Origin: Gracilimonas mengyeensis
Lineage (GTDB): Bacteria; Bacteroidota; Rhodothermia; Balneolales; Balneolaceae
Direction of reading: 5' to 3'
Length of the DNA: 64,000 bases
Assembly: GCF_900182705.1 (NCBI RefSeq)
Contig: NZ_FXTP01000002.1
Coordinates: 186,001 to 250,000, forward strand
Made by a program: the position numbers and the translations under genes. The notes under the pieces were generated by a model that did no database searches, had not been told where the DNA came from, and worked only from the letters and a program-made list of their open reading frames with translations. This document shows, in pieces, positions 1 through 64,000 of the stretch (the stretch's first letter is position 1; each line of letters begins with the position of its first letter).

Positions 1-2106
1 TCCGGTACTTGAGACATCGGCAGAGGCGTAAAGTGCATTTTCAGCATTACGCAGCGGGTAAACATCCACTCCGCCGGCAGTATAGTCTATATAGGATGTG
101 GCAACGCGGCCCAGACCTTTGCGGCCATAACCGGTGGTTAAAGTAATACTGTCATCCGCGTGGCCGGGTTGTAACCATGCGGCAATGCGCACAGACTGGC
201 CATTTACGGTGATTTCAACCACATCTTCATTTTCAACACCAAGTTGTTCGGCTGTAGCCGGACTCATGAGCGCTACGTTATCCCATGTAACTTTCGTCAT
301 GGGATCGGGCAGCTCTTGCAGCCAGCCAAGGTTGGCATAACGGCCGTCGTAAAGCGTGGCATCTGGTTTGATGACCACTTCGATACCTGAATTCGTGCTA
401 ACATTAGAGGTTGCACGGCTCATGTTACTTCCAAAGCCTGAAGCCAGACTCACAGAAGGGGCGTTGAAATTATCCGCTGTGTCAATACCATCATGAAGGA
501 TGGTAGTCCAGCGGTTTTCAAATCCAGTGTTGTAATAACTACGGAAGGTTTCTTGCACAAGGTCATATCCTTTGCCAATACTTCCGTTTACAATAGCGTT
601 TAAAAATTCAATTTCGCTCAGTCCGTCATGCAGCGGTAAAATCTGTGGCTGAATGATAGAACGTGCGCCGCTGTAAGAGTAACCGTCTCCCCAGGCTTCC
701 AAAAAGTGAGCCCGGTTAACATGCCAGTGCGATGCGCGGGCGGTTTCGTCCACGTAGTCTGACAGGTTGATTACGGTTTCTATATTACTCAATGCGTTTT
801 TAAAGTCAACAGAACCGGATGCGGTGTACGCAGGATTCGCTCCTACAATCACGGCCGTATCAATATTGCCGGCTTTCATGTCAGCAACTACATCAGCAAA
901 AGCTTGCTGGCTACTTTGTTCATCTACATGAGGTACGTCAAGATACTGTACCGTGGAACCGGCATTGCCCAGCGCCTGGTTGATGGCGGCCACTGCCGCG
1001 TGCACCTCAGCTTTATGTTGGGCGCCGGCTGAAACGGTACTGTTGCCTGCATTGGCAGCCAGTTCGTCCGCTAAAACGGTAATCCATTTGTGATCGGAAA
1101 ATTCGTTGGAATAACCGCTGAAAGCATCCAGTCCGTTAACACGGGTGGATAATGCAGCCGCCAGAGCGTAAGTAAAAGCTTCTACCTGGCTGGCTTTGAG
1201 GCGTAAGCGGTTGTCGGCATACGAGCCGGTCAATGAAAAAGTATCTTCAACGGCGTAAATGCGATTCAGCTCGCCGCTGGTGTCTGTAACTTTACGTCGG
1301 GCAGAAAGTTGCTTGGCATATTCCACACTGTTAGGGTGGGTAGAAGCCATAAAGTCATCATTCAAAGAAACAACAACGTCTGCATTTCCATATTGATAGT
1401 GTGGGCGTAACCGTGAGCCAAAAGCAATACGGCTGCCTTCCAATACATTATCTTCTCCAAAAGGCTCATAGGTAACCCAGCTTGCATTACTGAATTTGCT
1501 GAGCGCCTGTTCTTTCAGCTTATTATAAGTAGGAGAGGAGTTGGCTTCCGATATAAAAGCAATACGCTGGTTGGTATTGGCAAAGTGAGAAGCCGCAAAT
1601 TCTTCAAATTCCTGTCGGCTAACCTTGTTTCCGTTATTTAAAGGAGACTTCGATCGGTCGGGATCGTAAAGTCCAAGGATAGCGGCCTGGTTGTAAATAC
1701 TGGTACCGCCTTTGCTGGCAGGATGCATGTCATTGCCTTCCAGCTTGGTAGGGCGGCCTTCATGGTTTTCAGCAATCAACCCAACGAGGTTACCTTGTAC
1801 CGGCATTGCGGTGGCATAATACAATGGTTTGCCTTCCACAACATCTTCCGGTTGCTTGGAGTAGGGCAAAATCTTTTGAACGGGACGGCGGCAAGAGGCC
1901 AGTCCGGCGAGAGCCACAGAGGCTCCCATTACACGTAAAAATCCACGGCGTGATACGCCATCGGATAATTCGGTAGCATTTTCAGGAAATTCACGCTCGG
2001 TGAATTTTTGGTATTCCTTATTATTGGCTAACTCACTTAAGCTTTTCCAATACGTGGTTTCTTTAACTTCGCTCATCGGTTGATCTGTAGGTTCTAAATC
2101 CTTCAT
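1..2106 (-). CDS. actB: ActB-like molybdopterin/iron-sulfur subunit of alternative complex III (partial, 3' end outside window)
   Basis: A minus-strand frame stays open from an ATG at 2106 to the window edge (702 codons, no stop), so only the N-terminal part is present. The start is MKDLEPTDQPMSEVKETTYW; a Tat motif SRRGFLRVMG lies at about residues 52-61 and is followed by a hydrophobic stretch ending in LASC (Cys72, possible lipidation). The rest reads as the molybdopterin-oxidoreductase-like domain of ActB; the ferredoxin-like C-terminus would lie outside. In known alternative complex III this domain binds no molybdenum cofactor and the subunit helps pass quinol electrons to cytochrome c or an oxidase. 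The ATG overlaps the actA stop by one base (TAATG), which suggests translational coupling. Assignment rests on the ActA neighbour and the Tat leader. Confidence 0.87.
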   Translation of the reverse strand, partial: MKDLEPTDQPMSEVKETTYWKSLSELANNKEYQKFTEREFPENATELSDGVSRRGFLRVMGASVALAGLASCRRPVQKILPYSKQPEDVVEGKPLYYATAMPVQGNLVGLIAENHEGRPTKLEGNDMHPASKGGTSIYNQAAILGLYDPDRSKSPLNNGNKVSRQEFEEFAASHFANTNQRIAFISEANSSPTYNKLKEQALSKFSNASWVTYEPFGEDNVLEGSRIAFGSRLRPHYQYGNADVVVSLNDDFMASTHPNSVEYAKQLSARRKVTDTSGELNRIYAVEDTFSLTGSYADNRLRLKASQVEAFTYALAAALSTRVNGLDAFSGYSNEFSDHKWITVLADELAANAGNSTVSAGAQHKAEVHAAVAAINQALGNAGSTVQYLDVPHVDEQSSQQAFADVVADMKAGNIDTAVIVGANPAYTASGSVDFKNALSNIETVINLSDYVDETARASHWHVNRAHFLEAWGDGYSYSGARSIIQPQILPLHDGLSEIEFLNAIVNGSIGKGYDLVQETFRSYYNTGFENRWTTILHDGIDTADNFNAPSVSLASGFGSNMSRATSNVSTNSGIEVVIKPDATLYDGRYANLGWLQELPDPMTKVTWDNVALMSPATAEQLGVENEDVVEITVNGQSVRIAAWLQPGHADDSITLTTGYGRKGLGRVATSYIDYTAGGVDVYPLRNAENALYASADVSSTG

Positions 2107-2750
2107 TAATAGTGACAGCCCTGGCAATAGGTTGGTGCATGAATATTTTGCTTATCTACCAGTTGTTTGCCCAACTCTAATTGATTCTCGACTTCGTAGC
2201 CCATGGTAGTTACTTCTTCAACGGGACGAATATACTTTTCAGGCTCCCGGTGGCAATCCAGACACCAGCCCATGCTAAGGGGCTCAGACTGATATACCAC
2301 TTCCATTTTATCGACGCGTCCGTGACAGCTTTCACAGCCAACGCCCACTGTTGTGTGAGCGGAGTGGTTGAAATAGGCATAATCTGCCAGGTTGTGCACG
2401 CGTATCCATTCTATCGCTGCACCGGTTTCCCAGCTTTCTCGCACCAGGTCTAATTTCTCGCTGTCAGTTGCAATTTGATTGTGACAGTTCATACAAGTTT
2501 GCGTGGCAGGGATGTTAGCTGTCTTGGCGTCAAAAACATTGGTGTGGCAATATTGGCAATCCAAGCCAAGTTCATCCACATGCAGTTTGTGACTGTAAGG
2601 AACAGGTTGTTCCGGAGCATAGCCAACATCGGTATATTCAGGTGAGAAGAAATACCAAACGCCAAAGATGATGACGTTCAGTAAAACAATAAGTCCAATT
2701 AAAATTTTTCGGGGAACCTGATTTGTCCACTTGGGGAAAATCTGCGCCAT
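2106..2750 (-). CDS. actA: ActA-like membrane-anchored pentaheme cytochrome c of alternative complex III
   Basis: 214 residues with one N-terminal membrane anchor (about 15-36) and five CxxCH haem c motifs: CQYCH 65-69, CMNCH 86-90, CESCH 139-143, CLDCH 163-167 and CQGCH 209-213. Five haems and one anchor match ActA, the periplasmic electron-transfer subunit of alternative complex III, which oxidises menaquinol. It is the first gene of a minus-strand operon continuing into actB by a one-base TAATG overlap. The 282-bp divergent region in front (2751-3032) must hold its promoter; I see a 14-base palindrome ATTCTTATAAGAAT at 2829-2842 there but cannot assign a regulator. The alternative, another multihaem cytochrome, is unlikely given actB next door. 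Confidence 0.9.
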   Translation of the reverse strand: MAQIFPKWTNQVPRKILIGLIVLLNVIIFGVWYFFSPEYTDVGYAPEQPVPYSHKLHVDELGLDCQYCHTNVFDAKTANIPATQTCMNCHNQIATDSEKLDLVRESWETGAAIEWIRVHNLADYAYFNHSAHTTVGVGCESCHGRVDKMEVVYQSEPLSMGWCLDCHREPEKYIRPVEEVTTMGYEVENQLELGKQLVDKQNIHAPTYCQGCHY

Positions 2751-2828
2751 AAAGATTGCGAATTTTAGGTTTAGGTATAGAGCTGGGATGCTCCCGGTTA
2801 CGAGCCGGACAAAGCTATCAATTTTTTC

Positions 2829-2842
2829 ATTCTTATAAGAAT
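2829..2842. promoter_or_regulatory. Palindrome in the actA / DUF420 divergent intergenic region
   Basis: ATTCTTATAAGAAT is a perfect 14-base palindrome in the shared upstream region of two divergent respiratory genes. It could be an operator or chance in AT-rich DNA; no regulator binding motif is recognised. Confidence 0.25.
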
Positions 2843-3032
2843 AAAAAGGGCGATCAGATTCTTATTTAAAACCTGTCTAAATAGGTCGGGCAATTCACCG
2901 GAATCCTCGAGGGATTATTGGGGCGGAAAAGATAGTATAGATTTTGCAAAAATGCCGAAAAAGGAATTGAAAAACTCTGGATTTAGTTTTAGAACCCTTA
3001 CCTTAAATCTGTAACTACATAGAAGCAATGAG

Positions 3033-3602
3033 ATGGCAGAGAAAATAAAATTACCTGAATCTTCAAAAATATTGGAACAAATCAGTGCTAAAAAAGCTAT
3101 TGGCCTCATTATTGGGGTGAGTGTAGTGGCTGTTTTGTTCTTGTTCTGGTTGATTTACTTCAAGGACGGAGCCGAGGCCCCGGTTAGCTGGATTGAAAAT
3201 CTTTCGGCGGTTAATGCAGGCTTGAATGGGTTGAGTACAATTTTTTTGCTGTTGGCTTTTCGTGAGATTAAGCGGAGGGACTTTCAAAAACATATGCGTT
3301 TTAACATTGCAGCCTTCGTTACTTCTTCACTTTTTTTAGTGAGTTACGTGATTTACCATCATTTTGTGGGTGATACCAAGTTCATGGGCGAAGGATTTGT
3401 GCGTCCGGTGTACTTTTTTATTCTGATTACGCACATCGTTCTGTCGATATTTGTAGTGCCCCTGGTGCTGGCCAGTTTTTATTTTTCCTTTAGCGGAAAA
3501 TTCAGAACCCATAAAAAAGTCTCCCGCTGGACCTTTCCCATTTGGCTGTATGTGTCAGTTACAGGAGTATTGGTGTTTTTTATGCTGAAGATTTGGGGTT
3601 GA
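3033..3602 (+). CDS. DUF420 family membrane protein (possible oxidase-assembly factor)
   Basis: 189 residues with five predicted membrane segments at roughly 20-42, 58-78, 89-110, 126-150 and 163-186. It carries the DUF420 pattern of conserved histidines and short motifs: KHMRFN after segment 2, YHH at the end of segment 3, RPVYFFILITHI in segment 4, and HKKVSRWTFPIWLY before the last one. In Firmicutes a DUF420 protein (CtaM/YozB) is needed for a functional haem-copper oxidase, so a role in terminal oxidase maturation is inferred. The setting, divergent from alternative complex III genes, fits that. The ATG at 3033 is chosen because MAEKIKLPESS gives a short cytosolic tail before the first helix. 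Confidence 0.8.
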   Translation: MAEKIKLPESSKILEQISAKKAIGLIIGVSVVAVLFLFWLIYFKDGAEAPVSWIENLSAVNAGLNGLSTIFLLLAFREIKRRDFQKHMRFNIAAFVTSSLFLVSYVIYHHFVGDTKFMGEGFVRPVYFFILITHIVLSIFVVPLVLASFYFSFSGKFRTHKKVSRWTFPIWLYVSVTGVLVFFMLKIWG

Positions 3603-3645
3603 TAGAATATCGAACAGGGAACATTGAACAAGGAATGTTGAGTTG
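3603..3645 (+). repeat. Word-like 3'-flank repeat (GAACATTGAAC type)
   Basis: Directly after the DUF420 stop codon the sequence reads as shuffled modules (GAATATCGAAC, GGAACATTGAAC, AAGGAATGTTGA). The same vocabulary follows hemN at 8550, sdhB at 13911, the SLC12-like gene at 40357 and pyrC at 58355, always in the same orientation to the upstream gene. Confidence 0.6.
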
Positions 3646-3824
3646 GGTTAATTCAGATCTTTTGAAGTTGCACCTTAAACATACAACCGGGGAGATTAAT
3701 GTTTCTTATCTGTACCATCTATTTGCAATGAGATGAAGTGATTAGAATAACTTTTTTGCCATAATTTTCGTTATTTATAATCAATAGTATTCTCAGAATA
3801 TGTAGGAAGCAGGTGGTTGTACGC

Positions 3825-4058
3825 ATGGAAACAATAAAAATTAACAGGAAAATAGACTCTACTCATTTGCAGATTGATGAGTTGAGTAATTGGATGGGTA
3901 AAGAAGTAGACATCATCATTAAAGAGAAACCCTCAAAACCAACATCTGTTAAAAATACTGCGGCTGGTCTGTTATCTGATTTTAAGAACAAGACTCTTAT
4001 TGAAACAGAAAAAAAAGGGTGGGCTAAAGCCGTAAGGGAAAAACATGGAAATCGTTGA
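3825..4058 (+). CDS. Putative antitoxin of a PIN-domain toxin-antitoxin module
   Basis: 77 residues from the ATG at 3825 (METIKINRKIDST). A GTG twelve bases upstream in frame would add MVVR, but the ATG is preferred because a purine-rich AGGAAGCAGG lies just upstream of it. The N-terminal half resembles short AbrB/DUF2281-type antitoxins with a strand-rich segment (LQIDELSNWMGKEVDIII). The C-terminal half is basic and helical (LIETEKKGWAKAVREKHGNR), as expected for the toxin-wrapping part. The gene overlaps the PIN toxin start by 14 bases, the usual antitoxin-first order. DNA-binding fold and autoregulation are inferred from position. Confidence 0.6.
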   Translation: METIKINRKIDSTHLQIDELSNWMGKEVDIIIKEKPSKPTSVKNTAAGLLSDFKNKTLIETEKKGWAKAVREKHGNR

Positions 4059-4416
4059 TGCTAATATTATACTTCGATATTTGTTGAAAGACCATGAAAA
4101 GTTCTATACTAAATCTCAACAAATTATAGAAAAGAACGAAGTTCATATTCCTGCCGAAGTTGTTGCAGAAATTGTTTACGTGCTCGAGAAAGTGTACAAA
4201 GTTCCAAAAATAAAAATCTCAGAGGCATTGTTAGAGCTATTTACGTACACCAATATTTCGACACCAGATACACCTGTTTTGATCGAATCTTTGAAAATTT
4301 ATAAAACTGAAAATATTGATTTTGTAGATGCTATTCTTGTGAGCTATAATTGGGTAAACAATCATGTAGTTTATACATTCGATAAGAAAGTAAGAACGCT
4401 TTGCGATCAAAGATAA
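4045..4416 (+). CDS. PIN-domain ribonuclease toxin (VapC-like)
   Basis: 123 residues with the acidic pattern of the PIN nuclease fold: Asp5 in EIVDANIILRYLL, Glu42 in AEVVAEIVYVLE, Asp92/Asp95 in NIDFVDAILV and Asp113 in YTFDKKV. These residues coordinate Mg/Mn in VapC-type toxins that cut RNA. Length and one-domain structure fit. It overlaps its antitoxin by 14 bases, so translation is probably coupled. The target RNA cannot be read from sequence. Confidence 0.8.
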   Translation: MEIVDANIILRYLLKDHEKFYTKSQQIIEKNEVHIPAEVVAEIVYVLEKVYKVPKIKISEALLELFTYTNISTPDTPVLIESLKIYKTENIDFVDAILVSYNWVNNHVVYTFDKKVRTLCDQR

Positions 4417-4700
4417 ATCTCTAAAGCCATTCATCCTGATAAAACCATTCTCCTTTACAATCTTTTGAGTGTTTTTCTTTTTTATTAGTCCCATTTTAAA
4501 CCTTTACTCGAAGAGAAGTATTTCATACAGATATGCGAATGATCGACAGACCGATTAACCGATTTGCGAAGTGTGCTGCCAATTTTGAGTTAGGATAAAT
4601 CTACTCCGCGCGGTTCAAAAATCATGTTAATCCTAAAATCCTTTAAACCAAGGTTCAAAACCTTAGTCCCTTATCACCTAATTTACTTATTCCCTCTCAT

Positions 4701-5531
4701 TCACACACTACCAGGCGTAGCGCCCCCTGTCATCAGGTAAATGCCAAGAGCAATGAGCACCAAAGCCAGAGAAACCTGTAGTTTACTGGCTTTAATGCGC
4801 TGAGCGAGATACCAGCCCGAAATGGTGCCTATTAGTAAAGGTATGGTAAGAAAAAGCGCCAGATACCAGTCTACGGCCCCGTGAATCATATAGCCCACCG
4901 TAGCCATCAGTGAAATGAAAATAGATTGTACCTGGGCAAGGGCCACTGAGAGTAGCATAGGAACTCCCAATACCACCATGAGGGGAACCGCCAGAACAGG
5001 ACCTCCAACACCTAAAAGTCCACCGGGTAAGCCCACGGCAATACCAACGCCCCCAAGCCAGGTCAGGCCTTTCAGCGTATCAATCTTGAGGCGCTTATCC
5101 GGCTTTAGTTGCTTCTTTTGACGGTACATGATTAGCAGTCCTGTGAAGAAAACAAACAAGCCCAAGAGTACCGCAAAAGTAGATGCGTTCAGCAAAGTGT
5201 TTATTTGTGCCCCGGCAAAAGCCCCAACTACTGAGGTCAGACTTAATACCCCGGCTGCTTTAGCTGCTATTTTTCCTTTGAGCTCTCCTGAGCGCAGATA
5301 GCCTAAACTCCCCACAACACCCGTGGCAATAAAGGTAGCGCTGGCTGTGCCTGCCACAGTGCTTGGTCCAATAGGCAGTAGGGCAAACAGGGCGATGGTT
5401 ACAAAAATCCCGCCTGGCCCAATGGTGGTTATACAAACTCCTCCTACTAAAGCGATAATGAGCAACAGGATCATGATTTCCGTGCTCATTGCGGTCATGG
5501 CAGTAAGAAAGAGGCTGAAGAATAGAGTCAT
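4701..5531 (-). CDS. TSUP (TauE/SafE) family membrane transporter
   Basis: 276 residues, nearly all hydrophobic, in two related halves. Signatures are GPGGIFVTIALFALLPIGPSTV in the first half and GGLLGVGGPVLAVPLMVVLG in the second, matching the glycine-proline loops of the TauE/SafE (old DUF81) family. Members move sulfite, sulfoacetate, taurine-derived anions or other small organic anions across the inner membrane; the substrate here is unknown. No sulfur-oxidation gene is adjacent, so there is no context for a narrower call. It lies 105 bases downstream of the NRAMP-like gene on the same strand and may share its transcript. The start at 5531 gives MTLFFSLFLTAM, running straight into the first helix. 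Confidence 0.82.
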   Translation of the reverse strand: MTLFFSLFLTAMTAMSTEIMILLLIIALVGGVCITTIGPGGIFVTIALFALLPIGPSTVAGTASATFIATGVVGSLGYLRSGELKGKIAAKAAGVLSLTSVVGAFAGAQINTLLNASTFAVLLGLFVFFTGLLIMYRQKKQLKPDKRLKIDTLKGLTWLGGVGIAVGLPGGLLGVGGPVLAVPLMVVLGVPMLLSVALAQVQSIFISLMATVGYMIHGAVDWYLALFLTIPLLIGTISGWYLAQRIKASKLQVSLALVLIALGIYLMTGGATPGSV

Positions 5532-5591
5532 TAAGGAGGCGATGATTAGGTTTTGGTGTTTTCAAAGGATCAAGCAGATGTCTGCTGGTCT

Positions 5592-5604
5592 AAGCGGACG
5601 CTTG
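5592..5604. repeat. AAGC-GGAC-GCTT palindromic repeat, intergenic copy
   Basis: AAGCGGACGCTTG lies between the NRAMP-like and TSUP genes. The same thirteen-base core appears inside tsaB at 60526-60538, where it belongs to a longer stem. This is probably a dispersed palindromic repeat family of the genome. Confidence 0.5.
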
Positions 5605-5636
5605 AACAAGGGTTGATTAGAGTGTAAATGTCTTGG

Positions 5637-6884
5637 TTATGATAACATCCCACCAAAAATAGCCCCGAGCACACCTTGTACAGAGTTGATAGCAATGTAA
5701 GCGGAAAACAGCACCAGAATAAAATTAACGGCATTAAGTTTCCATGAGTTGGTGTTGGCGCCCATCAGTTTTTTGTCGTTCATGGCCCAGAATAGAAGCG
5801 CGGCGGAGATGGGGAGCCCAAATACACCATTGAAGGCCGGGAACAGGGTAATCATCTCTACAACACTTAATCCGGTTACTTTTGCTACCAGCGGTGAAAA
5901 CATACCAATTAGGATCCCTCCGGCAAAAATCAGCTTAAAGCTTTTACTGCTGCCTTCTTTATGGTCAATATCCAGGGCTTCCAGGATCATATAGGGAATC
6001 GTCCACATGATTGGGACAATACTGTTAAAGGCGGCAGCAATCACCCCAATTAAAAACACAATCATAGCCCAGCGGCCCAGTACAATTTCAAGGGCTTCGC
6101 CTGGCGCTACAAAGGTAGAGAGTTCGGTGTATCCGGCTGGTCGCAATACGGCAGCTGAAACAATGATAATAGCTACGGTTATCAACCCGCCAACGGTGTA
6201 GCCCATGGTAAGATCGGTGCGCATGCTTTTTACGTGTTTATCACTATTCCAGCCTTTACGCTTTACCAGGATGGATTCCAGAAAGAAATTGGGCCAAAGT
6301 GCCGTTGTACCTAGGATGGCGGCACCTAACAACATGGCGCCCGTATCAGGAATGGCAGGGATAAAGCCTTTGGCCACTTCAACCATGTCGGGGCCGTTGG
6401 CTCCCGCTACTACCAGGTATAAAACAAGTAATAAAAACATCATGCCGGTCATTACTTTTTCCACATATCCGTAGTGCAATACCCCTACAATGATAGCAAC
6501 AATACCGGTAACAACAGCCAGGGGCTGCCAACTTACGGCGCCGCCTGTAAGTACTTCAAAGCTCATGCCGACGGCAGCTGTAAGAGCGAGGGTCCAGGCA
6601 ATACATCCTAAAGAAAGGAAAAGAGCCAGGGCGAGAGCCCCGTTTTTACCCAGTTTCTTCCGGATGAAAGTCATTAGCGTATCCCCGTAAATACCCAGGC
6701 GAGCACTCATATCTTGTGCCATAAAACCAAGCAATACCGCACCAATTACTGCCCAAATCAACACATAGCCGTATTCTACACCGGCCTGACTTGCAATAAA
6801 GATAGAGCCGCTGCCAAAATAGCTGGCCACCATGATGAAGGACAATCCGTATTTATCAAAAAAGTTTGCAAAAAATTCTTTCAT
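5637..6884 (-). CDS. NRAMP-fold transporter lacking canonical metal-binding motifs
   Basis: 415 residues from the ATG at 6884 (MKEFFANFFDKYG); an upstream in-frame extension to 6995 is low-complexity and unlikely. About eleven membrane helices and the pattern SQAGVEYGYVLIW (32-44) followed by ARLG identify the NRAMP/LeuT-like fold. In classical NRAMP proteins helix 1 carries DPGN and helix 6 MPHN, whose Asp, Asn and Met bind Mn or Fe. Here these positions read GSGS (24-27) and WPNF (197-200), so all three ligand side chains are changed. It may be an NRAMP-related transporter for another ion (some homologues carry Mg) or an organic substrate. It is probably the first gene of a unit with the TSUP gene, divergent from hemN. 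Confidence 0.78.
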   Translation of the reverse strand: MKEFFANFFDKYGLSFIMVASYFGSGSIFIASQAGVEYGYVLIWAVIGAVLLGFMAQDMSARLGIYGDTLMTFIRKKLGKNGALALALFLSLGCIAWTLALTAAVGMSFEVLTGGAVSWQPLAVVTGIVAIIVGVLHYGYVEKVMTGMMFLLLVLYLVVAGANGPDMVEVAKGFIPAIPDTGAMLLGAAILGTTALWPNFFLESILVKRKGWNSDKHVKSMRTDLTMGYTVGGLITVAIIIVSAAVLRPAGYTELSTFVAPGEALEIVLGRWAMIVFLIGVIAAAFNSIVPIMWTIPYMILEALDIDHKEGSSKSFKLIFAGGILIGMFSPLVAKVTGLSVVEMITLFPAFNGVFGLPISAALLFWAMNDKKLMGANTNSWKLNAVNFILVLFSAYIAINSVQGVLGAIFGGMLS

Positions 6885-7196
6885 GTATCGATGTTGGTTT
6901 GGGGTTTTATTCTGCTGGGGTGATTTATTAACAAATATTGGAAACAAAGAAGGAAGAAAGGGTTGAAATAAAAGCTCAACATCCTTCTGTAGCATGTTCT
7001 GACAATAACGTGATTGTTATGCCAAAACGCAGACCTCAGCTATTATTTAGCTGCGCGAATGGTAAACATTTAAAAGCTTAATTAAAGTAAAACTGCGTAA
7101 GGACTTGCCGTGGAGGATATTATCAACTTAATGCTATGCATTCACCAAATCTTAACAAAGATCCGGTATTCTCGCCCCTGAAAACTATGAGGAATA
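6885..7196. other. Divergent intergenic region between the NRAMP-like gene and hemN
   Basis: This 312-base stretch holds no gene that I can support and must contain both promoters. Two imperfect dyads are visible: ATAAC-GTGATT-GTTAT at about 7009-7025, and AGCT-ATTATTT-AGCT at about 7038-7052. I do not recognise an FNR, MntR or Fur box. AGGA sits three to six bases before the hemN ATG. Confidence 0.4.
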
Positions 7197-8549
7197 ATGA
7201 TTGAAAATTTGATCCGTAAATACAACGTGCCGGGTCCAAGGTATACGAGCTACCCCACGGTACCCTATTGGGATGGTTCCGGCATAAGTACAGAAGTATG
7301 GGAAAGTTCATTGCTGCGTTCCTTAGAGGAATCACAGCAAGAAGGTATTTCGCTATATATTCACCTGCCTTTCTGCGAAAGCCTTTGTACGTTTTGCGGT
7401 TGTCATAAACGCATCACTAAGCGCCATGAGGTAGAAGATCCGTATATCTCTACCGTGCTTAGGGAATGGGATTTGTATGGAGAGCGGTTGCCTTTTGCTC
7501 CCGCCATAAAAGAGATCCATCTGGGAGGGGGGACGCCTACCTTTTTTAGTCCCGCCAATTTGGAGCGTCTTATTAATGGCATATTGCAAGGAGCCAAGTC
7601 CGCAGAAATTCCGGAGTTTAGTTTTGAGGGGCATCCGAATAATACCACAAAAGAACACCTGCAGGTTTTGTATGATCTGGGTTTCCGAAGGGTTTCCTAC
7701 GGCGTGCAGGATTACGACCCACAGGTACAGCTGGCTATCAACCGGGTGCAACCGTTTGAGAATGTAGAGAAAGTACATAATTGGTCTAAAGAGATAGGCT
7801 ATACTTCCATCAATCACGATCTGGTGTTTGGGTTGCCGCATCAAACCAAAGCGGGTATTGAGCATACCATTGAGAAAACACTGGAGCTGCTGCCCGACCG
7901 CCTTGCTTTTTATAGTTACGCGCACGTGCCATGGATTAAAGGGACCGGACAGCGTGGCTTTGATGAAAATGATCTCCCCAAGGATGCCGAAAAGCGTGAG
8001 CTGTATGAAACGGGTAAACGCATGTTTGCTGAAAATGGCTACGTGGAAATCGGCATGGACCATTTCGCTCGTAAAACCGATTCGTTATATAAAGCTATGG
8101 AAAATGGAACCCTGTATCGAAATTTCATGGGCTATACCACTACCAACACGAAAGTGATGATTGGTTTGGGCATGTCGTCTATCAGCGATAGCTGGTATGC
8201 GTTTGCTCAAAATGAGAAGAAGCTGGAGGATTATCAGGCGCGTGTGGAAGCAGGGGAAATTCCAATTTTTAAGGGACATCTGCTGAATGAGGAAGACCTG
8301 ATGCTGCGGCAGAATATTCTGAATATCATGTGTCGTTTTGAAACAGAGTTTGAAGGAGATCCTGCATTGCTTGCCGAAATTAAAGCAGGGCTTGGAGAAC
8401 TTGAAGAAGACGGTTTGGTGGAAATCTCGGGGAATAAGATTCAGGTGACAGAAAAGGGCCGCCCCTTTGTACGCAATGTTTGTATGGCTTTTGATTTGAA
8501 ATTGCAGCGCAACAAACCTGATCGACAGATCTTTTCCAAGACGGTCTAA
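7197..8549 (+). CDS. hemN: Oxygen-independent coproporphyrinogen III dehydrogenase
   Basis: 450 residues, the usual HemN length. The N-terminus NVPGPRYTSYPTVPYW and the radical SAM cluster motif CESLCTFCGC (Cys60, Cys64, Cys67, with Cys69) are the HemN hallmarks. GGGTPTFF binds the methionine end of SAM, and the C-terminal HemN domain (NILNIMCRFE onward) is present. The enzyme converts coproporphyrinogen III to protoporphyrinogen IX without O2 in haem synthesis. This supports the cytochromes encoded nearby. It is probably a single-gene unit, followed at once by a word-like repeat. Confidence 0.96.
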   Translation: MIENLIRKYNVPGPRYTSYPTVPYWDGSGISTEVWESSLLRSLEESQQEGISLYIHLPFCESLCTFCGCHKRITKRHEVEDPYISTVLREWDLYGERLPFAPAIKEIHLGGGTPTFFSPANLERLINGILQGAKSAEIPEFSFEGHPNNTTKEHLQVLYDLGFRRVSYGVQDYDPQVQLAINRVQPFENVEKVHNWSKEIGYTSINHDLVFGLPHQTKAGIEHTIEKTLELLPDRLAFYSYAHVPWIKGTGQRGFDENDLPKDAEKRELYETGKRMFAENGYVEIGMDHFARKTDSLYKAMENGTLYRNFMGYTTTNTKVMIGLGMSSISDSWYAFAQNEKKLEDYQARVEAGEIPIFKGHLLNEEDLMLRQNILNIMCRFETEFEGDPALLAEIKAGLGELEEDGLVEISGNKIQVTEKGRPFVRNVCMAFDLKLQRNKPDRQIFSKTV

Positions 8550-8596
8550 GAATATCGAATATTGAACACTGAATATGGAATTCAGAAGTGCTTCCT
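8550..8596 (+). repeat. Word-like 3'-flank repeat, hemN copy
   Basis: The block starting GAATATCGAATATTGAACAC right after the hemN stop recurs almost unchanged right after the pyrC stop at 58355 (shared through GAATTCAGAAGTG). Two copies 50 kb apart at the same position relative to different genes mark a dispersed element. Confidence 0.7.
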
Positions 8597-8715
8597 TTTT
8601 GTCGAGTGGCTTTTTGTTTATATACAATTGATATTTTGCTACTTGCCTGATTTCTTATTTATCAGTTTATTGCTTTCGCTTAAGAGATAAATATCAGATA
8701 AATAAAGAGAATAGC

Positions 8716-9819
8716 ATGTGTTTATATAAAGGGTGCAAATGGCTGTGGGTGCCGGTTATTTTTTTGGTGATGATGAGCTGTGGAGAATCTCAACCCGAAG
8801 ATCCCTGGGCGGTACTTGAGCGGGTACCGGAAGTGGTGCCATCGCAAATCCGGGCTTTTAATCAGGCCGATACCGTGTTTTTCGAACACCTGGGGTACGA
8901 AAGTGTGGTGATGAAAAACGGGACTGTACTGATTGCCGATCGTGGGAGAAACAACCTGCTTTTTCTAAATGAAGAAGGTGGACTTGAAAAACTCATTCGT
9001 GAAGGACGTGGGCCGGGTGAGGTGTTGGACCCATTTGCTTTTGTTAAGGATAAAAAAGGGCAGGTTTATACCTACGATCAGCACAATGATAAAATTTTGG
9101 TATTGGATGGAAGGGGTGAAGTGGTTCGCGAAATTATTCCTGCAGCCTATAAAGAAAGCGGGATTATAAAAGTATTTCCCGTTCAGGATAGTTTGTATTG
9201 GGTAGAGATGATGTCTTATGCCTTTCTGAGTGATGAGAATAAAAAGAGCGAGAAATATTTGGTGCAATATGATCCCTTTGAGAATAGCTATGGGGAGATG
9301 AAAGTGCTCAGGAATCATCCCTATGCCAGATACATAGAAGATGGTGAAGTACGCGGAGCAACAAAAGTTGATTTTGGTTCCGGACATTTATTTTCCTGGC
9401 GCCCGGAAAAACAAACCCTGTTAACTTTTGATACCCGTACCAATATAATTGCCGAATTGGATGCCAACCTTGATACCTTGAAGGCGATACGTGTTGAACT
9501 TCCTCAAGAAGAGTTAAATAATACGGAGTTTGATTCTTTGCGTTCAGCTTACAGAAACGCTCAATGGAAAACGGTTGAGCCGTTATTACCCGATCTAAAA
9601 GCCAAAGCAGATTACATGCTATACCACAACGGAGAGATTTGGCTGGGCACCCATCTCAGCGGGAAACTAAAAACCTGGCTGGTGCTCAACATGCAGGGAG
9701 AGATCTTGAGAAAAGTAATGTTGCCCCGGGAAGCCTTACTTACCCATGTTTCCGACAACCATTTGGGACTTCGTCTGGATGATGTTACGTTTGCCTTCTA
9801 CAGTAATCCCAGTGAATAG
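8716..9819 (+). CDS. 6-bladed beta-propeller-type lipoprotein
   Basis: 367 residues with a lipoprotein signal (CKWLWVPVIFLVMMSC, Cys22). The mature part contains the motif REGRGPGEVLDPFAF and preceding blade-like strands (GTVLIADRGRNNLLFLNEEG), which are typical of the 6-bladed propeller proteins common in Bacteroidota relatives. No catalytic residues are recognised; such proteins are probably surface or periplasmic binding or scaffold proteins. It stands alone between hemN and the sdh operon, 371 bases from sdhC, so there is no operon context. Confidence 0.72.
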   Translation: MCLYKGCKWLWVPVIFLVMMSCGESQPEDPWAVLERVPEVVPSQIRAFNQADTVFFEHLGYESVVMKNGTVLIADRGRNNLLFLNEEGGLEKLIREGRGPGEVLDPFAFVKDKKGQVYTYDQHNDKILVLDGRGEVVREIIPAAYKESGIIKVFPVQDSLYWVEMMSYAFLSDENKKSEKYLVQYDPFENSYGEMKVLRNHPYARYIEDGEVRGATKVDFGSGHLFSWRPEKQTLLTFDTRTNIIAELDANLDTLKAIRVELPQEELNNTEFDSLRSAYRNAQWKTVEPLLPDLKAKADYMLYHNGEIWLGTHLSGKLKTWLVLNMQGEILRKVMLPREALLTHVSDNHLGLRLDDVTFAFYSNPSE

Positions 9820-10190
9820 TTAGTTGTGTTCCTAAAAACCAGTAGCTTCTAATCGCAGAATGGTGCAATTTAAGCACAAGTAAAACGCTTTTTCAGTGAT
9901 CAAAGCCATAGATTATCTGATGGGGCTCTTATTAGTAGTTGTTGCCCATAAGATTAGTAAATTACTTTATTGAAGGTCACAGGCGGAATAAATGCGGTAA
10001 ATTTTTTTTAGTATAAGTTCGTGTTCATATTTAGACTTATTCTGCCTTGCCATTCAAAAAGGAAAAAGCGATTTTCACGGCGCAGTGAAGCTATTCACAA
10101 AGCTTTCACAATTTTGTGTGAAGTTTGAACTCTAAGGATGTCAATCCTTATTCTGGTATCAAAATTTGAAATTATCTAAGACGTAAGTAC
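9820..10190. other. Intergenic region upstream of the sdh operon
   Basis: 371 bases without a supported gene. It must carry the sdhC promoter. A nested dyad lies at about 10094-10122, where TTCACA is repeated and followed by TGTGTGAA, so TTCACA-ATTT-TGTGTGAA could be an operator half-site pair. No riboswitch or RNA gene was recognised. Confidence 0.35.
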
Positions 10191-10889
10191 ATGCCTTCTC
10201 TTATCAAAGCACTGAATTCCCAGGTTGGCCGCAAAATTATGACTGGTATAACGGGTATCGGGTTGATGCTCTTTCTTATTGGTCACCTTGCCGGAAACTT
10301 TTCCATTTTTGGGGAAGCCGAAGCCTTTAATAAATACACTCACACGCTAGAGAGCTTAGGGCCTCTGTTATATCTTATCGAAGCCGGACTGGCTTTCTTC
10401 TTCCTGTATCATGCGATTTTGGGGATATCCATTTGGCGCCAGCGCAAAAAGGCGCGTCCCGAAGGCTATGATACGTACCGCACGAAAGGCGGTCCCAGCC
10501 ATCAAACACTGGCATCAAAAAGTATGATTTATACCGGAATCATTATTTTGGTATTCCTGGTGCTGCACATCTGGCATTTTAAGTTTGGGCCAAGCTACAC
10601 TACCATGGTGGATGGAACGGAAATGCGTGACCTTCGCAGATTGGTGATCGAAGAATTCACCAATCCCCTGGTGGCCTTTGGCTATATTGGCGTATTGGCA
10701 CTCGCAATTTTACACTTGGCTCACGGCGCCTGGAGTGCTTTTACTTCTCTTGGAATGAAACATGGAGAGACGTCTAAAAAAGTACAGTTTGGAGCCTATA
10801 TATTTGCCATCGTGCTGATGCTGGGCTTTATTTTTATTCCGCTTTACATCTTCCTTACCGGCGGAGAAGGCTCACTCATCGCTTACTAA
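10191..10889 (+). CDS. sdhC: Succinate dehydrogenase cytochrome b558 subunit
   Basis: 232 residues with five membrane helices (about 18-38, 62-84, 112-134, 163-184, 201-225). Conserved histidines lie in LIGHLAGNF, FLYHAILG, LVLHIWHF and LHLAHGAWSAF, the expected di-haem ligands of the fused b558-type anchor found in Bacteroidota and epsilonproteobacteria. It anchors SdhA/SdhB and exchanges electrons with menaquinone. It heads the operon sdhC-sdhA-sdhB with sdhA 39 bases downstream. The spacer contains AT-rich GATTTAAG repeats. Confidence 0.93.
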   Translation: MPSLIKALNSQVGRKIMTGITGIGLMLFLIGHLAGNFSIFGEAEAFNKYTHTLESLGPLLYLIEAGLAFFFLYHAILGISIWRQRKKARPEGYDTYRTKGGPSHQTLASKSMIYTGIIILVFLVLHIWHFKFGPSYTTMVDGTEMRDLRRLVIEEFTNPLVAFGYIGVLALAILHLAHGAWSAFTSLGMKHGETSKKVQFGAYIFAIVLMLGFIFIPLYIFLTGGEGSLIAY

Positions 10890-10928
10890 AAGAGATTCAA
10901 GATTTAAGTTTATAGATTTAAGATTATC

Positions 10929-12851
10929 ATGAAATTAGATTCAAAAGTACCCGGCGGACCGTTACAAGAAAAGTGGGACAAGCACATCAAAGACATCAAT
11001 TTGGTGGCTCCCAATAATAAGCGGAAATTTGAAATTATCGTTGTTGGAACCGGTCTTGCCGGTGGAGCAGCAGCAGCCAGTTTTGCAGAGCTCGGATACA
11101 ATGTGAGAAGCTTCTGTATTCAGGATTCGGCCCGTCGTGCGCATAGTATCGCAGCTCAGGGTGGAATCAATGCCGCGAAAAACTATCCCAATGACGGTGA
11201 CAGTATTTGGCGGCTTTTTTATGATACCATCAAAGGGGGCGATTATCGCTCTCGCGAGGCCAATGTATACCGCCTTGCCCAGGTCTCAAACGAAATTATT
11301 GACCAGGCTGTAGCACAGGGCGTTCCTTTTGCCCGTGAATACGGCGGAACCCTTGCTAACCGCTCTTTCGGTGGAGCTCAGGTATCCAGAACCTTTTATG
11401 CCCGCGGCCAAACCGGACAGCAGTTGTTGCTGGGGGCTTATCAAGCCATGATGCGCCAGGTGCATTCCGGCAAAATCAAATATCACCCCAGACACGAAAT
11501 GCTGGACGTGGTTGTGATTGATGGACAAGCACGCGGTATTATCACCCGCGACTTGGTTTCCGGAGAATTGTGCCGATGGGAAGCTGATGCCGTGGTATTA
11601 GCAACCGGCGGTTATGGTAACGTATTTTATCTCTCTACCAACGCCAAAAATTCAAACGTAACGGCGGCATGGAGAGCACACAAACGTGGTGCAGCTTTTG
11701 CCAATCCTTGTTATGTACAGGTTCACCCGACATGTATCCCCGTTTCCGGCGATTATCAGTCCAAATTGACGCTGATGTCGGAGAGTTTGAGGAATGATGG
11801 CCGCGTGTGGGTGCCTCGCAAAAAAGGTGATGATCGTCATCCAAACGACATCCCCGAAGACGAACGATATTATTATCTGGAAGAACGCTATCCAAGTTTT
11901 GGTAACCTGGTGCCGCGTGATGTGGCTTCCCGTAATGCCAAAATGGTTTGTGATGACGGACTGGGCGTAGGTGAAACCGGACTTGCTGTGTATCTCGATT
12001 TCCGGGATGCCATCAAGCGTGACGGCAAAGACACCATCTCAGCCAAGTATGGAAACCTCTTTGAGATGTATGAAAACATCACCGGAGAAAACCCATATGA
12101 GCGTCCGATGAGAATTTATCCTGCCGTGCACTATACTATGGGCGGCTTGTGGGTAGATTACAATCTCGAAACCACCATCCCGGGACTGTTTGCAGCAGGT
12201 GAAGCTAACTTCTCAGATCACGGAGCCAACCGGCTTGGTGCAAGTGCACTGATGCAGGGTCTTTCTGACGGCTATTTTGTTCTGCCATATACCATTGGTG
12301 ATTACTTGGCGAAACAGGAGCCCGGCAAGCGTTATGGAACCGATCATGAGGCTTTTGCTGAAGCAGAATCCGAAGCTCAGGCCCAAATTGACAAGTTATT
12401 GAACATTGATGGGGATCGAACCATTATCGATTTCCATCGTGAGCTTGGCAAGATTGTTTGGGATAAAATCGGTATTGCCCGTAATGCGGAGGGGCTGAAG
12501 CAAGCCATTCAGGAAATTCGCGCACTGCGTGAAGAATTCTGGCAGAATGTAAAAGTGCCCGGAGAAAAGAATAATTACAACAAGTATTTAGAGTTTGCTG
12601 CCCGCGTGGCCGATTTCTTTGAATTGGCTGAATTGATGGCGGAAGATGCGCTGGATCGTGAAGAATCGGCCGGCTGTCACCTTCGTGAAGAGTATCAAAC
12701 CGAAGAAGGAGAAGCTCTTAGAAACGACGAGGACTACTCTTATGTAGCCGCTTGGGAATACAAAGGTCTGAACGGTAAGTTGGAAGAAGAGCTTCATAAG
12801 GAAGATCTGGAATTTGAATTTGTAGAGTTGAAACAGCGTAGTTATAAATAA
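10929..12851 (+). CDS. sdhA: Succinate dehydrogenase flavoprotein subunit
   Basis: 640 residues. FAD-binding motif [19 protein letters not shown] lies at about 38-56 and the covalent-FAD region reads [14 protein letters not shown]. Substrate-site elements include VQVHPTCIP and the C-terminal [13 protein letters not shown]. It oxidises succinate to fumarate on the cytoplasmic face and passes electrons to SdhB. Length and motifs match the long Bacteroidota-type SdhA. It sits between sdhC and sdhB; the 231-base gap before sdhB is longer than usual within this operon. Confidence 0.97.
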
Positions 12852-12870
12852 TGTAACCCAGAATTGATGT

Positions 12871-12893
12871 GCTCCGCCATTTGCGTGCGGGGC
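12871..12893 (+). other. Hairpin in the sdhA-sdhB spacer
   Basis: GCTCCGC and GCGGGGC (one T-G pair) flank a nine-base loop just after the sdhA stop. No T-run follows, so it is more likely an mRNA-stabilising or processing hairpin than a terminator. The remaining spacer to sdhB shows nothing else recognisable. Confidence 0.3.
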
Positions 12894-13082
12894 ATGGGTG
12901 TTAGTTATCCCGATAAATCTCGTTCCACACGCTTTGCGTTGGTCGAAAATTAAAGGCCACTAAATTCCCAAAGCACAAAATTTAAAGTTTAACCGGAAGA
13001 GCAATAACATGATGCAAGGTATAATTTCTGACAAGTTATACACTTCGTGTTTTAGAGCTTTCGTGGCAAAAATTATTGTATT

Positions 13083-13841
13083 ATGAGCAAAGAAATGACC
13101 ATTCATCTAAAATACTGGAAACAGAACGGCCCTAATGCGAAGGGATATTTCGAGGAGTATACGCTCGATAGTGTCAATGAGCATATGTCGTTTCTGGAAA
13201 TGCTGGACGTGCTCAACGAAGAGCTGATGCTGGCAGGTAAAGAACCGGTAGAATTTGATTACGATTGCCGCGAAGGTATTTGTGGTTCGTGTAACCTGGT
13301 GATTAACGGTCAGGCCCATGGACCTAAGGAACGCGTTGCTGCCTGCCAGTTGCACATGCGTAATTACAGCGACGGTGACCACATTACCATTGAGCCGCCC
13401 AGAGCTGCAGCATTCCCGGTTATTAAGGATCTGGTAGTAGACCGTAATGCCTTTGACCGCATTATTGAAGCCGGCGGATATGTATCCGTGAAAACCGGTT
13501 CGGCTCCCGAGGCCAATGCCATCCCAATTGAAAAAGAAGATGCAGACACAGCTTTTGATTACGCTACCTGTATTGGTTGCGGAGCCTGTGTGGCCGCTTG
13601 CCCCAATGCCTCAGCATCTCTGTTTACCGGCGCCAAGATTGCCCACCTTAATAAACTGCCACAAGGCGAAGTGGAACGCAAGAACCGCGTGGTAGCCATG
13701 GTAGATCAAATGAAGGAAGAAGGCTTTGGAGACTGCTCGAATTACGCAGAATGTGAAGCGGTTTGCCCGGTAGGTATTTCCATTTCAGCGATTGCCGAAA
13801 TGCGCAGAGATTATATGAAGGCGGTTATGAGCGGCGACTGA
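13083..13841 (+). CDS. sdhB: Succinate dehydrogenase iron-sulfur subunit
   Basis: 252 residues. The N-terminal ferredoxin domain carries the [2Fe-2S] ligands in [14 protein letters not shown] and a further Cys in VAACQLH. The C-terminal domain has the two-cluster motifs [13 protein letters not shown] and [15 protein letters not shown]. It relays electrons from SdhA flavin to the SdhC haem/quinone site. The ATG at 13083 ([14 protein letters not shown]) fits the family N-terminus. It is the last gene of the operon and is followed by a strong terminator. Confidence 0.96.
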
Positions 13842-13877
13842 TAACAGAATCTATTTTTCCGAAAAGATTAAAAGGGC

Positions 13878-13902
13878 GGGCAGTTTTGTCTGCCCTTTTT
13901 TA
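13878..13902 (+). terminator. Rho-independent terminator of the sdh operon
   Basis: A six-pair stem GGGCAG / CTGCCC with a six-base loop is followed by a T-run, 36 bases after the sdhB stop. Confidence 0.9.
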
Positions 13903-13980
13903 TTGGATAGTGAACAAGGAATATAGAACTTCGAAGTACTCTGCCTTTCTTAAGTTCTGGCTATTTTCGTTTTCCACCTC

Positions 13981-14221
13981 TCGGTCCGACGGCTCCAAGC
14001 CGTCTGACCGATGGTTTAATTCATAGATATATTCTAAAGAGGCTACAATCTGCATATTCCATCATTCCGCTCAGCTACAAGTGGTAAAATGTTTTAATCT
14101 ATGAGAGCGGGGTGATGGAGAGGTCGCGTTCGAGCAAATGGACTTTAGCAATCGATTGGACGGTCCCGGGAATTCGGGACAGGATTACAGGTACGGATGG
14201 GAATGTTAGCCGTCAGATCGA
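13981..14221. mobile_element. MITE-like element, copy 1 (terminal inverted repeats, no ORF)
   Basis: 241 bases bounded by imperfect 14-base terminal inverted repeats: TCGGTCCGACGGCT at the left end and AGCCGTCAGATCGA at the right. The left end folds further (GACGGCT-CCA-AGCCGTC) and the centre has GTCCCG-GGAATT-CGGGAC. Compared with copy 2 (14992-15123) it has about 110 extra bases between the left arm and the ATCGATTGG block. It encodes no protein. The two copies lie on either side of the RelE-like toxin-antitoxin pair. Confidence 0.72.
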
Positions 14222-14335
14222 GGCAGGGGTGGTTTCAAAAATATTTCCATCCTTTAAAAAGTTTAGAACCTGAATTTGTGGGATATCCCACGAAGTTATA
14301 TATTTTAAGCACTCCAATAAAAAACCTATTGTTAT

Positions 14336-14593
14336 TTGTCCACGATAAATAAATACGAAGCTAAACTCGATTCCAAGAAACGTGTAACCATTCGCGGAGC
14401 ACGAACGGACTATTATCATGTAACTGAGCATGAAGATGGCACCGTTGTATTAAGTCCGCGGATTTTAGTGCATCCTGATGAGATTTCTCAGCGATCATAT
14501 AAAATGATTGAGAACGCAATTGAGAACCTGAACGACGGAAATGTTTCTGAACCGGTAGATATGGAGGAATTGAAAGAGCTTCTTAAAGAATAA
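14336..14593 (+). CDS. Putative antitoxin of a RelE/ParE-like module
   Basis: 85 residues from a TTG at 14336 (MSTINKYEAKLDSKKRVTIRG); no ATG lies close upstream in frame and the next Met is deep in the protein, so a non-ATG start is likely. The N-terminus KYEAKLDSKKRVTI looks like the swapped-hairpin AbrB/SpoVT DNA-binding strand. The acidic C-terminal helix (DMEELKELLKE) would bind the toxin. Three bases separate its stop from the toxin ATG. Function is inferred from size, order and pairing. Confidence 0.6.
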   Translation: MSTINKYEAKLDSKKRVTIRGARTDYYHVTEHEDGTVVLSPRILVHPDEISQRSYKMIENAIENLNDGNVSEPVDMEELKELLKE

Positions 14594-14596
14594 ATT

Positions 14597-14968
14597 ATGT
14601 TCACTATCCGATTTGGAGTACCAGAAATGGAAAGTTTCTGGAATGATCTAAAGGAAAAGAAGACAAGTGGTAAAATATCAAAAGGCGAGAATTTGCTCTT
14701 CAAACAGCTTGCCAAAACTATCAAATTTCTTGCCGCTGATCCCAAGCATCCGGGATTAAATTCTCATGAAATTTCTCCTTTAAGCAGAAAGTTTGGTCGA
14801 AAAGTCTTTCAATCCTATCTGGAAAACAATACCCCTGGAGCGGGAAGAATCTTTTGGGTGTATGGCCCTGAAAGGAAAGAGATAACAATTGTTGGAATAG
14901 AACCTCATCCGGAGGATAACAAAAGAGGCGCTTACCAAAGAATAAAACTCTCAGACTTACCAGATTAA
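14597..14968 (+). CDS. RelE/ParE-superfamily-like toxin
   Basis: 123 residues, basic and strand-rich toward the C-terminus (GAGRIFWVYGPERKEITIVGIEPHPE), a layout seen in RelE/YafO/HigB-like mRNA interferases. The end KRGAYQRIKLSDLP is conserved in related modules as I recall them. It is encoded directly after its antitoxin with three bases between. Whether it is an interferase or a gyrase-type toxin cannot be decided by reading. The module sits inside a pair of MITE-like repeats and may have arrived with them. Confidence 0.6.
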   Translation: MFTIRFGVPEMESFWNDLKEKKTSGKISKGENLLFKQLAKTIKFLAADPKHPGLNSHEISPLSRKFGRKVFQSYLENNTPGAGRIFWVYGPERKEITIVGIEPHPEDNKRGAYQRIKLSDLPD

Positions 14969-14991
14969 AGGGGTTTGAGGTCTTCCACCTC

Positions 14992-15123
14992 TCGGTCTGA
15001 CGGCTCCAGCCCGTCTGACCGATGGTTTAATTAAGGCAACTAGTGCTTTGCAATCGATCGGGCGGTCCCGAGAATTCGGGACAGGATTGTAGGTACGGAT
15101 AGGAACGTCAGCCGTCAGATCGG
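14992..15123. mobile_element. MITE-like element, copy 2
   Basis: 132 bases with the same 14-base inverted ends as copy 1: TCGGTCTGACGGCT at 14992-15005 and AGCCGTCAGATCGG at 15110-15123. The inner block ATCGATCGGGCGGTCCC, the central GTCCCG...CGGGAC dyad and AGGTACGGAT are shared with copy 1. It is in the same orientation as copy 1, so the pair forms direct repeats around the toxin-antitoxin genes. It has no coding capacity. Confidence 0.72.
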
Positions 15124-15202
15124 GTACGAGATCGTTTTACCATATCTTGGCCTCACTATTCTAAGTGCGCCCCGATAATTGAATCAAGACAACTTAAATA
15201 AA

Positions 15203-15233
15203 CCTTAGCGCTCTTTGCGTCTTCGCGGTTAAT
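15203..15233 (-). repeat. CTTTGCGTCTTCGCGG-type intergenic word repeat
   Basis: CCTTAGCGCTCTTTGCGTC followed by TTCGCGGTTAA lies just 3' of purU. This phrase type recurs, with variants, in intergenic DNA of many unrelated bacterial genomes (from memory). Function unknown. Confidence 0.5.
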
Positions 15234-15250
15234 AAGATGGTGCTTTAGCC

Positions 15251-16093
15251 TCAATCCAAAATCACCGTCTTATTCCCATAGATAAACACCTTGTCATCCA
15301 GCACCAGCTTGGCGGCCTCGGCCATTACTTTGCTTTCAATTTCACGGCCGGCCTGGGCCATTTGGTCGGCATCATAGCGATGATCCACAGGCGTAGTGCT
15401 TTGATAGATGATGGGGCCTTCGTCGAGATCATCCGTAACATAGTGCGCCGTGGCTCCGATAATTTTCACCCCGCGCTCAAAAGCCTGATGATAGGGGCGG
15501 GCTCCGATAAAGGCCGGCAGAAATGAATGGTGAATATTTATCAGCTTGTGGGCATACTGCTCTACAAAATCCGGAGAAAGAATGCGCATGTACTTAGCCA
15601 GAAAAATATAGTCCGGATCGTAGTTTTCAAGCACCTCCAGCACTTCCTGCTCGTGTTCTTTGCGAGTTTTGTCCTGATGAGGTACAAGATGAAACGGAAT
15701 ATCAAAACGCTCTACAAAGGGACGCAAGGTGTCATGGTTGCTTACGACAGCCTGAATGTTAGCCCGGTTCTCATCAAACTCATTCCGTATTAACAAATCG
15801 CCAAGCACGTGATGCTCTTTGGTAGCCATCACTACAATATTCTTATTTCGTGGGCTGGTCAGGCGGATGTTCGAATTGGCGGGAAGTTTCTTTTTCAGCT
15901 CATCCACCAACCGGGATTGATCAAAATCTCCTTCTACTACCGTGCGCATAAAAAAGTGCTTGCTCTCGTGTTCCACAAATTCACGGTTCAGCACAATATT
16001 GAGGTCAAACTGGTAAATCACGTCCGTGATTTTATGTACCAGTCCTTTAGCGTCCTCGCAAGCTATCAGCAAGGTGTTTTGGTTGGAAGTCAT
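15251..16093 (-). CDS. purU: Formyltetrahydrofolate deformylase
   Basis: 280 residues. The N-terminal ACT domain (about 6-85, NTLLIACEDAKGLVHKIT) precedes a formyltransferase-fold catalytic domain. Hallmarks of the latter are INIHHSFLPAFIGARPY with the catalytic His and GATAHYVTDDLDEGPII with the catalytic Asp. PurU hydrolyses 10-formyl-THF to formate and THF; formate can feed PurT-type purine synthesis. The ACT domain separates it from PurN. The start overlaps the upstream aminotransferase stop by four bases (ATGA), so the two genes are coupled. Confidence 0.93.
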   Translation of the reverse strand: MTSNQNTLLIACEDAKGLVHKITDVIYQFDLNIVLNREFVEHESKHFFMRTVVEGDFDQSRLVDELKKKLPANSNIRLTSPRNKNIVVMATKEHHVLGDLLIRNEFDENRANIQAVVSNHDTLRPFVERFDIPFHLVPHQDKTRKEHEQEVLEVLENYDPDYIFLAKYMRILSPDFVEQYAHKLINIHHSFLPAFIGARPYHQAFERGVKIIGATAHYVTDDLDEGPIIYQSTTPVDHRYDADQMAQAGREIESKVMAEAAKLVLDDKVFIYGNKTVILD

Positions 16094-17235
16094 GATAATA
16101 AAGCGTCTGTGAGTTGAGTGAGATCTTCGGCGGTGTTATACACATTGGGAGAAACCCGGATGGAATCACCGCGGAAAGAAACTACTATATTTTTTTCACT
16201 GAAAGCAGCCTTAATTTTATCCATGTTATGGTTTTGCCCGAGCCGTATCCCAAACAGGTGAGAGCCCCGGTAGGCAGGTTCTTCCACTTGATAGCCTTTT
16301 TCCTGAAGTCGCTTAATGGGTTCTTCTGTCAGTAGTCTGCAATATTGCTGGATGTTCTCCACGCCCCAGTCATTCAGCTGATTGAGTGCGGTCAGCATCA
16401 TGGGAACGAGGATGAAATTGCTGTGTTCGCCCACTTCATACCGCAGGGCTCCGGGTTGATAGGCATCGTTGTAATTTACCAGGCCGGCGAAATTTTCACT
16501 TTCATAGCGGTTGATCCAGTTTTCTTCTACCGGTTTACCCTCATCTAAAGCAGGTCCGTAATACGCCAGACCAATGCTATATGGCCCCATCAGCCATTTG
16601 TAGCCTGCGCAAATTAAGGCATCCGGTTGTATTTCCTGCACATCAAAGGGCAATGCTCCTACCGATTGCGTTCCGTCAATGGCTAGCCACGCATCAATTT
16701 CAAGCGTCCGTTTCCGAATGGCTTTCAAGTCAAACAGAGTCCCATCGGCCCAGTGTACATTGGCTACGGCTACCAGTTTCGTTTTTGGGGTGATGGCTTC
16801 CAGGATGCGTTCATTCCAAACCTTACCCCGGTTTTCTGTGGTTTCAGGCGGGGTGATGGTGATAATTTCAGTGCCAGATTCTTCAGCCGCACGCATCCAC
16901 GGGTACACATTACTGGGAAATTGCTCGCCAACCAGAACAATGGTATCACCCCGAGAAAGAGAAAGATTGTGGGCAACATTGGCCATGCCGTATGAAACAG
17001 ATGGAATAGTGACAATACGGTTGGACTCTTTAGCATTTATGAGCTTGGCAAAGGCTTCACGAAGTTTTTCGGTTTCACCAAAGAAATCATCGGAGGTAAC
17101 TTGCTGAGGGTTTTGTTTACGCTGTATGCCTTCTATACCGGCTTCTTCCACTACTTTTAACTGTGGCGACATAAAGGCACAATTCAGGTAGGTTACGGAG
17201 TCATCGAGTGAAAACTTTGATTGTTGACAATTCAT
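16090..17235 (-). CDS. Class V PLP-dependent aminotransferase-like protein
   Basis: 381 residues of the cysteine desulfurase/kynureninase fold. The PLP lysine lies in ICAGYKWLMGPYSIGL and the preceding Asp in WLAIDGTQSVGALPFDV pairs with the PLP ring nitrogen. No conserved active-site cysteine loop of IscS/SufS type is evident in the C-terminal part, so it is probably not a housekeeping desulfurase. Substrate unknown. It is the first gene of a two-gene unit with purU (ATGA overlap). Confidence 0.78.
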   Translation of the reverse strand: MNCQQSKFSLDDSVTYLNCAFMSPQLKVVEEAGIEGIQRKQNPQQVTSDDFFGETEKLREAFAKLINAKESNRIVTIPSVSYGMANVAHNLSLSRGDTIVLVGEQFPSNVYPWMRAAEESGTEIITITPPETTENRGKVWNERILEAITPKTKLVAVANVHWADGTLFDLKAIRKRTLEIDAWLAIDGTQSVGALPFDVQEIQPDALICAGYKWLMGPYSIGLAYYGPALDEGKPVEENWINRYESENFAGLVNYNDAYQPGALRYEVGEHSNFILVPMMLTALNQLNDWGVENIQQYCRLLTEEPIKRLQEKGYQVEEPAYRGSHLFGIRLGQNHNMDKIKAAFSEKNIVVSFRGDSIRVSPNVYNTAEDLTQLTDALLS

Positions 17236-17346
17236 AAACTAAACTTTTAAAATTGATAGATTTAAAACTGTGCATTTTCGAAAATCAATACAATTAAAAA
17301 TTCTACATGTTGTACAATAATTGAAGGTTCATTTGATTATAAGTCT

Positions 17347-18111
17347 ATGAAGATCTCATCTAACATATTGATTTTTCTTTCTGTAATAATAATTGTGCAA
17401 CAGCCGGTAAAAGCACAGTTTTATGTAAACTTAGATGCGGGTTTAGTAAAACAAAATATTGAGCTTAATAACTTTGGGGATAATTATTATCAACAGACTA
17501 CGCCAAGTTTAATAAATGTTGGAGTGTTTGTTAAAACTGATAATTACCGGTGGAATGTCGACTTTACTAGCCAAAGTAGCAGGCTAGAACCGATGATTGA
17601 GGAAATAGATTATTATGATACGCATTTTGTAGATGTGAGCCGTCATGAGCTGGGAGTTGAGCACTTGAGAAAGGTTGAAGAACCGTCAAAAGGGCTTGAT
17701 ATATTTTTGGGTCTAGGCTATAAGGCGCAATTATCTGACTACAGCAAAAGGATAGAATCCAAGTTTATTGAGCGTACGACTGATTTTAAAGAATCAGTGG
17801 TTTTTGATCTTTCAATTTTAGGAGCTTTAGAATATTCAGTTGAGGAGAAACTTATACATGCCAAGGTGGGGATGGGCGTCTTAAGTTACAGGTTTACTAA
17901 AGAAGAAAACTGGTATAGGGATAAAAATTTCATTGGAATAGGTCCCGCTCTCATGCTAGAACTGGAAAGTAAAATATATGTACGGATACCGGTAGCACCT
18001 GGAATCTTCTTAAAACCTGAGTACTCGTTAAAGTATTATAGATACGAGAGGTACTCAGAAATGAAGGCTCTGCAACAGTATTTTCTTTTGGGAGGGGTTA
18101 TCCAACTATGA
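17347..18111 (+). CDS. Predicted outer-membrane beta-barrel protein
   Basis: 254 residues with a signal peptide (ISSNILIFLSVIIIVQQPVKA-QF). The mature part alternates polar and aromatic strands (WNVDFTSQSSRL, IFLGLGYKAQLSDY, KYYRYERYSEM) and ends QQYFLLGGVIQL, consistent with an 8-10 stranded barrel. No family is recognised. Its stop overlaps the next start by four bases (ATGA), so it is probably co-translated with the S41-like lipoprotein. The pair is AT-richer than its neighbours. Confidence 0.62.
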   Translation: MKISSNILIFLSVIIIVQQPVKAQFYVNLDAGLVKQNIELNNFGDNYYQQTTPSLINVGVFVKTDNYRWNVDFTSQSSRLEPMIEEIDYYDTHFVDVSRHELGVEHLRKVEEPSKGLDIFLGLGYKAQLSDYSKRIESKFIERTTDFKESVVFDLSILGALEYSVEEKLIHAKVGMGVLSYRFTKEENWYRDKNFIGIGPALMLELESKIYVRIPVAPGIFLKPEYSLKYYRYERYSEMKALQQYFLLGGVIQL

Positions 18112-19148
18112 TGAAAAAGATATTGTTAGCAGGATTATTTTTAGGATGTATAAGTTGTGATAGCCTTGTGTTCGATGACAGTCCCACAGCTCCTCCCTTG
18201 GAAGTATATGATGCTTTTGTAGAGGAGTTGAAGACAAAAAACCCGTTTTTGCAGTATTTGTCGGTGGATGTTGACTCCCTGTTTGAAGCCAATCGAAGAC
18301 TTATCAAGAAAAAGAAAACAGGACAGCAACTTATAGCATCGATAGATGAAATCCTGATTGTGATAAAAGATGCACATACTGTATTGGTATATGATGAAGC
18401 AGATAGAAATGCATACATAAACTATAGTGAATGGTTGGATCTGTATCCTGAAAACAGGTTATCGGATATCTCACATTATTTTGATAGTTATACTAATAAC
18501 AAGAACGGAAGTATACAATACGGAAGATTGTTGAATACAAATATCGGGTATATCAGCATCAATAGAATGCCTTTTAGAGAGTTTAGGAAAAAAATCCGGT
18601 CCTATAATGATATGGATGGTGTGATTATCGACCTGCGATCTGCTTATACAAAGCATTACATTTCTATCCACGACTATGATATAGGAGCGGGGATTGTTAA
18701 GATGCTTAGTGATAGTTCGAGAACTTACCTCTATAAAAGAACAAAATTATCATCTGGAGATAGTGACTTTTCGAACTGGCAGCAAATGAGACCCAGTATT
18801 CCGGATAATCATAAACAAGAGTTTTCAAATCCAATAGTGGTATTAACCAACAGACAAACCAAAGATGCCGCAGAATTATTGACGGCAGGCCTCAAAAAGG
18901 TGCCAACTGTAACGGTAATTGGTGATACGACCGCAGGTTTTATTGGTAATCCTGATTTTACCCATTTGTCAGGTGTTTGGTATATGCAGGTATCAAATGA
19001 GGAATTTAAACTGCCCGATAATTATCAAGATTCTTCCCACCGGTTTCGCGGAATTCCGCCAGACAGCATAGTGCATATTAACCCTGATGATGCTGCATCC
19101 GGGATAGATACGATACTCGAAGCAGCAATAGAGGTGCTGTCACCTTAG
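18108..19148 (+). CDS. S41 peptidase-fold lipoprotein, probably catalytically inactive
   Basis: 346 residues with a lipoprotein signal (KKILLAGLFLGCISC; Cys14 or Cys17). The fold is suggested by NIGYISINRMPF, DMDGVIIDLRSAY and PIVVLTNRQTKDAAELL followed by VTVIGDTTAGF, the order seen in the C-terminal processing (S41) peptidases. In active Tsp-like enzymes the nucleophile is the middle Ser of the SASASE motif and Lys lies 25 residues on; the aligned positions here are Asp253 (TKDAAE) and Phe278 (DTTAGF). No PDZ domain is obvious. It probably acts as a binding partner of the barrel protein encoded just before it. Confidence 0.62.
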   Translation: MMKKILLAGLFLGCISCDSLVFDDSPTAPPLEVYDAFVEELKTKNPFLQYLSVDVDSLFEANRRLIKKKKTGQQLIASIDEILIVIKDAHTVLVYDEADRNAYINYSEWLDLYPENRLSDISHYFDSYTNNKNGSIQYGRLLNTNIGYISINRMPFREFRKKIRSYNDMDGVIIDLRSAYTKHYISIHDYDIGAGIVKMLSDSSRTYLYKRTKLSSGDSDFSNWQQMRPSIPDNHKQEFSNPIVVLTNRQTKDAAELLTAGLKKVPTVTVIGDTTAGFIGNPDFTHLSGVWYMQVSNEEFKLPDNYQDSSHRFRGIPPDSIVHINPDDAASGIDTILEAAIEVLSP

Positions 19149-19330
19149 TTTATTTTTAATAAAAGTTTTGGGTATATACTTGCTGAGTTTACCAAAAACG
19201 TGGATGTATTCTTTGACATAAATTGTGAATTGCAGACACCACCAGAAGTTTATTCCATCTCTGTTATGTCGAATTCATGTTAATTATATTAAAGGCTTGG
19301 AGTTACTAATTTTTGTTGAGTGGATTGTAT

Positions 19331-19807
19331 ATGAATATTCGAACAGCTACGGCTAACGACCTTCCCCGTGTTCTTGAACTAAATGAAGAAGCACTGCCTC
19401 ATGTAAATAGTTTGGAGATCAAGGATATGGAATGGTTTCTGGAACATGCACATCGCTTTGTAGCGGTTGAAGTAGAAAAGGTACTGATAGGGTTTATGAT
19501 TGTGCTTGAGCCGGGGTTGGATTACAAAAGCCTGAATTACAGTTTTTTTTGCAATAACTACAGCAATTTTGAGTATGTAGATCGTATTGTGATTGCGGAA
19601 ACGCATCGGGGACAGAGGGTAGGCACAGCTCTGTATCAGCAGTTATTTGATCAGACGGAGAAAAAGCGGATAACTTGTGAGGTAAATGTGGAGCCTCCTA
19701 ATCCAGCTTCCCTGGCATTTCATCGTTTTCTGGGATTCAAGGAAGTGGCTCGCCAACAGACTAATGGCGGCACCAAGAAAGTAGAGTTTATGGTAAAAGA
19801 GCTTTAG
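19331..19807 (+). CDS. GNAT family N-acetyltransferase
   Basis: 158 residues from the ATG at 19331 (MNIRTATANDLPRVLELNEEA); a TTG six codons upstream is less likely. Motif A of the acetyl-CoA site is recognisable in YVDRIVIAETHRGQRVGTALYQQL, with the R/QxxGxG/A loop. A following strand (ITCEVNVEPPNPASLAFHRFLGFKEV) completes the fold. The acceptor substrate is unknown. It converges on the histidine kinase gene, with a short GCTCA-GCA-TGAGC dyad in the 34-base gap. Confidence 0.85.
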   Translation: MNIRTATANDLPRVLELNEEALPHVNSLEIKDMEWFLEHAHRFVAVEVEKVLIGFMIVLEPGLDYKSLNYSFFCNNYSNFEYVDRIVIAETHRGQRVGTALYQQLFDQTEKKRITCEVNVEPPNPASLAFHRFLGFKEVARQQTNGGTKKVEFMVKEL

Positions 19808-19841
19808 CCAATAACGCGACAGTGTAGGCTCAGCATGAGCA

Positions 19842-21896
19842 TCATGATATCTTGCCGGCGGGCAGGGTGAAAAAGAAAGTGCTGCCTTCGCCCACTTCAC
19901 TTTCTGCGAAAATTCGCCCCTTATTTTTTCGGACAAAATCTTTGCAAAGCATCAAACCAAGTCCGGTACCTTTTTCATTATTAGTACCGGTAGTGGAGTA
20001 AAAGGAATCGCCTTCAAACAGTTCATGCAGGATATCTTCGGGAATACCAACCCCAGTATCTTCAATAGAAAAAACAACTTCGTCTGCATTTTCGGTGGCA
20101 GACATCACAATTTTGCCTTGCTTGGGGGTGAATTTGACCGCATTGGAAAGCAGGTTTAACAACACCAGTTCAATCATATTTGGATCTGCATACACTTTGA
20201 GAGGACTACTAAGCTGGCTTTTAACCTCGATTTCTTTTTCCTGTATTTGGGGAGAGAGTATCTTTTGGGTTTCCTCCACTTTCTCTGAAAGGTCAAAAGT
20301 TGTGGGTACTACCTTATAGCCATCAAGCTGGCTGCGTGCCCAGTTTAACAGATTATTGAGCAGGGTAGAAGTGTACTTGAATTTGGCAGCCAGTTCAGGA
20401 ATCATTTCCTGCATTTCTTCCTGAGAAAGAGCCTTCATATCGGTTAAAGTAATGAATCCATAAAGAGAACTCAGGGGGCCGCGAAGGTCATGGGCGATGA
20501 TGGAAAATAAATGAGTTTTGATTTCATTCATCTCTTCCAGTCGTGCTGCTTGCTGTTCAATCTGGAGATTCTTCTCCCGCAATAAATCGTTGGCCTTTTT
20601 ACGCAGCGAGGAGTTTCTGTATTGAGAATATGCGACAACGGCCATGATCAACAACAAAAACAAAGCAATGATGATATAGAGGTTACGGTCGGCTACCTGT
20701 TTGGCATTTTCAAGGTTCTGCTGCTGTTGGCTTTCCCTGAGTTCCAATTCGCGTTTACGGTACTCAACCTCGGCTTCAAGACGTCCAAGTTCCCTGCTGA
20801 TGTCTTCATTTTTAAGGCTATCAGATAATTCTTTGTGCAATTCATGGTAACTCAACGCGGTTTCAAACTCACCTCTTTCTTTATAGATATTTGTGAGGGT
20901 TTCCGCCGTCATATTTTTTTCGGGAAGAGCCTCGTAGCTTTCGGCGATACGGAAAGCTTCACGGGCAATCTCCAGGGCTTGGTTTACATCGCCCATTTGA
21001 AGGTAGGTATTGGCAATGCCATCCAGGGATTGCACTTTTTGTGTTTCATTATCCAGCTGGTCGTATTCATCAATGGATAAGTTAAAGTGGTAGAGGGCTT
21101 GTTCGTACTCACCCTCGGCCAGGTAAATTTGTCCCAATTTAAAATGACTTAACGCCAGGGCACGTTGATCAAAGCCATCACCTTCAAAATTAAGTACCCT
21201 GTTCAACTGCTCTTTAGCTTTCGCGTATTCTTTTAATTCATAATAGATGAATCCCAGGTTTACGGGGATGGAAATTTTGGAAGCCTCGAGGGTATGGAGG
21301 GAATCCAGCTGCAAAAAGATCTGCAGCGCTTCTTCGTAATCTTCCAGTTTCAGGTAACTCACCCCGATGTTATTCATGTTTTGGAAAACACCAAGCTCAT
21401 TATCCAGCGACGCAAACAAATCTCTGGCATCAATAAAATACTGCAGGCCGGGTTGATAACTACCCTGAGCAGAATAGGAGAGTCCCATCAACTGGTTTAG
21501 ATAAGCCCTTTCTCTTTTGTAGCGGTCAGGGCCGGCTTCCTCCAGCGATGTGCGAGCCAGGTCATATACTTTTTGATACTGCCCCTTGTAAAAATAGGAA
21601 GTTCCCTGCAGGTACCGGGCGAATAGCGCCTCGGAAATATAATCGGCTTCACGGGCAAGTGATTCTGCCAGGCGAGCGTACTTGAGTGTGGAATCGGCAT
21701 CCACCAGGCGATACGCCATGCCCAGTTCATTTAATAATTGTATGGTAGCGCTGTCTTGTTGTAACTGGCCATCCTGGGTGTAAGGAATGGCCGTTTTCAA
21801 ACTATCAATAGTTCGCGACTGGCTATAACCTGCCCATGAGAATGTGACAGACAACAATAAAACTATCCCAAAACCATCAAGTAGATGTAGTCTCAT
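19842..21896 (-). CDS. TPR-containing sensor histidine kinase
   Basis: 684 residues: signal peptide (about 1-26), a run of TPR repeats (about 50-360), a coiled segment, one membrane helix at about 402-424 (NLYIIIALFLLLIMAVVAYSQ), then a coiled coil and kinase core. The HisKA box is SIIAHDLRGPLSSLYGF (His near residue 467). The ATPase domain has N box LNLLSNAVKF, G1 DTGVGIPE and G2 GTGLGL. The periplasmic TPR region presumably senses a protein or peptide. No receiver domain or response-regulator gene is adjacent, so its partner lies elsewhere. TPR-HK proteins of this type are common in Bacteroidota relatives. Confidence 0.9.
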   Translation of the reverse strand: MRLHLLDGFGIVLLLSVTFSWAGYSQSRTIDSLKTAIPYTQDGQLQQDSATIQLLNELGMAYRLVDADSTLKYARLAESLAREADYISEALFARYLQGTSYFYKGQYQKVYDLARTSLEEAGPDRYKRERAYLNQLMGLSYSAQGSYQPGLQYFIDARDLFASLDNELGVFQNMNNIGVSYLKLEDYEEALQIFLQLDSLHTLEASKISIPVNLGFIYYELKEYAKAKEQLNRVLNFEGDGFDQRALALSHFKLGQIYLAEGEYEQALYHFNLSIDEYDQLDNETQKVQSLDGIANTYLQMGDVNQALEIAREAFRIAESYEALPEKNMTAETLTNIYKERGEFETALSYHELHKELSDSLKNEDISRELGRLEAEVEYRKRELELRESQQQQNLENAKQVADRNLYIIIALFLLLIMAVVAYSQYRNSSLRKKANDLLREKNLQIEQQAARLEEMNEIKTHLFSIIAHDLRGPLSSLYGFITLTDMKALSQEEMQEMIPELAAKFKYTSTLLNNLLNWARSQLDGYKVVPTTFDLSEKVEETQKILSPQIQEKEIEVKSQLSSPLKVYADPNMIELVLLNLLSNAVKFTPKQGKIVMSATENADEVVFSIEDTGVGIPEDILHELFEGDSFYSTTGTNNEKGTGLGLMLCKDFVRKNKGRIFAESEVGEGSTFFFTLPAGKIS

Positions 21897-22048
21897 ATAC
21901 CGAAATCATTATTTCCGGCCGGTAAATAAACCTTCCATTTCAAAGTGTCAACTATGATCATGTTATTTAACAATTGATGGGGCGGTATTGGCTTCAATGC
22001 ATAAACTGAATCCGTATATTAGGTGGAATTTTAAACCAAACCCCATTT

Positions 22049-23701
22049 ATGAGAAAGTTAGTTCTGATTATTGCATTATCTGCACTGATGATTTCCTGTT
22101 CATCTCCGGATAACCAAAAAGTATTTATCAATGCCAACGGCTATACGTTTAGCGGCGATACACTTACAAGATTTTCTACCCTTATTATCGAAGATGGTAA
22201 AGTAAAGGATATTGGCGGGGATGAACTGGCAGATGGAATAACCAGCGAGCAGGTAACGGATCTGCAAAACAAAACGGTGCTCCCGGGATTAACGGATGCA
22301 CACGCGCACGTAATGGGATTAGGGTTCCAGGAATTGAATATCAACATTGCCGGTATCAACAGCCTGGAGGCTACCCTGGATTCCATCAAAGCGTATGCTG
22401 AAGCAAATCCCGATCTGGAATGGATACAAGGGCGCGGATGGAATCAAACGCTATGGCCGGAAAATGAATTTCCCACAGCTGAAGATCTCGACAGCGTGGT
22501 GCCGGATCGTCCTGTGTGGCTGACGCGTGTGGATGGGCATGCCGGCTGGGGGAATACCAAAGCTCTGGAGATGGCCAGTATCAGCCGGGATACCCCGGAT
22601 CCACAAGGTGGACGAATTATTCGTGATGGCAGGGGAGATGCCACCGGGGTTTTTATTGATGCTGCCGAGAACTACGTGACCAAAGTAATCCCGGAACCAA
22701 CGGCCCAGGAAAGAAAACTGGCCCTTGAAAAAGCCTTGGAGAAAATGGCCAGTGAGGGAATCACCTCCGTTCATGATGCGGGCATAACCGCTCAAACCTG
22801 GGATTTATACAAGGAAGTGGCCGATGCCGGAAACATGATTACCCGTATCTATGCTATGATTGGAGGTACCGGTGATGATTTTGATGAGTTATCGAAAAGT
22901 GGTCCTGTTGATTCTTATGCCAATGATCGCCTGGCCCTTCGTAGTGTGAAATTGTATTCGGATGGCGCGCTGGGAAGTCGGGGAGCGGCCATGAAAGAGC
23001 CTTATTCTGATGATCCCGGAAACCGCGGATTACTTTTTTACACGCAGGAAGAAATGAATGCCATGGTAAATAAGTCCATTTCAAATGGCTATCAAACCAA
23101 CGTGCATTCTATTGGGGACCGCGCAAACCTGGAGGTGCTGGATGCTTTTGCCCAGGCCAAAGAAAAGTTTGGAGAACAGGGACTGCGCCATCGCATTGAA
23201 CATGCCCAGATTGTTTCCCTGGAAGACATCCCCAAATTTAAAGAACTAAACCTGATTGCATCTATGCAGGCCACGCATGCTACCAGCGATATGAATATGG
23301 CCGAAGATCGTGTGGGGCCCGAGCGTATCAAAGGCGGATATGCCTGGCAAACCTTCTTGGATCAGGGCACGGTAGTAGCTAATGGCTCAGATTTTCCGGT
23401 TGAGCACGTGAACCCATTCTTTGGATTGTATTCTTCGGTGACGCGTCAGGATCATGAAGGAAATCCTCCCGGCGGTTGGTACCCTGAAGAATCACTAAGC
23501 CGGGAAGAAACGCTTAAATCATTTACCATCAATGCGGCATATGCCGGTCATCAGGAAGAAGTACTTGGTAGCCTGGAACCCGGTAAATGGGCTGATTTCA
23601 TCGTGATTGATCGTGACTTCTTCGAAGTTCCTACCATTGAAATCTGGCAAACAGAAGTACTTCAAACCTGGGTAGCCGGGGAGAAGGTGTTTGGGGAATA
23701 A
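22049..23701 (+). CDS. Amidohydrolase family lipoprotein (YtcJ/Amidohydro_3 type)
   Basis: 550 residues with lipoprotein signal RKLVLIIALSALMISC (Cys17). The metal-binding motif DAHAHVMG follows VLPGLT; later ligand regions are NVHSIGDRANLEVLDAF and RHRIEHAQIV, and the closing Asp lies in VVANGSDFPVEHVNPFFGLYSSVTR. These define the Amidohydro_3 group, which includes N-substituted formamide deformylase and YtcJ. The substrate is unknown. It stands alone, with repeats on its 3' side. Confidence 0.85.
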   Translation: MRKLVLIIALSALMISCSSPDNQKVFINANGYTFSGDTLTRFSTLIIEDGKVKDIGGDELADGITSEQVTDLQNKTVLPGLTDAHAHVMGLGFQELNINIAGINSLEATLDSIKAYAEANPDLEWIQGRGWNQTLWPENEFPTAEDLDSVVPDRPVWLTRVDGHAGWGNTKALEMASISRDTPDPQGGRIIRDGRGDATGVFIDAAENYVTKVIPEPTAQERKLALEKALEKMASEGITSVHDAGITAQTWDLYKEVADAGNMITRIYAMIGGTGDDFDELSKSGPVDSYANDRLALRSVKLYSDGALGSRGAAMKEPYSDDPGNRGLLFYTQEEMNAMVNKSISNGYQTNVHSIGDRANLEVLDAFAQAKEKFGEQGLRHRIEHAQIVSLEDIPKFKELNLIASMQATHATSDMNMAEDRVGPERIKGGYAWQTFLDQGTVVANGSDFPVEHVNPFFGLYSSVTRQDHEGNPPGGWYPEESLSREETLKSFTINAAYAGHQEEVLGSLEPGKWADFIVIDRDFFEVPTIEIWQTEVLQTWVAGEKVFGE

Positions 23702-23743
23702 AGTGATTAAAGGTTAAACCTGCTCTCTCTAAACCTGTTTTTA

Positions 23744-23903
23744 GATCTTTCACTGCATTCCGCTATGCTACATTTCGTTCAAGATGACAAGTGGGTAAGG
23801 GGTAGGAGTCATAGGCGCCAAAGGCGTCTTATTGCGTGACTTGCTGTCTTGAGTGTCATCCAGACGAAAGAATGTAGCGTAGCGGAATGAATGAGGAAGG
23901 ATC
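23744..23903. repeat. Long inverted repeat with GCATTCCGCTA...TAGCGGAATG arms
   Basis: Left arm GATCTTTCACTGCATTCCGC then TATGCTACATTTCGTTC and GATGACA; right arm TGTCATCCAGACGAAAGAATG then TAGCGTAGCGGAATGAATGA ending GGATC. The arms pair with scattered mismatches over about 45 bases; the centre contains GGCGCC-AAAGGCGTC. It resembles the CATTCCGCTACGCT/GTCATCC-type intergenic phrases found dispersed in many genomes. Confidence 0.65.
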
Positions 23904-23975
23904 CTTTGTATATTGAATTAGTATATATCAGCATTTAGTACACTATTGAATAAATTAAAGATGAAAGATTAATTT

Positions 23976-24035
23976 TGAGTGCTGAGTGCTGAGTGCTGAG
24001 TGCTGAGTGCTGAGTGCTGAGTGCTGAGTGCTGAG
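23976..24035. repeat. Heptamer tandem repeat (TGAGTGC x 8.6)
   Basis: Eight full copies of TGAGTGC plus TGAG, without variation, 56 bases before the start of the next lipoprotein gene. Perfect short tandem arrays change length easily by slippage. Confidence 0.9.
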
Positions 24036-24090
24036 GAACATCACTGCTTGCTTGAAGTCTAAGTACTGAACATCAATAAAAATAAAAGTC

Positions 24091-24897
24091 ATGAGATCGA
24101 TGTCAGCAAAATTCACCACTTTGATATTTGGAATGCTACTTGTTGTCGTTTCATGCGATAGTACAAATAGCAACAGCAACAATAATACACCACCAGAAAT
24201 ACCCCCTTCAGAGTCACTTAAGGCTGACTTTTCCGGCATGCAGCAAGCTGAAAAAGTGAAAGCTAAATCAGCAGTTGAATCCAATTTTGCAACGGCCTTA
24301 GTTGCAGCCGGAGTGATGAAAGTGATCCTGGATGTAAACCTTGTTATTCCCCGAACATTAATTAGCGCCGCCCAAAATCATGATCCCGAAAAAATTGCCA
24401 ATGGCGAATGGGAGTGGGAATATTCCACCACCGTAAACCAGAATAATTTTGGCGTACGATTAACCGCGCAAGCTAACGGAGACAGCGACGCCACCTGGAG
24501 ATTCTTCGTAACAAATTCAGCGGCCAATCCTCCGCTTGAAAACAGTTTGCTATTTGAAGGAGAGGCTACCTATGACGCCGAATCAGGCAGCTGGACTTAT
24601 TATGAGCCTTCTTCCGGTGAACAGGTTTCGGTGATTAACTGGGAAGTTGGAGAAGAAGAGCGGTCACTAACCCTGGAAGTAACCAGCGACCGGAACGACA
24701 ACTTTGGTGATACCATCGAATACACGGTGGATGGAAATATAAAAACCGTGATTTACACCGATGCTTCTTCAGGAGAGATATCCACGCTGGAGTTTAATTC
24801 TGAAACGCATATTGGTTTCATCATCTCACCGGATTATAATAATGGCGAGAAATCCTGCTGGGATGAAGACTTGAATAATGTAGCTTGTGATTCTTAA
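24091..24897 (+). CDS. Hypothetical lipoprotein
   Basis: 268 residues with a lipoprotein signal: FTTLIFGMLLVVVSC, Cys at about residue 27 from the ATG at 24091. A second ATG at 24103 (MSAKFTT) is an equally good start. A low-complexity Ser/Asn linker (DSTNSNSNNNTPPE) precedes a helical stretch and a beta-rich domain (about 110-250). No family or catalytic motif is recognised. The heptamer array lies upstream and a weak terminator follows. Confidence 0.68.
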   Translation: MRSMSAKFTTLIFGMLLVVVSCDSTNSNSNNNTPPEIPPSESLKADFSGMQQAEKVKAKSAVESNFATALVAAGVMKVILDVNLVIPRTLISAAQNHDPEKIANGEWEWEYSTTVNQNNFGVRLTAQANGDSDATWRFFVTNSAANPPLENSLLFEGEATYDAESGSWTYYEPSSGEQVSVINWEVGEEERSLTLEVTSDRNDNFGDTIEYTVDGNIKTVIYTDASSGEISTLEFNSETHIGFIISPDYNNGEKSCWDEDLNNVACDS

Positions 24898-25396
24898 CCA
24901 CGGATCAAGGAAATAAGAATGAAGCCCCGGCCGATAGAGTCGGGTTTTTTATTGGTCCCAGCCGAGGCTCAAAAACCCTACACTTTTAGTGCAGCACGTT
25001 AGTATTCCGAAGAAATCTAATGGCTAAAATTATGATGTCATTCAGAAGCTACCGCTGAAGAACCTTAGCCAGATAATGATTACTAGCCAACCAATGGCAA
25101 CAGCGCTTGAGCCACTGGAAATATAGTTCAGGAAATTGGTTGAAGAAGCTCTGCTAAATGCAAGGTCCATCGTCCAGATTCCGAATTGCTCGGGAGGGAT
25201 GGTGGAGAAGCCGAGACTTTCAGTCCCTAACTAAACCCCTGCACTTTCAGCGAAGGGTATTTCAATTCATCTTAGACAGAATATCATACAAGGTAGCCCA
25301 AACGCGGAACAGACAACCTGCACCTCGCAACGCTGACTTGGCCTTGCACCTTTCTCGGAATACATATATTATATGTGTGATATATGTAAAATATTT
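24898..25396. other. 499-base stretch with at most a short membrane ORF
   Basis: Apart from the weak terminator at its left end, no conserved gene is seen. On the minus strand 25042-25170 a 42-codon frame reads MDLAFSRASSTNFLN, then a single hydrophobic helix (AVAIGWLVIIIWLRFF) and a stop. The open frame runs upstream to a TAG at about 25232. It could be a small membrane protein or a C-terminal remnant of a lost gene. The part near 25300-25340 resembles degenerate word repeats. Confidence 0.3.
24925..24953 (+). terminator. Possible weak terminator
   Basis: A four-pair GC core CCCG / CGGG with an eleven-base loop is followed by TTTTTTATT, 29 bases after the lipoprotein stop. Confidence 0.5.
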
Positions 25397-26470
25397 ATGA
25401 GGACTATGGCAGATACACAAAATCCATTGAGAGGAAGAGGCGCATCCGATAACCCGGTGAACCGTTTTGAAGGCAATTATATTGATTATGATCTGGATGA
25501 AGAAACAGGAGAGAAACCATCCCCAAAAACACAGTTAATACCCGATCACACCAAATCGGTTATCGCCTATAATAAAAGTGAGGATGTTGGTTTTAATGCC
25601 AGCATTAATCCCTATCGGGGCTGCGAGCATGGGTGCATTTATTGCTATGCCCGGCCTTATCACGAATACTTAGGTTATTCATCCGGCCTGGATTTTGAGT
25701 CAAAGATTGTGGTGAAGTATGATGCACCGGAGATCCTGAGGAAAGAATTATCCTCAAAAAACTGGAAGCCGCAAGTCATCGCTATGAGTGGTGTTACGGA
25801 TATCTATCAACCCATTGAACGAAAGCTGGAGTTAACCCGCGGCTGTCTGGAGGTGCTGGCAGAGTTCCGGAACCCGGTAGGCATGATCACCAAAAACCAT
25901 TTGATAACGCGCGACCTGGATCTACTCTGTGAGCTGAATGAGTACCAATGTGTAAGCGTAACCGTGTCTGTAACCAGCCTGGATAAAGATTTGACTGGTG
26001 TAATGGAACCCCGCACCTCAAGGCCAAAAAAACGACTGGAAACCATCCGCAAGTTGGCCGATGCCGGTATTCCGGTGGGCGTGAATGTAGCCCCAATTAT
26101 TCCCGGACTCACCGATCATGAATGTGCTGAAATCCTGGAAAAGGCTGCGATGGCTGGGGCAAGTTTTGCAGGGTATACCATTGTAAGATTGCCCTACAAA
26201 GTGAAAGATTTATTCAAAGAATGGCTGGAGCAACATTTTCCGGACCGTAAGGATAAAGTGCTTAATAAAATTTTAGACATCCGGGACGGAAAGCTGAACA
26301 ATTCGGAATGGGGCACCCGGATGAAAGGAGAAGGAAACTTTGCCCGGCAGATATCGGACTTGTTTAAGGTGCAAACCAAAAGGCTTGGTTTAAATGAAAG
26401 CAGGAGACAGCTTACTACCGATCATTTTATCCGAAGTGCAGGCAATCAGCTTAACTTGTTTGGCGGATAA
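25397..26470 (+). CDS. PA0069-type radical SAM protein
   Basis: 357 residues from the ATG at 25397 (MRTMADTQNPLRGRGAS); ATGs at 25373 and 25406 are alternatives. The cluster motif is CEHGCIYCYARPYHEYLGYSS, preceded by SINPYRG, the signature of the PA0069/Rv2578c group related to SPL-like proteins. Later elements (ITKNHLITRDLDLL, NVAPIIPGLTD) fit the TIM-barrel. Substrate unknown; some distant relatives act on photoproducts, but no photolyase function can be claimed. Single-gene unit with a terminator 160 bases downstream. Confidence 0.85.
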   Translation: MRTMADTQNPLRGRGASDNPVNRFEGNYIDYDLDEETGEKPSPKTQLIPDHTKSVIAYNKSEDVGFNASINPYRGCEHGCIYCYARPYHEYLGYSSGLDFESKIVVKYDAPEILRKELSSKNWKPQVIAMSGVTDIYQPIERKLELTRGCLEVLAEFRNPVGMITKNHLITRDLDLLCELNEYQCVSVTVSVTSLDKDLTGVMEPRTSRPKKRLETIRKLADAGIPVGVNVAPIIPGLTDHECAEILEKAAMAGASFAGYTIVRLPYKVKDLFKEWLEQHFPDRKDKVLNKILDIRDGKLNNSEWGTRMKGEGNFARQISDLFKVQTKRLGLNESRRQLTTDHFIRSAGNQLNLFGG

Positions 26471-26627
26471 GCAAGAATATGGAACAATGGCGTCAGGCTA
26501 CGGTATCAATATTTACAAAAATTAATTGATTAGTCAGTAACAATTGCTGCTAATCGACGTGATACTGCATGTAGCTTGACCCGATATCTTTCCAAAAGTA
26601 GCTTTTTTAACATAGTAGCCTGCTTTT

Positions 26628-26647
26628 CCCGATATCGGGTTTTTTTA
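26628..26647 (+). terminator. Rho-independent terminator after the radical SAM gene
   Basis: Perfect palindrome CCCGATATCGGG followed by a run of T. A related ACCCGATATC half-copy lies at 26579-26588. Confidence 0.8.
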
Positions 26648-26699
26648 TTTCTGTTAATTTCTCTTCATCGTTTCTTCAAGTGCAAAAGTTATTTCTAAT

Positions 26700-26728
26700 T
26701 TGACATTGCAATGATTGGCAAGTACAAT
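26700..26728 (+). promoter_or_regulatory. Sigma-70-like promoter of the ankyrin gene
   Basis: TTGACA at 26700-26705 and TACAAT at 26723-26728 are separated by exactly 17 bases, an almost perfect housekeeping promoter. Transcription would start near 26735. Confidence 0.7.
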
Positions 26729-26753
26729 CTAAGTGCCAATCTAAATCTCTTAA

Positions 26754-26760
26754 AAGGAGG
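26754..26760 (+). promoter_or_regulatory. Strong ribosome binding site
   Basis: AAGGAGG lies six bases before the ATG at 26767 and fixes that start. Such complete Shine-Dalgarno sequences are rare elsewhere in the window. Confidence 0.8.
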
Positions 26761-26766
26761 ATAGTT

Positions 26767-27147
26767 ATGAACGAAGAAGCTTTTCTTGAAGCCGCAGAAA
26801 GCGGCGACCTCGACACAATAATTGGGCTCATCAATGATGGGGTTGATGTAAACTCCAAAGATATACATAGCCGTACGGCGCTATTAAAAGCGGCAAAACA
26901 CGGACACTATGATGTGGTAGAATTTCTAACGAAACACGGAGCAGAAGTAGATCACAGAGATAACAGGGGCACTTCCCCTTTATATTGGGCTTCAGCCAAT
27001 GGTCATTTTAAGATTGTTCAGTTTTTGATAGAACATCAAAGCGATGTGGATGTTCATGACGACCGTGGTTGGTCGGCCAAAGATCAGGCGGTTACGCACC
27101 ATTACAACAATGTGGTAGAATTATTAGACGCTGCAGGCGCGCACTAA
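26767..27147 (+). CDS. Ankyrin-repeat protein
   Basis: 126 residues made of four ankyrin repeats: EAFLEAAESGDLDTIIGLINDGVDVN, then SRTALLKAAKHGHYDVVEFLTKHGAEVD, then GTSPLYWASANGHFKIVQFLIEHQSDVD, then GWSAKDQAVTHHYNNVVELL. There is no signal peptide, so it is probably a cytosolic protein-binding module with an unknown partner. It has its own promoter, a strong ribosome site and a terminator, so it is an independent and probably well expressed gene. Confidence 0.9.
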   Translation: MNEEAFLEAAESGDLDTIIGLINDGVDVNSKDIHSRTALLKAAKHGHYDVVEFLTKHGAEVDHRDNRGTSPLYWASANGHFKIVQFLIEHQSDVDVHDDRGWSAKDQAVTHHYNNVVELLDAAGAH

Positions 27148-27177
27148 TTCAGTTCATTAGTATTTATTAGATAATAA

Positions 27178-27214
27178 AAAAGGCCGTGATAATTTCTCAT
27201 CACGGCCTTTTGTT
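27178..27214. terminator. Bidirectional terminator between convergent genes
   Basis: A 13-pair stem (AAAAGGCCGTGAT / ATCACGGCCTTTT) with an eight-base loop is flanked by A- and T-runs, serving the ankyrin gene and the minus-strand BNR gene. Confidence 0.92.
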
Positions 27215-27225
27215 TATCGAGGCTA

Positions 27226-30200
27226 TTAGTTTTCGATAGGTATTGAGCGCTGCTCAATTTCTTCAATCAGGTTCGGCAGTTCTCCTTCAAAAATTGGTTC
27301 TACCTTTTCAAATTGTTCGTCCACGCGCTGTGCAAGATCCTCATACACGGCGTATTGTTGTTCGGTGGGCCTTCCATCGCCAGAAGCTACAGTATTTGCC
27401 AGCGAGGCCAGCTTGTTATTAAGCTTGATCTCGTAGTTCAGCACATCCTGGAATGATTCGGCTTTCACCTGCATCAATTCTCCTTCCACTTCTGCCAGTA
27501 CTTTAAGCATGGCATCGGCGCGCTCCTGTACTTCTTCGCTGTCAGTAAAGTCAGATTTCACCTTGTTGATCTCATCCCGTACTTCGCGAATACGGTTGAT
27601 GGTTTTATGTGTAGTATCCAGCTTGGCGATGATGGTTTGCTGAAGATCAAACTGGGCTTGGAAATCTTCCTGCGTGGTTTCAATGCGTGGATCTTTGCTG
27701 ATCACGAATTCTTGCGAACCTACCACTTCGTCATCTACCAACAAGCGTACCTGGTAGGTTCCTGGTACTGCTCGTGGACCAATGGTAGACCCAGACCATA
27801 AAATCTGCGTTCCGTTGATATCAGCCGCACCGGGATAGCGCATGTTCCATTCAAACATGTTTTGTCCCTGATTGATGCTCAATACATCCGAAGGGGTATT
27901 GTCCTCTTCTTCATAGAACTCTTCGGATTCTTTCACCGGTTTACCATCAAGGTCTTCTTTACTGGAGAAAGTACGAATGAGGTCTCCATCGGGCTCCAGG
28001 AACTCAAGTTTCACTTCGGCATCGGGTACATTATTCAGCGTGTAATAAACCACTACACCGTCTTTAGGGTTTTCGCCAACAGTTTCACCGGGATCGGGTT
28101 CGCTGTGGCGGCCAAAGAGGTAGGTGTTCTCTGGTTCATAGAGATAGTAGTCAGCGCTGCTAACTTCGTCACTTAACTGGTGCAGAACCGAAAGGTCATC
28201 CAGAACCCAGAAAGAACGTCCCTGTGTGGCAATGATCAGGTCTTTGTCTCGCTTATGAACCGTCAGGTCAGTAATGGGAACGGCTGGCAGGTTCAACTGA
28301 AGTGGTTGCCATAGTTCTCCATCATTGAAAGAAACATACACGCCGGTTTCAGTTCCGGCATACAACAATCCTTCTTTATTTGGATCTTCCCGAATGGTTC
28401 GGGTGAAGTCTCCTTCTGGTATTCCGTTGGTGATCTTGGTCCAGCTGCGGCCGTAGTTATCGGTTTTATACAGCATGGGAGAGAAGTCATCAAACTTGTA
28501 CCGTGTAGCGGCCAGGTAAGCCGTTGCCGGATCGTGTGGAGAAGCATCAATGATGCTGGCCATGGCCTCAGGCATGCCCTCAGGAGTTACATTGGTCCAG
28601 GTTTCGCCGTTATCGCGGCTCACGTGGATCAGTCCGTCATCGGCACCGGCCCAAAGTACGCCGGGTTCTACGGTAGATTCAGCAAAGGTAAAGATGGTAT
28701 TGTAATACTCTACACTGGTATCATCTTTGGTAAGCGGACCACCGGATTCGCCTTGCTTCGATTTATCATTTCGGGTTAAATCGGGGCTGATGTCTTCCCA
28801 GCTCATACCCTCGTCTGTAGAGCGGTGTACATATTGAGAAGTAGCATACAGTACATCGGAATTATGAGGGGAAATGTAAATAGGGAAAGTCCACTGGAAC
28901 CGGTATTTAAGGTTCTCAGCACCGGCGCCCATGGGGTTGTCGGGCCACACGTCAATACGATCGCTTTGGTTGGTGAAGTCGTTGAATTTGTTGAAATAAC
29001 CGCCGTAGCTACCGCCATAGGTCACATTTGGATCGTCGGGATCGGGGGCAATATAACCACTCTCACCACCGGCTACAGGAGCCCAGTCGCGCTCGGTGAT
29101 GCCGGATCCGGCTGTACGGCTTTTGATTCCAACGGTGCTGTTATCCTGCTGTGCCCCATAAATGTAATATGGGAATTGGTTGTCGGTGATAACCTGGTAG
29201 AATTGTGCGGTGGCATACTTGTAATAAGAAGACCAGCTTTCACCGCCATTGTATGACACCTGTCCACCGCCATCATCGGCAATAACCATGCGCTTGCTGT
29301 CATTGGGATCAATCCATAAATCATGATGATCACCGTGGGGAGTTCCCAGGCGGTCGAAAGAACTACCACCATCGGTAGATTTGTAGAAACCAACATTCAA
29401 TACAAATACTTCATCCTCACTTTCGGTGCCGGCTACAATGTGCGTGTAATACCAGGCTCGCTGGCGCAGGTTTCGATTTTTGTTGGTACGCTGCCAGGTT
29501 GCACCGCTGTCATCTGAACGGAATACTCCGCCATTATCATTTTCAATAATAGCCCAAACGCGATCGGGATTGACGGGAGAAATGGCTAGCCCAATTTTAC
29601 CAAGAAGTCCTTTAGGCATTCCGGGGCGCTGGGAGATATTTTCCCAGGTTTCGCCGCCATCAACACTTTTGTAAAGACCGCTGCCTTCGCCGCCACTCGA
29701 CATTTCCCAAGGGTTACGGTAGGCTTCCCAGAGTGAAGCATAAAGAATTCGGGGATTAGTTGGGTCGATTTCAATATCTACAGCACCTGTTTTTTCATTG
29801 TGATAGAGTACTCGCTCCCAATTTTTACCACCGTCAGTGGTTTTGAAAACACCGCGCTCGCTATTTCCTTCATTGCCAAAAGCATGGCCTAAAACAGCTA
29901 CCCAAACAATGTCTTCGTTGGTAGGATGTACTACAATCTCTCCAATAAAATGGGAATCACCCAGTCCGATATGTTGCCAGGTTTTACCACCGTCAACCGA
30001 ACGGTACATGCCATCCCCGGCCGACATATTACCGCGAATACAGGTTTCTCCCATACCGGTGTAAATGACGTTTTGGTTTGATGGGGCTACACTGACAGCA
30101 CCTACCGATCCCGTTTTGAAATATCCGTCTGATACGTTGTTCCAGTTAATCCCTCCATCGGTAGTTTTATACACACCTCCACCGGTGAATCCGGCATAGT

Positions 30201-30438
30201 ACGTATGGGGTTGATCAGCATGACCACTTACGGCTACCGAACGCCCGCCGCGAAAAGGCCCAATGTTTCGGTATTCCAATTCCTGGAATAAAGATTGCTC
30301 ATAAGTAGGATTTGAAACGTCCTCACCATGGCCGAATATCTGGGCCTGAACCGGTGATGACAATCCCCAAATTAATAGGGATGCTGCGCATAAAAATATG
30401 CTGCCAACAAGTTTATAAAGGATGTTTTGGTGTGTCAT
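27226..30438 (-). CDS. Large secreted BNR/sortilin-type beta-propeller protein
   Basis: 1070 residues with a signal peptide (about 1-32, ending SSPVQAQI). Two tandem propeller regions carry many Asp-box motifs of the S-x-D-x-G-x-x-W type: TTDGGINWNN, SVDGGKTWQH, TTDGGKNWER, SVDGGETWEN, SDDSGATWQR, STDEGMSWED, SRDNGETWTN. This is the VPS10/sortilin-like BNR architecture often labelled glycosyl hydrolase. A C-terminal beta domain (from about 770) and a coiled helical tail (about 930-1060, with GRPTEQQ) follow. No catalytic residues can be assigned. It lies downstream of a SusD/SusC pair on the same strand but beyond a terminator, so it is a separate unit. Confidence 0.82.
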   Translation of the reverse strand: MTHQNILYKLVGSIFLCAASLLIWGLSSPVQAQIFGHGEDVSNPTYEQSLFQELEYRNIGPFRGGRSVAVSGHADQPHTYYAGFTGGGVYKTTDGGINWNNVSDGYFKTGSVGAVSVAPSNQNVIYTGMGETCIRGNMSAGDGMYRSVDGGKTWQHIGLGDSHFIGEIVVHPTNEDIVWVAVLGHAFGNEGNSERGVFKTTDGGKNWERVLYHNEKTGAVDIEIDPTNPRILYASLWEAYRNPWEMSSGGEGSGLYKSVDGGETWENISQRPGMPKGLLGKIGLAISPVNPDRVWAIIENDNGGVFRSDDSGATWQRTNKNRNLRQRAWYYTHIVAGTESEDEVFVLNVGFYKSTDGGSSFDRLGTPHGDHHDLWIDPNDSKRMVIADDGGGQVSYNGGESWSSYYKYATAQFYQVITDNQFPYYIYGAQQDNSTVGIKSRTAGSGITERDWAPVAGGESGYIAPDPDDPNVTYGGSYGGYFNKFNDFTNQSDRIDVWPDNPMGAGAENLKYRFQWTFPIYISPHNSDVLYATSQYVHRSTDEGMSWEDISPDLTRNDKSKQGESGGPLTKDDTSVEYYNTIFTFAESTVEPGVLWAGADDGLIHVSRDNGETWTNVTPEGMPEAMASIIDASPHDPATAYLAATRYKFDDFSPMLYKTDNYGRSWTKITNGIPEGDFTRTIREDPNKEGLLYAGTETGVYVSFNDGELWQPLQLNLPAVPITDLTVHKRDKDLIIATQGRSFWVLDDLSVLHQLSDEVSSADYYLYEPENTYLFGRHSEPDPGETVGENPKDGVVVYYTLNNVPDAEVKLEFLEPDGDLIRTFSSKEDLDGKPVKESEEFYEEEDNTPSDVLSINQGQNMFEWNMRYPGAADINGTQILWSGSTIGPRAVPGTYQVRLLVDDEVVGSQEFVISKDPRIETTQEDFQAQFDLQQTIIAKLDTTHKTINRIREVRDEINKVKSDFTDSEEVQERADAMLKVLAEVEGELMQVKAESFQDVLNYEIKLNNKLASLANTVASGDGRPTEQQYAVYEDLAQRVDEQFEKVEPIFEGELPNLIEEIEQRSIPIEN

Positions 30439-30571
30439 AGATACCTAATTTTATTGAAGATTTGCGTTATGGATGCTGTTTTTTGAATGTATAAAAAAAA
30501 TGATGAGATGAGCGTAAAAAAATGTCAATGGGGGTAATAAACAGGGGGTAGTTATGTTACAATATGTTACC

Positions 30572-30604
30572 AAAAAAAGCCCCGGACGAAAAACCGGGGC
30601 TTTA
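30572..30604 (-). terminator. Terminator of the SusC/SusD unit
   Basis: Read on the minus strand, AAAGCCCCGG and CCGGGGCTTT form a ten-pair stem followed by a T-run, about 30 bases beyond the SusD stop. Confidence 0.92.
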
Positions 30605-30632
30605 TGTGTAAATGGGTAATCAAAACGCAGCT

Positions 30633-32030
30633 CTAATTGTAGGCTTCGTTTTGCACAAGGTTTTCGTTGGCATCGATATCACGGGACGGGATTGGGAAAA
30701 CCTGGCGTCCTGCATTTGTTAGTGAAACGGGATCACTGTTGATGCGGTCAACACCGGTGAGTTCAGAAAGTGCCACACCAGTTCGGATCAGGTTAAACCA
30801 GCGATGGCCTTCCATCATAAACTCAATGCCTCGTTCATGTTCAATAGCTCCCATAATCTGGTCGGCTGTTGAAACACCAGCACCAAGCGTATCGGCAAGG
30901 CCGGCCCGGTTGCGGATTTCATTTAGATCAGAAAGGGCCCCTGCAAAATCAGGAGTCGCTTTTAAAGTCCGGGCTTCGGCACGGTTCAGGTACATTTCTG
31001 CCAAGCGCAATACCTGGATGTTGTCATCACCACCGGCTTTAGCATATTTGCTGGGGTAGTATGCCCCTACGTTATCATCAAAGCCAATCAGGTTACCGCG
31101 TACATCGTTGCTGCGAGACATTACCATCTCGGCAAAATCGGTATGCAGGGCAATATCACCCCGGCCACCTGCGCTGGATGGGAAGTACCAGAAACGGATG
31201 TCGTTACCATCGGTAGTATTATATGCCAGCTCAAAAATAGCTTCTGAGGTGTTTTCATCCCGGAAGATACTCGCGTATTCATCCACCAAATCAAAGTTAT
31301 AGTCGTTGATAACTTCGCTGGCGTAGCTTTCGGCAGCAGAATAATCTCCCGTGTAAAGGGCAAGGCGGGAAAGCAATGCTTTTACCGCAGCCTCGGAAAC
31401 TCGGGATGGAGTAGAGAATCCGGAAAGCAGACCTTCGGCTTGTTCCAAATCACTTCTTACCAAAGCATATGAGTCACTGATAGATGCTCGGGATGGGAAG
31501 CTGCTCTCATCAATCTGACGCGCGGGTGTAGTTACCAGGGGTACACCAATTTCGCCATACACGCCTTCAACACCACCAAAGGTGCGGGTTAAGTCAAAGT
31601 AAGCCAGTCCACGAATGAAATATGCTTCTCCGAGTAACTGGTCTTTCGTTGCTTGAGGAATATCATCCAGTCCAGGCATCGCCTCAATGATATTATTGGC
31701 GTGATTTATAGTAGTATAAGCCTGAGACCAAAGGTTTCGGTTTTCCAGGTTACCGGCAGAGGTCACATAGGTATCCATCTCTCGGTAAAAATCCCAGGTA
31801 CCAATACTTTGAGAGATATCGGAAGTCACATCACTCATAATGAATAAGTTGCTTCCGTAATAATCGGTTGACTGCAACTGGCTGTATAGTCCGTTTAGTG
31901 CGGCTTCGGCACTTTTCTGATCCCGGATAGCAATTTCATCGGAAATGGCCGTCTGGGGTTCCTGATCTAACACATCACAGCCCACGGCTGCCAACAGTGC
32001 AATAAGTAGATATTTTTTAAAGTGTTTCAT
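30633..32030 (-). CDS. SusD/RagB-type nutrient-binding outer-membrane lipoprotein
   Basis: 465 residues from the ATG at 32030 (MKHFKKYLLIALLAAVGC); an upstream TTG at 32051 is less likely because it would delay the signal peptide. The lipobox Cys is followed by DVLDQEPQTAISDEIAI. TPR-like helices and the C-terminal signature VLRLAEMYLNRAEARTL, then RGIEFMMEGHRWFNLIRTG, are classic SusD. It forms the lid of the SusC transporter and binds the substrate outside the cell. No polysaccharide-degrading enzyme is nearby, so the substrate (glycan or peptide) is undetermined. 21 bases separate it from the SusC stop. Confidence 0.94.
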   Translation of the reverse strand: MKHFKKYLLIALLAAVGCDVLDQEPQTAISDEIAIRDQKSAEAALNGLYSQLQSTDYYGSNLFIMSDVTSDISQSIGTWDFYREMDTYVTSAGNLENRNLWSQAYTTINHANNIIEAMPGLDDIPQATKDQLLGEAYFIRGLAYFDLTRTFGGVEGVYGEIGVPLVTTPARQIDESSFPSRASISDSYALVRSDLEQAEGLLSGFSTPSRVSEAAVKALLSRLALYTGDYSAAESYASEVINDYNFDLVDEYASIFRDENTSEAIFELAYNTTDGNDIRFWYFPSSAGGRGDIALHTDFAEMVMSRSNDVRGNLIGFDDNVGAYYPSKYAKAGGDDNIQVLRLAEMYLNRAEARTLKATPDFAGALSDLNEIRNRAGLADTLGAGVSTADQIMGAIEHERGIEFMMEGHRWFNLIRTGVALSELTGVDRINSDPVSLTNAGRQVFPIPSRDIDANENLVQNEAYN

Positions 32031-32051
32031 GAGGTATATAAAATTTTTCAA

Positions 32052-35000
32052 TTAAAATGAGAGATCAATTCCACCAATAATGGATCGGGCTTGCGGCATG
32101 GTATAGAACTCAATACCTCGCGTGAGAGCGGTAGAAGCCGTCGCGGTTACTTCAGGATCCAGGCCGGTGTAGTTGGTGAAGGTGAGCAGGTTTTGGCCGG
32201 TCAGGTAAATACGTGCCCGTGAAATACCTACGCCTAGTTTGCTCAGCAATTCAACCGGCAGGGTGTAGCCGATGGTGGCATTTTTCAGTCTCATGTAAGA
32301 ACCGTCTTCAACAAAACGGGAGGGGCGAAGGTTACCGGCGTAATTTGCACTGGTCATACGTGGTACCATAGTTTTGTCGCCCGGTTCTTGCCAGCGGTCC
32401 AACTGAGTGCTTATGTAACCGGTATTACGTGCTCCACCATGCTCCTGGAAGAATCGGTTCCAGTGTAGTTGCTCATTTCCGTAGCTATACTGGAAGAACA
32501 CAGACAAATCGAAGTTTTTGTAGTTGAAGCGATTGGTAATACCTCCAAAGAAATCCGGGTTGGCATCACCTACAATTTTGCGGTCAACATTTGGGTTAAA
32601 CGTGCCGTCGCCATCTACATCAGTAAAGATAGGTGCTCCGGTCTGTGGATCAACGCCCGTCTGCTCATGAAAATAGAAGGAGTACATGGGCTTTCCTTCT
32701 TCGTAACGATAAATGTCACGGTTGTACACGTTAAAGGGTGCGGCCAGCTTCAAAATCTTATTTCGGTTGCCGGCAATGTTGAACAGTACATTCCAGTTAG
32801 CATCGGTTGTTTGAATGATATCAGCCGCTACAGAAAACTCAATTCCTTTGTTTTCCAGCTCACCAAAGTTTTGTACCAGCTCGGCAAATCCGGTAGATAG
32901 GGGTACTGGTACGGCAAGCAGCAGGTCTTCGGTTTTCTTATTGTAGTAATCAAACACCAGGTTAACGCGGTCCTCAAAAAGTCCGAGGTCAACGCCGATA
33001 TCAAGCTGCTTGGTGGTCTCCCATTTCAAGTCAGGGTTGGCCAGCTGAATTGGGCTGGTTCCTGGGCTGTCGGTATAGCTTTCGCCACCCCACAGGCCGC
33101 GGGACTGAAAGTTGTCGATACCGCTTTGGTTACCGGTAATACCATAACTGGCACGGAATTTCAGTTCGGAAATTGCCCCTACTTCAAAAAAGCTTTCTTC
33201 AGAAACTAACCATCCAAGCGCAACGGATGGGAAAGTTCCCCAACGGTTGTTTTCACCGAAGCGGGATGAGCCATCACGGCGAACGGTTAAGGTGGCCAGG
33301 TACTTACTGTCGTACTCATATTTCACACGACCGAAGAAAGATGCAATGCCCCAACTGGTGCCGGTAGATAAGGCCGTTTGAACCGCGGCATCTTCAATCC
33401 TTCGGAAATCATTACTTGGAAACTGTTCACCTTCAGCGGTGGTACGTTCAAACTTTGATTCCTGCACACTAGTACCCAGTAGAACACTGAAATCATTTTT
33501 ACCCACATCAAAGAGATAACTGAGGGTATTTTCTGCGGTCCAGTTACGGATCAGTGCTACTGTTGAAAGTGCGCTACCATTTACAGCTGAGCCGTTGTTA
33601 AGGAACGTGTTATCGTAGCGGTCCTCTTTAATCTGGTTGTAATCCAAGCTCCAGCTGGTTCGGAATGTGAGCCCTGGAATGAACTCATAATCGGCAAATA
33701 CGTTTCCGATCAAGCGGTTAACATCCATGTTGAAGTCAACCTCGTTGGCCGCTGCAACCGGATTCTCGAAGATACTGAACTTGGTGTATCCACCTTCACT
33801 ATTATAAACGGGAAGGTTTGATGGGAGAAAGTAAACGCCACCCAAAACACCGGTGATGTTATCGTTATTCCGTGCGCGGTTACGATTTGAAAATGAATAG
33901 GTGGTGCTGGTTCCAAATGTCAGTTTTTCTGATGCCAGAATGTCGAGGTTCAGACGGGCACTGCTGCGAGTATAAGTAGCAGGTTTTACAACCCCGTCCT
34001 GATCAAAATTAGAACCGGATACGGAATATTTAATGTTCTCATTACCACCGCTAACAGTGAGATCATAGCTGGATACACGACCTGTGCGGAACACCTGGTC
34101 GCCCCAATCGGTATCAATCGCACTTTGGGGATTGGCATAAGGCTCTGGTTGCCCATTGTTGCGGGCTGCTTCATTCATTAACATTTCGAACTCCGGTCCG
34201 CTAACAAGGTCGGGGGTATTTACTGGTTCTTCGAAACCGGTATAAGCCGTGAAACTTACTCTTGGTTCGGAGAAACTTCCCCGTTTGGTTGTGATTAAAA
34301 CCACTCCGTTGGCTGCACGTGCTCCGTAAATAGCTGTTGCAGACGCATCCTTCAGAATCTCGATAGACTCAATATCGGATGGGTCAACATCAGCCAGTGC
34401 ACTGGTGGTTTCACCTCCCAAACCCAAGCCGAAGTCGCCGGTTTGGATGGGTACACCATCAACAACATACAGTGGATCACTGCCGCCTGAAATGGATGAG
34501 GTACCACGGATTTTTACGAAGATACCTCCGCCCGGTGTACCAGAGTTGGCGCTTACCTGAACCCCGGCTGCCCGGCCTTGCATAAGCTGGTCACTGCCTG
34601 CAACGGGTGTGTTGGCAACATCTTCAGCACTAATTGAAGATACCGCACTGGTAAGTGTTTTACGGTCTTGTTCACCATAACCAACCACTACTACATCTTC
34701 GAGCAGCTGGACGTCTTCTTCCAACTGAATATTGATGGTTTCACGATCTCCTACTACAGTCTCTTGTGTGATGAAACTGATATACGTAAAGGTGAGTACG
34801 GCATCGGGGCCTGAGACCTCTATTTCGTAGTTACCTTCCACATCGGTACTGGTACCGTTCATCGTCCCTTTTTCAAGGACATTTACTCCCGGCAACGGAC
34901 TTCCATCTGCTGCAGAAGTTACGGTTCCGGATATCACTACCTGGGCGTAGCTGATGCTTGTAGTAAGTGTTAGTGCAAATAAAAAAAGGCAGGTTAATCG

Positions 35001-35084
35001 CCAGCCTCTTCCCAGAATACTTATAAAGTTGTCCTTAAAAGTAGATACAGTTAGGGCTGTACCTGATTGGTATTTGTACATCAT
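32052..35084 (-). CDS. SusC/RagA-type TonB-dependent outer-membrane transporter
   Basis: 1010 residues. A long N-terminus with a hydrophobic signal (about 31-48) is followed by a carboxypeptidase-like CNA-type domain (VISGTVTSAADGSPLPGVNV to about 125). Then come the TonB box/plug region (VVVVGYGEQDRKTLTSAVSS), the SusC signature GSDPLYVVDGVPI and a 22-strand barrel ending QARSIIGGIDLSF. It imports oligomeric nutrients with its SusD partner, powered by TonB. AGGAAG six bases upstream of the ATG at 35084 supports the start. First gene of a two-gene operon. Confidence 0.95.
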   Translation of the reverse strand: MMYKYQSGTALTVSTFKDNFISILGRGWRLTCLFLFALTLTTSISYAQVVISGTVTSAADGSPLPGVNVLEKGTMNGTSTDVEGNYEIEVSGPDAVLTFTYISFITQETVVGDRETINIQLEEDVQLLEDVVVVGYGEQDRKTLTSAVSSISAEDVANTPVAGSDQLMQGRAAGVQVSANSGTPGGGIFVKIRGTSSISGGSDPLYVVDGVPIQTGDFGLGLGGETTSALADVDPSDIESIEILKDASATAIYGARAANGVVLITTKRGSFSEPRVSFTAYTGFEEPVNTPDLVSGPEFEMLMNEAARNNGQPEPYANPQSAIDTDWGDQVFRTGRVSSYDLTVSGGNENIKYSVSGSNFDQDGVVKPATYTRSSARLNLDILASEKLTFGTSTTYSFSNRNRARNNDNITGVLGGVYFLPSNLPVYNSEGGYTKFSIFENPVAAANEVDFNMDVNRLIGNVFADYEFIPGLTFRTSWSLDYNQIKEDRYDNTFLNNGSAVNGSALSTVALIRNWTAENTLSYLFDVGKNDFSVLLGTSVQESKFERTTAEGEQFPSNDFRRIEDAAVQTALSTGTSWGIASFFGRVKYEYDSKYLATLTVRRDGSSRFGENNRWGTFPSVALGWLVSEESFFEVGAISELKFRASYGITGNQSGIDNFQSRGLWGGESYTDSPGTSPIQLANPDLKWETTKQLDIGVDLGLFEDRVNLVFDYYNKKTEDLLLAVPVPLSTGFAELVQNFGELENKGIEFSVAADIIQTTDANWNVLFNIAGNRNKILKLAAPFNVYNRDIYRYEEGKPMYSFYFHEQTGVDPQTGAPIFTDVDGDGTFNPNVDRKIVGDANPDFFGGITNRFNYKNFDLSVFFQYSYGNEQLHWNRFFQEHGGARNTGYISTQLDRWQEPGDKTMVPRMTSANYAGNLRPSRFVEDGSYMRLKNATIGYTLPVELLSKLGVGISRARIYLTGQNLLTFTNYTGLDPEVTATASTALTRGIEFYTMPQARSIIGGIDLSF

Positions 35085-35090
35085 AGTTAC

Positions 35091-35096
35091 CTTCCT
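35091..35096 (-). promoter_or_regulatory. Ribosome binding site of the SusC gene
   Basis: AGGAAG on the minus strand, six bases before the ATG at 35084. Confidence 0.65.
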
Positions 35097-35167
35097 GTTA
35101 TTTTAGTTGTATATGTATTTCAGGTCCAAGTGAAAATTAGCCCTTCCGTATTTTCATTTTTGATACC

Positions 35168-35196
35168 TGAATAATCCCCAAGTTAAAGGCGTTCAA
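35168..35196 (-). promoter_or_regulatory. Candidate sigma-70-like promoter of the SusC/SusD unit
   Basis: On the minus strand, TTGAAC (35196-35191) and TATTCA (35173-35168) are 17 bases apart. The fit is moderate, and there is no regulator gene next to it. Confidence 0.35.
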
Positions 35197-35499
35197 AAGG
35201 GTGGATTTATCGTAGTTTTTAATTCCCCTAATGTTGTTTTTTTTGCGCTTTTTTTGTGGGACAGGTCTACTCTACCCAATAAGAAAGTTAATTTCAATAT
35301 TATTGCCCGAAAATTTACTTAGCCCTTGTTGTATTATAAATATATGATTTATAGTTGCTTGTAAATATTTTATAGCATTTAATATTGGTAATTAAACGTA
35401 AAAAGGGAAAAATCGGATGGTCTGGGTTATCGCTCAGCCGATGAGAAGAGATGCGAAAAATTTACACGGATTTTACTTAGAAAAAGGGCTGGTTTGGCG

Positions 35500-36210
35500 C
35501 TATTTTCCATAGAGCAAAAAGATGGTAGGCCGTTTATGCAAATTGGGCAATTTACCCGACTTCCAGTCTCCAACAGTTTTGCTGTGAATTTCCTCATCAG
35601 GCAGGGTGATGTCGGTAGCCGTACACAGCTTGGTTTCTGGCCGGCAGGTTTGCAGGATGTCTTTAAGCAGCTCGTTGTTTCGGTAAGGAGCTTCCATGAA
35701 AATCTGGGTACGGTCGTGCCGTCGTGATTCCCCCTCAAGCTGGGTAATCATTTGTTTTCGGGGATGTTGGTCGATGGGCAAGTAGCCATGAAAAGCGAAG
35801 TTTTGCCCGTTAAAGCCGGAAGACATCAGCGCCAAAAGAATGGATGAGGGGCCTACAAGAGGCACAACCTTGATGTTATTCTGATGAGCCAGTTTTACCA
35901 GTTTAGCACCGGGATCGGCCACGGCAGGTGCTCCCGCTTCGGAAAGAATGCCAGCATCTTTACCCGCTTTAAGGGGCCTTAAAAAAGAATAGATTTCCTG
36001 GTCGGGCGTGTTTTTATTGAGATGATAAAATTCAATCTCATATTCCGGAATAGTATCGCCTACCCACTGAAGAAAAGAAGTGGCACTCCGCAGGTTTTCA
36101 ACCATCAGCACTTCCAGCTGGCGCAGTACATTCAGCGTGTATTCCGGGATGGTATTGTTTTCGGGCGTTTTACCCAGTGTAGTTGGTATTAAGTATAAAG
36201 TGCCTGGCAT
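35500..36210 (-). CDS. rsmI: RsmI-like tetrapyrrole-methylase-fold rRNA methyltransferase
   Basis: 236 residues with the SAM-dependent tetrapyrrole methylase fold. GTLYLIPTTLG, SEAGAPAVADPGAKLV and VVPLVGPSSILLALMSSG parallel the RsmI motifs (DAGTP...DPG, PGPSA). RsmI methylates the ribose 2'-O of C1402 in 16S rRNA. This is the shorter Bacteroidota-type branch, so the exact target site is inferred. Its ATG overlaps the upstream gene stop by one base (TGATG), making it the last gene of a three-gene coupled unit. Confidence 0.75.
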   Translation of the reverse strand: MPGTLYLIPTTLGKTPENNTIPEYTLNVLRQLEVLMVENLRSATSFLQWVGDTIPEYEIEFYHLNKNTPDQEIYSFLRPLKAGKDAGILSEAGAPAVADPGAKLVKLAHQNNIKVVPLVGPSSILLALMSSGFNGQNFAFHGYLPIDQHPRKQMITQLEGESRRHDRTQIFMEAPYRNNELLKDILQTCRPETKLCTATDITLPDEEIHSKTVGDWKSGKLPNLHKRPTIFLLYGK

Positions 36211-36695
36211 CAGTCTACCCGTTCAATGTTAAATTTATCTTCGTTAGCATTTGCTGCTTTTCGCTTCACATACCGGTTAAGAAAAAAACCGGCGGCCCCT
36301 GCAATGATGAGTCCAATAATAGCTACGCTCATATTAAAGAGGGAGGTACTGCGCTGAATATCATAGGTGGGAAAAAGCACAATTTCCTGTGCATTGCCTT
36401 CTTTATACCGGATGGGAATATTGGAACTCTCCATCAACTTTTGAGCCATCTGTATGGATAGAGTAAGCCGGCGCTCGATAAGTTTGCCTTCGTCGGTTTC
36501 AAACCGGATATCTACATAGCCGTTACTTTGGGCCGCAATTTGTTTGATATCAAAATCCGTTACCTCAGCCAGATAAGAAGTCCCGTTCTCATAAGTATCC
36601 TGAGAGCTGGTGTACACGGTAGCCTGCTGAAAAATTAAAAATAACAGGTAAGCCGGAACTAACCAGTATGCATACAAAAACCGATATTTACTCAT
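36210..36695 (-). CDS. Hypothetical membrane protein with DUF3592-like features
   Basis: 161 residues: one N-terminal helix (about 7-25), a strand-rich extracytoplasmic domain (YLAEVTDFDI...YVDIRFETDEGKLIERRLTL...IPIRYKEGNAQEIVLF) and a second helix (about 124-141) before a basic tail. Domain order and the IRYKEGNAQEI phrase resemble DUF3592-type proteins; no function is known. It is joined by one-base overlaps to the upstream gene (TAATG) and to the rsmI-like gene (TGATG). Confidence 0.6.
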   Translation of the reverse strand: MSKYRFLYAYWLVPAYLLFLIFQQATVYTSSQDTYENGTSYLAEVTDFDIKQIAAQSNGYVDIRFETDEGKLIERRLTLSIQMAQKLMESSNIPIRYKEGNAQEIVLFPTYDIQRSTSLFNMSVAIIGLIIAGAAGFFLNRYVKRKAANANEDKFNIERVD

Positions 36696-37957
36696 TACTT
36701 ACTCTGTTGAATTTGGTTGAGGGTGGTTTCGTAGAGTGCGGGGTCCCAAATCAGTCGTTGTTGAAAATCTTCCTGCATATGGTTGGCCGACATATGCACC
36801 CAGAAACCCACAGGCAACTGATCAAAAAACACAGCCTGTACCGAGGTATGCCCGTCATAGATGGAAGTGCCAAAATCAATGCCTCCCAATAGTCCCATAC
36901 GGTTATCATAAATGGCAGCGTAGTCATCAAAACTTCGGCTGATGGGTTCGGAGCCCATTGGCCAACGGAGCTTCGTTTTAATTTGGTTAGAAATTTTTGG
37001 GGTGAAGATGTTGTCCTCCAGCAGCTCTTGCATCAGCCCGGCTAAAAACCGTGTGTTAGCCCGTGGGAAATAGGCCAGGGCATCGCGTTCCTGCATAAAA
37101 GTGAGGGACAGGCGGCCATCCTCAAACTGGTTTTTCACACGTTGATTATAAGCCGGATTTTCATTCAGGCGGCGCGCGGCTTGGATAGAACGCTGAGCAA
37201 AATCAGGGAAGTTATCTGCTGAAAGGCTCGCCGTATCACTCAAGGAAGGATTGATAGTGGTATACATGCCGCTGAAAGGCAAGGGCAGGGCCGTTTCGGG
37301 GAGATTGAGTGAATCTGCCAGGGCACGCAGGTTTTGTTCCCCCAGACGAAACCACAGGTAGTCGGCAGAAACCAAATCACTGTTCTGCAGCATGGCTTTG
37401 ACCACTTCATCAAGAGGGGCCGTACCGTCTTCAAAAGTATCAATCAGTTTCTGGTGGTTGTTTTCACTGATTTCAGGCAGGGCAAATTTCTGAATTTCGG
37501 CTATCTCAATGGTTTCATCAGGATTTAGCTTTCCGTTAGCTACTTGCCGTTCATATTCTATCAACAGAAATAAATTAGCTGTGGCACCCAATGCTCGAGG
37601 GATATTTTCACGATAAAAAATCCCGGAATCAGGATTACTTACGTTATAGGATGTGATGGATACCCATTCGGGATGTTCGCCAACGAATTCGGCAAGTCCC
37701 TTCAGGGAATAGGTGTTTTCAATGTATTCACTGCCTTCGGCCATGCCGGCTTCGTTTTCAAATAAAGTCTCAAAGCCGGAATAATTCAGCCCTATGACCA
37801 TTGCAAAAACAAAAGCTGCCGCTGCCAAAAAGACCAATAGAAATTTAAGCGCTCTCTTCAAGAATGGAGAATTTAACAAGGTTAGGATTTTGAGCTTTAA
37901 AGATACAAAGAAGAAGGCAGCATATCCGTTTTTTTCAGTGAGTAGTGAGCGGTTCAC
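36695..37957 (-). CDS. Class A beta-lactamase-fold protein without catalytic motifs
   Basis: Up to 420 residues from a GTG at 37957; the first codons look like degenerate intergenic repeat, so a TTG near 37870 may be the true start. A membrane anchor (about 36-57) is followed by a serine beta-lactamase/PBP-like fold. At the SxxK position of active enzymes the sequence reads GATAN (Ala125, Asn128), and at the SDN position it reads NSDLVSADYL (Ser193-Asp194-Leu195). No KTG is recognisable before LLGGIDFGTSIYDG. It is thus probably a non-enzymatic binding protein in the envelope. It heads a coupled unit with the DUF3592-like and rsmI-like genes. Confidence 0.6.
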   Translation of the reverse strand: MNRSLLTEKNGYAAFFFVSLKLKILTLLNSPFLKRALKFLLVFLAAAAFVFAMVIGLNYSGFETLFENEAGMAEGSEYIENTYSLKGLAEFVGEHPEWVSITSYNVSNPDSGIFYRENIPRALGATANLFLLIEYERQVANGKLNPDETIEIAEIQKFALPEISENNHQKLIDTFEDGTAPLDEVVKAMLQNSDLVSADYLWFRLGEQNLRALADSLNLPETALPLPFSGMYTTINPSLSDTASLSADNFPDFAQRSIQAARRLNENPAYNQRVKNQFEDGRLSLTFMQERDALAYFPRANTRFLAGLMQELLEDNIFTPKISNQIKTKLRWPMGSEPISRSFDDYAAIYDNRMGLLGGIDFGTSIYDGHTSVQAVFFDQLPVGFWVHMSANHMQEDFQQRLIWDPALYETTLNQIQQSK

Positions 37958-38118
37958 AGGTTTCCGTCAAAACATTTGTATTTGCTCTTAAAGGAACACC
38001 AACAGAGACCGTATTTGCTAATCTACTTATTTCCTTCATTCCCTTTCTTTACTCTGAGAAAATTCCGTACTTAGCCCGCCTATCAACCCCAAAAAATAAA
38101 CTCTCTGCATTCTCCATA

Positions 38119-40356
38119 ATGAAGAATCCATTTAAGCGTAACGCTCCTGAAAAGGAATTTGTAATTGCGGGCAAAAAGGGAGGATTAGGTACATTCGGTG
38201 GGGTTTTTACACCTTCTATTCTTACCATTCTCGGCGTAATAATGTATCTGCGCTTTGGCTGGGTTGTGGGCAATGTGGGGCTGATAGGTACACTTCTTAT
38301 TGTTACCATTTCCACCTCAATTACTTTTCTTACGGCATTATCTATCGCCTCTATCGCCACCGACCAGCGCGTGCGTATCGGCGGGGCTTACTATATGATC
38401 AGTCGTTCGCTGGGTATAGAATCCGGGGGAGCAATTGGCATACCGCTTTATTTAGCCCAGGCACTTTCAGTGGCTTTGTATACAGTAGGTTTTGCTGAAA
38501 GTGTGGTAGGCGTTTTCCCTGGGTTCGACATTAAGATTGTTGGGTTGATTACCACTATTGCTGTTGCAGGCTTAGCGTTAGTATCGGCAAAGGCGGCTAT
38601 TCGTGCGCAGTATTTTATCATGTTTGGGATTGCACTATCACTCTTATCATTGCTTTTCGGAAGTCCGATTGAGCAATCCAGTATCGAGATGTGGGGTGCT
38701 TCGCAGGAGAACTCCGCAGGTTTCTGGGTAGTGCTGGCCGTATTCTTTCCAGCGGTGACAGGTATTATGGCTGGCGTAAATATGTCGGGTGATTTAGAGA
38801 ACCCATCCAAGTCGATACCTAAAGGAACCTTTGCTGCTATCGGAGTAGGGTATATAATTTATATGGGGCTGCCGATCATTTTGGCCAACCGAGCTGATGC
38901 ACTTACACTCATCGACGATCCGCTGATTATGCGCAAAATTTCTTATTGGGGTGATGCTATCCTCATTGGTGTTTGGGGAGCCACCCTCTCAAGTGCGGTC
39001 GGTAGTATCCTTGGAGCCCCTCGCGTATTACAGGCCCTGGCCCGTGATGGCGTTTTGCCCCGATGGTTACGCTGGTTGGGCCGTGGAGACGGTGAAGACG
39101 ATTCCCCCCGTGTTGGTACGGTGTTGACTTTAGGCGTGGCGCTTGCAGCGGTATGGCTTGGCGATTTGAATATGATTGCTCCCATACTCACGATGTTTTT
39201 CCTGACTACCTATGGGGTGTTAAATATCACAGCCGGTATCGAGCGGTTGCTTAACAGCCCATCTTTCCGTCCCAAGTTTAAAGTACACTGGGCCTTTTCG
39301 TTATTAGGAGCCGCGGGTTGTATTGCGGTTATGTTTTTGATTAATACGGTTGCTACTATCATTGCTTTTGTGTTTGTAGTGTTGATATTTCTGTGGTTGG
39401 AGCAGCGGGAAATGAAAGCGGCCTGGGGGGACGTACGCAATGGAATCTGGATGGCCATCACACGGGCAGGCCTGATGCGGATTGGCGTGGAAGAGGAATC
39501 CAAAACCTGGCGCCCACATCCTTTGGTGCTTTCCGGGGCGCCCACTAAACGCTGGCATCTTATTGAGCTGGCTTCATCCCTGACCCACAACCGGGGGATT
39601 TTGACGGTAGCCACGGTACTGACCAGCAGCGATATCGCAGCTAAACGCCGCAAAAATATGGAGAACAACATCCGCGAGTTTTTAAATAAGCGCAGCATTC
39701 AGGCTCTGGTACGGGTAACTACCGCTCCCGATGCTTTTGAAGGAGGAGAACGACTCATTCAATCGTATGGACTGGGTGCCCTGGTACCTAATACCGTTAT
39801 TTTAGGGGATAGTGAAAATGAAGAGTACCGATCAAAATATTGCGGAATGATCTCCGGATTTCACAACCAGCAACGCAACGTGATGGTGGTTCATCAAAAT
39901 GAAGATCAGGGGTATGGCGACCGCAAGCGTATCGACATCTGGTGGGGTGGACTAAAAGGAAATGGCGGCTTGATGATGATCTTGGCTTACCTGTTGCAAA
40001 GCAGCCGTAATTGGTACGATGCGGAAGTACACCTTAAAATGGTGGTTGAAAACGAGATGGCCGGTAAGGAAGCCCAAAAGAACATCGAACGCATCGTAGA
40101 AAAAATACGCACAGGTGCAGAGCCTGAGATTATTGTTTCCAATGGGCGTCCCTTCAATGATATCCTGCATGAATCGTCAAAAGATGCAGATCTGGTACTT
40201 ATGGGGATGGCTGAGCCGGACGAGAATTTCAGTGAATATTATGCCGGGCTCCAACAGCGCCTCAAAGGCTTGCCTACTACTATTATGGTGCTGGCCGCCG
40301 AAGAAATATCCTTTGGCGAAGTACTGATGCAGCAAGATAACTTCCAGGAAGACTGA
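38119..40356 (+). CDS. SLC12-type cation-chloride cotransporter-like protein
   Basis: 745 residues from the ATG at 38119 (MKNPFKRNAPEKEFV); an upstream extension to 37945 runs through repeat-like sequence. The start of the membrane part, GTFGGVFTPSILTILGVIMYLRFGWVVGNVG, and GGAYYMISRSLGIESGGAIGIPLYLAQ match the eukaryotic NKCC/KCC signature within the APC fold. Twelve helices end near residue 445. A cytosolic domain of about 300 residues follows with USP-like features (VSNGRPFNDILHESSKDADLVLMGM). Na/K/Cl transport and osmotic roles are inferred; the ions were not read out. Its 5' end is divergent from the beta-lactamase-fold gene. Confidence 0.85.
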   Translation: MKNPFKRNAPEKEFVIAGKKGGLGTFGGVFTPSILTILGVIMYLRFGWVVGNVGLIGTLLIVTISTSITFLTALSIASIATDQRVRIGGAYYMISRSLGIESGGAIGIPLYLAQALSVALYTVGFAESVVGVFPGFDIKIVGLITTIAVAGLALVSAKAAIRAQYFIMFGIALSLLSLLFGSPIEQSSIEMWGASQENSAGFWVVLAVFFPAVTGIMAGVNMSGDLENPSKSIPKGTFAAIGVGYIIYMGLPIILANRADALTLIDDPLIMRKISYWGDAILIGVWGATLSSAVGSILGAPRVLQALARDGVLPRWLRWLGRGDGEDDSPRVGTVLTLGVALAAVWLGDLNMIAPILTMFFLTTYGVLNITAGIERLLNSPSFRPKFKVHWAFSLLGAAGCIAVMFLINTVATIIAFVFVVLIFLWLEQREMKAAWGDVRNGIWMAITRAGLMRIGVEEESKTWRPHPLVLSGAPTKRWHLIELASSLTHNRGILTVATVLTSSDIAAKRRKNMENNIREFLNKRSIQALVRVTTAPDAFEGGERLIQSYGLGALVPNTVILGDSENEEYRSKYCGMISGFHNQQRNVMVVHQNEDQGYGDRKRIDIWWGGLKGNGGLMMILAYLLQSSRNWYDAEVHLKMVVENEMAGKEAQKNIERIVEKIRTGAEPEIIVSNGRPFNDILHESSKDADLVLMGMAEPDENFSEYYAGLQQRLKGLPTTIMVLAAEEISFGEVLMQQDNFQED

Positions 40357-40981
40357 AGAACTTCGAACATTGAACATTCAATGTTGAAGGGAGAACTGTT
40401 TGTATTCTCGGTTGCAGATAAGTTGTGACAATTGGCGCTGTTGGAATAGATGTCGGAAAAAATGTTTTATGTAACAAAGCATGTTTCGGGATGATATCGG
40501 GTCTTTAGAAGGCCATAACATTATCCCTCTCCGGAGAGGGCATGCGAAATGAGCTTGCTCATGAAGCGAGGGAGAGGGAAGCCAACGCCCCTGCCGCTGA
40601 ACACAAAATACCCATTGGGACTACCCTCTCTGGTTTTTATCTGCACGGTGGCTGCTTGCAAACCGGTGTCTCCAAAGAGACACAGGATATGGGGGAATGG
40701 AAAACCAAGATCTGGATTTTTTTAAAGTCTGGAAGGCTATTGGTGCCAGATATATTTCAAGAACAAGTTATTGGTGAGGCTGTTGGTTGCTTCCCAGAGC
40801 AATCCCGCCTGCGCATATCAGAATGTCACTTTTTTCTCCTATCCCAAAATCAACCTGCCTCTTTAGAAATTGTTAACTATATTATTTTATAAGAAGACAC
40901 AATAAAATCATACATATGACGTATGTTCAAGAGTATGTTAAAAAAATCGGGCGTTTTGGCTTTATTTAATCTCACTTCATT
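40357..40981. other. Repeat-rich intergenic region (625 bases)
   Basis: It begins with a word-like repeat (GAACTTCGAACATTGAACATT, continuing CAATGTTGAAGG), which can fold on itself. At 40525-40540 lies the perfect palindrome CCCTCTCCGGAGAGGG, followed by GAGC-TT-GCTC and GCGAGGGAGAGGG, a phrase family also present near 52840, 52940 and 58450. A plus-strand frame at 40542-40892 is probably not a gene. Close to the adaptor gene is ACATA-N5-TATGT (40912-40926), a possible operator. Confidence 0.5.
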
Positions 40982-42241
40982 ATGAAAAAAAGATTCGCGG
41001 TTCCATCTGTTGTAGTAGTAGGGTTATTAATAATGTGGTTTGTTTTCGGGGGGGAATCGACAGATGAGATAGAATTGACCGCCACGCCTCAAACGGGAGA
41101 GTTTGTGGTAGATGTAACCAGTAGTGGCGAACTCCGGGCCAAAAATTCCAAAGAAATCATGGGCCCACAAGGAGCCAGAGAATTTCGGGTCAATCAGCTC
41201 ACCATTCAAAGGCTTATCCCTGAAGGATCTATTGTAAAGGAAGGAGATTTTATTGCCGAACTGGATCGCTCCGAAATTATGGGAAAGCTTCAGGATGCAC
41301 AGCTCGATCTCCAATCAGCAGAATCCCAGGTAACCCAGGCACAACTGGATAGCACACTGGAACTCTCGCAAGCCCGGGATAATCTCATCAACCTTGAATA
41401 CGCACTGGAAGAACGCCAGATTGAGGTTGATCAATCCAAGTATGAATCACCTGCCGTACAGCGGCAAGCCGAAATTGAGCTCGATAAAGCACGGCGGCAA
41501 CTGGCCCAGGAAACCAAGAATTATAAAACCAAAGTCCGGCAGGCCGAGGCCAAGCTCCGCGAAGTAGAGGCTGAGATGACGAAGAAACAAAATGAGATTC
41601 AGAAGATCCGGGAACTGATGACTCAGTTTACCGTTTCGGCCCCGGATCAGGGAATGGTGATTTACCAGCGCAACTGGGATGGAACCAAAATAACGGAAGG
41701 CAAGCAGATTAGTGCCTGGAATCCCGTGGTAGCTGAGCTCCCTGATTTCTCGGTGATGGAATCAGCGACCTATATCAATGAGGTGGATATTCAAAAAATT
41801 GAACTGGGCCAAACGGTTACCATCGGCTTGGATGCAGTTCCCGATAAAGAGCTAACCGGCGTGGTAACTGATGTGGCTAACATTGGGGAGCAGCGCAAAA
41901 ATTACGATTCCAAGGTGTTTGAAGTCATCATTGAAGTGAATGAAAGCGACAGCCTGCTTCGCCCGGCCATGACAACGAGCAACAAGATTCTGATTGATAA
42001 AGTAGATGATGCCTTATTTGTGCCCTTGGAAACCGTTCATGCCATCGATTCTTTAAGTTTTGTTTTTCTAAAGGATGGAGCCTCACCGGTGATGCAACAG
42101 GTTGAGCTGGGGCTGATGAATGAAAACGCAGTGATTGTTCAGCGCGGGGTAAGCATAGAAGATGAATTATACCTTTCGGTACCGGCAGATACTTCGGGGA
42201 TACGCAGAAATTATCTGGGCGAATCAATTACGCAAAAATAG
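40982..42241 (+). CDS. Efflux periplasmic adaptor (HlyD/MacA-like)
   Basis: 419 residues: an N-terminal membrane anchor (about 5-22), a split lipoyl-like domain (GEFVVDVTSSGELRAKN...IPEGSIVKEGDFIAELD), and a long coiled-coil hairpin (about 95-210, rich in QAQLDSTLELSQARDNL and EVEAEMTKKQNEIQKI). A beta-barrel domain follows (MESATYINEVDIQKIELGQTVTIGLDA). It connects an inner-membrane permease to a TolC channel. It is the first of three genes, with the permease 11 bases downstream. The substrate is unknown. Confidence 0.88.
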   Translation: MKKRFAVPSVVVVGLLIMWFVFGGESTDEIELTATPQTGEFVVDVTSSGELRAKNSKEIMGPQGAREFRVNQLTIQRLIPEGSIVKEGDFIAELDRSEIMGKLQDAQLDLQSAESQVTQAQLDSTLELSQARDNLINLEYALEERQIEVDQSKYESPAVQRQAEIELDKARRQLAQETKNYKTKVRQAEAKLREVEAEMTKKQNEIQKIRELMTQFTVSAPDQGMVIYQRNWDGTKITEGKQISAWNPVVAELPDFSVMESATYINEVDIQKIELGQTVTIGLDAVPDKELTGVVTDVANIGEQRKNYDSKVFEVIIEVNESDSLLRPAMTTSNKILIDKVDDALFVPLETVHAIDSLSFVFLKDGASPVMQQVELGLMNENAVIVQRGVSIEDELYLSVPADTSGIRRNYLGESITQK

Positions 42242-42252
42242 AAGGATAGCCC

Positions 42253-43611
42253 GTGCTTAATAAATTACTTTACAATTTTGACATAGCCATAGAAGCTATT
42301 CAGCGTAATAAGTTGCGATCATTTCTTACCTCACTGGGGATTATTTTTGGGGTTTCTTCGGTGATAGCCATGCTTGCCATTGGTACCGGCGCTCAGCAGG
42401 AAATACTCACTCAAATGCAGTTACTGGGTACCAACAATGTGATCATTCAGCCGGTACTTGAGCAGGTTGAGGGTAGTGTGGCAGAAGCCGAACAAAGTCA
42501 GGGCGATCAACGGAAATACTCACCGGGCCTTAACCTTCAGGATCTCAACAGCATTAAAGAAGTGATGCCTGAGGTAGAACACATCAGCCCTGAAATCATC
42601 TTTGAAACCAATTTTATACGGAATGCCCGCATGCGCAGCGGAAAGATAGTTGGCGTGAATGACGAGTATTTTGAGATCAATAATTTTACCCTGCAAAGTG
42701 GGAATAATTTTAGCGATGAACAGATAGAAAATTCTTCGTCGGTATGTATCATAGGTTACGATGTTAGAGCACGGTTTTTTGCAGGTGAAGATCCGATAGG
42801 AAAAAAGATCAAAGTTGGAAATTTATGGTTAACGGTAGTCGGGGTGTTGGAGAAGAAAGAACTCAGCACCGAGAATATTGAAAACCTGGGAATCCGGAAT
42901 TATAATCTCGATATCTATACCCCGGCCACTACTATTCTTCTGCGTTTTAAGAACCGGGGACTCATCACCAAAGATGATATTGATGCAAGTGCTGGCGGCG
43001 GAATGCGGGTTTTTATTGTTGGGGGTGATGAAGAGGAGGAAGAGGAAGGTTCTACCAATTATCACCAATTGGATAAACTCATTGTCCAGGTTTCTGATTC
43101 CAGGTACAGTGTTTCCATTGCAGAAGTGCTCTCACGAATGTTGAAACGCCGGCATAACGGAGTGGTAGATTTTGAGATCATCGTGCCAGAACAGCTCTTG
43201 CAGCAGGAGCAGCGCACCAAGCGAATTTTTAACATCGTGCTGTCTTCCATTGCCTCCATCTCATTAATTGTGGGAGGCATCGGAATTATGAATATCATGC
43301 TGGCCTCGGTGGTTGAACGATATCGCGAGATTGGAGTTCGCATGGCGGTGGGAGCGCAGAAGCGGGATATTGAGCTCCAGTTTCTCACCGAAGCACTGAC
43401 CATTAGTGTAACCGGAGGCGTAGTGGGTATTATTCTTGGAATGGCTTTGAGTTACGGAATTGAAATGACTTCTGATATCGCCACGATTGTAACCCCCTTA
43501 TCTATCATTATTTCATTCGGGGTGGCCCTGATAATTGGAGTGATCTTCGGATATTATCCCGCCAAGAGAGCGGCTAAACATGACCCTGTACACGCTTTAC
43601 GCCATGAATAA
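42253..43611 (+). CDS. MacB/FtsX-type ABC transporter permease
   Basis: 452 residues from a GTG at 42253 with GAAGGA six bases upstream. Helix 1 (SFLTSLGIIFGVSSVIAMLAIG) is followed by a large MacB-type periplasmic domain and three C-terminal helices with the FtsX signature EQRTKRIFNIVLSSIASISLIVGGIGIMNIMLASV then ERYREIGVRMAVGA. No nucleotide-binding domain is fused, and no ATPase gene is in the operon, unlike true MacB. It probably works as a mechanotransmission unit with the adjacent adaptor and TolC. Eight bases overlap with the TolC gene. Confidence 0.88.
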   Translation: MLNKLLYNFDIAIEAIQRNKLRSFLTSLGIIFGVSSVIAMLAIGTGAQQEILTQMQLLGTNNVIIQPVLEQVEGSVAEAEQSQGDQRKYSPGLNLQDLNSIKEVMPEVEHISPEIIFETNFIRNARMRSGKIVGVNDEYFEINNFTLQSGNNFSDEQIENSSSVCIIGYDVRARFFAGEDPIGKKIKVGNLWLTVVGVLEKKELSTENIENLGIRNYNLDIYTPATTILLRFKNRGLITKDDIDASAGGGMRVFIVGGDEEEEEEGSTNYHQLDKLIVQVSDSRYSVSIAEVLSRMLKRRHNGVVDFEIIVPEQLLQQEQRTKRIFNIVLSSIASISLIVGGIGIMNIMLASVVERYREIGVRMAVGAQKRDIELQFLTEALTISVTGGVVGIILGMALSYGIEMTSDIATIVTPLSIIISFGVALIIGVIFGYYPAKRAAKHDPVHALRHE

Positions 43612-45073
43612 ATACGTTTTCGGAATAGTAGTTTTTGTGACCCTATTTTCAGCACACGGTTTTGCCCAGCAATCCCAAACCCTCACCCTGGAACAAAGCA
43701 TTGAAATTGCCAAACAAAACAGCCCCCTTTCCCGGGCAGCCCGTTTTTCGCTTATTTCCGCCAAGTGGCGATATAAGTCATTTAGGGCGGATTTGCTCCC
43801 CGGTTTAACTTTATCGGGAGATGCTCCGAATTATAATAAGTCCATCTTTTCCAATACACTGGATGACGGGACGATTACCTTTTCATCCCGGACGCAGTCG
43901 GAAGCATCCATGGCGCTTTCAGTGAACCAGAATATTATGCCCACGGGCGGGGTGCTTTCGGTTTCAAGCGGGATAACCAAACTGGGAATATTTGCAGGTG
44001 AGAATACCTATTTGTGGCAGAGCACTCCTTTGGTGGCTTCGTTTCGCCAACCCCTTTTTCAGTTTAACAGCCTGAAATGGCGAAACCGTATTGAGCCGCT
44101 CCGTTACCAGATTGCCAAGAAACAATTTGTGGAAGATATGGAAGACCTGGCATTTACGGTTACCCAAAGCTTTTTCGACTTCCTGCTGGCAAAAATTAAT
44201 GTAGAAGTTGCCGAGTTTAATGTGACGGTGAATGATTCCATTTATAATATATCAAGAGGGAGGTTCCAGGTGGGAAGCATTGCCGAGAACGACCTTCTGC
44301 AAAGTGAGTTGCAATACCGGAATGCAGAAACCTCGCTAACAACCGCCCGGTTGAATTTCCAGCGGGCAGAAGAAAATTTCAAAGCCCTGCTTGGGATTGA
44401 TGATGGAATAGAGATAGAGGTTCTTCCCCCAGCCGAAGCTCCAGAATTAAATGTTGATGCGGACAAAGCACTGGAGCTGGCGCTAAAAAATAACAGTACA
44501 TCATTGCAGTTTAGGCTCAATGAAATTATGGCCAATCAGTCCTTTGCCCAGGCCAAACGGGAAGCAGGTTTTTCAGCCACATTACAAACCAGTTATGGGT
44601 TGAATCAGACCTCAGCTGATTTTGATCGATTGTATGATGATCCCCAAAATCGACAGTTTTTTACCATTGGCTTTGAGATTCCCATTTTTAACTGGGGTAA
44701 AAATACCGCTGAAATCAGGGCGGCACGTAATCAACAGGCAGAAACGGCCAATACCATTGCCTACGAAAAGCTGCAGTTTGATTTGAGCATCCGGAGTACG
44801 GTGCGTGAATTTTCTCAGCTTCGGGATCAGGTAGAGCTGGCACAAATCTCGGATGACATCGCCGAACGCCGGTATGATGTCGCAAAGAATCGCTATTTAA
44901 TTGGTAAGATTGATGTAACGAATCTCTTTATCGCTCAAAATGAAAAGGATGCGGCCCGACGAAGTTATATTCAGGCTATGCGAAATTACTGGACCGGCTA
45001 TTACAACCTGAGGCGCCTGACACTCTATAACTTTGAAGAGAATGTGCCGATTGAATACAGCACCGATTTTTGA
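43604..45073 (+). CDS. TolC-family outer-membrane efflux channel
   Basis: 489 residues from the ATG at 43604 (MNKYVFGIVVFVTLFSAHGFAQ), which overlaps the permease stop by eight bases. A signal peptide of about 20 residues precedes two repeated OEP domains with long amphipathic helices (LTLEQSIEIAKQNSPLSRAA near the start, and a second set beginning LNVDADKALELALKNNS). The DLLQSELQYRNAETSLTTARLN stretch is a typical TolC helix. It completes the tripartite export system. Confidence 0.9.
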   Translation: MNKYVFGIVVFVTLFSAHGFAQQSQTLTLEQSIEIAKQNSPLSRAARFSLISAKWRYKSFRADLLPGLTLSGDAPNYNKSIFSNTLDDGTITFSSRTQSEASMALSVNQNIMPTGGVLSVSSGITKLGIFAGENTYLWQSTPLVASFRQPLFQFNSLKWRNRIEPLRYQIAKKQFVEDMEDLAFTVTQSFFDFLLAKINVEVAEFNVTVNDSIYNISRGRFQVGSIAENDLLQSELQYRNAETSLTTARLNFQRAEENFKALLGIDDGIEIEVLPPAEAPELNVDADKALELALKNNSTSLQFRLNEIMANQSFAQAKREAGFSATLQTSYGLNQTSADFDRLYDDPQNRQFFTIGFEIPIFNWGKNTAEIRAARNQQAETANTIAYEKLQFDLSIRSTVREFSQLRDQVELAQISDDIAERRYDVAKNRYLIGKIDVTNLFIAQNEKDAARRSYIQAMRNYWTGYYNLRRLTLYNFEENVPIEYSTDF

Positions 45074-45455
45074 TTAGAGGGATAACAATTCCTATGGCTT
45101 ACAACCGAATGAAACGCGGATGACGCAGATATTACGGATTTACACTGATTTTTGATTCCACGTAAAACCATACAACCTTTCCGCGGGTATCCGCTCAATC
45201 CGTATTATCTGCGTTCTATCCCTTAGCTTAAATAATGCCAACAATATTACCCAACCTCCGTCAGCCAATCCGCCATATCAACTAACCGGGCGGAGGTTTT
45301 TTGGGCAAAAGAGACTTCCTGTTTTCTACCGATATTGGGCATTTATGGTGCCGTGTTTGGTGGTCTCCTGTCTTGCTCCTTAGGAGCAGCATATCGGTAA
45401 AAAGAAAAGATGTTCTACTTCTCCTTATCTACTTATTCCCTTATCCGCTGTCTAC
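45074..45455. other. Intergenic region between convergent TolC and DUF819 genes, with inverted word repeat
   Basis: 382 bases without a gene. At 45112-45220 AACGCGGATGACGCAGATA then TTACGGATT pairs imperfectly with AATCCGTATTATCTGCGTTC about 70 bases on, so the transcripts of both genes would end in a long hairpin. The remaining part shows nothing recognisable. Confidence 0.55.
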
Positions 45456-46703
45456 TTACATGGTTGAAATAGCTTGCATCATAATGGCACATAAATAAGC
45501 TCCGTAGGTGCCCAGGGCATACCCAAGCACAGCCAACAGCACGCCCACGGGAGCTAATGCCGGGTGAAAAGCAGAAGCTACAATGGGAGCTGATGCGGCG
45601 CCTCCTACATTAGCCTGGCTGCCTACGGCTACGAAAAAGAAAGGGGCTTTGATGAGCTTTCCGACAGTTAGAAGCACGATTACATGGATTAAAATCCAAA
45701 CGGCACCGATTACGAAAAAGCCGGGGGCATCCAGCATCGAAGCTATATTCATTTTCATCCCAATCGTCATCACCAAAATGTAGAGAAACAAGCTACCGAG
45801 TTTAGAGGCACCGGCGCCTTCAAGGTTTCGCACTTTGGTGAAGGAGAGGATGAGTCCGCCGGTGGTAGCCACTACGACAATCCAGAAGAAGGAAGAGTTT
45901 AAGCTGAGATCAGCCAATGCAGGAGCATTTGCATCAATCCAAGGCCCAATGGAATCTCCGGCAAGGTGGCCGAGGGCCACAATCACAAATGCCACGGCAA
46001 TAATTTTTGTGAAATCAACAAGGGTTGGAACCCGGGCGATGCTGGCTTGGTAGTCTGCAATTTTGTGTTTTAGTTCGTCGATGGCAGAGGCATCGGCTTT
46101 AAACCATTTGTCCACTTGCTCCGAAATTCCGGCACCATACAGCAGAAAGGCCATCCAGATATTGGCAACAATGATATCCACGGTAACCATGGCGCCAAAT
46201 AAATCGGTGCTGGGTTCAAAAACTTCCAGCATGGCGGTTTGGTTAGCCCCGCCGCCTATCCAGCTTCCGGCTACGGTTGCCAGTCCGCGCCATACGGCTT
46301 CCGGCCCCGTTCCGCCTACAATTTCCGGACTGATCGTACCCACAATCAACAAAGCAATCGGGCCGCCCAGCATGATGCTCCCTGTTCCCGCCAAAAACAT
46401 AATGACAGCTTTAGGACCCAGGTTCAAAATCCCTTTCAAGTCAATGCTGAGGGTAAGCAGCACCAAACTGGCTGGCAGCAAATAGCGCGAAGCTACGTAA
46501 TAGAGGTTGGAATCTGTTTCGGATACAACGCCAAAAGTAGTAAGCAGAGAAGGAATGAAATAGCACAACAGCAAGGAGGGAACAAACTTGTAGAATTTCT
46601 TCCATTTTGGATTATCGCTGTGAGAAGTGATGAAAATGCCGGCGAGAATTGCCATCAATAAACCAAAGGTAACCGCGTCGCTGGTAATTAGTGCTGAATC
46701 CAT
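45456..46703 (-). CDS. DUF819 family membrane protein
   Basis: 415 residues with about eleven helices and the DUF819 (YjcL-like) pattern: ASRYLLPASLVLLTLSIDLKGIL, GTGSIMLGGPIALLIVG, ATVAGSWIGGGANQTAMLEVF and VGSQANVGGAASAPIVASAF near the end. The two GG-rich re-entrant segments are related to each other, as in secondary carriers. Function is unknown; a transporter is inferred. It is divergent from lysC across a repeat-rich spacer. Confidence 0.88.
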   Translation of the reverse strand: MDSALITSDAVTFGLLMAILAGIFITSHSDNPKWKKFYKFVPSLLLCYFIPSLLTTFGVVSETDSNLYYVASRYLLPASLVLLTLSIDLKGILNLGPKAVIMFLAGTGSIMLGGPIALLIVGTISPEIVGGTGPEAVWRGLATVAGSWIGGGANQTAMLEVFEPSTDLFGAMVTVDIIVANIWMAFLLYGAGISEQVDKWFKADASAIDELKHKIADYQASIARVPTLVDFTKIIAVAFVIVALGHLAGDSIGPWIDANAPALADLSLNSSFFWIVVVATTGGLILSFTKVRNLEGAGASKLGSLFLYILVMTIGMKMNIASMLDAPGFFVIGAVWILIHVIVLLTVGKLIKAPFFFVAVGSQANVGGAASAPIVASAFHPALAPVGVLLAVLGYALGTYGAYLCAIMMQAISTM

Positions 46704-46958
46704 ATCTTGAGTTTGGAGCTGGGATTGAATTTCGGTTGAGGATACGAAAATTTTACCTGAATGAGTAAGAGTAGGATTTAAGATTAAAGATTACAGATTA
46801 AAAATTGAAATGCTTATCCGAAGATTCGGAGTCATTTAAAATTCAAAACTCAAAATTCAAAATTTCCTACCCCAATCTTCAATTCCCTAAGGTATTTGCC
46901 TAAATACTCATTATTTTCTGCATTCACTCAATTCATCAAACCAACCTTTTTACGAAAA
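46704..46958. repeat. AAGATTAAAGATT / AAAACTCAAAATTC word-repeat spacer
   Basis: The spacer between the DUF819 gene and lysC contains runs of shuffled modules (GATTTAAGATTAAAGATTAC and, after 46845, AAAACTCAAAATTCAAAATTT). Similar modules occur at 10900, 54554, 55345, 56700 and 60150. Confidence 0.5.
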
Positions 46959-48287
46959 ATGATTGTATCCAAATTTGGCGGTACCAGTGTAGGTACTTTC
47001 GAAGCCATGCAACGCAGTGCATCAATCGCTGCTTCTGATCCTGATCGAAAACTAATCGTAATCAGTGCTACCTCAGGCACCACCAACGACCTGGTGGCCC
47101 TGTCAGCCGATGACCTCAGTTCAACCAAACGCGAGGAATTGCTGGGGAATATCGAAGAGCGGCACATGGATATTATCAAACAGTGTAAGGAAAGAGAGAA
47201 ACTGGAAAAGTCCTTCCAGGAGCAGCTTTCGGAACTGCGGGACCACCTTGATTTTTCCGGCCGGGATAAAAAATGGAAGGATACGCTGTATGCCTTTGGC
47301 GAGCTGATGTCTACCAAGATTTTTGTGGAAGTGTTGAAAGAAAACGGCGTTGATGCCCAGTGGCTGGATGCCCGCGAAGTCATGAAAACAGATTCCACCT
47401 TTGGTAATGCTGAACCGATTTGGGATTCCATTCAGCAACAGGCCGAGGTTCACATCAAAAGAGGTCAGGCCTACCTTACTCAAGGATTTATTGGTTCGGA
47501 TGTGTTCGGCAATACCACCACATTGGGACGGGGGGGCAGCGACTTTTCTGCGTCTCTTTTTGCCGAAGCCGTAGATGCCGATACCCTGGAAATCTGGACC
47601 GATGTGGCCGGAGTTTATACTACCGACCCTCGTATTGTCGAAGAGGCTTTTCCAATCAAGGAAATCAGCTTTGATGAAGCTGCCGAGCTTTCTGTTTTTG
47701 GGGGTAAAGTGCTTCATCCCGCTACTCTGAAGCCTGCTATTCGCGGCGGGGTAAATGTACGCGTAGCTTCCAGCAGTGATCCCGATAATCCGGGAACGTA
47801 TATCGTTAAAGAAACCGATGAGAAACCGGTTATCCGTGCTATTTCGCTGAGGAAAGAACAAACGCTGCTCACCGTAAACAGCTTAGAGATGCTCCACCAG
47901 TATGGGTTTTTAGCTCATCTGTTTAAAGTACTGGCCGAGCATAAAATTTCGGTTGATCTGGTAAGTACCAGTGAGGTAAGCGTAGCCCTTACGCTGGACA
48001 CTGCTGTAAATGCAGCCAACAAAGTGGATCTAACCGATGATGTGCTCGAAGAGTTGGGACGCTTTGCCGAAGTGCAGGTTGAGGAAGACCTCGCATTGAT
48101 TGCCCTTATTGGTAACGATTTACAGAAAACTTCAGGCATCGGCGGGCCGCTGCTTACTTCTATGGAAGATTACAACGTTCGCTTGGTGTGCCACGGGGCC
48201 AGTCCCAACAATCTGTGCTTTCTGGTGAATCAGGATGAAGCAGAGGAGATTGTTCGCATGCTGCACGGCAAGTTTATTAAGGGATAA
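46959..48287 (+). CDS. lysC: Aspartate kinase (monofunctional, with C-terminal ACT domains)
   Basis: 442 residues from the ATG at 46959 (MIVSKFGGTSVGTFEAM); the longer frame from 46896 lacks support. The kinase motif KFGGTSVG is followed by TLGRGGSDFSA and EIWTDVAGVYTTDPR, the expected ATP and aspartate sites. The C-terminal third has two ACT repeats (ITVNSLEML-like TLLTVNSLEML and LALIALIGNDLQKTSGI), which usually mediate feedback by lysine or threonine. It is the first enzyme of the aspartate family pathway. dapB follows 268 bases downstream. Confidence 0.95.
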   Translation: MIVSKFGGTSVGTFEAMQRSASIAASDPDRKLIVISATSGTTNDLVALSADDLSSTKREELLGNIEERHMDIIKQCKEREKLEKSFQEQLSELRDHLDFSGRDKKWKDTLYAFGELMSTKIFVEVLKENGVDAQWLDAREVMKTDSTFGNAEPIWDSIQQQAEVHIKRGQAYLTQGFIGSDVFGNTTTLGRGGSDFSASLFAEAVDADTLEIWTDVAGVYTTDPRIVEEAFPIKEISFDEAAELSVFGGKVLHPATLKPAIRGGVNVRVASSSDPDNPGTYIVKETDEKPVIRAISLRKEQTLLTVNSLEMLHQYGFLAHLFKVLAEHKISVDLVSTSEVSVALTLDTAVNAANKVDLTDDVLEELGRFAEVQVEEDLALIALIGNDLQKTSGIGGPLLTSMEDYNVRLVCHGASPNNLCFLVNQDEAEEIVRMLHGKFIKG

Positions 48288-48554
48288 TAGTTTCTTGGGT
48301 ATTGGTGAATGGTTATTTGTATAGGTGAAATTTCGATTACAGAATTAACCATTCAACCAATTAACCTGGTTTGATGAAGTTTTTCGGTATGGAAACAACC
48401 CCGTCTCATTTTTATATACGATATTGAAGTGAGTAATCACCAATAAGTAATTTCAATATTGCAGATTGAGATAAATCACGCTTTAAAGCTAAATAAAGTG
48501 CATTAAAAGCCATATCTTTAAGGCTGAAATTTTTAACCGAACCAACCAAATTAA

Positions 48555-49232
48555 ATGAAAATAGCTGTTATCGGAACCGGTAAGACAGGTGGAAAAGTAG
48601 TGGAGCTGCTCGGAGAAGACCGGGCGGTACCCTTTGATGAAGATAATCCTCCAACCGTAGATAAATTGAAGAAGACCGATGCGGCCATCATTTTTGTGCC
48701 AGGCGATGCTGTAGCTGAAGTGTTGCCTATGGTGCTGGAAGCCGAAATCCCCGCTGCCTGGGGAAGCACTGGCTACGAATGGCCGGAAGATCTTGATGAG
48801 CAGGTAAAGGCTAAGAACACCAAATGGGTACTGGCATCCAATTTTAGTTTAGGGATGAATATCATCCGAAAAAGCATTAAAGCTATTTCAGCCGGTTCGG
48901 AGATTTTGAAGGATCCCGAGTTTCATATTCACGAAGTGCATCATGTACACAAAAAAGATGCACCCAGCGGCACAGCGCTGTCCTGGAAAGAATGGCTGGA
49001 CCGAGAAGCTGATGTAACTTCTGCGCGCGAAGGCGATGTTAAAGGCATTCATGAGTTGACAATGAAAACTGCCACGGAAGAAATCACCCTGAAACATAAA
49101 GCACTGGATCGTGCCTTATTTGCTGAAGGTGCTATTTGGGCCGCCGAGCAGCTTATAAACAATAACGACATTGAAGAGGGTGTAATGGCCTTTGGACAAC
49201 TTTTTGATATGGTAACGGAGGGACAGCAATAA
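48555..49232 (+). CDS. dapB: 4-hydroxy-tetrahydrodipicolinate reductase
   Basis: 225 residues, slightly shorter than usual. The nucleotide-binding motif is VIGTGKTGGKVVELLG at the N-terminus and the signature HEVHHVHKKDAPSGTAL carries the catalytic His and Lys. A standard GxGxxG is replaced by GTGKTG. It reduces the DapA product to tetrahydrodipicolinate for lysine and diaminopimelate. dapA starts inside its stop codon (TAATG), so the two are translationally coupled. Confidence 0.94.
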   Translation: MKIAVIGTGKTGGKVVELLGEDRAVPFDEDNPPTVDKLKKTDAAIIFVPGDAVAEVLPMVLEAEIPAAWGSTGYEWPEDLDEQVKAKNTKWVLASNFSLGMNIIRKSIKAISAGSEILKDPEFHIHEVHHVHKKDAPSGTALSWKEWLDREADVTSAREGDVKGIHELTMKTATEEITLKHKALDRALFAEGAIWAAEQLINNNDIEEGVMAFGQLFDMVTEGQQ

Positions 49233-50119
49233 TGGAACAGAACCCACTTTGGACCGCCCTGATCACCCCGATGCAGCCTAGCGGGGAAGTAGATTTTAAA
49301 AGTTTTGAGTATATGCTTCGCCAGCAAGAAGAGGCCGGAAATGGCGTACTTATTTTAGGAAGTACGGGCGAGGGACTGAATTTATATGAAGACGAGAAAC
49401 GTGAGATTGTAAGTTTCACCAAAAGCCTGGATTTGGACGTACCCATGATGGTAGGCATCGGAGGATTTCAGCTTTCCAGCCAGGTTGATTTTATTCACTT
49501 TTGTAATGAGGTGAATCCGGATGCTTTGTTATTGGTGACTCCCCTGTATGCCAAACCCGGCGCCGAGGGACAATTTGAATGGTTCAGCGAGCTGATGGCA
49601 GAAACGGATTTGCCGTGTATGCTCTACAATGTACCTTCCCGAACCGGGGTCAAGATGCATCCTTCCGTACCTGCCCGGATCTCAGAAGAATTTGATAATC
49701 TGCTGGGCGTGAAAGAAGCAAGCGGCAGCGTGCAAGAATTTAAAGCCTTCCGGGAAGCCGCTCCTGAGGTAGATTTTTACAGCGGAGATGATGGCCTTAC
49801 TCCTGATTTTTCTGCAGAAGGCGGCGTAGGACTGGTATCCGTTTGCGCCAATGTATGGCCCAAAGCCACCCGCAAATATGTTGAAATGTGTGTGGAAGGG
49901 GACACGGAAGAATTACTTCCGCTTTGGAAGAAGTCTACGGCGGTACTCTTTAAAGCCCCGAATCCGTTGCCGGTAAAAGTGATGGCGCATCGCAAAGGCT
50001 GGATTGAAAACGACACGGTACGTCTGCCGCTATCCTTGGGCGATATCTCCGAAGAAGTAGAAAAAGAGCTGTTGGATACCGAAGCTGAAATTACTGACTG
50101 GCTCGAAAATTTGAATTAA
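49232..50119 (+). CDS. dapA: 4-hydroxy-tetrahydrodipicolinate synthase
   Basis: 295 residues, TIM barrel of the DapA/NAL family. GSTGEGLNLYEDEK binds pyruvate, the tyrosine is in CMLYNVPSRTGVK, and the Schiff-base lysine is in NLLGVKEASGS; SGDDGLTPDF follows. It condenses pyruvate with aspartate semialdehyde. Placement between dapB and dapD makes this assignment secure over N-acetylneuraminate lyase. Confidence 0.95.
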   Translation: MEQNPLWTALITPMQPSGEVDFKSFEYMLRQQEEAGNGVLILGSTGEGLNLYEDEKREIVSFTKSLDLDVPMMVGIGGFQLSSQVDFIHFCNEVNPDALLLVTPLYAKPGAEGQFEWFSELMAETDLPCMLYNVPSRTGVKMHPSVPARISEEFDNLLGVKEASGSVQEFKAFREAAPEVDFYSGDDGLTPDFSAEGGVGLVSVCANVWPKATRKYVEMCVEGDTEELLPLWKKSTAVLFKAPNPLPVKVMAHRKGWIENDTVRLPLSLGDISEEVEKELLDTEAEITDWLENLN

Positions 50120-50143
50120 TTACATCTAAAACCAAACAAGTAC

Positions 50144-50890
50144 ATGAACTACGAAGACATTTTAGACAAACTGGAAGAAGGAACCGTTCGCGCTGCCAAT
50201 AAAACCGAAAGTGGTTGGGAAGCCAATGTGGAGGTGAAAGAAGCAATTCTCGCCTCTTTTAAAGATGGTGAAAACACTTCTTATGATGGCATTTACGACG
50301 GTTTTGTGGATAAGCACAATTTGCCACCCCGCTACTTTACCCCTGAAGATGGCGTTCGTTTGGTACCTGGCGGTTCCTCTGTTCGGCGCGGAGCTTATGT
50401 TTCTTCCGGTGTGATTATCATGCCACCGGCTTACATCAACGTGGGCGCTTACGTGGACGAAGGCTCTATGGTAGATAGCCATGCCCTGGTAGGTTCTTGC
50501 GCACAAATTGGCAAGAACGTGCACCTTTCTGCCGGCGTGCAAATTGGCGGTGTATTGGAACCGGTTGGGATGAGCCCAGTGATTATTGAAGACGATTGCT
50601 TTATCGGAGCCGGAGCGGTGATTGTGGAAGGTATCCTTGTGAAAAAGGGAGCTGTTATCGCGCCTGGCGTTACGCTCTCCAAAGCCGTACCTGTGTATGA
50701 TGCCGTGAACGAAGAAATTCTGGAACGCGGATCCGATATCCCGGAAAACGCCGTAGTGATTCCCGGAACTCGTCCCGTAAACAACGAATGGGCGAAATCG
50801 CAGGGACTCAGCATGTCATGCCCCATCATCGTGAAATATCGCGACGAAGGTAGTGATGCTTCGTTAGAGTTAGAGAATGCGCTTAGGTAA
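50144..50890 (+). CDS. dapD: Tetrahydrodipicolinate N-succinyltransferase
   Basis: 248 residues with an N-terminal helical domain and a left-handed beta-helix (hexapeptide repeats, [19 protein letters not shown], then [19 protein letters not shown]). [22 protein letters not shown] and the C-terminal [25 protein letters not shown] match DapD. It commits the cell to the succinylase branch of the diaminopimelate pathway. 24 bases downstream of dapA. Confidence 0.95.
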
Positions 50891-51002
50891 TTTAGGTGTT
50901 AAAGTGTTTAGGTGTTACTGTGTTATGGTTTCCTGGAAATTTAATCCAAGCCCCATAACACTTTAACACCATAGCACTGTAACACTCAAACACCATAACA
51001 CC
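50891..51002. repeat. Inverted word repeat between convergent dapD and threonine synthase genes
   Basis: Left arm TTTAGGTGTTAAAGTGTTT then AGGTGTTACTGTGTTATGG; right arm CCATAACACTTTAACACC, then ATAGCACTGTAACACTC and AAACACCATAACACCCTAAA. The arms could fold into a long imperfect stem that ends both transcripts. The sequence is built from 7-9 base modules (GTGTTA/TAACAC). Confidence 0.7.
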
Positions 51003-52715
51003 CTAAACCGACAAAGCCTTATTCGCCACGGCCAATCCCTTCACAAAGGCCTGTATCGTAGCTTCCAGCGTATCCGGGGAAGCGCCTTTAGACGTGAATT
51101 TATGCCCTTCTTTTTCTAAAGTAAGCGTTACAATTACCAGGGAGTCCGTATCAGGACTCAAAATTTCTACCTCGTGATTGATGACCTCCAATGGGAGAAA
51201 TGCATCCGTCTCGGCTTTAATGGCGGTGAGTACGGCATCCAGTGGCCCTACGCCTTGATCCAGTGAAATTACTTCTTCTTCATTCCCCTGGATTTTTAGC
51301 TTAACTGCGGCACTTACCAGTCCATGTTTGCGCATGGTGAGCTTGTAATCCACCACTTCCACGGGATATTCCAAGTCGGCATCCTCATTATACACCAGCG
51401 AACGAAGCACCTTGATTTCCTCTTCCTTCAGAGTTTTTCCCTTTTTGTTGATGCTGTTCACGTACTCGTCATACAGCTTGGCGTGCCCCTCATCCATGCT
51501 GATGTTTTCAAAGCCGGTATTGCGGGATTGTCCCCAGCTGCTTTTCTGCATTTCCACAAACCCGGATTCAATGTACTGCTGAATGCGTTCCAGTTTAGGG
51601 GGTAAGACTGGTGAGGAAAGCGAGTACTTGGCCACAATGTGCGAACTCTTCAGACCGGTACCGGTGAGCACAAACAGGCATTTTTTGCCTTTAAAAGTCT
51701 CCAGATTGTTTTTGAAGGTGGCCAGGGGAATGGCACAGGCCGGTTCGGTGAAGTAGCCTTCCTCTACCGTCATTTCCTTCATGGATTCCAGTAGTTCGTT
51801 TTCGGTAGCGGTGAAGGCCATACCATCGGTTTCTTCAATTCCCCGCAGCACTTTATAGAAATCCAGGGGGTCGCCAACTGCCACGGCATCGGCCATGGTG
51901 TTCACCTGTTCCTTCACAATTTTGTCTTTTTTGAAAATGCCTTCCACTACCGGCGAGCTCTGTTCGGGTTGAACGGCTACAAACTTTGGAATCTTGTCAA
52001 TCAGTCCGGCCGCTTTCATTTCCTGATAGCCTTTTAAAATCGCAGCAAAATTAGTACCGGCTCCAATAGGCACAAAGATGTAATCGAAATTCGTATCACC
52101 TTGTTCATACAATTCATAACTAAAGGATTTTTGTCCTTCCTGGCGAAATACATAATCCCCGGCCAGGTAATAATTCCCTGATTTGGCAAACTCACGGCAG
52201 AGCTTTTCACACACCATAAAATCACCTTTGATTTTGATGATGGTGGCGTCATAAATAGTGGCCTGGGCCAGTTTTACTTCCGGCGTTTTCTCCGGCACAA
52301 ATACAAAGCAGGGGATCTTGAAATAGCACGCATAGGCCGCCACCGAAGCCGCCATATTTCCGGTTGAAGCCAGGCAAATAGCATCGGCGCCCAGTTCCAG
52401 GGCTTTCTGCACCTCAATATAACTTCCCCGATCCTTAAAACAACCGGTGGGATGCTCAAACTCGAGCTTGGCATACAAATCGGCATCGTATCTTTCCGAA
52501 AGGCGGTTCAGCCTCTTCAGTGAAGAGGGATTGTTCTTAAGCGGATCAGGCCGGACTTCCTCCAAAGGATATTGAATATGCTTTGCGGTTTGATGGTAGT
52601 CTATAGTGAGTACGCCTCCGCAGTTTGTGCAGTAGGTGCTTGTCTCTCTCTCATCATTTTGCTGCCCGCACATGATGCAGCGCATGGTATATCCGGAATG
52701 GGGAGTATTCATCAA
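51003..52715 (-). CDS. thrC: Threonine synthase fused to a LeuA-type allosteric domain
   Basis: 570 residues. A zinc-ribbon-like start (Cys13, 16, 29, 32; CIMCG...CTNCG) leads into a PLP fold type II domain with the lysine in HPTGCFKDRGS (Lys94) and the phosphate-binding STGNMAASVAAYA. This matches ThrC, which makes threonine from O-phosphohomoserine. From about 385 a linker resembling the end of LeuA follows, and from about 431 a LeuA_dimer-like domain: HGLVSAAVKLKI, GVGPLDAVLTAIKAET, INHEVEILSPDTDSLVIVTLTLE, GASPDTLEATIQAFVKGLAVANK. In LeuA and CimA this domain binds leucine or isoleucine. An ATG at 52685 is an alternative start. Other type II PLP enzymes cannot be excluded. Confidence 0.82.
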   Translation of the reverse strand: MMNTPHSGYTMRCIMCGQQNDERETSTYCTNCGGVLTIDYHQTAKHIQYPLEEVRPDPLKNNPSSLKRLNRLSERYDADLYAKLEFEHPTGCFKDRGSYIEVQKALELGADAICLASTGNMAASVAAYACYFKIPCFVFVPEKTPEVKLAQATIYDATIIKIKGDFMVCEKLCREFAKSGNYYLAGDYVFRQEGQKSFSYELYEQGDTNFDYIFVPIGAGTNFAAILKGYQEMKAAGLIDKIPKFVAVQPEQSSPVVEGIFKKDKIVKEQVNTMADAVAVGDPLDFYKVLRGIEETDGMAFTATENELLESMKEMTVEEGYFTEPACAIPLATFKNNLETFKGKKCLFVLTGTGLKSSHIVAKYSLSSPVLPPKLERIQQYIESGFVEMQKSSWGQSRNTGFENISMDEGHAKLYDEYVNSINKKGKTLKEEEIKVLRSLVYNEDADLEYPVEVVDYKLTMRKHGLVSAAVKLKIQGNEEEVISLDQGVGPLDAVLTAIKAETDAFLPLEVINHEVEILSPDTDSLVIVTLTLEKEGHKFTSKGASPDTLEATIQAFVKGLAVANKALSV

Positions 52716-53086
52716 AAGAATAGTTTATCGCAGGGTTAATAATTAGATATCAAAGGTAGGAATATTATGGTAAAAAAGCGCTTTTTTGGATGGTGAGGCC
52801 TAAATTAATACAATTGATGCCTTAGTCACTCAACCCTCACCCAAGAGAGGAAAGACTTTAAAAGCTATCTGAGGCTTGTGAATAGAATTGTCTCACAAAT
52901 TCTGATCTTTGATTCAATTGATATACTTTACCAACGAACTTCCCCGCTCGGGCGGGGATTAAGGGGTGGGTAAGTTGGTGCCAAAGTTTTAAAAGTTATA
53001 ATCTCACTTCCCATCTTTTTTTCGTCTCGCTTCCAAGCTCCTGCTTCAGTGTTCAAGAATGACAAGATCCCAAATCACATTAAGTT
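52716..53086. other. Intergenic region with G/C-box word repeats
   Basis: 371 bases, no gene. It includes the phrases CTCAACCCTCACCCAAGAGAGG (near 52828) and CCCCGCTCGGGCGGGGATTA (near 52943), the latter with a GC-rich hairpin (CCCCGC-TCG-GGCGGGG). Both belong to a phrase family shared with 40525 and 58450. Confidence 0.5.
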
Positions 53087-53332
53087 TCAAAGCGGCAGCA
53101 ACACAATCTGCTCAAAGTCCAGGTCCAGCTCATCCAGCACAGGTTCGGCAATTTCCTCAATTTCGTCTTCGCTGTAATCATTCAAGCCTTCCAGCTTCAC
53201 GTACAGGATCTCGTTGCGTTCATCTATAAAAAACTGTGCATCTGTAGACTCAAAAGTTTCCTTCAGGGTCTTTACCAAAAATTCGACATCTTCCATAAAT
53301 GCCTTAATTTCGTCTTCGGTAGGTTCACTCAT
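53087..53332 (-). CDS. Small acidic hypothetical protein
   Basis: 81 residues, strongly acidic (MSEPTEDEIKAFMEDVEFLVKTLKETFESTDAQFFID, ending EIAEPVLDELDLDFEQIVLLPL). It is probably a cytosolic alpha/beta mini-domain. No family recognised. It is divergent from anmK with 37 bases between the start codons, which supports a real gene with a shared promoter region. Confidence 0.5.
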   Translation of the reverse strand: MSEPTEDEIKAFMEDVEFLVKTLKETFESTDAQFFIDERNEILYVKLEGLNDYSEDEIEEIAEPVLDELDLDFEQIVLLPL

Positions 53333-53369
53333 TTTGTGTAGGTTTTAGCTTAACATTCAGTTGGAAACT

Positions 53370-54548
53370 ATGAATAAATATCTGTCAAAACTTTGGGAAA
53401 TTTCCCGCAAACCAGAACGCCTTATTATTGGGTTGATGTCGGGCACTGCGCTCGACGGACTTGATATCGCCCTGTGTGCACTAAAAGGCTCTGGTCGTGA
53501 TACCAAAATCGATATTCGCGAATTTACCACACAGCCTTATCCCGATGACTTTAAAAAACGGCTGTATTCCGTTCAGTCCAAAGAAACGACAAACACGCGG
53601 CAGCTCACACTGCTGCATTCCGAAATGGGCAACCTATTCGGGGATTTGGTGCTACGATCCCTGAAGGAATGGAAGCTGAAGCCTAACGATATCGATCTGG
53701 TAGCCAGCCACGGACAAACGGTGTATCATGCACCGGCCGAGGTGGAAGGAGAAGTGCACGCTACCCTGCAAATGGTGGATGCCGATCATATTGCACAGAA
53801 AACCGGAATTATTACGGTGGCGGATTTTCGCCAAAAACACACAGCGGTTGGGGGAGAAGGTGCACCGCTGGCGGGTATTTTTGATGATATTTTCTTTCGG
53901 GATGAAAAATATCACCGAATGTTGCTGAATTTGGGGGGCATTGCGAACTTCAGCTGGCTGCCTTGCCGGGAGTGTAATCAACAAGGCTTTGCAACCGATA
54001 CGGGGCCGGCCAACACCCTGATTAATGAGGCCATGATCAGGTATTTTGATGAGCCTTTTGATGAATCAGGTAAAATTGCTGAGAAGGGTAAGGTGCATTC
54101 TGAATTGGTTCGCTACGTATTGCTGGAACCCTATTTTCGAAAAGCTTTCCCCAAAACTACCGGACAGGAAGATTTCCAGCTTTCATACATTGAGGAATTA
54201 ATGAAAGGGCACCGGATTGAACTCTCGCCCGAAGATTTAGTGGCTTCGCTTACGGCAATCACCTCCCAAAGCATCGCCCGGGCGGTGGATGAGGTGATTG
54301 GAGATCAGCCCTTTGAATGCTACGTAAGTGGTGGCGGTATTCACAATCAAACTATGATGCAGAATTTAAAAGAGCGCATCCCGCAAGCAGAATTTAAATC
54401 CTTTGATGATCTGGGATTACAACCCGACGCCAAAGAAGCCGCCATGATGGCCTTTTTTGCCAACGAACTCGTAGTAGGTGAGGGGTTTATCGTTCCGGGC
54501 ATTACTGAAGAAAAAATTCATTTGGGGAAGATTAGTTTGCCGGGGTAG
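53370..54548 (+). CDS. anmK: Anhydro-N-acetylmuramic acid kinase
   Basis: 392 residues from the ATG at 53370 (MNKYLSKLWEISRKPERL). The ASKHA-fold nucleotide motif is IGLMSGTALDGLDIALC, followed by SHGQTVYHAP, TVADFRQKHTAVGGEGAPL and LNLGGIANFSWL with TDTGPANTLINEA. It phosphorylates and opens anhMurNAc from recycled peptidoglycan to MurNAc-6-phosphate. No murQ is adjacent, so the next step is encoded elsewhere. Confidence 0.95.
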   Translation: MNKYLSKLWEISRKPERLIIGLMSGTALDGLDIALCALKGSGRDTKIDIREFTTQPYPDDFKKRLYSVQSKETTNTRQLTLLHSEMGNLFGDLVLRSLKEWKLKPNDIDLVASHGQTVYHAPAEVEGEVHATLQMVDADHIAQKTGIITVADFRQKHTAVGGEGAPLAGIFDDIFFRDEKYHRMLLNLGGIANFSWLPCRECNQQGFATDTGPANTLINEAMIRYFDEPFDESGKIAEKGKVHSELVRYVLLEPYFRKAFPKTTGQEDFQLSYIEELMKGHRIELSPEDLVASLTAITSQSIARAVDEVIGDQPFECYVSGGGIHNQTMMQNLKERIPQAEFKSFDDLGLQPDAKEAAMMAFFANELVVGEGFIVPGITEEKIHLGKISLPG

Positions 54549-54553
54549 TTGGG

Positions 54554-54625
54554 GATTAAAGATTCAAAATTGAAGATTAAAGATTGGGAGGGGAATTCGA
54601 AATTTTGAATGTTGAGTTTTGAATT
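54554..54625. repeat. 72-bp direct repeat, copy 1
   Basis: Starts GATTAAAGATTCAAAATTGA and ends GTTGAGTTTTGAATT. It is identical to copy 2 (55345-55416) at 70 of 72 positions. Both lie immediately outside the DUF433/DUF5615 pair, in the same orientation. A shorter diverged copy is at 56701-56767. Confidence 0.85.
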
Positions 54626-54720
54626 GCCCCGAATCTTCCATAGCGAAGCAATTTAATCTTCAATCTTTAATAAAAAATCAATGCAATCAGCGTAATCCGT
54701 GATTCGTTGACCTTTTTTAT

Positions 54721-55056
54721 TTACTGCTTCTGTATAGCTGAAATTACATGCGGGCCGGGTTTTAGTTCAGTACTCAGTAACTTTTTGACTTCTGGAATCA
54801 ACGGGAGAAGGTTTTTGTATGTGAGTCGAAAGACGTTCAAAATAACGACGGCTATGGGATAGTTTTCGAAATTTTGCTGGTTTTGGATGTTATTATCTGC
54901 TGTTAGAAGAACATCAAAACCATTCTTCAACATTAGCTTTAGCAGCTTTCCATTTTTCGTTCCTTGCCATCCACAATCTTGAACAGTGAATACCTCTAAT
55001 TCAGAAAAGTTGTTTTTTAAACGGACAGGCAAGTTTTCATCAAGGAGCAGTTTCAT
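54721..55056 (-). CDS. DUF5615 PIN-like toxin candidate
   Basis: 111 residues. The N-terminal LLLDENLPVRLKNNF and LLTADNNIQNQQNF fit the DUF5615 PIN-like domain (acidic residues Asp6/Glu7 and Asp54). Such proteins are paired with DUF433 partners in toxin-antitoxin-like modules. Nuclease activity is inferred from fold similarity only. It is downstream of its partner, with 17 bases overlap. Confidence 0.75.
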   Translation of the reverse strand: MKLLLDENLPVRLKNNFSELEVFTVQDCGWQGTKNGKLLKLMLKNGFDVLLTADNNIQNQQNFENYPIAVVILNVFRLTYKNLLPLIPEVKKLLSTELKPGPHVISAIQKQ

Positions 55057-55270
55057 GGGGTAGTTTAAAATCCTTGGATGAAACTACCTTACCAGCTATT
55101 TCCAAAACAGAAATTGCTTGTTGCTTTTTGACGGTAGGATAATCTTTTAAAAAATCATCCAGTGAAGAACCTTCTTCCAGATAGTCAAATAAGGTTTGAA
55201 TCGGCACCCGGGTTCCCTTGAAAACCGATGTTCCTCCTAAAATATCAGGATTGGATTGAATGACATCCAT
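55040..55270 (-). CDS. DUF433 antitoxin candidate
   Basis: 76 residues with the DUF433 pattern NPDILGGTSVFKGTRVPIQTLFDYLEEG...FLKDYPTV, a winged-helix-like fold that probably binds DNA and autoregulates the module. Its 3' end overlaps the DUF5615 gene by 17 bases. The module is bracketed by 72-bp direct repeats and by genes of wall recycling and arginine/lysine metabolism, so it looks inserted. Confidence 0.78.
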   Translation of the reverse strand: MDVIQSNPDILGGTSVFKGTRVPIQTLFDYLEEGSSLDDFLKDYPTVKKQQAISVLEIAGKVVSSKDFKLPHETAP

Positions 55271-55344
55271 AATAATTTCTTTTATTGCTTTGATACCGTT
55301 ATAGTACTAAAAAAGCTTGGAAAAGTCAGTTTGCAGGGGTAGCA

Positions 55345-55416
55345 GATTAAAGATTCAAAATTGAAGATTAAAGATTGGGAGGGGAATTCTAAATTTTGAA
55401 TGCTGAGTTTTGAATT
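55345..55416. repeat. 72-bp direct repeat, copy 2
   Basis: See copy 1 at 54554-54625; only two substitutions separate them (TTCGA versus TTCTA, ATGTTG versus ATGCTG). GGGGTAG also precedes both copies. Confidence 0.85.
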
Positions 55417-55433
55417 AAAATCAGTGAAATCCC

Positions 55434-56624
55434 TTAATCAGCGCCATCTGTGATCTTATCCAGTGACACAACCAGCACTTCTACCACTCTGTCAATCTGC
55501 TCTTTAGAGATGACCAATGGCGGCAAGAATCGCACCACGTTGCCATGGGCCGCATTAGCCAGAATCTTGTGCTCAAACATGATATCCACTACCGGTCGGG
55601 CGGGTTGATTGAGCTCCACTCCCAGCATCAGCCCAAGTCCGCGTATGTCGGTGACCATAGGATGATCTTCCAGCTTTTTATGCAATAATTCCATCATGTA
55701 AGCGCCTTTTTCCGCGGCTTGCTCGGTGATGTTTTCTTCTTCAATGGCGTCCAGAGCTGCACAGGCCACATGGGTAGCAAAGGGGTTTCCTCCAAAGGTC
55801 GTGCCGTGATCGCCGAATCCAAGGGCAGAGGCCACTTCTTCTTTAGCCATCACTGCGCCAATGGGAATGCCGCCTGCAAGAGCTTTTGCGGAAGCTACCA
55901 CGTCGGGCATTACATCAAAATGCTGATAGGCGTAGAATTTACCGGAGCGTCCCACTCCACATTGTACTTCATCCAAAATCAACAGGATGTTCAGATCATC
56001 ACACAAAGCCCGTGTTTTTTTCATGAATTCGGCATCTACCACATTTACACCACCGGAGCCCTGAATGGGTTCAAAGGCGATAGCGATGGTATCTTTGTTG
56101 GCCTTTGTTTTCAGCGCTTCAAAATCGTTAAAAGGGGAATGCTCAAAACCGGGAGGGATTGGATCAAAACCTTCACGATAGCTTTCCATGCCCATGGCAA
56201 TAGTGGTTACCGAGCGGCCGTGAAAACCTTCGCTAAGGGTAATTACATTGCCGGATTTGCCTTGTTTCTGGCCCCATTTGCGTGCCAGCTTCACGCAGGC
56301 TTCCATAGCCTCCACACCGCTGTTGCAAAAGAATACCCGATCCAGCCCGGATACTTTCGCCAGTTTCTCCGCCAGCCGGCTTTGGGGCTCGGTGTAAAAG
56401 AAATTGGAAGCATGCAGCATTTTTTCCGACTGTTCTTTGATGGCGGCTACCACTTTGGGATGACAGTGCCCAAGGTTATTAACGGCCAATCCGCCAAAAG
56501 CATCCAGGTACTCGTTGCCGTCGGTATCCCAAACCACGGCACCTTTGCCATGGGAAAGGGTGACGGGAATGCGATTATACACCTGGAAGTGATAGTTCTT
56601 TTCAAGCTGCTGTGCGTCGCTCAT
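55434..56624 (-). CDS. argD: Acetylornithine/succinyl-diaminopimelate-type class III aminotransferase
   Basis: 396 residues, PLP class III. GLAVNNLGHCHPKVV, FFCNSGVEAMEACVKLARKWG, the Asp in LLILDEVQCGVGRSGKFYAYQ and the PLP Lys in VVASAKALAGGIPIGAVMA, followed by HGTTFGGNPFATHVACAALD, identify the ArgD group. ArgD enzymes often also act as DapC, and no dapC is seen in the nearby dap cluster, so a dual role is possible. No other arg gene is adjacent. Confidence 0.86.
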   Translation of the reverse strand: MSDAQQLEKNYHFQVYNRIPVTLSHGKGAVVWDTDGNEYLDAFGGLAVNNLGHCHPKVVAAIKEQSEKMLHASNFFYTEPQSRLAEKLAKVSGLDRVFFCNSGVEAMEACVKLARKWGQKQGKSGNVITLSEGFHGRSVTTIAMGMESYREGFDPIPPGFEHSPFNDFEALKTKANKDTIAIAFEPIQGSGGVNVVDAEFMKKTRALCDDLNILLILDEVQCGVGRSGKFYAYQHFDVMPDVVASAKALAGGIPIGAVMAKEEVASALGFGDHGTTFGGNPFATHVACAALDAIEEENITEQAAEKGAYMMELLHKKLEDHPMVTDIRGLGLMLGVELNQPARPVVDIMFEHKILANAAHGNVVRFLPPLVISKEQIDRVVEVLVVSLDKITDGAD

Positions 56625-57073
56625 AGGTTTTTTCGGGTTGATTTAATCCGTTTAAAAGAGAGCAACAAAGTTAGAAAATGTACGGTTCAATTTTTGGATT
56701 CAAGGTTAAAAATTAAAAATGGAAGATTGGGGAGGGGAATTTTGAATTATGAATGTTGAATTTTGAATGAGGATTCGTTCCGTAGGAACGTCTGCTGGGT
56801 AGCAAACAGACCGGTACATATAGACAAAATTTTCGCCCGGATGTTTGGCAGGAATACATAGTTCTTCGAAAATTGGGTAGGACATCCTCAAAAGGTTATG
56901 AATTCATAATCTGCGAGCGTCCGCCCAACCCGTGTCATCCGCGTTCCATTCCTTTGTAACAAAAGCTCATGAACACATCACCCCAAAAGAAAAGAAACGA
57001 GGATAGCGGGTTGGGCTTTAAGATGGAATCACGGTATATTTGCGGGCGAACCTGAATCGCTAAAAAATTATCC
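56625..57073. other. Intergenic region with word repeat and degenerate hairpin element
   Basis: 449 bases without a gene. At 56701-56767 a diverged copy of the 72-bp repeat. At 56768-56782 a CGTTCC-GTA-GGAACG hairpin followed by TCTGCTGGGTAGCAAACAGA, phrases like those of transposase-associated palindromes in related genomes. At 56905-56960 the CCGTGTCATCCGCGTTCC phrase. The remaining stretch before pyrC (57000-57073) shows nothing. Confidence 0.45.
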
Positions 57074-58354
57074 ATGCTGCTCCAAAACCTGAAGCCTGTA
57101 AGTCAGTCCCACAAAGGGGATGAAACCGTCGATATCCGCATTGAAGAAGGAATGATCAAAGAAATTGGAGCGGGTTTGGAAGCCACTGAAGGCGAAGAAA
57201 GCCATGATTTTGGCGGCGCCTACGTCTCTCCCGGCTGGATGGATATGCATGTGCATCTGCGCGAGCCCGGATTTGAACATAAGGAAACTATCGAGACCGG
57301 TTGCGATGCGGCAGCTTTTGGAGGTTTTACCGCTGTGGCCTGCATGCCTAACACTAAGCCGGCTACGCATACCCGGGATGTGGTGGAATTCATTATCAAA
57401 AAAGCAGAGAAACTACCGGTGGATGTACATCCCATTGCTTGCGTGACCAAAGAGCGGAAAGGGAAATCCATTGCGGAAATGGCGGATTTGAAAGAAGGCG
57501 GTGCGGTAGCTTTTAGCGATGATGGTGATCCCGTTTATAATTCACAGGTGATGCGCGTGGCACTGGAATATTCCTCCATGCTGAATATGCCGATTATCAA
57601 CCATGAAGAAGACCTGGACCTATCACGTCCGGGACACATGAACGAGGGCAAGGTTTCAACCCGATTGGGACTGGATGGCACACCGGGCATCGCTGAGGAA
57701 GTGATGATTGCGCGGGATATCATGCTGGCGGAATACACGGGTGGACATATCCACGTGGCGCATATCAGTACGAAAAATGCGGTAGACTTGGTGCGTCAGG
57801 CCAAGAAAAAGGGCATCAATGTGACGACCGAAGTTTGTGCTCATCACTTTGACCTGACGGACGAGGAAATTGAGAAGCAGCATTTTAATACCAACTTTAA
57901 GATGCACCCGCCGCTTCGCACCCAGGAAGATGTGGACGCCATGGTAGAAGGACTGGTGGATGGCACCATTGACGCCATTTGCACCGATCACGCCCCGCAT
58001 GCCATCGAAGAAAAAGAAGTGGAGTTTATGTATGCACCCAATGGTATCATCGGGATGGAAACGGCGTGGAGCATCACCAACCAGCGCCTGCTGCAAACCG
58101 AGAAGCTGAACCTGCAGCAGCTGATGGACAAGCTGGTGTACAATCCTCGTAAAATCCTGAATCTGGAAGCGCCTGAGTTAAAAGAAGGCGCCAAGGCTAA
58201 TCTCACTTTTTTCAATACCGATGAAGAATGGACCTTCACTCCAAAGAATGTGCGATCCAAATCAAAAAACTCTCCTTACCTGGATACCAAACTAAAGGGC
58301 CGGGCCGTTGGGATCTTCAACAAAGGACAGCTGGTGCTGAATGAACTCCGATGA
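57074..58354 (+). CDS. pyrC: Dihydroorotase (class I)
   Basis: 426 residues of the amidohydrolase superfamily. HVHLREPGFEHKETIETG holds the first metal ligands, with ACMPNTKP after it; further ligands are in NHEEDLDLS, GHIHVAHIST and the Asp in ICTDHAPHAIEEK. The TxxxAPHAxxEK signature separates dihydroorotase from allantoinase. It closes carbamoyl aspartate to dihydroorotate in pyrimidine synthesis. Monocistronic; a word-like repeat follows the stop directly. Confidence 0.93.
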   Translation: MLLQNLKPVSQSHKGDETVDIRIEEGMIKEIGAGLEATEGEESHDFGGAYVSPGWMDMHVHLREPGFEHKETIETGCDAAAFGGFTAVACMPNTKPATHTRDVVEFIIKKAEKLPVDVHPIACVTKERKGKSIAEMADLKEGGAVAFSDDGDPVYNSQVMRVALEYSSMLNMPIINHEEDLDLSRPGHMNEGKVSTRLGLDGTPGIAEEVMIARDIMLAEYTGGHIHVAHISTKNAVDLVRQAKKKGINVTTEVCAHHFDLTDEEIEKQHFNTNFKMHPPLRTQEDVDAMVEGLVDGTIDAICTDHAPHAIEEKEVEFMYAPNGIIGMETAWSITNQRLLQTEKLNLQQLMDKLVYNPRKILNLEAPELKEGAKANLTFFNTDEEWTFTPKNVRSKSKNSPYLDTKLKGRAVGIFNKGQLVLNELR

Positions 58355-58400
58355 ATATCGAATATTGAACACTGAACATTGAATTCAGAAGTGTTTGTAG
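58355..58400 (+). repeat. Word-like 3'-flank repeat, pyrC copy
   Basis: GAATATCGAATATTGAACAC then TGAACATTGAATTCAGAAGTG starts on the last base of the pyrC stop. It differs from the hemN copy at 8550 by only a few bases. Confidence 0.7.
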
Positions 58401-58439
58401 TTTGAATTGTAAGGGTGGAACTTTCAATTTAACCAAGAA

Positions 58440-58590
58440 TTTTCCTCTCTTGGGAGGGGATTAAGGGGAGGGTTGATGTGGTAAAAGGCCTTTTGCCTTT
58501 TATAGACTACTCACTTCTTCAAAGAAAATCCCTCTTCGAAGAGGGTCCGGAAATGATCAAAGATCATTTACAGGGGGATGTGGGATGTTT
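58440..58590. repeat. CCTCTTGGGAGGGGATTAAGG / CCCTCTTCGAAGAGGG phrase block
   Basis: Contains TCTCTTGGGAGGGGATTAAG, AAAGGC-CTTTT-GCCTTT, the palindrome CCCTCTTCGAAGAGGG near 58529 and ATGATC-AAA-GATCAT. These small hairpins in a row precede the secreted nuclease gene; same phrase family as 40525 and 52943. Confidence 0.5.
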
Positions 58591-58623
58591 GATTTAGGCC
58601 ATCAATTTTAAAAAATATCATCT

Positions 58624-60132
58624 ATGAAAAAACTGTTACTTGTTATTCTTGGACTGTTTGTAGTCGTTCCCATTTCGGCACAATCCCAATCTGAGGAATC
58701 CTACACCTTAGTCAGCTACAACATCGAGAACCTCTTTGATGCGGATGGCATAGCGGTTTACGATGATTACCGTCCAGAGGATGAGGACGGCGATCCCCTG
58801 TACACTCCTGCAGATGTGCTTACCAAAATTGAGCATGCAATTCGGGTGTTAAAGCAGTATAACGAGGGTAAAGGGCCGGATATAGCAGCTATAGTTGAGC
58901 TGGAAAGTGATTTTACGCCGGGAGAGGAGCTTTCGCCTCAGGCATTCCTTAAAAAATACGAGGGGACTTCTTTGGAAAATATGCTAGGTGAGGGCTTTAA
59001 TGAGGAGATCGCCGATTTACCATCACATCTGTTGCTATTGAAAGGGATGATTGATTCGGATATGTGGGACTACCAGGTAGCTGTGGGCAAAAGCAAAATG
59101 AATGATCGGGGTGAACCGGAGAATGTGCAAAAGACGGTGATCTACAGCCGTTTTCCAATTCAAACCGAAAAAACCAAAGCACATCATTTGTATCGCGCTC
59201 GTCCTATTCTGGAAACCTGGATTGAAGTGAATGGAGAAGAGCTCGTAGTATTTAATAACCATTGGAAATCCGGTGCCAGCTCCTGGGAGATGGAACAAAT
59301 CCGCTTGCAGAATGCAGAGGTATTACGGGCTCGGTTGGATGAGCTTTTGGCCGAAAATCCGGATCAGGATATTGTGTTGGCTGGTGATTTTAACAGTGAT
59401 TACAACCAAAGTTATCGCTACGATTTTGAGAAAACGGCGGTCAATGATGTCTTGCGGTCTGTAGGAGATGAGGCGATGGTTGCGGAAGGTGGCGCGACGG
59501 CTGTCTACAACCTGTGGTATGAGTGGTCGATTGATCAGCGTGGTTCGGATGCTTACCGTGGGAAATGGGGCACCCTGATGCAATTGATGATTTCTTCGGG
59601 TATGTATGATGAAGAAAGTTTGCAGTACGTCGATAATTCCTTTTCTGTCGGTGATTTTGGCTTCAACACCCACAGCTCCTCTGGTGAGCCCAAACGCTGG
59701 AGTTCCACTTTTGACGGCAGCGGTTATTCGGATCACCTGCCGGTAAGCATGAAATTTCGTATAGCTGAAGGAAAGGCTGAGTACTCTAATTTCTCTCAAA
59801 ATGACGATGAACAGTGGCAGCCAATAGAGTTACAGTATTCTATCCCGGAAAGCTATTTCAGTGAAGAAGAATTCACCGCCAAAGATCCACGCACCAAGCC
59901 TGAATTTTTCAACGAATACGTGTATGCTACTGCAACAGTAACCGAGGATTATGATTTTGTAGTAGATGGTATCACCTATGATGTATACGCCCCATCATTC
60001 CGTTTAGAAAATGAGTTTGGAGAAGTAGCGGGAACCGGCCAAGAGATTCAGTTTTATGGCCGATTTTCACAATATCGCGGCACCTGGCAGTTTGTAGTAG
60101 AAAGCCCGGAATTTATTATCAGTGAGCAGTAA
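58624..60132 (+). CDS. Secreted endonuclease/exonuclease/phosphatase-family protein
   Basis: 502 residues with signal peptide KKLLLVILGLFVVVPISA. EEP motifs in order: LVSYNIENLFDADG with the Asn/Asp, IAAIVELESDF with the metal Glu, VVFNNHWKSGAS with a His, LAGDFNSDYNQ with catalytic Asp-Asn, and SGYSDHLPVSMKF with the final Asp-His. An extra C-terminal domain (about 380-500, strand-rich, DFVVDGITYDVYAPSFRLENEFG) resembles an OB-like module. It probably hydrolyses nucleic acids or phosphoesters outside the cytoplasm, as a phosphate scavenger. Confidence 0.87.
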   Translation: MKKLLLVILGLFVVVPISAQSQSEESYTLVSYNIENLFDADGIAVYDDYRPEDEDGDPLYTPADVLTKIEHAIRVLKQYNEGKGPDIAAIVELESDFTPGEELSPQAFLKKYEGTSLENMLGEGFNEEIADLPSHLLLLKGMIDSDMWDYQVAVGKSKMNDRGEPENVQKTVIYSRFPIQTEKTKAHHLYRARPILETWIEVNGEELVVFNNHWKSGASSWEMEQIRLQNAEVLRARLDELLAENPDQDIVLAGDFNSDYNQSYRYDFEKTAVNDVLRSVGDEAMVAEGGATAVYNLWYEWSIDQRGSDAYRGKWGTLMQLMISSGMYDEESLQYVDNSFSVGDFGFNTHSSSGEPKRWSSTFDGSGYSDHLPVSMKFRIAEGKAEYSNFSQNDDEQWQPIELQYSIPESYFSEEEFTAKDPRTKPEFFNEYVYATATVTEDYDFVVDGITYDVYAPSFRLENEFGEVAGTGQEIQFYGRFSQYRGTWQFVVESPEFIISEQ

Positions 60133-60201
60133 ACAGTTACCAGTGATCAGAGAACTCAGAACTCAGAACTCAGAATTTAAAATTCAACATTCAAAATTCC
60201 C

Positions 60202-60933
60202 ATGCTTCTTTCCCTCGAAACCTCCACCGATATCTGCTCCATTGCTTTTCAGGATAAAAGCGGGGAGATCTATGAGAAGCGGATGCAGCGAAAAGGCTCG
60301 CACTCGGAATATGTTTTTCTGTTTATCCGGGAGCTGATGGAGGAACATGATTTTAAGGTCGGGGATTTGGAAGCCGTATTAGTGAGTAACGGGCCCGGTT
60401 CTTACACCGGCCTCCGTATTGCAGCCAGTGCAGTGAAGGGACTACTATTTGGGACGGAAGTGAAAGTGTATGCCGGTAATACGCTGGCCGGGTTTGCATA
60501 TGATGTGGCAAAAAGCGGAAGTCACAAGCGGACGCTTGTGACAGGAGAGATCGAACTCGCAACCCGCAACCCGGAACCCGAAACTCAAAAAACTATCCAT
60601 GCCGTCATCAATGCGCGGCGAAAGCACCTGTATCACCAGCAGTTTTTATTTGATGGCGAACTGAAGGCTCAAACCAAATCGGATATTATCGAGTTGAGCG
60701 AAGTGGAGCAACAATTGGAATCCGGTCATTTTTTGGTGGGAACCGGGATCAATCGACTCACCGAAGAGTCCCGGGAAAAAGTACAAGAGTTTGGAATGGA
60801 TCATATCTCCGCCAAACCATTCATAGAACTCTTCAATACGGAAGGTGGAAAAGAGTTTTTCAGGAAAACCACGGCCGAAGAGTTGGAATCGAATTACATC
60901 AGCAGCTCTCAGGTGAATAATTCGAAGGTGTAG
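60202..60933 (+). CDS. tsaB: tRNA threonylcarbamoyladenosine biosynthesis protein TsaB
   Basis: 243 residues. MLLSLETSTDICSIAF, HSEYVFLFIRELM and VSNGPGSYTGLRIAASAVKGL match TsaB, the partner of TsaD in making t6A37 on tRNAs. Residues about 105-131 (SGSHKRTLVTGE, then IELATRNPEPETQKT) interrupt the region just before IHAVINARRKHLY, where most TsaB proteins have a short loop. The inserted DNA contains a nine-pair palindrome (60521-60542). The frame is kept, so the protein is probably functional. Upstream spacer consists of AACTCAG and AAATTC modules. Confidence 0.9.
   Translation: MLLSLETSTDICSIAFQDKSGEIYEKRMQRKGSHSEYVFLFIRELMEEHDFKVGDLEAVLVSNGPGSYTGLRIAASAVKGLLFGTEVKVYAGNTLAGFAYDVAKSGSHKRTLVTGEIELATRNPEPETQKTIHAVINARRKHLYHQQFLFDGELKAQTKSDIIELSEVEQQLESGHFLVGTGINRLTEESREKVQEFGMDHISAKPFIELFNTEGGKEFFRKTTAEELESNYISSSQVNNSKV
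60521..60542. repeat. Palindrome embedded in tsaB (GTCACAAGC stem, GGAC loop)
   Basis: GTCACAAGC and GCTTGTGAC form a perfect nine-pair stem around GGAC, inside the tsaB reading frame. Its AAGCGGACGCTTG core is repeated intergenically at 5592-5604. Confidence 0.75.
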
Positions 60934-60980
60934 CAGGGGATAAGTTGATAAGGGAATAGAATGGAGGTTGGGTGTTCCTA

Positions 60981-61082
60981 ACGCCGAATGGCGTATAAAT
61001 CATCATGTAAATGATGAAAATAGCTCCAGGTAACACCTGGAGAAACGATATGTCCCGATTAAACGAAACCCCGAACGGGGTT
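60981..61082. repeat. Left four-hairpin array of the transposase unit
   Basis: Four hairpins in 102 bases: ACGCC-GAAT-GGCGT (60981-60994), CATCAT-GTAA-ATGATG (61001-61016), CTCCAGGT-AAC-ACCTGGAG (61024-61042) and AACCCCG-AA-CGGGGTT (61067-61082). Linkers include AAAATAG between hairpins 2 and 3. The last hairpin ends 15 bases from the transposase stop codon. Confidence 0.85.
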
Positions 61083-61097
61083 CAACCAAAAGCCCCT

Positions 61098-61559
61098 TCA
61101 GTTATATTCCTTTTCAAATAAATATTCCTCTTTAAAATCAATCCCATAGGTCTTCAACAAATTCATGTACTCTTCTTTAAAAGCGATCTCCCGGTGGTGC
61201 TCTTTCTGATTGGCAATATATTTTGCCAATCTTTTTTTATCTGCAAGATTTTGAGTAAAAGCCGCATATCCAATCTGCCAACCCTTAAATTCCGGAAACC
61301 AATTATGTTCTTTGATGACCGACGAGCTACTTGTCTTTATATCTTTTATGTAATCAGCCAGGGCTATACTGGGATGTAGGCTGCTTAGAATATGGAGATG
61401 GTCTTCTACACCTCCAATTTTGTAAAGCGTACATTGCTTCTTTTTGATGAGTCCCCAGATGTATTGATAGAGCTTGCGTTGATTTTCTTCAGTGATGGCA
61501 GGGATTCTGTATTTCGTGCCGAATACAATGTGATAAATGATTTGCGTGTATGACCCCAT
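61098..61559 (-). CDS. REP-associated tyrosine transposase (IS200-like, Y1 HUH)
   Basis: 153 residues with the IS200-type Y1 transposase fold. YTQIIYHIVFGTKYR starts the family; the HUH motif is His54-Leu-His56 in GGVEDHLHIL; the nucleophile is probably Tyr114 in AKYIANQKEHH. There is no TnpB or accessory gene. The gene sits centrally between two inverted four-hairpin arrays (60981-61082 and 61574-61676), 14-15 bases from each, as in RAYT/REP units. Such enzymes cut single-stranded hairpin DNA at palindrome borders. All catalytic residues are present, so it is probably active. Confidence 0.88.
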   Translation of the reverse strand: MGSYTQIIYHIVFGTKYRIPAITEENQRKLYQYIWGLIKKKQCTLYKIGGVEDHLHILSSLHPSIALADYIKDIKTSSSSVIKEHNWFPEFKGWQIGYAAFTQNLADKKRLAKYIANQKEHHREIAFKEEYMNLLKTYGIDFKEEYLFEKEYN

Positions 61560-61891
61560 GATTTCGAATATTTAACCCCGTTCGGGGTTTGACTATTTCC
61601 CCTTATTTTTACCCTGAGCTTAGGCTCAGGGCTATTTCATTCTGTTACCAGAATGGTTAGACACCTTTCGGTGTCTACATCTTTAAAATATATTCCGTTT
61701 ACGGTTAATGTAACTGCCATATTAAAATATAAAAAGAGACAGTTTTCTTATGCACGCATTTTAGGGTTTAGTGAGAACATGAAGGAATATCAATCAACCC
61801 AAAATCCCCTTTAGTTTTTCCGTATTTTCATTCCTAAGTTCCACGTCTACTTTTTAGCAATCTATCAGCCAAAAACAGGTATATCGAGCGC
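61560..61891. other. Spacer between the transposase and mutS
   Basis: 332 bases. The first 117 hold the right hairpin array (listed separately). The rest is AT-rich and must contain the mutS promoter; a clear one is not seen. No Shine-Dalgarno sequence precedes the mutS ATG. Confidence 0.5.
61574..61676. repeat. Right four-hairpin array of the transposase unit (inverted)
   Basis: Hairpins AACCCCG-TT-CGGGGTT (61574-61589), CCCTGAGC-TTAG-GCTCAGGG (61612-61631), CATTCTG-TTAC-CAGAATG (61638-61655) and AGACACC-TTTC-GGTGTCT (61659-61676). Read in reverse complement, the order, loops (GAAA, GTAA, CTAA) and the AAATAGC linker parallel the left array, while three of four stems have other sequences. 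Confidence 0.85.
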
Positions 61892-64000
61892 ATGAGTGCC
61901 AAAAAAAAGCAAACTCCGCTGATGCGGCAGTACTTCAAGATTAAAGACGAACACCCGGGGACTATCTTGTTGTTTCGGGTGGGGGATTTTTACGAGACTT
62001 TTGCCGACGACGCCCAACTGATCAGTAAGGAACTGGGCATCACCCTTACCAAACGAAATAACGGGGGCGACCAAACCCCGCTGGCCGGATTTCCCTACCA
62101 CGCGCTGGATAATTACCTCCCCAAGCTGGTTAAAAAAGGGCACAAAGTAGCGGTTTGCGATCAAACCGAAGATCCCGAAGAAGCCAAGAAAGCCGGCCGT
62201 AAAATTGTGAAACGTGAGGTGACGGAAATCACCACACCCGGCGTGACGATGTCTGAAAAGCTGCTGGATCATAAACGTAATAATTACATTGCTTCCCTGC
62301 ATTGGGAGGGCAATACGGTTGGAGTAGCTTTTTCGGATATTTCGACCGGGGAATTTGCGCTGAGTCATGTGCATGAGGATAACCTGGACAGCCTGCTGGC
62401 GGCCATTCAGCCTTCGGAAATTTTGGTTCAGCAGAAAAAGAAAAACAAGCTGGATGAGTCGCTGACCCATCACAATATCTCTTACATCGAGGATTGGGTG
62501 TACGATGGTGATTACGGATATAATCTGCTCACCGATCATTTTGAAACGCATTCCCTGAAAGGATTTGGAGTGGAAGAGCTGGAGGTGGCTCACGTGGCAG
62601 CCGGTTCGCTGATGCATTACATGCAGGCGACGCAAAAAGCGTATTTGCGTCACCTGCGGCGCTTGTATGCTTATGAAAGCAATGAGTATATGAGCCTGGA
62701 TGCCTCCACCAAGCGCAACCTGGAGTTGGCGGCCAGCATTCAGGAAGGTGGGACGGAAGGTACCCTGATTTCAATCCTGGATGATACTTGCACGGCTATG
62801 GGAGGACGTCTGCTCCGCCGCTGGGTGATGCGCCCCCTGAAGCGACTCAAGCCAATACAGCAGCGACTGGATGCGGTGGAGAAACTATACGACGCCAACG
62901 ATATTCGGACGACCCTTCGGGATGAACTGGAGCAAATCGGCGATATGGAGCGGTTGATATCCCGCATTTGTGTGGGGCGAACGAACGCCCGGGATGTGGT
63001 TCAGCTAAAATTGTCGCTGGCACAGATTCCAAGGCTGAAAAGCCAGATTTCTTCTATAGATGATCCGCTGCTACAGGATATTTTGAAACGACTGAAACTG
63101 CTGATTGAAGTACAGGAACGTATAAATTCTGCGCTGCAGGATGATCCGCCGGCCAGTGTTCGCGACGGCGGTATGATTGAAGAAGGTTTTAACGACGAGT
63201 TGGATGAACTGCGTGATGTGGCCAAAAACGGTAAGAAATACATCGCCCAGATCAAAGATGAGCTGGCGCAGGAACACAATATCCCTTCGCTGAAAATCGG
63301 CTATAACAAGGTGTTTGGCTACTACATTGAAGTGACCAACACGCACAAAGATAAAGTTCCAGAAAGCTTCATCCGTAAGCAGACGCTGGTGAATTCCGAG
63401 CGGTACATCACCCCGGAATTGAAGGAGGTGGAAGAGAAGGTGCTGTCGGCAGAGGAGCGGAGTAAAACGCTGGAATATGAGCTGTTTGAAGAACTTCGAC
63501 TGTATGTGGCTGAGTTTGCCGAGGAGATTCAGCAGGTATCTCAGGCTATCGCTGAGTTGGATTGCCTGCAGGGCTTTGCCGAAGTGGCTTTCCGAAACAA
63601 TTACGCCAAGCCGGAAGTGGGCGATCATGAAGAAGTGGATATCAAAAAAGGACGACACCCGGTGGTGGAGAAATCGCTGCCTATGGGCGAGCCGTTTATT
63701 CCCAACGACATCAAGCTGAATAACGAAGATCAACAGATTCTGATTATTACCGGTCCCAATATGGCGGGTAAGAGTATCATCCTGCGCCAAACGGGACTGA
63801 TTGTGCTGTTGGCCCAAATCGGTAGTTTTGTGCCGGCTAAATCGGCAAATATTGGATTGGTGGATAAGATTTTTACCCGCGTGGGCGCTTCGGATAACCT
63901 GGCGGCCGGCGAAAGTACCTTTTTGGTGGAGATGAACGAAGCCGCCAACATCCTGAACAACGCTACTCCGCGTTCTTTGATTTTACTGGATGAAGTGGGG
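61892..64000 (+). CDS. mutS: DNA mismatch repair ATPase MutS (partial, 3' end outside window)
   Basis: 703 codons from the ATG at 61892, open to the window edge. The mismatch-reading motif is GDFYE with Phe33 and Glu35; domains I to IV follow in the usual order, with the clamp near IGYNKVFGYYIEVTNTHKD. The ATPase has Walker A GPNMAGKSIILRQ (about 621) and the sequence stops within Walker B (LILLDEVG). This is a full MutS1, not MutS2. It recognises mismatches and recruits MutL. Confidence 0.96.
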   Translation, partial: MSAKKKQTPLMRQYFKIKDEHPGTILLFRVGDFYETFADDAQLISKELGITLTKRNNGGDQTPLAGFPYHALDNYLPKLVKKGHKVAVCDQTEDPEEAKKAGRKIVKREVTEITTPGVTMSEKLLDHKRNNYIASLHWEGNTVGVAFSDISTGEFALSHVHEDNLDSLLAAIQPSEILVQQKKKNKLDESLTHHNISYIEDWVYDGDYGYNLLTDHFETHSLKGFGVEELEVAHVAAGSLMHYMQATQKAYLRHLRRLYAYESNEYMSLDASTKRNLELAASIQEGGTEGTLISILDDTCTAMGGRLLRRWVMRPLKRLKPIQQRLDAVEKLYDANDIRTTLRDELEQIGDMERLISRICVGRTNARDVVQLKLSLAQIPRLKSQISSIDDPLLQDILKRLKLLIEVQERINSALQDDPPASVRDGGMIEEGFNDELDELRDVAKNGKKYIAQIKDELAQEHNIPSLKIGYNKVFGYYIEVTNTHKDKVPESFIRKQTLVNSERYITPELKEVEEKVLSAEERSKTLEYELFEELRLYVAEFAEEIQQVSQAIAELDCLQGFAEVAFRNNYAKPEVGDHEEVDIKKGRHPVVEKSLPMGEPFIPNDIKLNNEDQQILIITGPNMAGKSIILRQTGLIVLLAQIGSFVPAKSANIGLVDKIFTRVGASDNLAAGESTFLVEMNEAANILNNATPRSLILLDEVG

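Follow-up and report, generated by a model that had tools for sequence, protein, structure and literature searches.

Inward-facing multi-hairpin arrays around a Y1 transposase gene of Gracilimonas mengyeensis, their recurrence at homologous genes and their dispersal as gene-less units

The 64,000-nt stretch of the Gracilimonas mengyeensis genome analysed here (the window; contig NZ_FXTP01000002.1, positions 186,001 to 250,000) carries, between a TsaD-family gene, which we take to be tsaB-like, and mutS, a gene for a 153-residue Y1 (HUH) transposase (61098-61559, minus strand; Pfam PF01797, E 5.2e-23) with the motifs DHLH, GWQ and YIANQKEHH; an endonuclease/phosphatase-family protein was also among the neighbours tested. 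The gene is enclosed by two inverted four-hairpin arrays, both facing it, at 60981-61082 (left, 102 nt) and 61574-61676 (right, 103 nt), which stop 15 and 14 nt from the reading frame, respectively, as an initial annotation of this DNA had described. Read inwards on the plus strand, the left array consists of hairpin 1 (ACGCC-GAAT-GGCGT, 60981-60994), hairpin 2 (TCATCAT-GTAA-ATGATGA, 61000-61017), an ATAG tag (61020-61023) at the 5' foot of hairpin 3 (CTCCAGGT-AAC-ACCTGGAG, 61024-61042), and hairpin 4 (AACCCC-GAAC-GGGGTT, 61067-61082). The right array repeats this layout on the minus strand, with hairpin 1 (AGACACC-GAAA-GGTGTCT, 61659-61676), hairpin 2 (CATTCTG-GTAA-CAGAATG, 61638-61655), the ATAG tag (61632-61635) at the 5' foot of hairpin 3 (CCCTGAGC-CTAA-GCTCAGGG, 61612-61631), and hairpin 4 (AACCCC-GAAC-GGGGTT, 61574-61589). 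Hairpins 2 and 4 were delimited by sequence and folding (right hairpin 2 also by its copies), hairpins 1 and 3 by folding and comparison of copies, and the tags, candidate guides by analogy with the GTAG of REP sequences, by comparison with homologous units, where ATAG or ATAA and sometimes GTAG is found. The loops, the AAATAGC linker and hairpin 4 are common to both arrays, again in agreement with the annotation, and the arrays are self-complementary: when folded as DNA, both arrays form all four hairpins on either strand (four folds), with z-scores of -5.98 to -8.33 against dinucleotide shuffles, none of the 200 shuffles per fold being as good. The further statement that the stems of the two arrays differ completely is too strong for hairpin 1, where ACGCC and (AG)ACACC are separated by one compensated pair and a 2-bp extension; one right-type copy elsewhere in the genome carries GACGCC on the 5' arm of this hairpin. 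Since the homology of the copies stops at the outer foot of hairpin 1 on both sides (three left copies, five right copies), 60981-61676 looks like the entire element.

The enzyme had been called RAYT-like. This is not right, since its tyrosine motif, YIANQKEHH, is that of class 1 and not the class 2 motif Y---NP, and since its best match in the PDB is the ISHp608 transposase. Six distinct PDB sequences were matched at E <= 0.001, the others being named "transposase"; some of these are presumably ISDra2. As judged from its Y---Q--HH signature, the enzyme is of the TnpA subclass 1.2 type, within the IS200 clade. The pattern is present in 34 of 36 genes at least 45% identical to the window protein and in 32 of 39 genes below 45%. 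The HUH motif of the window protein, DHLH, has L for the I or V of the subclass 1.2 motif DH[IV]H, and among the homologues it is mainly DHIH, DHVH or DHLH. With the subclass as defined by Quentin et al. 2018 (PMC6006769) the window protein shares Y---Q--HH, a W-Q motif (here GWQ), short length and low copy number: the genome has one intact copy, and the next match is only 36% identical. In the flanks of this second Y1 gene (L002, G000:C9:129222-129626), CATAG + hairpin units with other stems are seen by eye.

Homologous genes were gathered by protein alone, giving 53 loci together with matches in 30 of 57 related genomes, of which those given as loci were examined. From these 84 gene loci (L001-L055, L086-L114) nine with a match below 118 residues (L032, L033, L035, L043, L053, L054, L055, L098, L107) were dropped, leaving 36 genes at 45% identity or more, the window included, and 39 below; close relatives among them (L018/L020, L089/L090, L087/L088 and four Belliella loci) are not independent. 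In the 350-nt flanks we sought a unit made of hairpin 2, up to 14 nt, ATAG, ATAA or GTAG, hairpin 3 at the foot of the tag, 8-60 nt and hairpin 4, with Watson-Crick stems and one mismatch allowed in hairpin 3. A first descriptor, with stricter stems and with ATAG or GTAG as the only tags, gave too low a count, since ATAA and stems with one mismatch also occur among the homologues; it was loosened after misses had been seen and rerun with new shuffles. An inward-facing unit lies upstream of 30 of the 36 close genes, downstream of 28, on both sides of 25 and on at least one side of 33, the exceptions being L005, L086 and L007; outward units occur in 6 of 72 flanks, and shuffled flanks yield 18 matches in 1440. 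Below 45% identity the counts fall to 7/39 upstream, 5/39 downstream and 3/39 on both sides (shuffles 22/1560), and several of the one-sided matches look like chance. A motif-free count of flanks with at least two hairpins within 200 nt gives 58/72 near flanks, 2/58 far flanks and 8/720 shuffles for the close group, and 33/78, 2/71 and 14/780 for the distant group. By record names, the array-bearing loci belong to Bacteroidetes, Verrucomicrobia, Limisphaerales, Phycisphaerae, Lentisphaerae, Zixibacteriota and Electryonea. Their tag is mostly ATAG or ATAA and in a few cases GTAG (e.g. L006, L009, L022). Some flanks are more elaborate: units stand in tandem upstream of L028 and L015, two adjoining units of L015 sharing a hairpin that is hairpin 4 for one and hairpin 2 for the other, and the downstream arrays of L020 and L018 differ by a 26-nt insertion in hairpin 2 of one locus, which makes a longer nested hairpin.

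These arrays are at odds with the published account of the subclass. Quentin et al. 2018 (PMC6006769) described subclass 1.2 as being without REP and generally without the terminal secondary structure of IS200, and as occurring mostly in Cyanobacteria and Bacteroidetes, whereas here arrays stand at nearly all close genes, including, by record names, genes of Verrucomicrobia, Phycisphaerae, Zixibacteriota and others. Because the subclass is defined by sequence, we take the arrays as a correction of the 2018 description. A REP-type system is in itself known; the enzyme partner is what was not expected, the subclass-defining paper (PMC6006769) saying the opposite. A literature search by titles and abstract openings, with most subscription journals and preprints outside its scope, recovered no recognisable description of arrays at subclass 1.2 genes, which is not proof of their absence from the literature.

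Across homologues, and also between the two ends of one element, the stems differ with compensation while the structure, the loops and the ATAG-type linker persist, as the initial annotation had proposed from the window. Among the 28 loci in which both arrays were found, 20 have different hairpin 3 arms on the left and on the right (in L010 by an uncompensated change), and the window is thus a marked case of a common pattern. In an alignment of 35 units 94.8% of cells are paired, 17 of 21 pairs have changed on both sides, and 135 cells are changed on both sides as opposed to 12 on one side only; a covariation score of 0.526 compares with 0.189 for shuffles and at most 0.093 for slid versions, and G-U pairs make up 19 of about 695 paired cells. 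Pairing, compensation and low G-U content are partly built into this count, the last of them largely, since the descriptor demands Watson-Crick arms. The 35 were moreover chosen from 49 units, longer-loop units having been left out earlier; those dropped for an odd hairpin 2, as duplicates or for a long loop were seven of clade B, two of L028, and one each at L003 (upstream), L008 (downstream), L017 (downstream), L020 (upstream) and L087 (downstream). A second count, in the window's genome, used 46 model matches (38 distinct) from 27 loci with G-U allowed, the covariance model having been trained on the first set: 91.0% of cells are paired, and among the 38 distinct units 19 of 21 pairs have changed on both sides, with 101 double against 14 one-sided cells, 14 G-U cells and a score of 0.340 against 0.119. 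The more independent support for the arrays comes from the flank counts, by descriptor and motif-free, and from the ortholog comparisons below, not from the 35-unit count; the scarcity of G-U leans towards a structure in DNA but is not decisive.

Stems are not free within a family. All three left copies of the window's family keep the hairpin 3 stem CTCCAGGT, and the five right copies all share the 5' arm CCCTGAGC, the 3' arm of one of them having decayed. Hairpin 3 stems are thus fixed per end, which contradicts the freely drifting stems suggested by the initial annotation. Across families, hairpin 3 tends to CC...GGT/ACC...GG: its foot keeps CC, and its top is usually GGT. Hairpin 4 tends to AACCC/GGGTT, keeping AACCC or GACCC. 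Loops of the GNA, GNNA and GNAB types have unusual stability in DNA. On the tag strand, as raw rates with no background, loops with G first and A last (GNA, GNNA, GNAB or wobble-closed GNA) close hairpin 2 in 55 of 65 units, hairpin 3 in 32 (with loops of other sizes in 18) and, counting wobble-closed loops, hairpin 4 in 39.

The initial annotation had proposed searching the genome with a covariance model for further arrays. Such a search (E <= 0.1, 4.67 Mb, 33 contigs, 150 of 1110 candidates scored) found 69 matches including the two of the window, so that 67 lie away from the gene, and most stand without any gene. Among neighbouring matches at most 160 nt apart, 14 of 15 are head-to-head, as at the gene, and one is tail-to-tail; at 160-600 nt five of six share the same orientation, the one head-to-head case being the window's own pair. 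Two copies are gutted: C2:476074-476345 keeps both arrays and a still readable start of the reading frame, and C15:64933-65214 keeps both arrays. Other families share the genome with that of the window and have the same tag and layout with other stems. In its own right, we note that the genome holds 21 exact matches to a pattern in which CTCCGCC and CGGAGGTTGG are separated by some 28 or 29 variable bases (e.g. G000:C4:154331-154375 and G000:C1:147562-147606, both on the plus strand), against none for a reversed-pattern control; those inspected in context lie directly 3' of an H2-ATAG-H3 unit, with a loop of near-constant length and very variable sequence.

Dispersed units accompany the gene in other genomes too. 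Among 57 genomes, the window's included, units occur in all seven with a close gene (2 to 56 each) and in 15 of the 50 without (Fisher p 6e-4), the relatives having been counted under stricter filters that may miss weak units. Genomes with units and without a close gene include G042 (40 units), G047 (22), G002 (20), G026 (18, with gene fragments) and G039 (9, with no Y1 match); such exceptions make the link between enzyme and unit strong, not exclusive. In the genomes of other homologous loci, units were found in 10 of 10 (4 to 81 each at E <= 1e-4). As for insertion, inspection by eye of the flanks of three complete copies showed no target duplication. Nine other genomes of the genus (L209-L217), compared by eye with window positions 60933-61892, carry different sequence upstream of mutS, so that there is no clean empty-site comparison at this locus; a search of the same nine genomes for the flanks of the gutted copy at C2:476074 returned only a short repeat of about 60-80 nt. 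When six loci of G057 were placed in G058, the flanks of L264, L270, L271 and L281 fell on one contig on both sides and those of L263 and L267 on one side; a model search of the four G058 stretches gave no unit. Only L271/L314 is a clean gap, and as the removed piece is a compound of two repeats, it tells presence from absence and not which repeat has moved; a clean insertion site of a lone unit was thus not seen. Throughout L263-L290 (G057, G058) many units are embedded in a different palindromic repeat (CCGGTCGGTG-NNN-CACC...), which in turn belongs to a larger repeat, in a nested arrangement.

How the arms remain complementary is suggested by orthologous loci. At the transposase-gene locus of G057 and G058 (92 to 96% identity in aligned stretches, 98% in the flanks of this locus) one hairpin 4 loop is GCAA in one genome and TTGC in the other, and one hairpin 3 loop is AAC and GTT; a second orthologous pair has GGA/TCC and GTA/TAC. 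The differing loops are exact reverse complements, and the hairpin has therefore been turned around. In the aligned stretches, 4 of 11 hairpins classed by the descriptor as array are inverted, against 1 of 35 others (p 0.009), or 4 of 9 if two that look like chance descriptor matches (35104, 35035) are set aside; with stems of at least 7 bp only, the counts are 3/7 and 1/14 (p 0.09), 21 of the 35 others having 6-bp stems. The hairpins are few, and those within one locus are not independent. The sole inverted outsider has a stem of 15 bp that carries a compensated change, and it argues for a process of the host instead of the enzyme. Among dispersed copies (34 loci, some orthologous), loops occur with their reverse complements as AAA 17/TTT 6, GTA 11/TAC 9, GGA 7/TCC 4 and GAA 16/TTC 1; no partner of the GCA loop (n=6) was found among them. 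Hairpin 3B is inverted in none of 20 matched cases, by a pattern that misses the L261 copy, which is inverted relative to L292; counts for the outer GGTG-NNN-CACC were not used because orientation is undefined there.

Loop inversion together with multiple compensated changes is described as the footprint of template switching during replication (PMC8794818). The compensated stem changes and inverted loops seen here are like those of this 2022 work, which, in the part considered here, concerns RNA genes in which loop inversions are rare, in contrast to the DNA repeats and the frequency of inversion above. Template switching is the likely way in which the arms stay complementary. The initial annotation had raised two routes for the stems, mutation with repair through the opposite strand and exchange. 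The former is borne out in part, in that the loop inversions between orthologous loci fit template switching; the latter finds an example in one orthologous pair, L021/L022, in which the whole stem of hairpin 2 has been swapped.

Comparison with known systems places the arrays close to REP sequences. As in the REPtron (TnpAREP/RAYT, class 2), palindromic units flank the gene, are dispersed, and have a tetranucleotide at the 5' foot of a hairpin; unlike there, the enzyme is of class 1, the tag is mostly ATAG or ATAA (ATAG in the window) and not GTAG/GTGG (GT[AG]G), and three or four hairpins make up the unit, where a REP has one. Cutting by TnpAREP is reported to be strand-specific and to depend, to an extent that varies with the system, on the GTAG tag at the hairpin foot and on bases of the loop or bulge, with the stem contributing only in part; across the three systems of that report, stem changes were tolerated to varying degrees, and the tag, and in two of them the loop, mattered (PMC8266576). 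The Stenotrophomonas maltophilia REP is given there as an 8-bp palindrome with a 3-nt loop whose G is crucial, and cutting suffered severely when this loop was exchanged for its reverse complement (PMC8266576). Hairpin 3, with ATAG or ATAA at its foot, much resembles this substrate. REPINs, for their part, are described as miniature inverted doublets thought to exploit the RAYT transposase in trans (Bertels and Rainey 2011, PMC3116915), and the inverted doublets scattered in the window's genome are alike in this respect. REPIN ends are however predicted to pair into one long hairpin (PMC3116915), whereas here the outer hairpins fold locally: one gutted copy, when folded, forms local outer hairpins on both sides because its left and right stems differ, and in the centroid structure pairing between the two sides is confined to the hairpin 4 region. 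This favours a REPIN-like system in which units of several hairpins fold locally and are served by an enzyme of the IS200 clade.

We consider it probable that the element belongs to a single-strand DNA system of REPIN/BIME-like kind whose enzyme is of the IS200 clade (TnpA subclass 1.2) and not a RAYT. Each array would be one recognition unit. In it, hairpin 2 is followed by a short linker that closes with the ATAG or ATAA tag; hairpin 3, whose foot touches the tag, has a stem of about 8 bp and in many cases a loop of 3-4 nt, and some 20 nt separate it from hairpin 4. The window's family has an outer hairpin 1 in addition. Two such units face each other across the gene, and copies lacking an intact gene are scattered as single units and head-to-head pairs. 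On an exposed single strand, for instance the lagging-strand template, the unit would fold, the Y1 enzyme would dock on hairpin 3 and its loop with the tag as guide, as GTAG is for TnpAREP, and cutting and rejoining near the unit would let units spread in trans. Left and right units would descend separately, and template switching would copy one arm onto the other, inverting loops as well; the arms would thus stay complementary for two reasons, the need for the folded form and the copying of one arm onto the other.

The same locus could be read as an ordinary IS200/IS605 insertion sequence that moves by one-strand peel-and-paste between subterminal hairpins. The Y1 domain with its Y---Q signature, the closeness to the ISHp608 transposase among solved structures, the sharp element ends and the gutted copies would all suit it. 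IS200-type left and right ends are, however, read on one strand, while the present arrays are inverted with their tags on opposite strands; there is one intact copy and not several near-identical full copies per genome, no tnpB-like open reading frame is seen by eye (frames of at least 60 residues, 58500-64000), and most model matches lack a gene, all of which makes this reading unlikely. Less likely still is that the hairpins act in RNA, as terminators or as mRNA-stabilising structures shielding the transposase or neighbouring genes in the manner proposed for some REPs: GC-rich hairpins 14-15 nt from both gene ends and stable folds on both strands (by DNA parameters only) are compatible with such a role, but G-U pairs are few in both counts, although largely by construction in the first, a conserved single-stranded tag on one strand, dispersed gene-less units and inward orientation would not be expected of terminators, and Rfam gave no match in the window at gathering thresholds.

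There is a somewhat better, if still doubtful, case for the reading of the initial annotation, in which structure, loops and linkers are all that the enzyme reads and the stems are free to drift. Stems do differ between families and between ends with compensation, and the varying tolerance of stem changes among three TnpAREP systems, where the tag and in two of them the loop mattered (PMC8266576), points the same way. Against it stand the fixation of stems per end in the window's family, the CC kept at the foot of hairpin 3 and the ACCC kept in hairpin 4 across families, and the presence of several families in one genome, which suggests some specificity. A more far-reaching proposal, to which we give little weight, would make subclass 1.2 a separate single-strand mobile system, in which a fixed series of three or four hairpins acts as one unit and left and right units form lineages of their own. 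Single hairpins would often be inverted by template switching, which would at once repair the arms and switch a unit between a form that can be cut and one that cannot, the orientation of the loop telling the enzyme which strand to use.

On the preferred reading, a REPIN/BIME-like system run by an IS200-clade enzyme, subclass 1.2, described without a DNA partner by its defining paper (PMC6006769), gains a clear candidate substrate in several phyla, and the combination of an IS200-clade enzyme with REP-like inverted, dispersed units would link IS200 insertion sequences to REP systems. Arrays that keep tag and loops while their stems vary are natural experiments on what such enzymes read, and comparing loop inversions between related genomes offers a direct measure of template switching at DNA hairpins.
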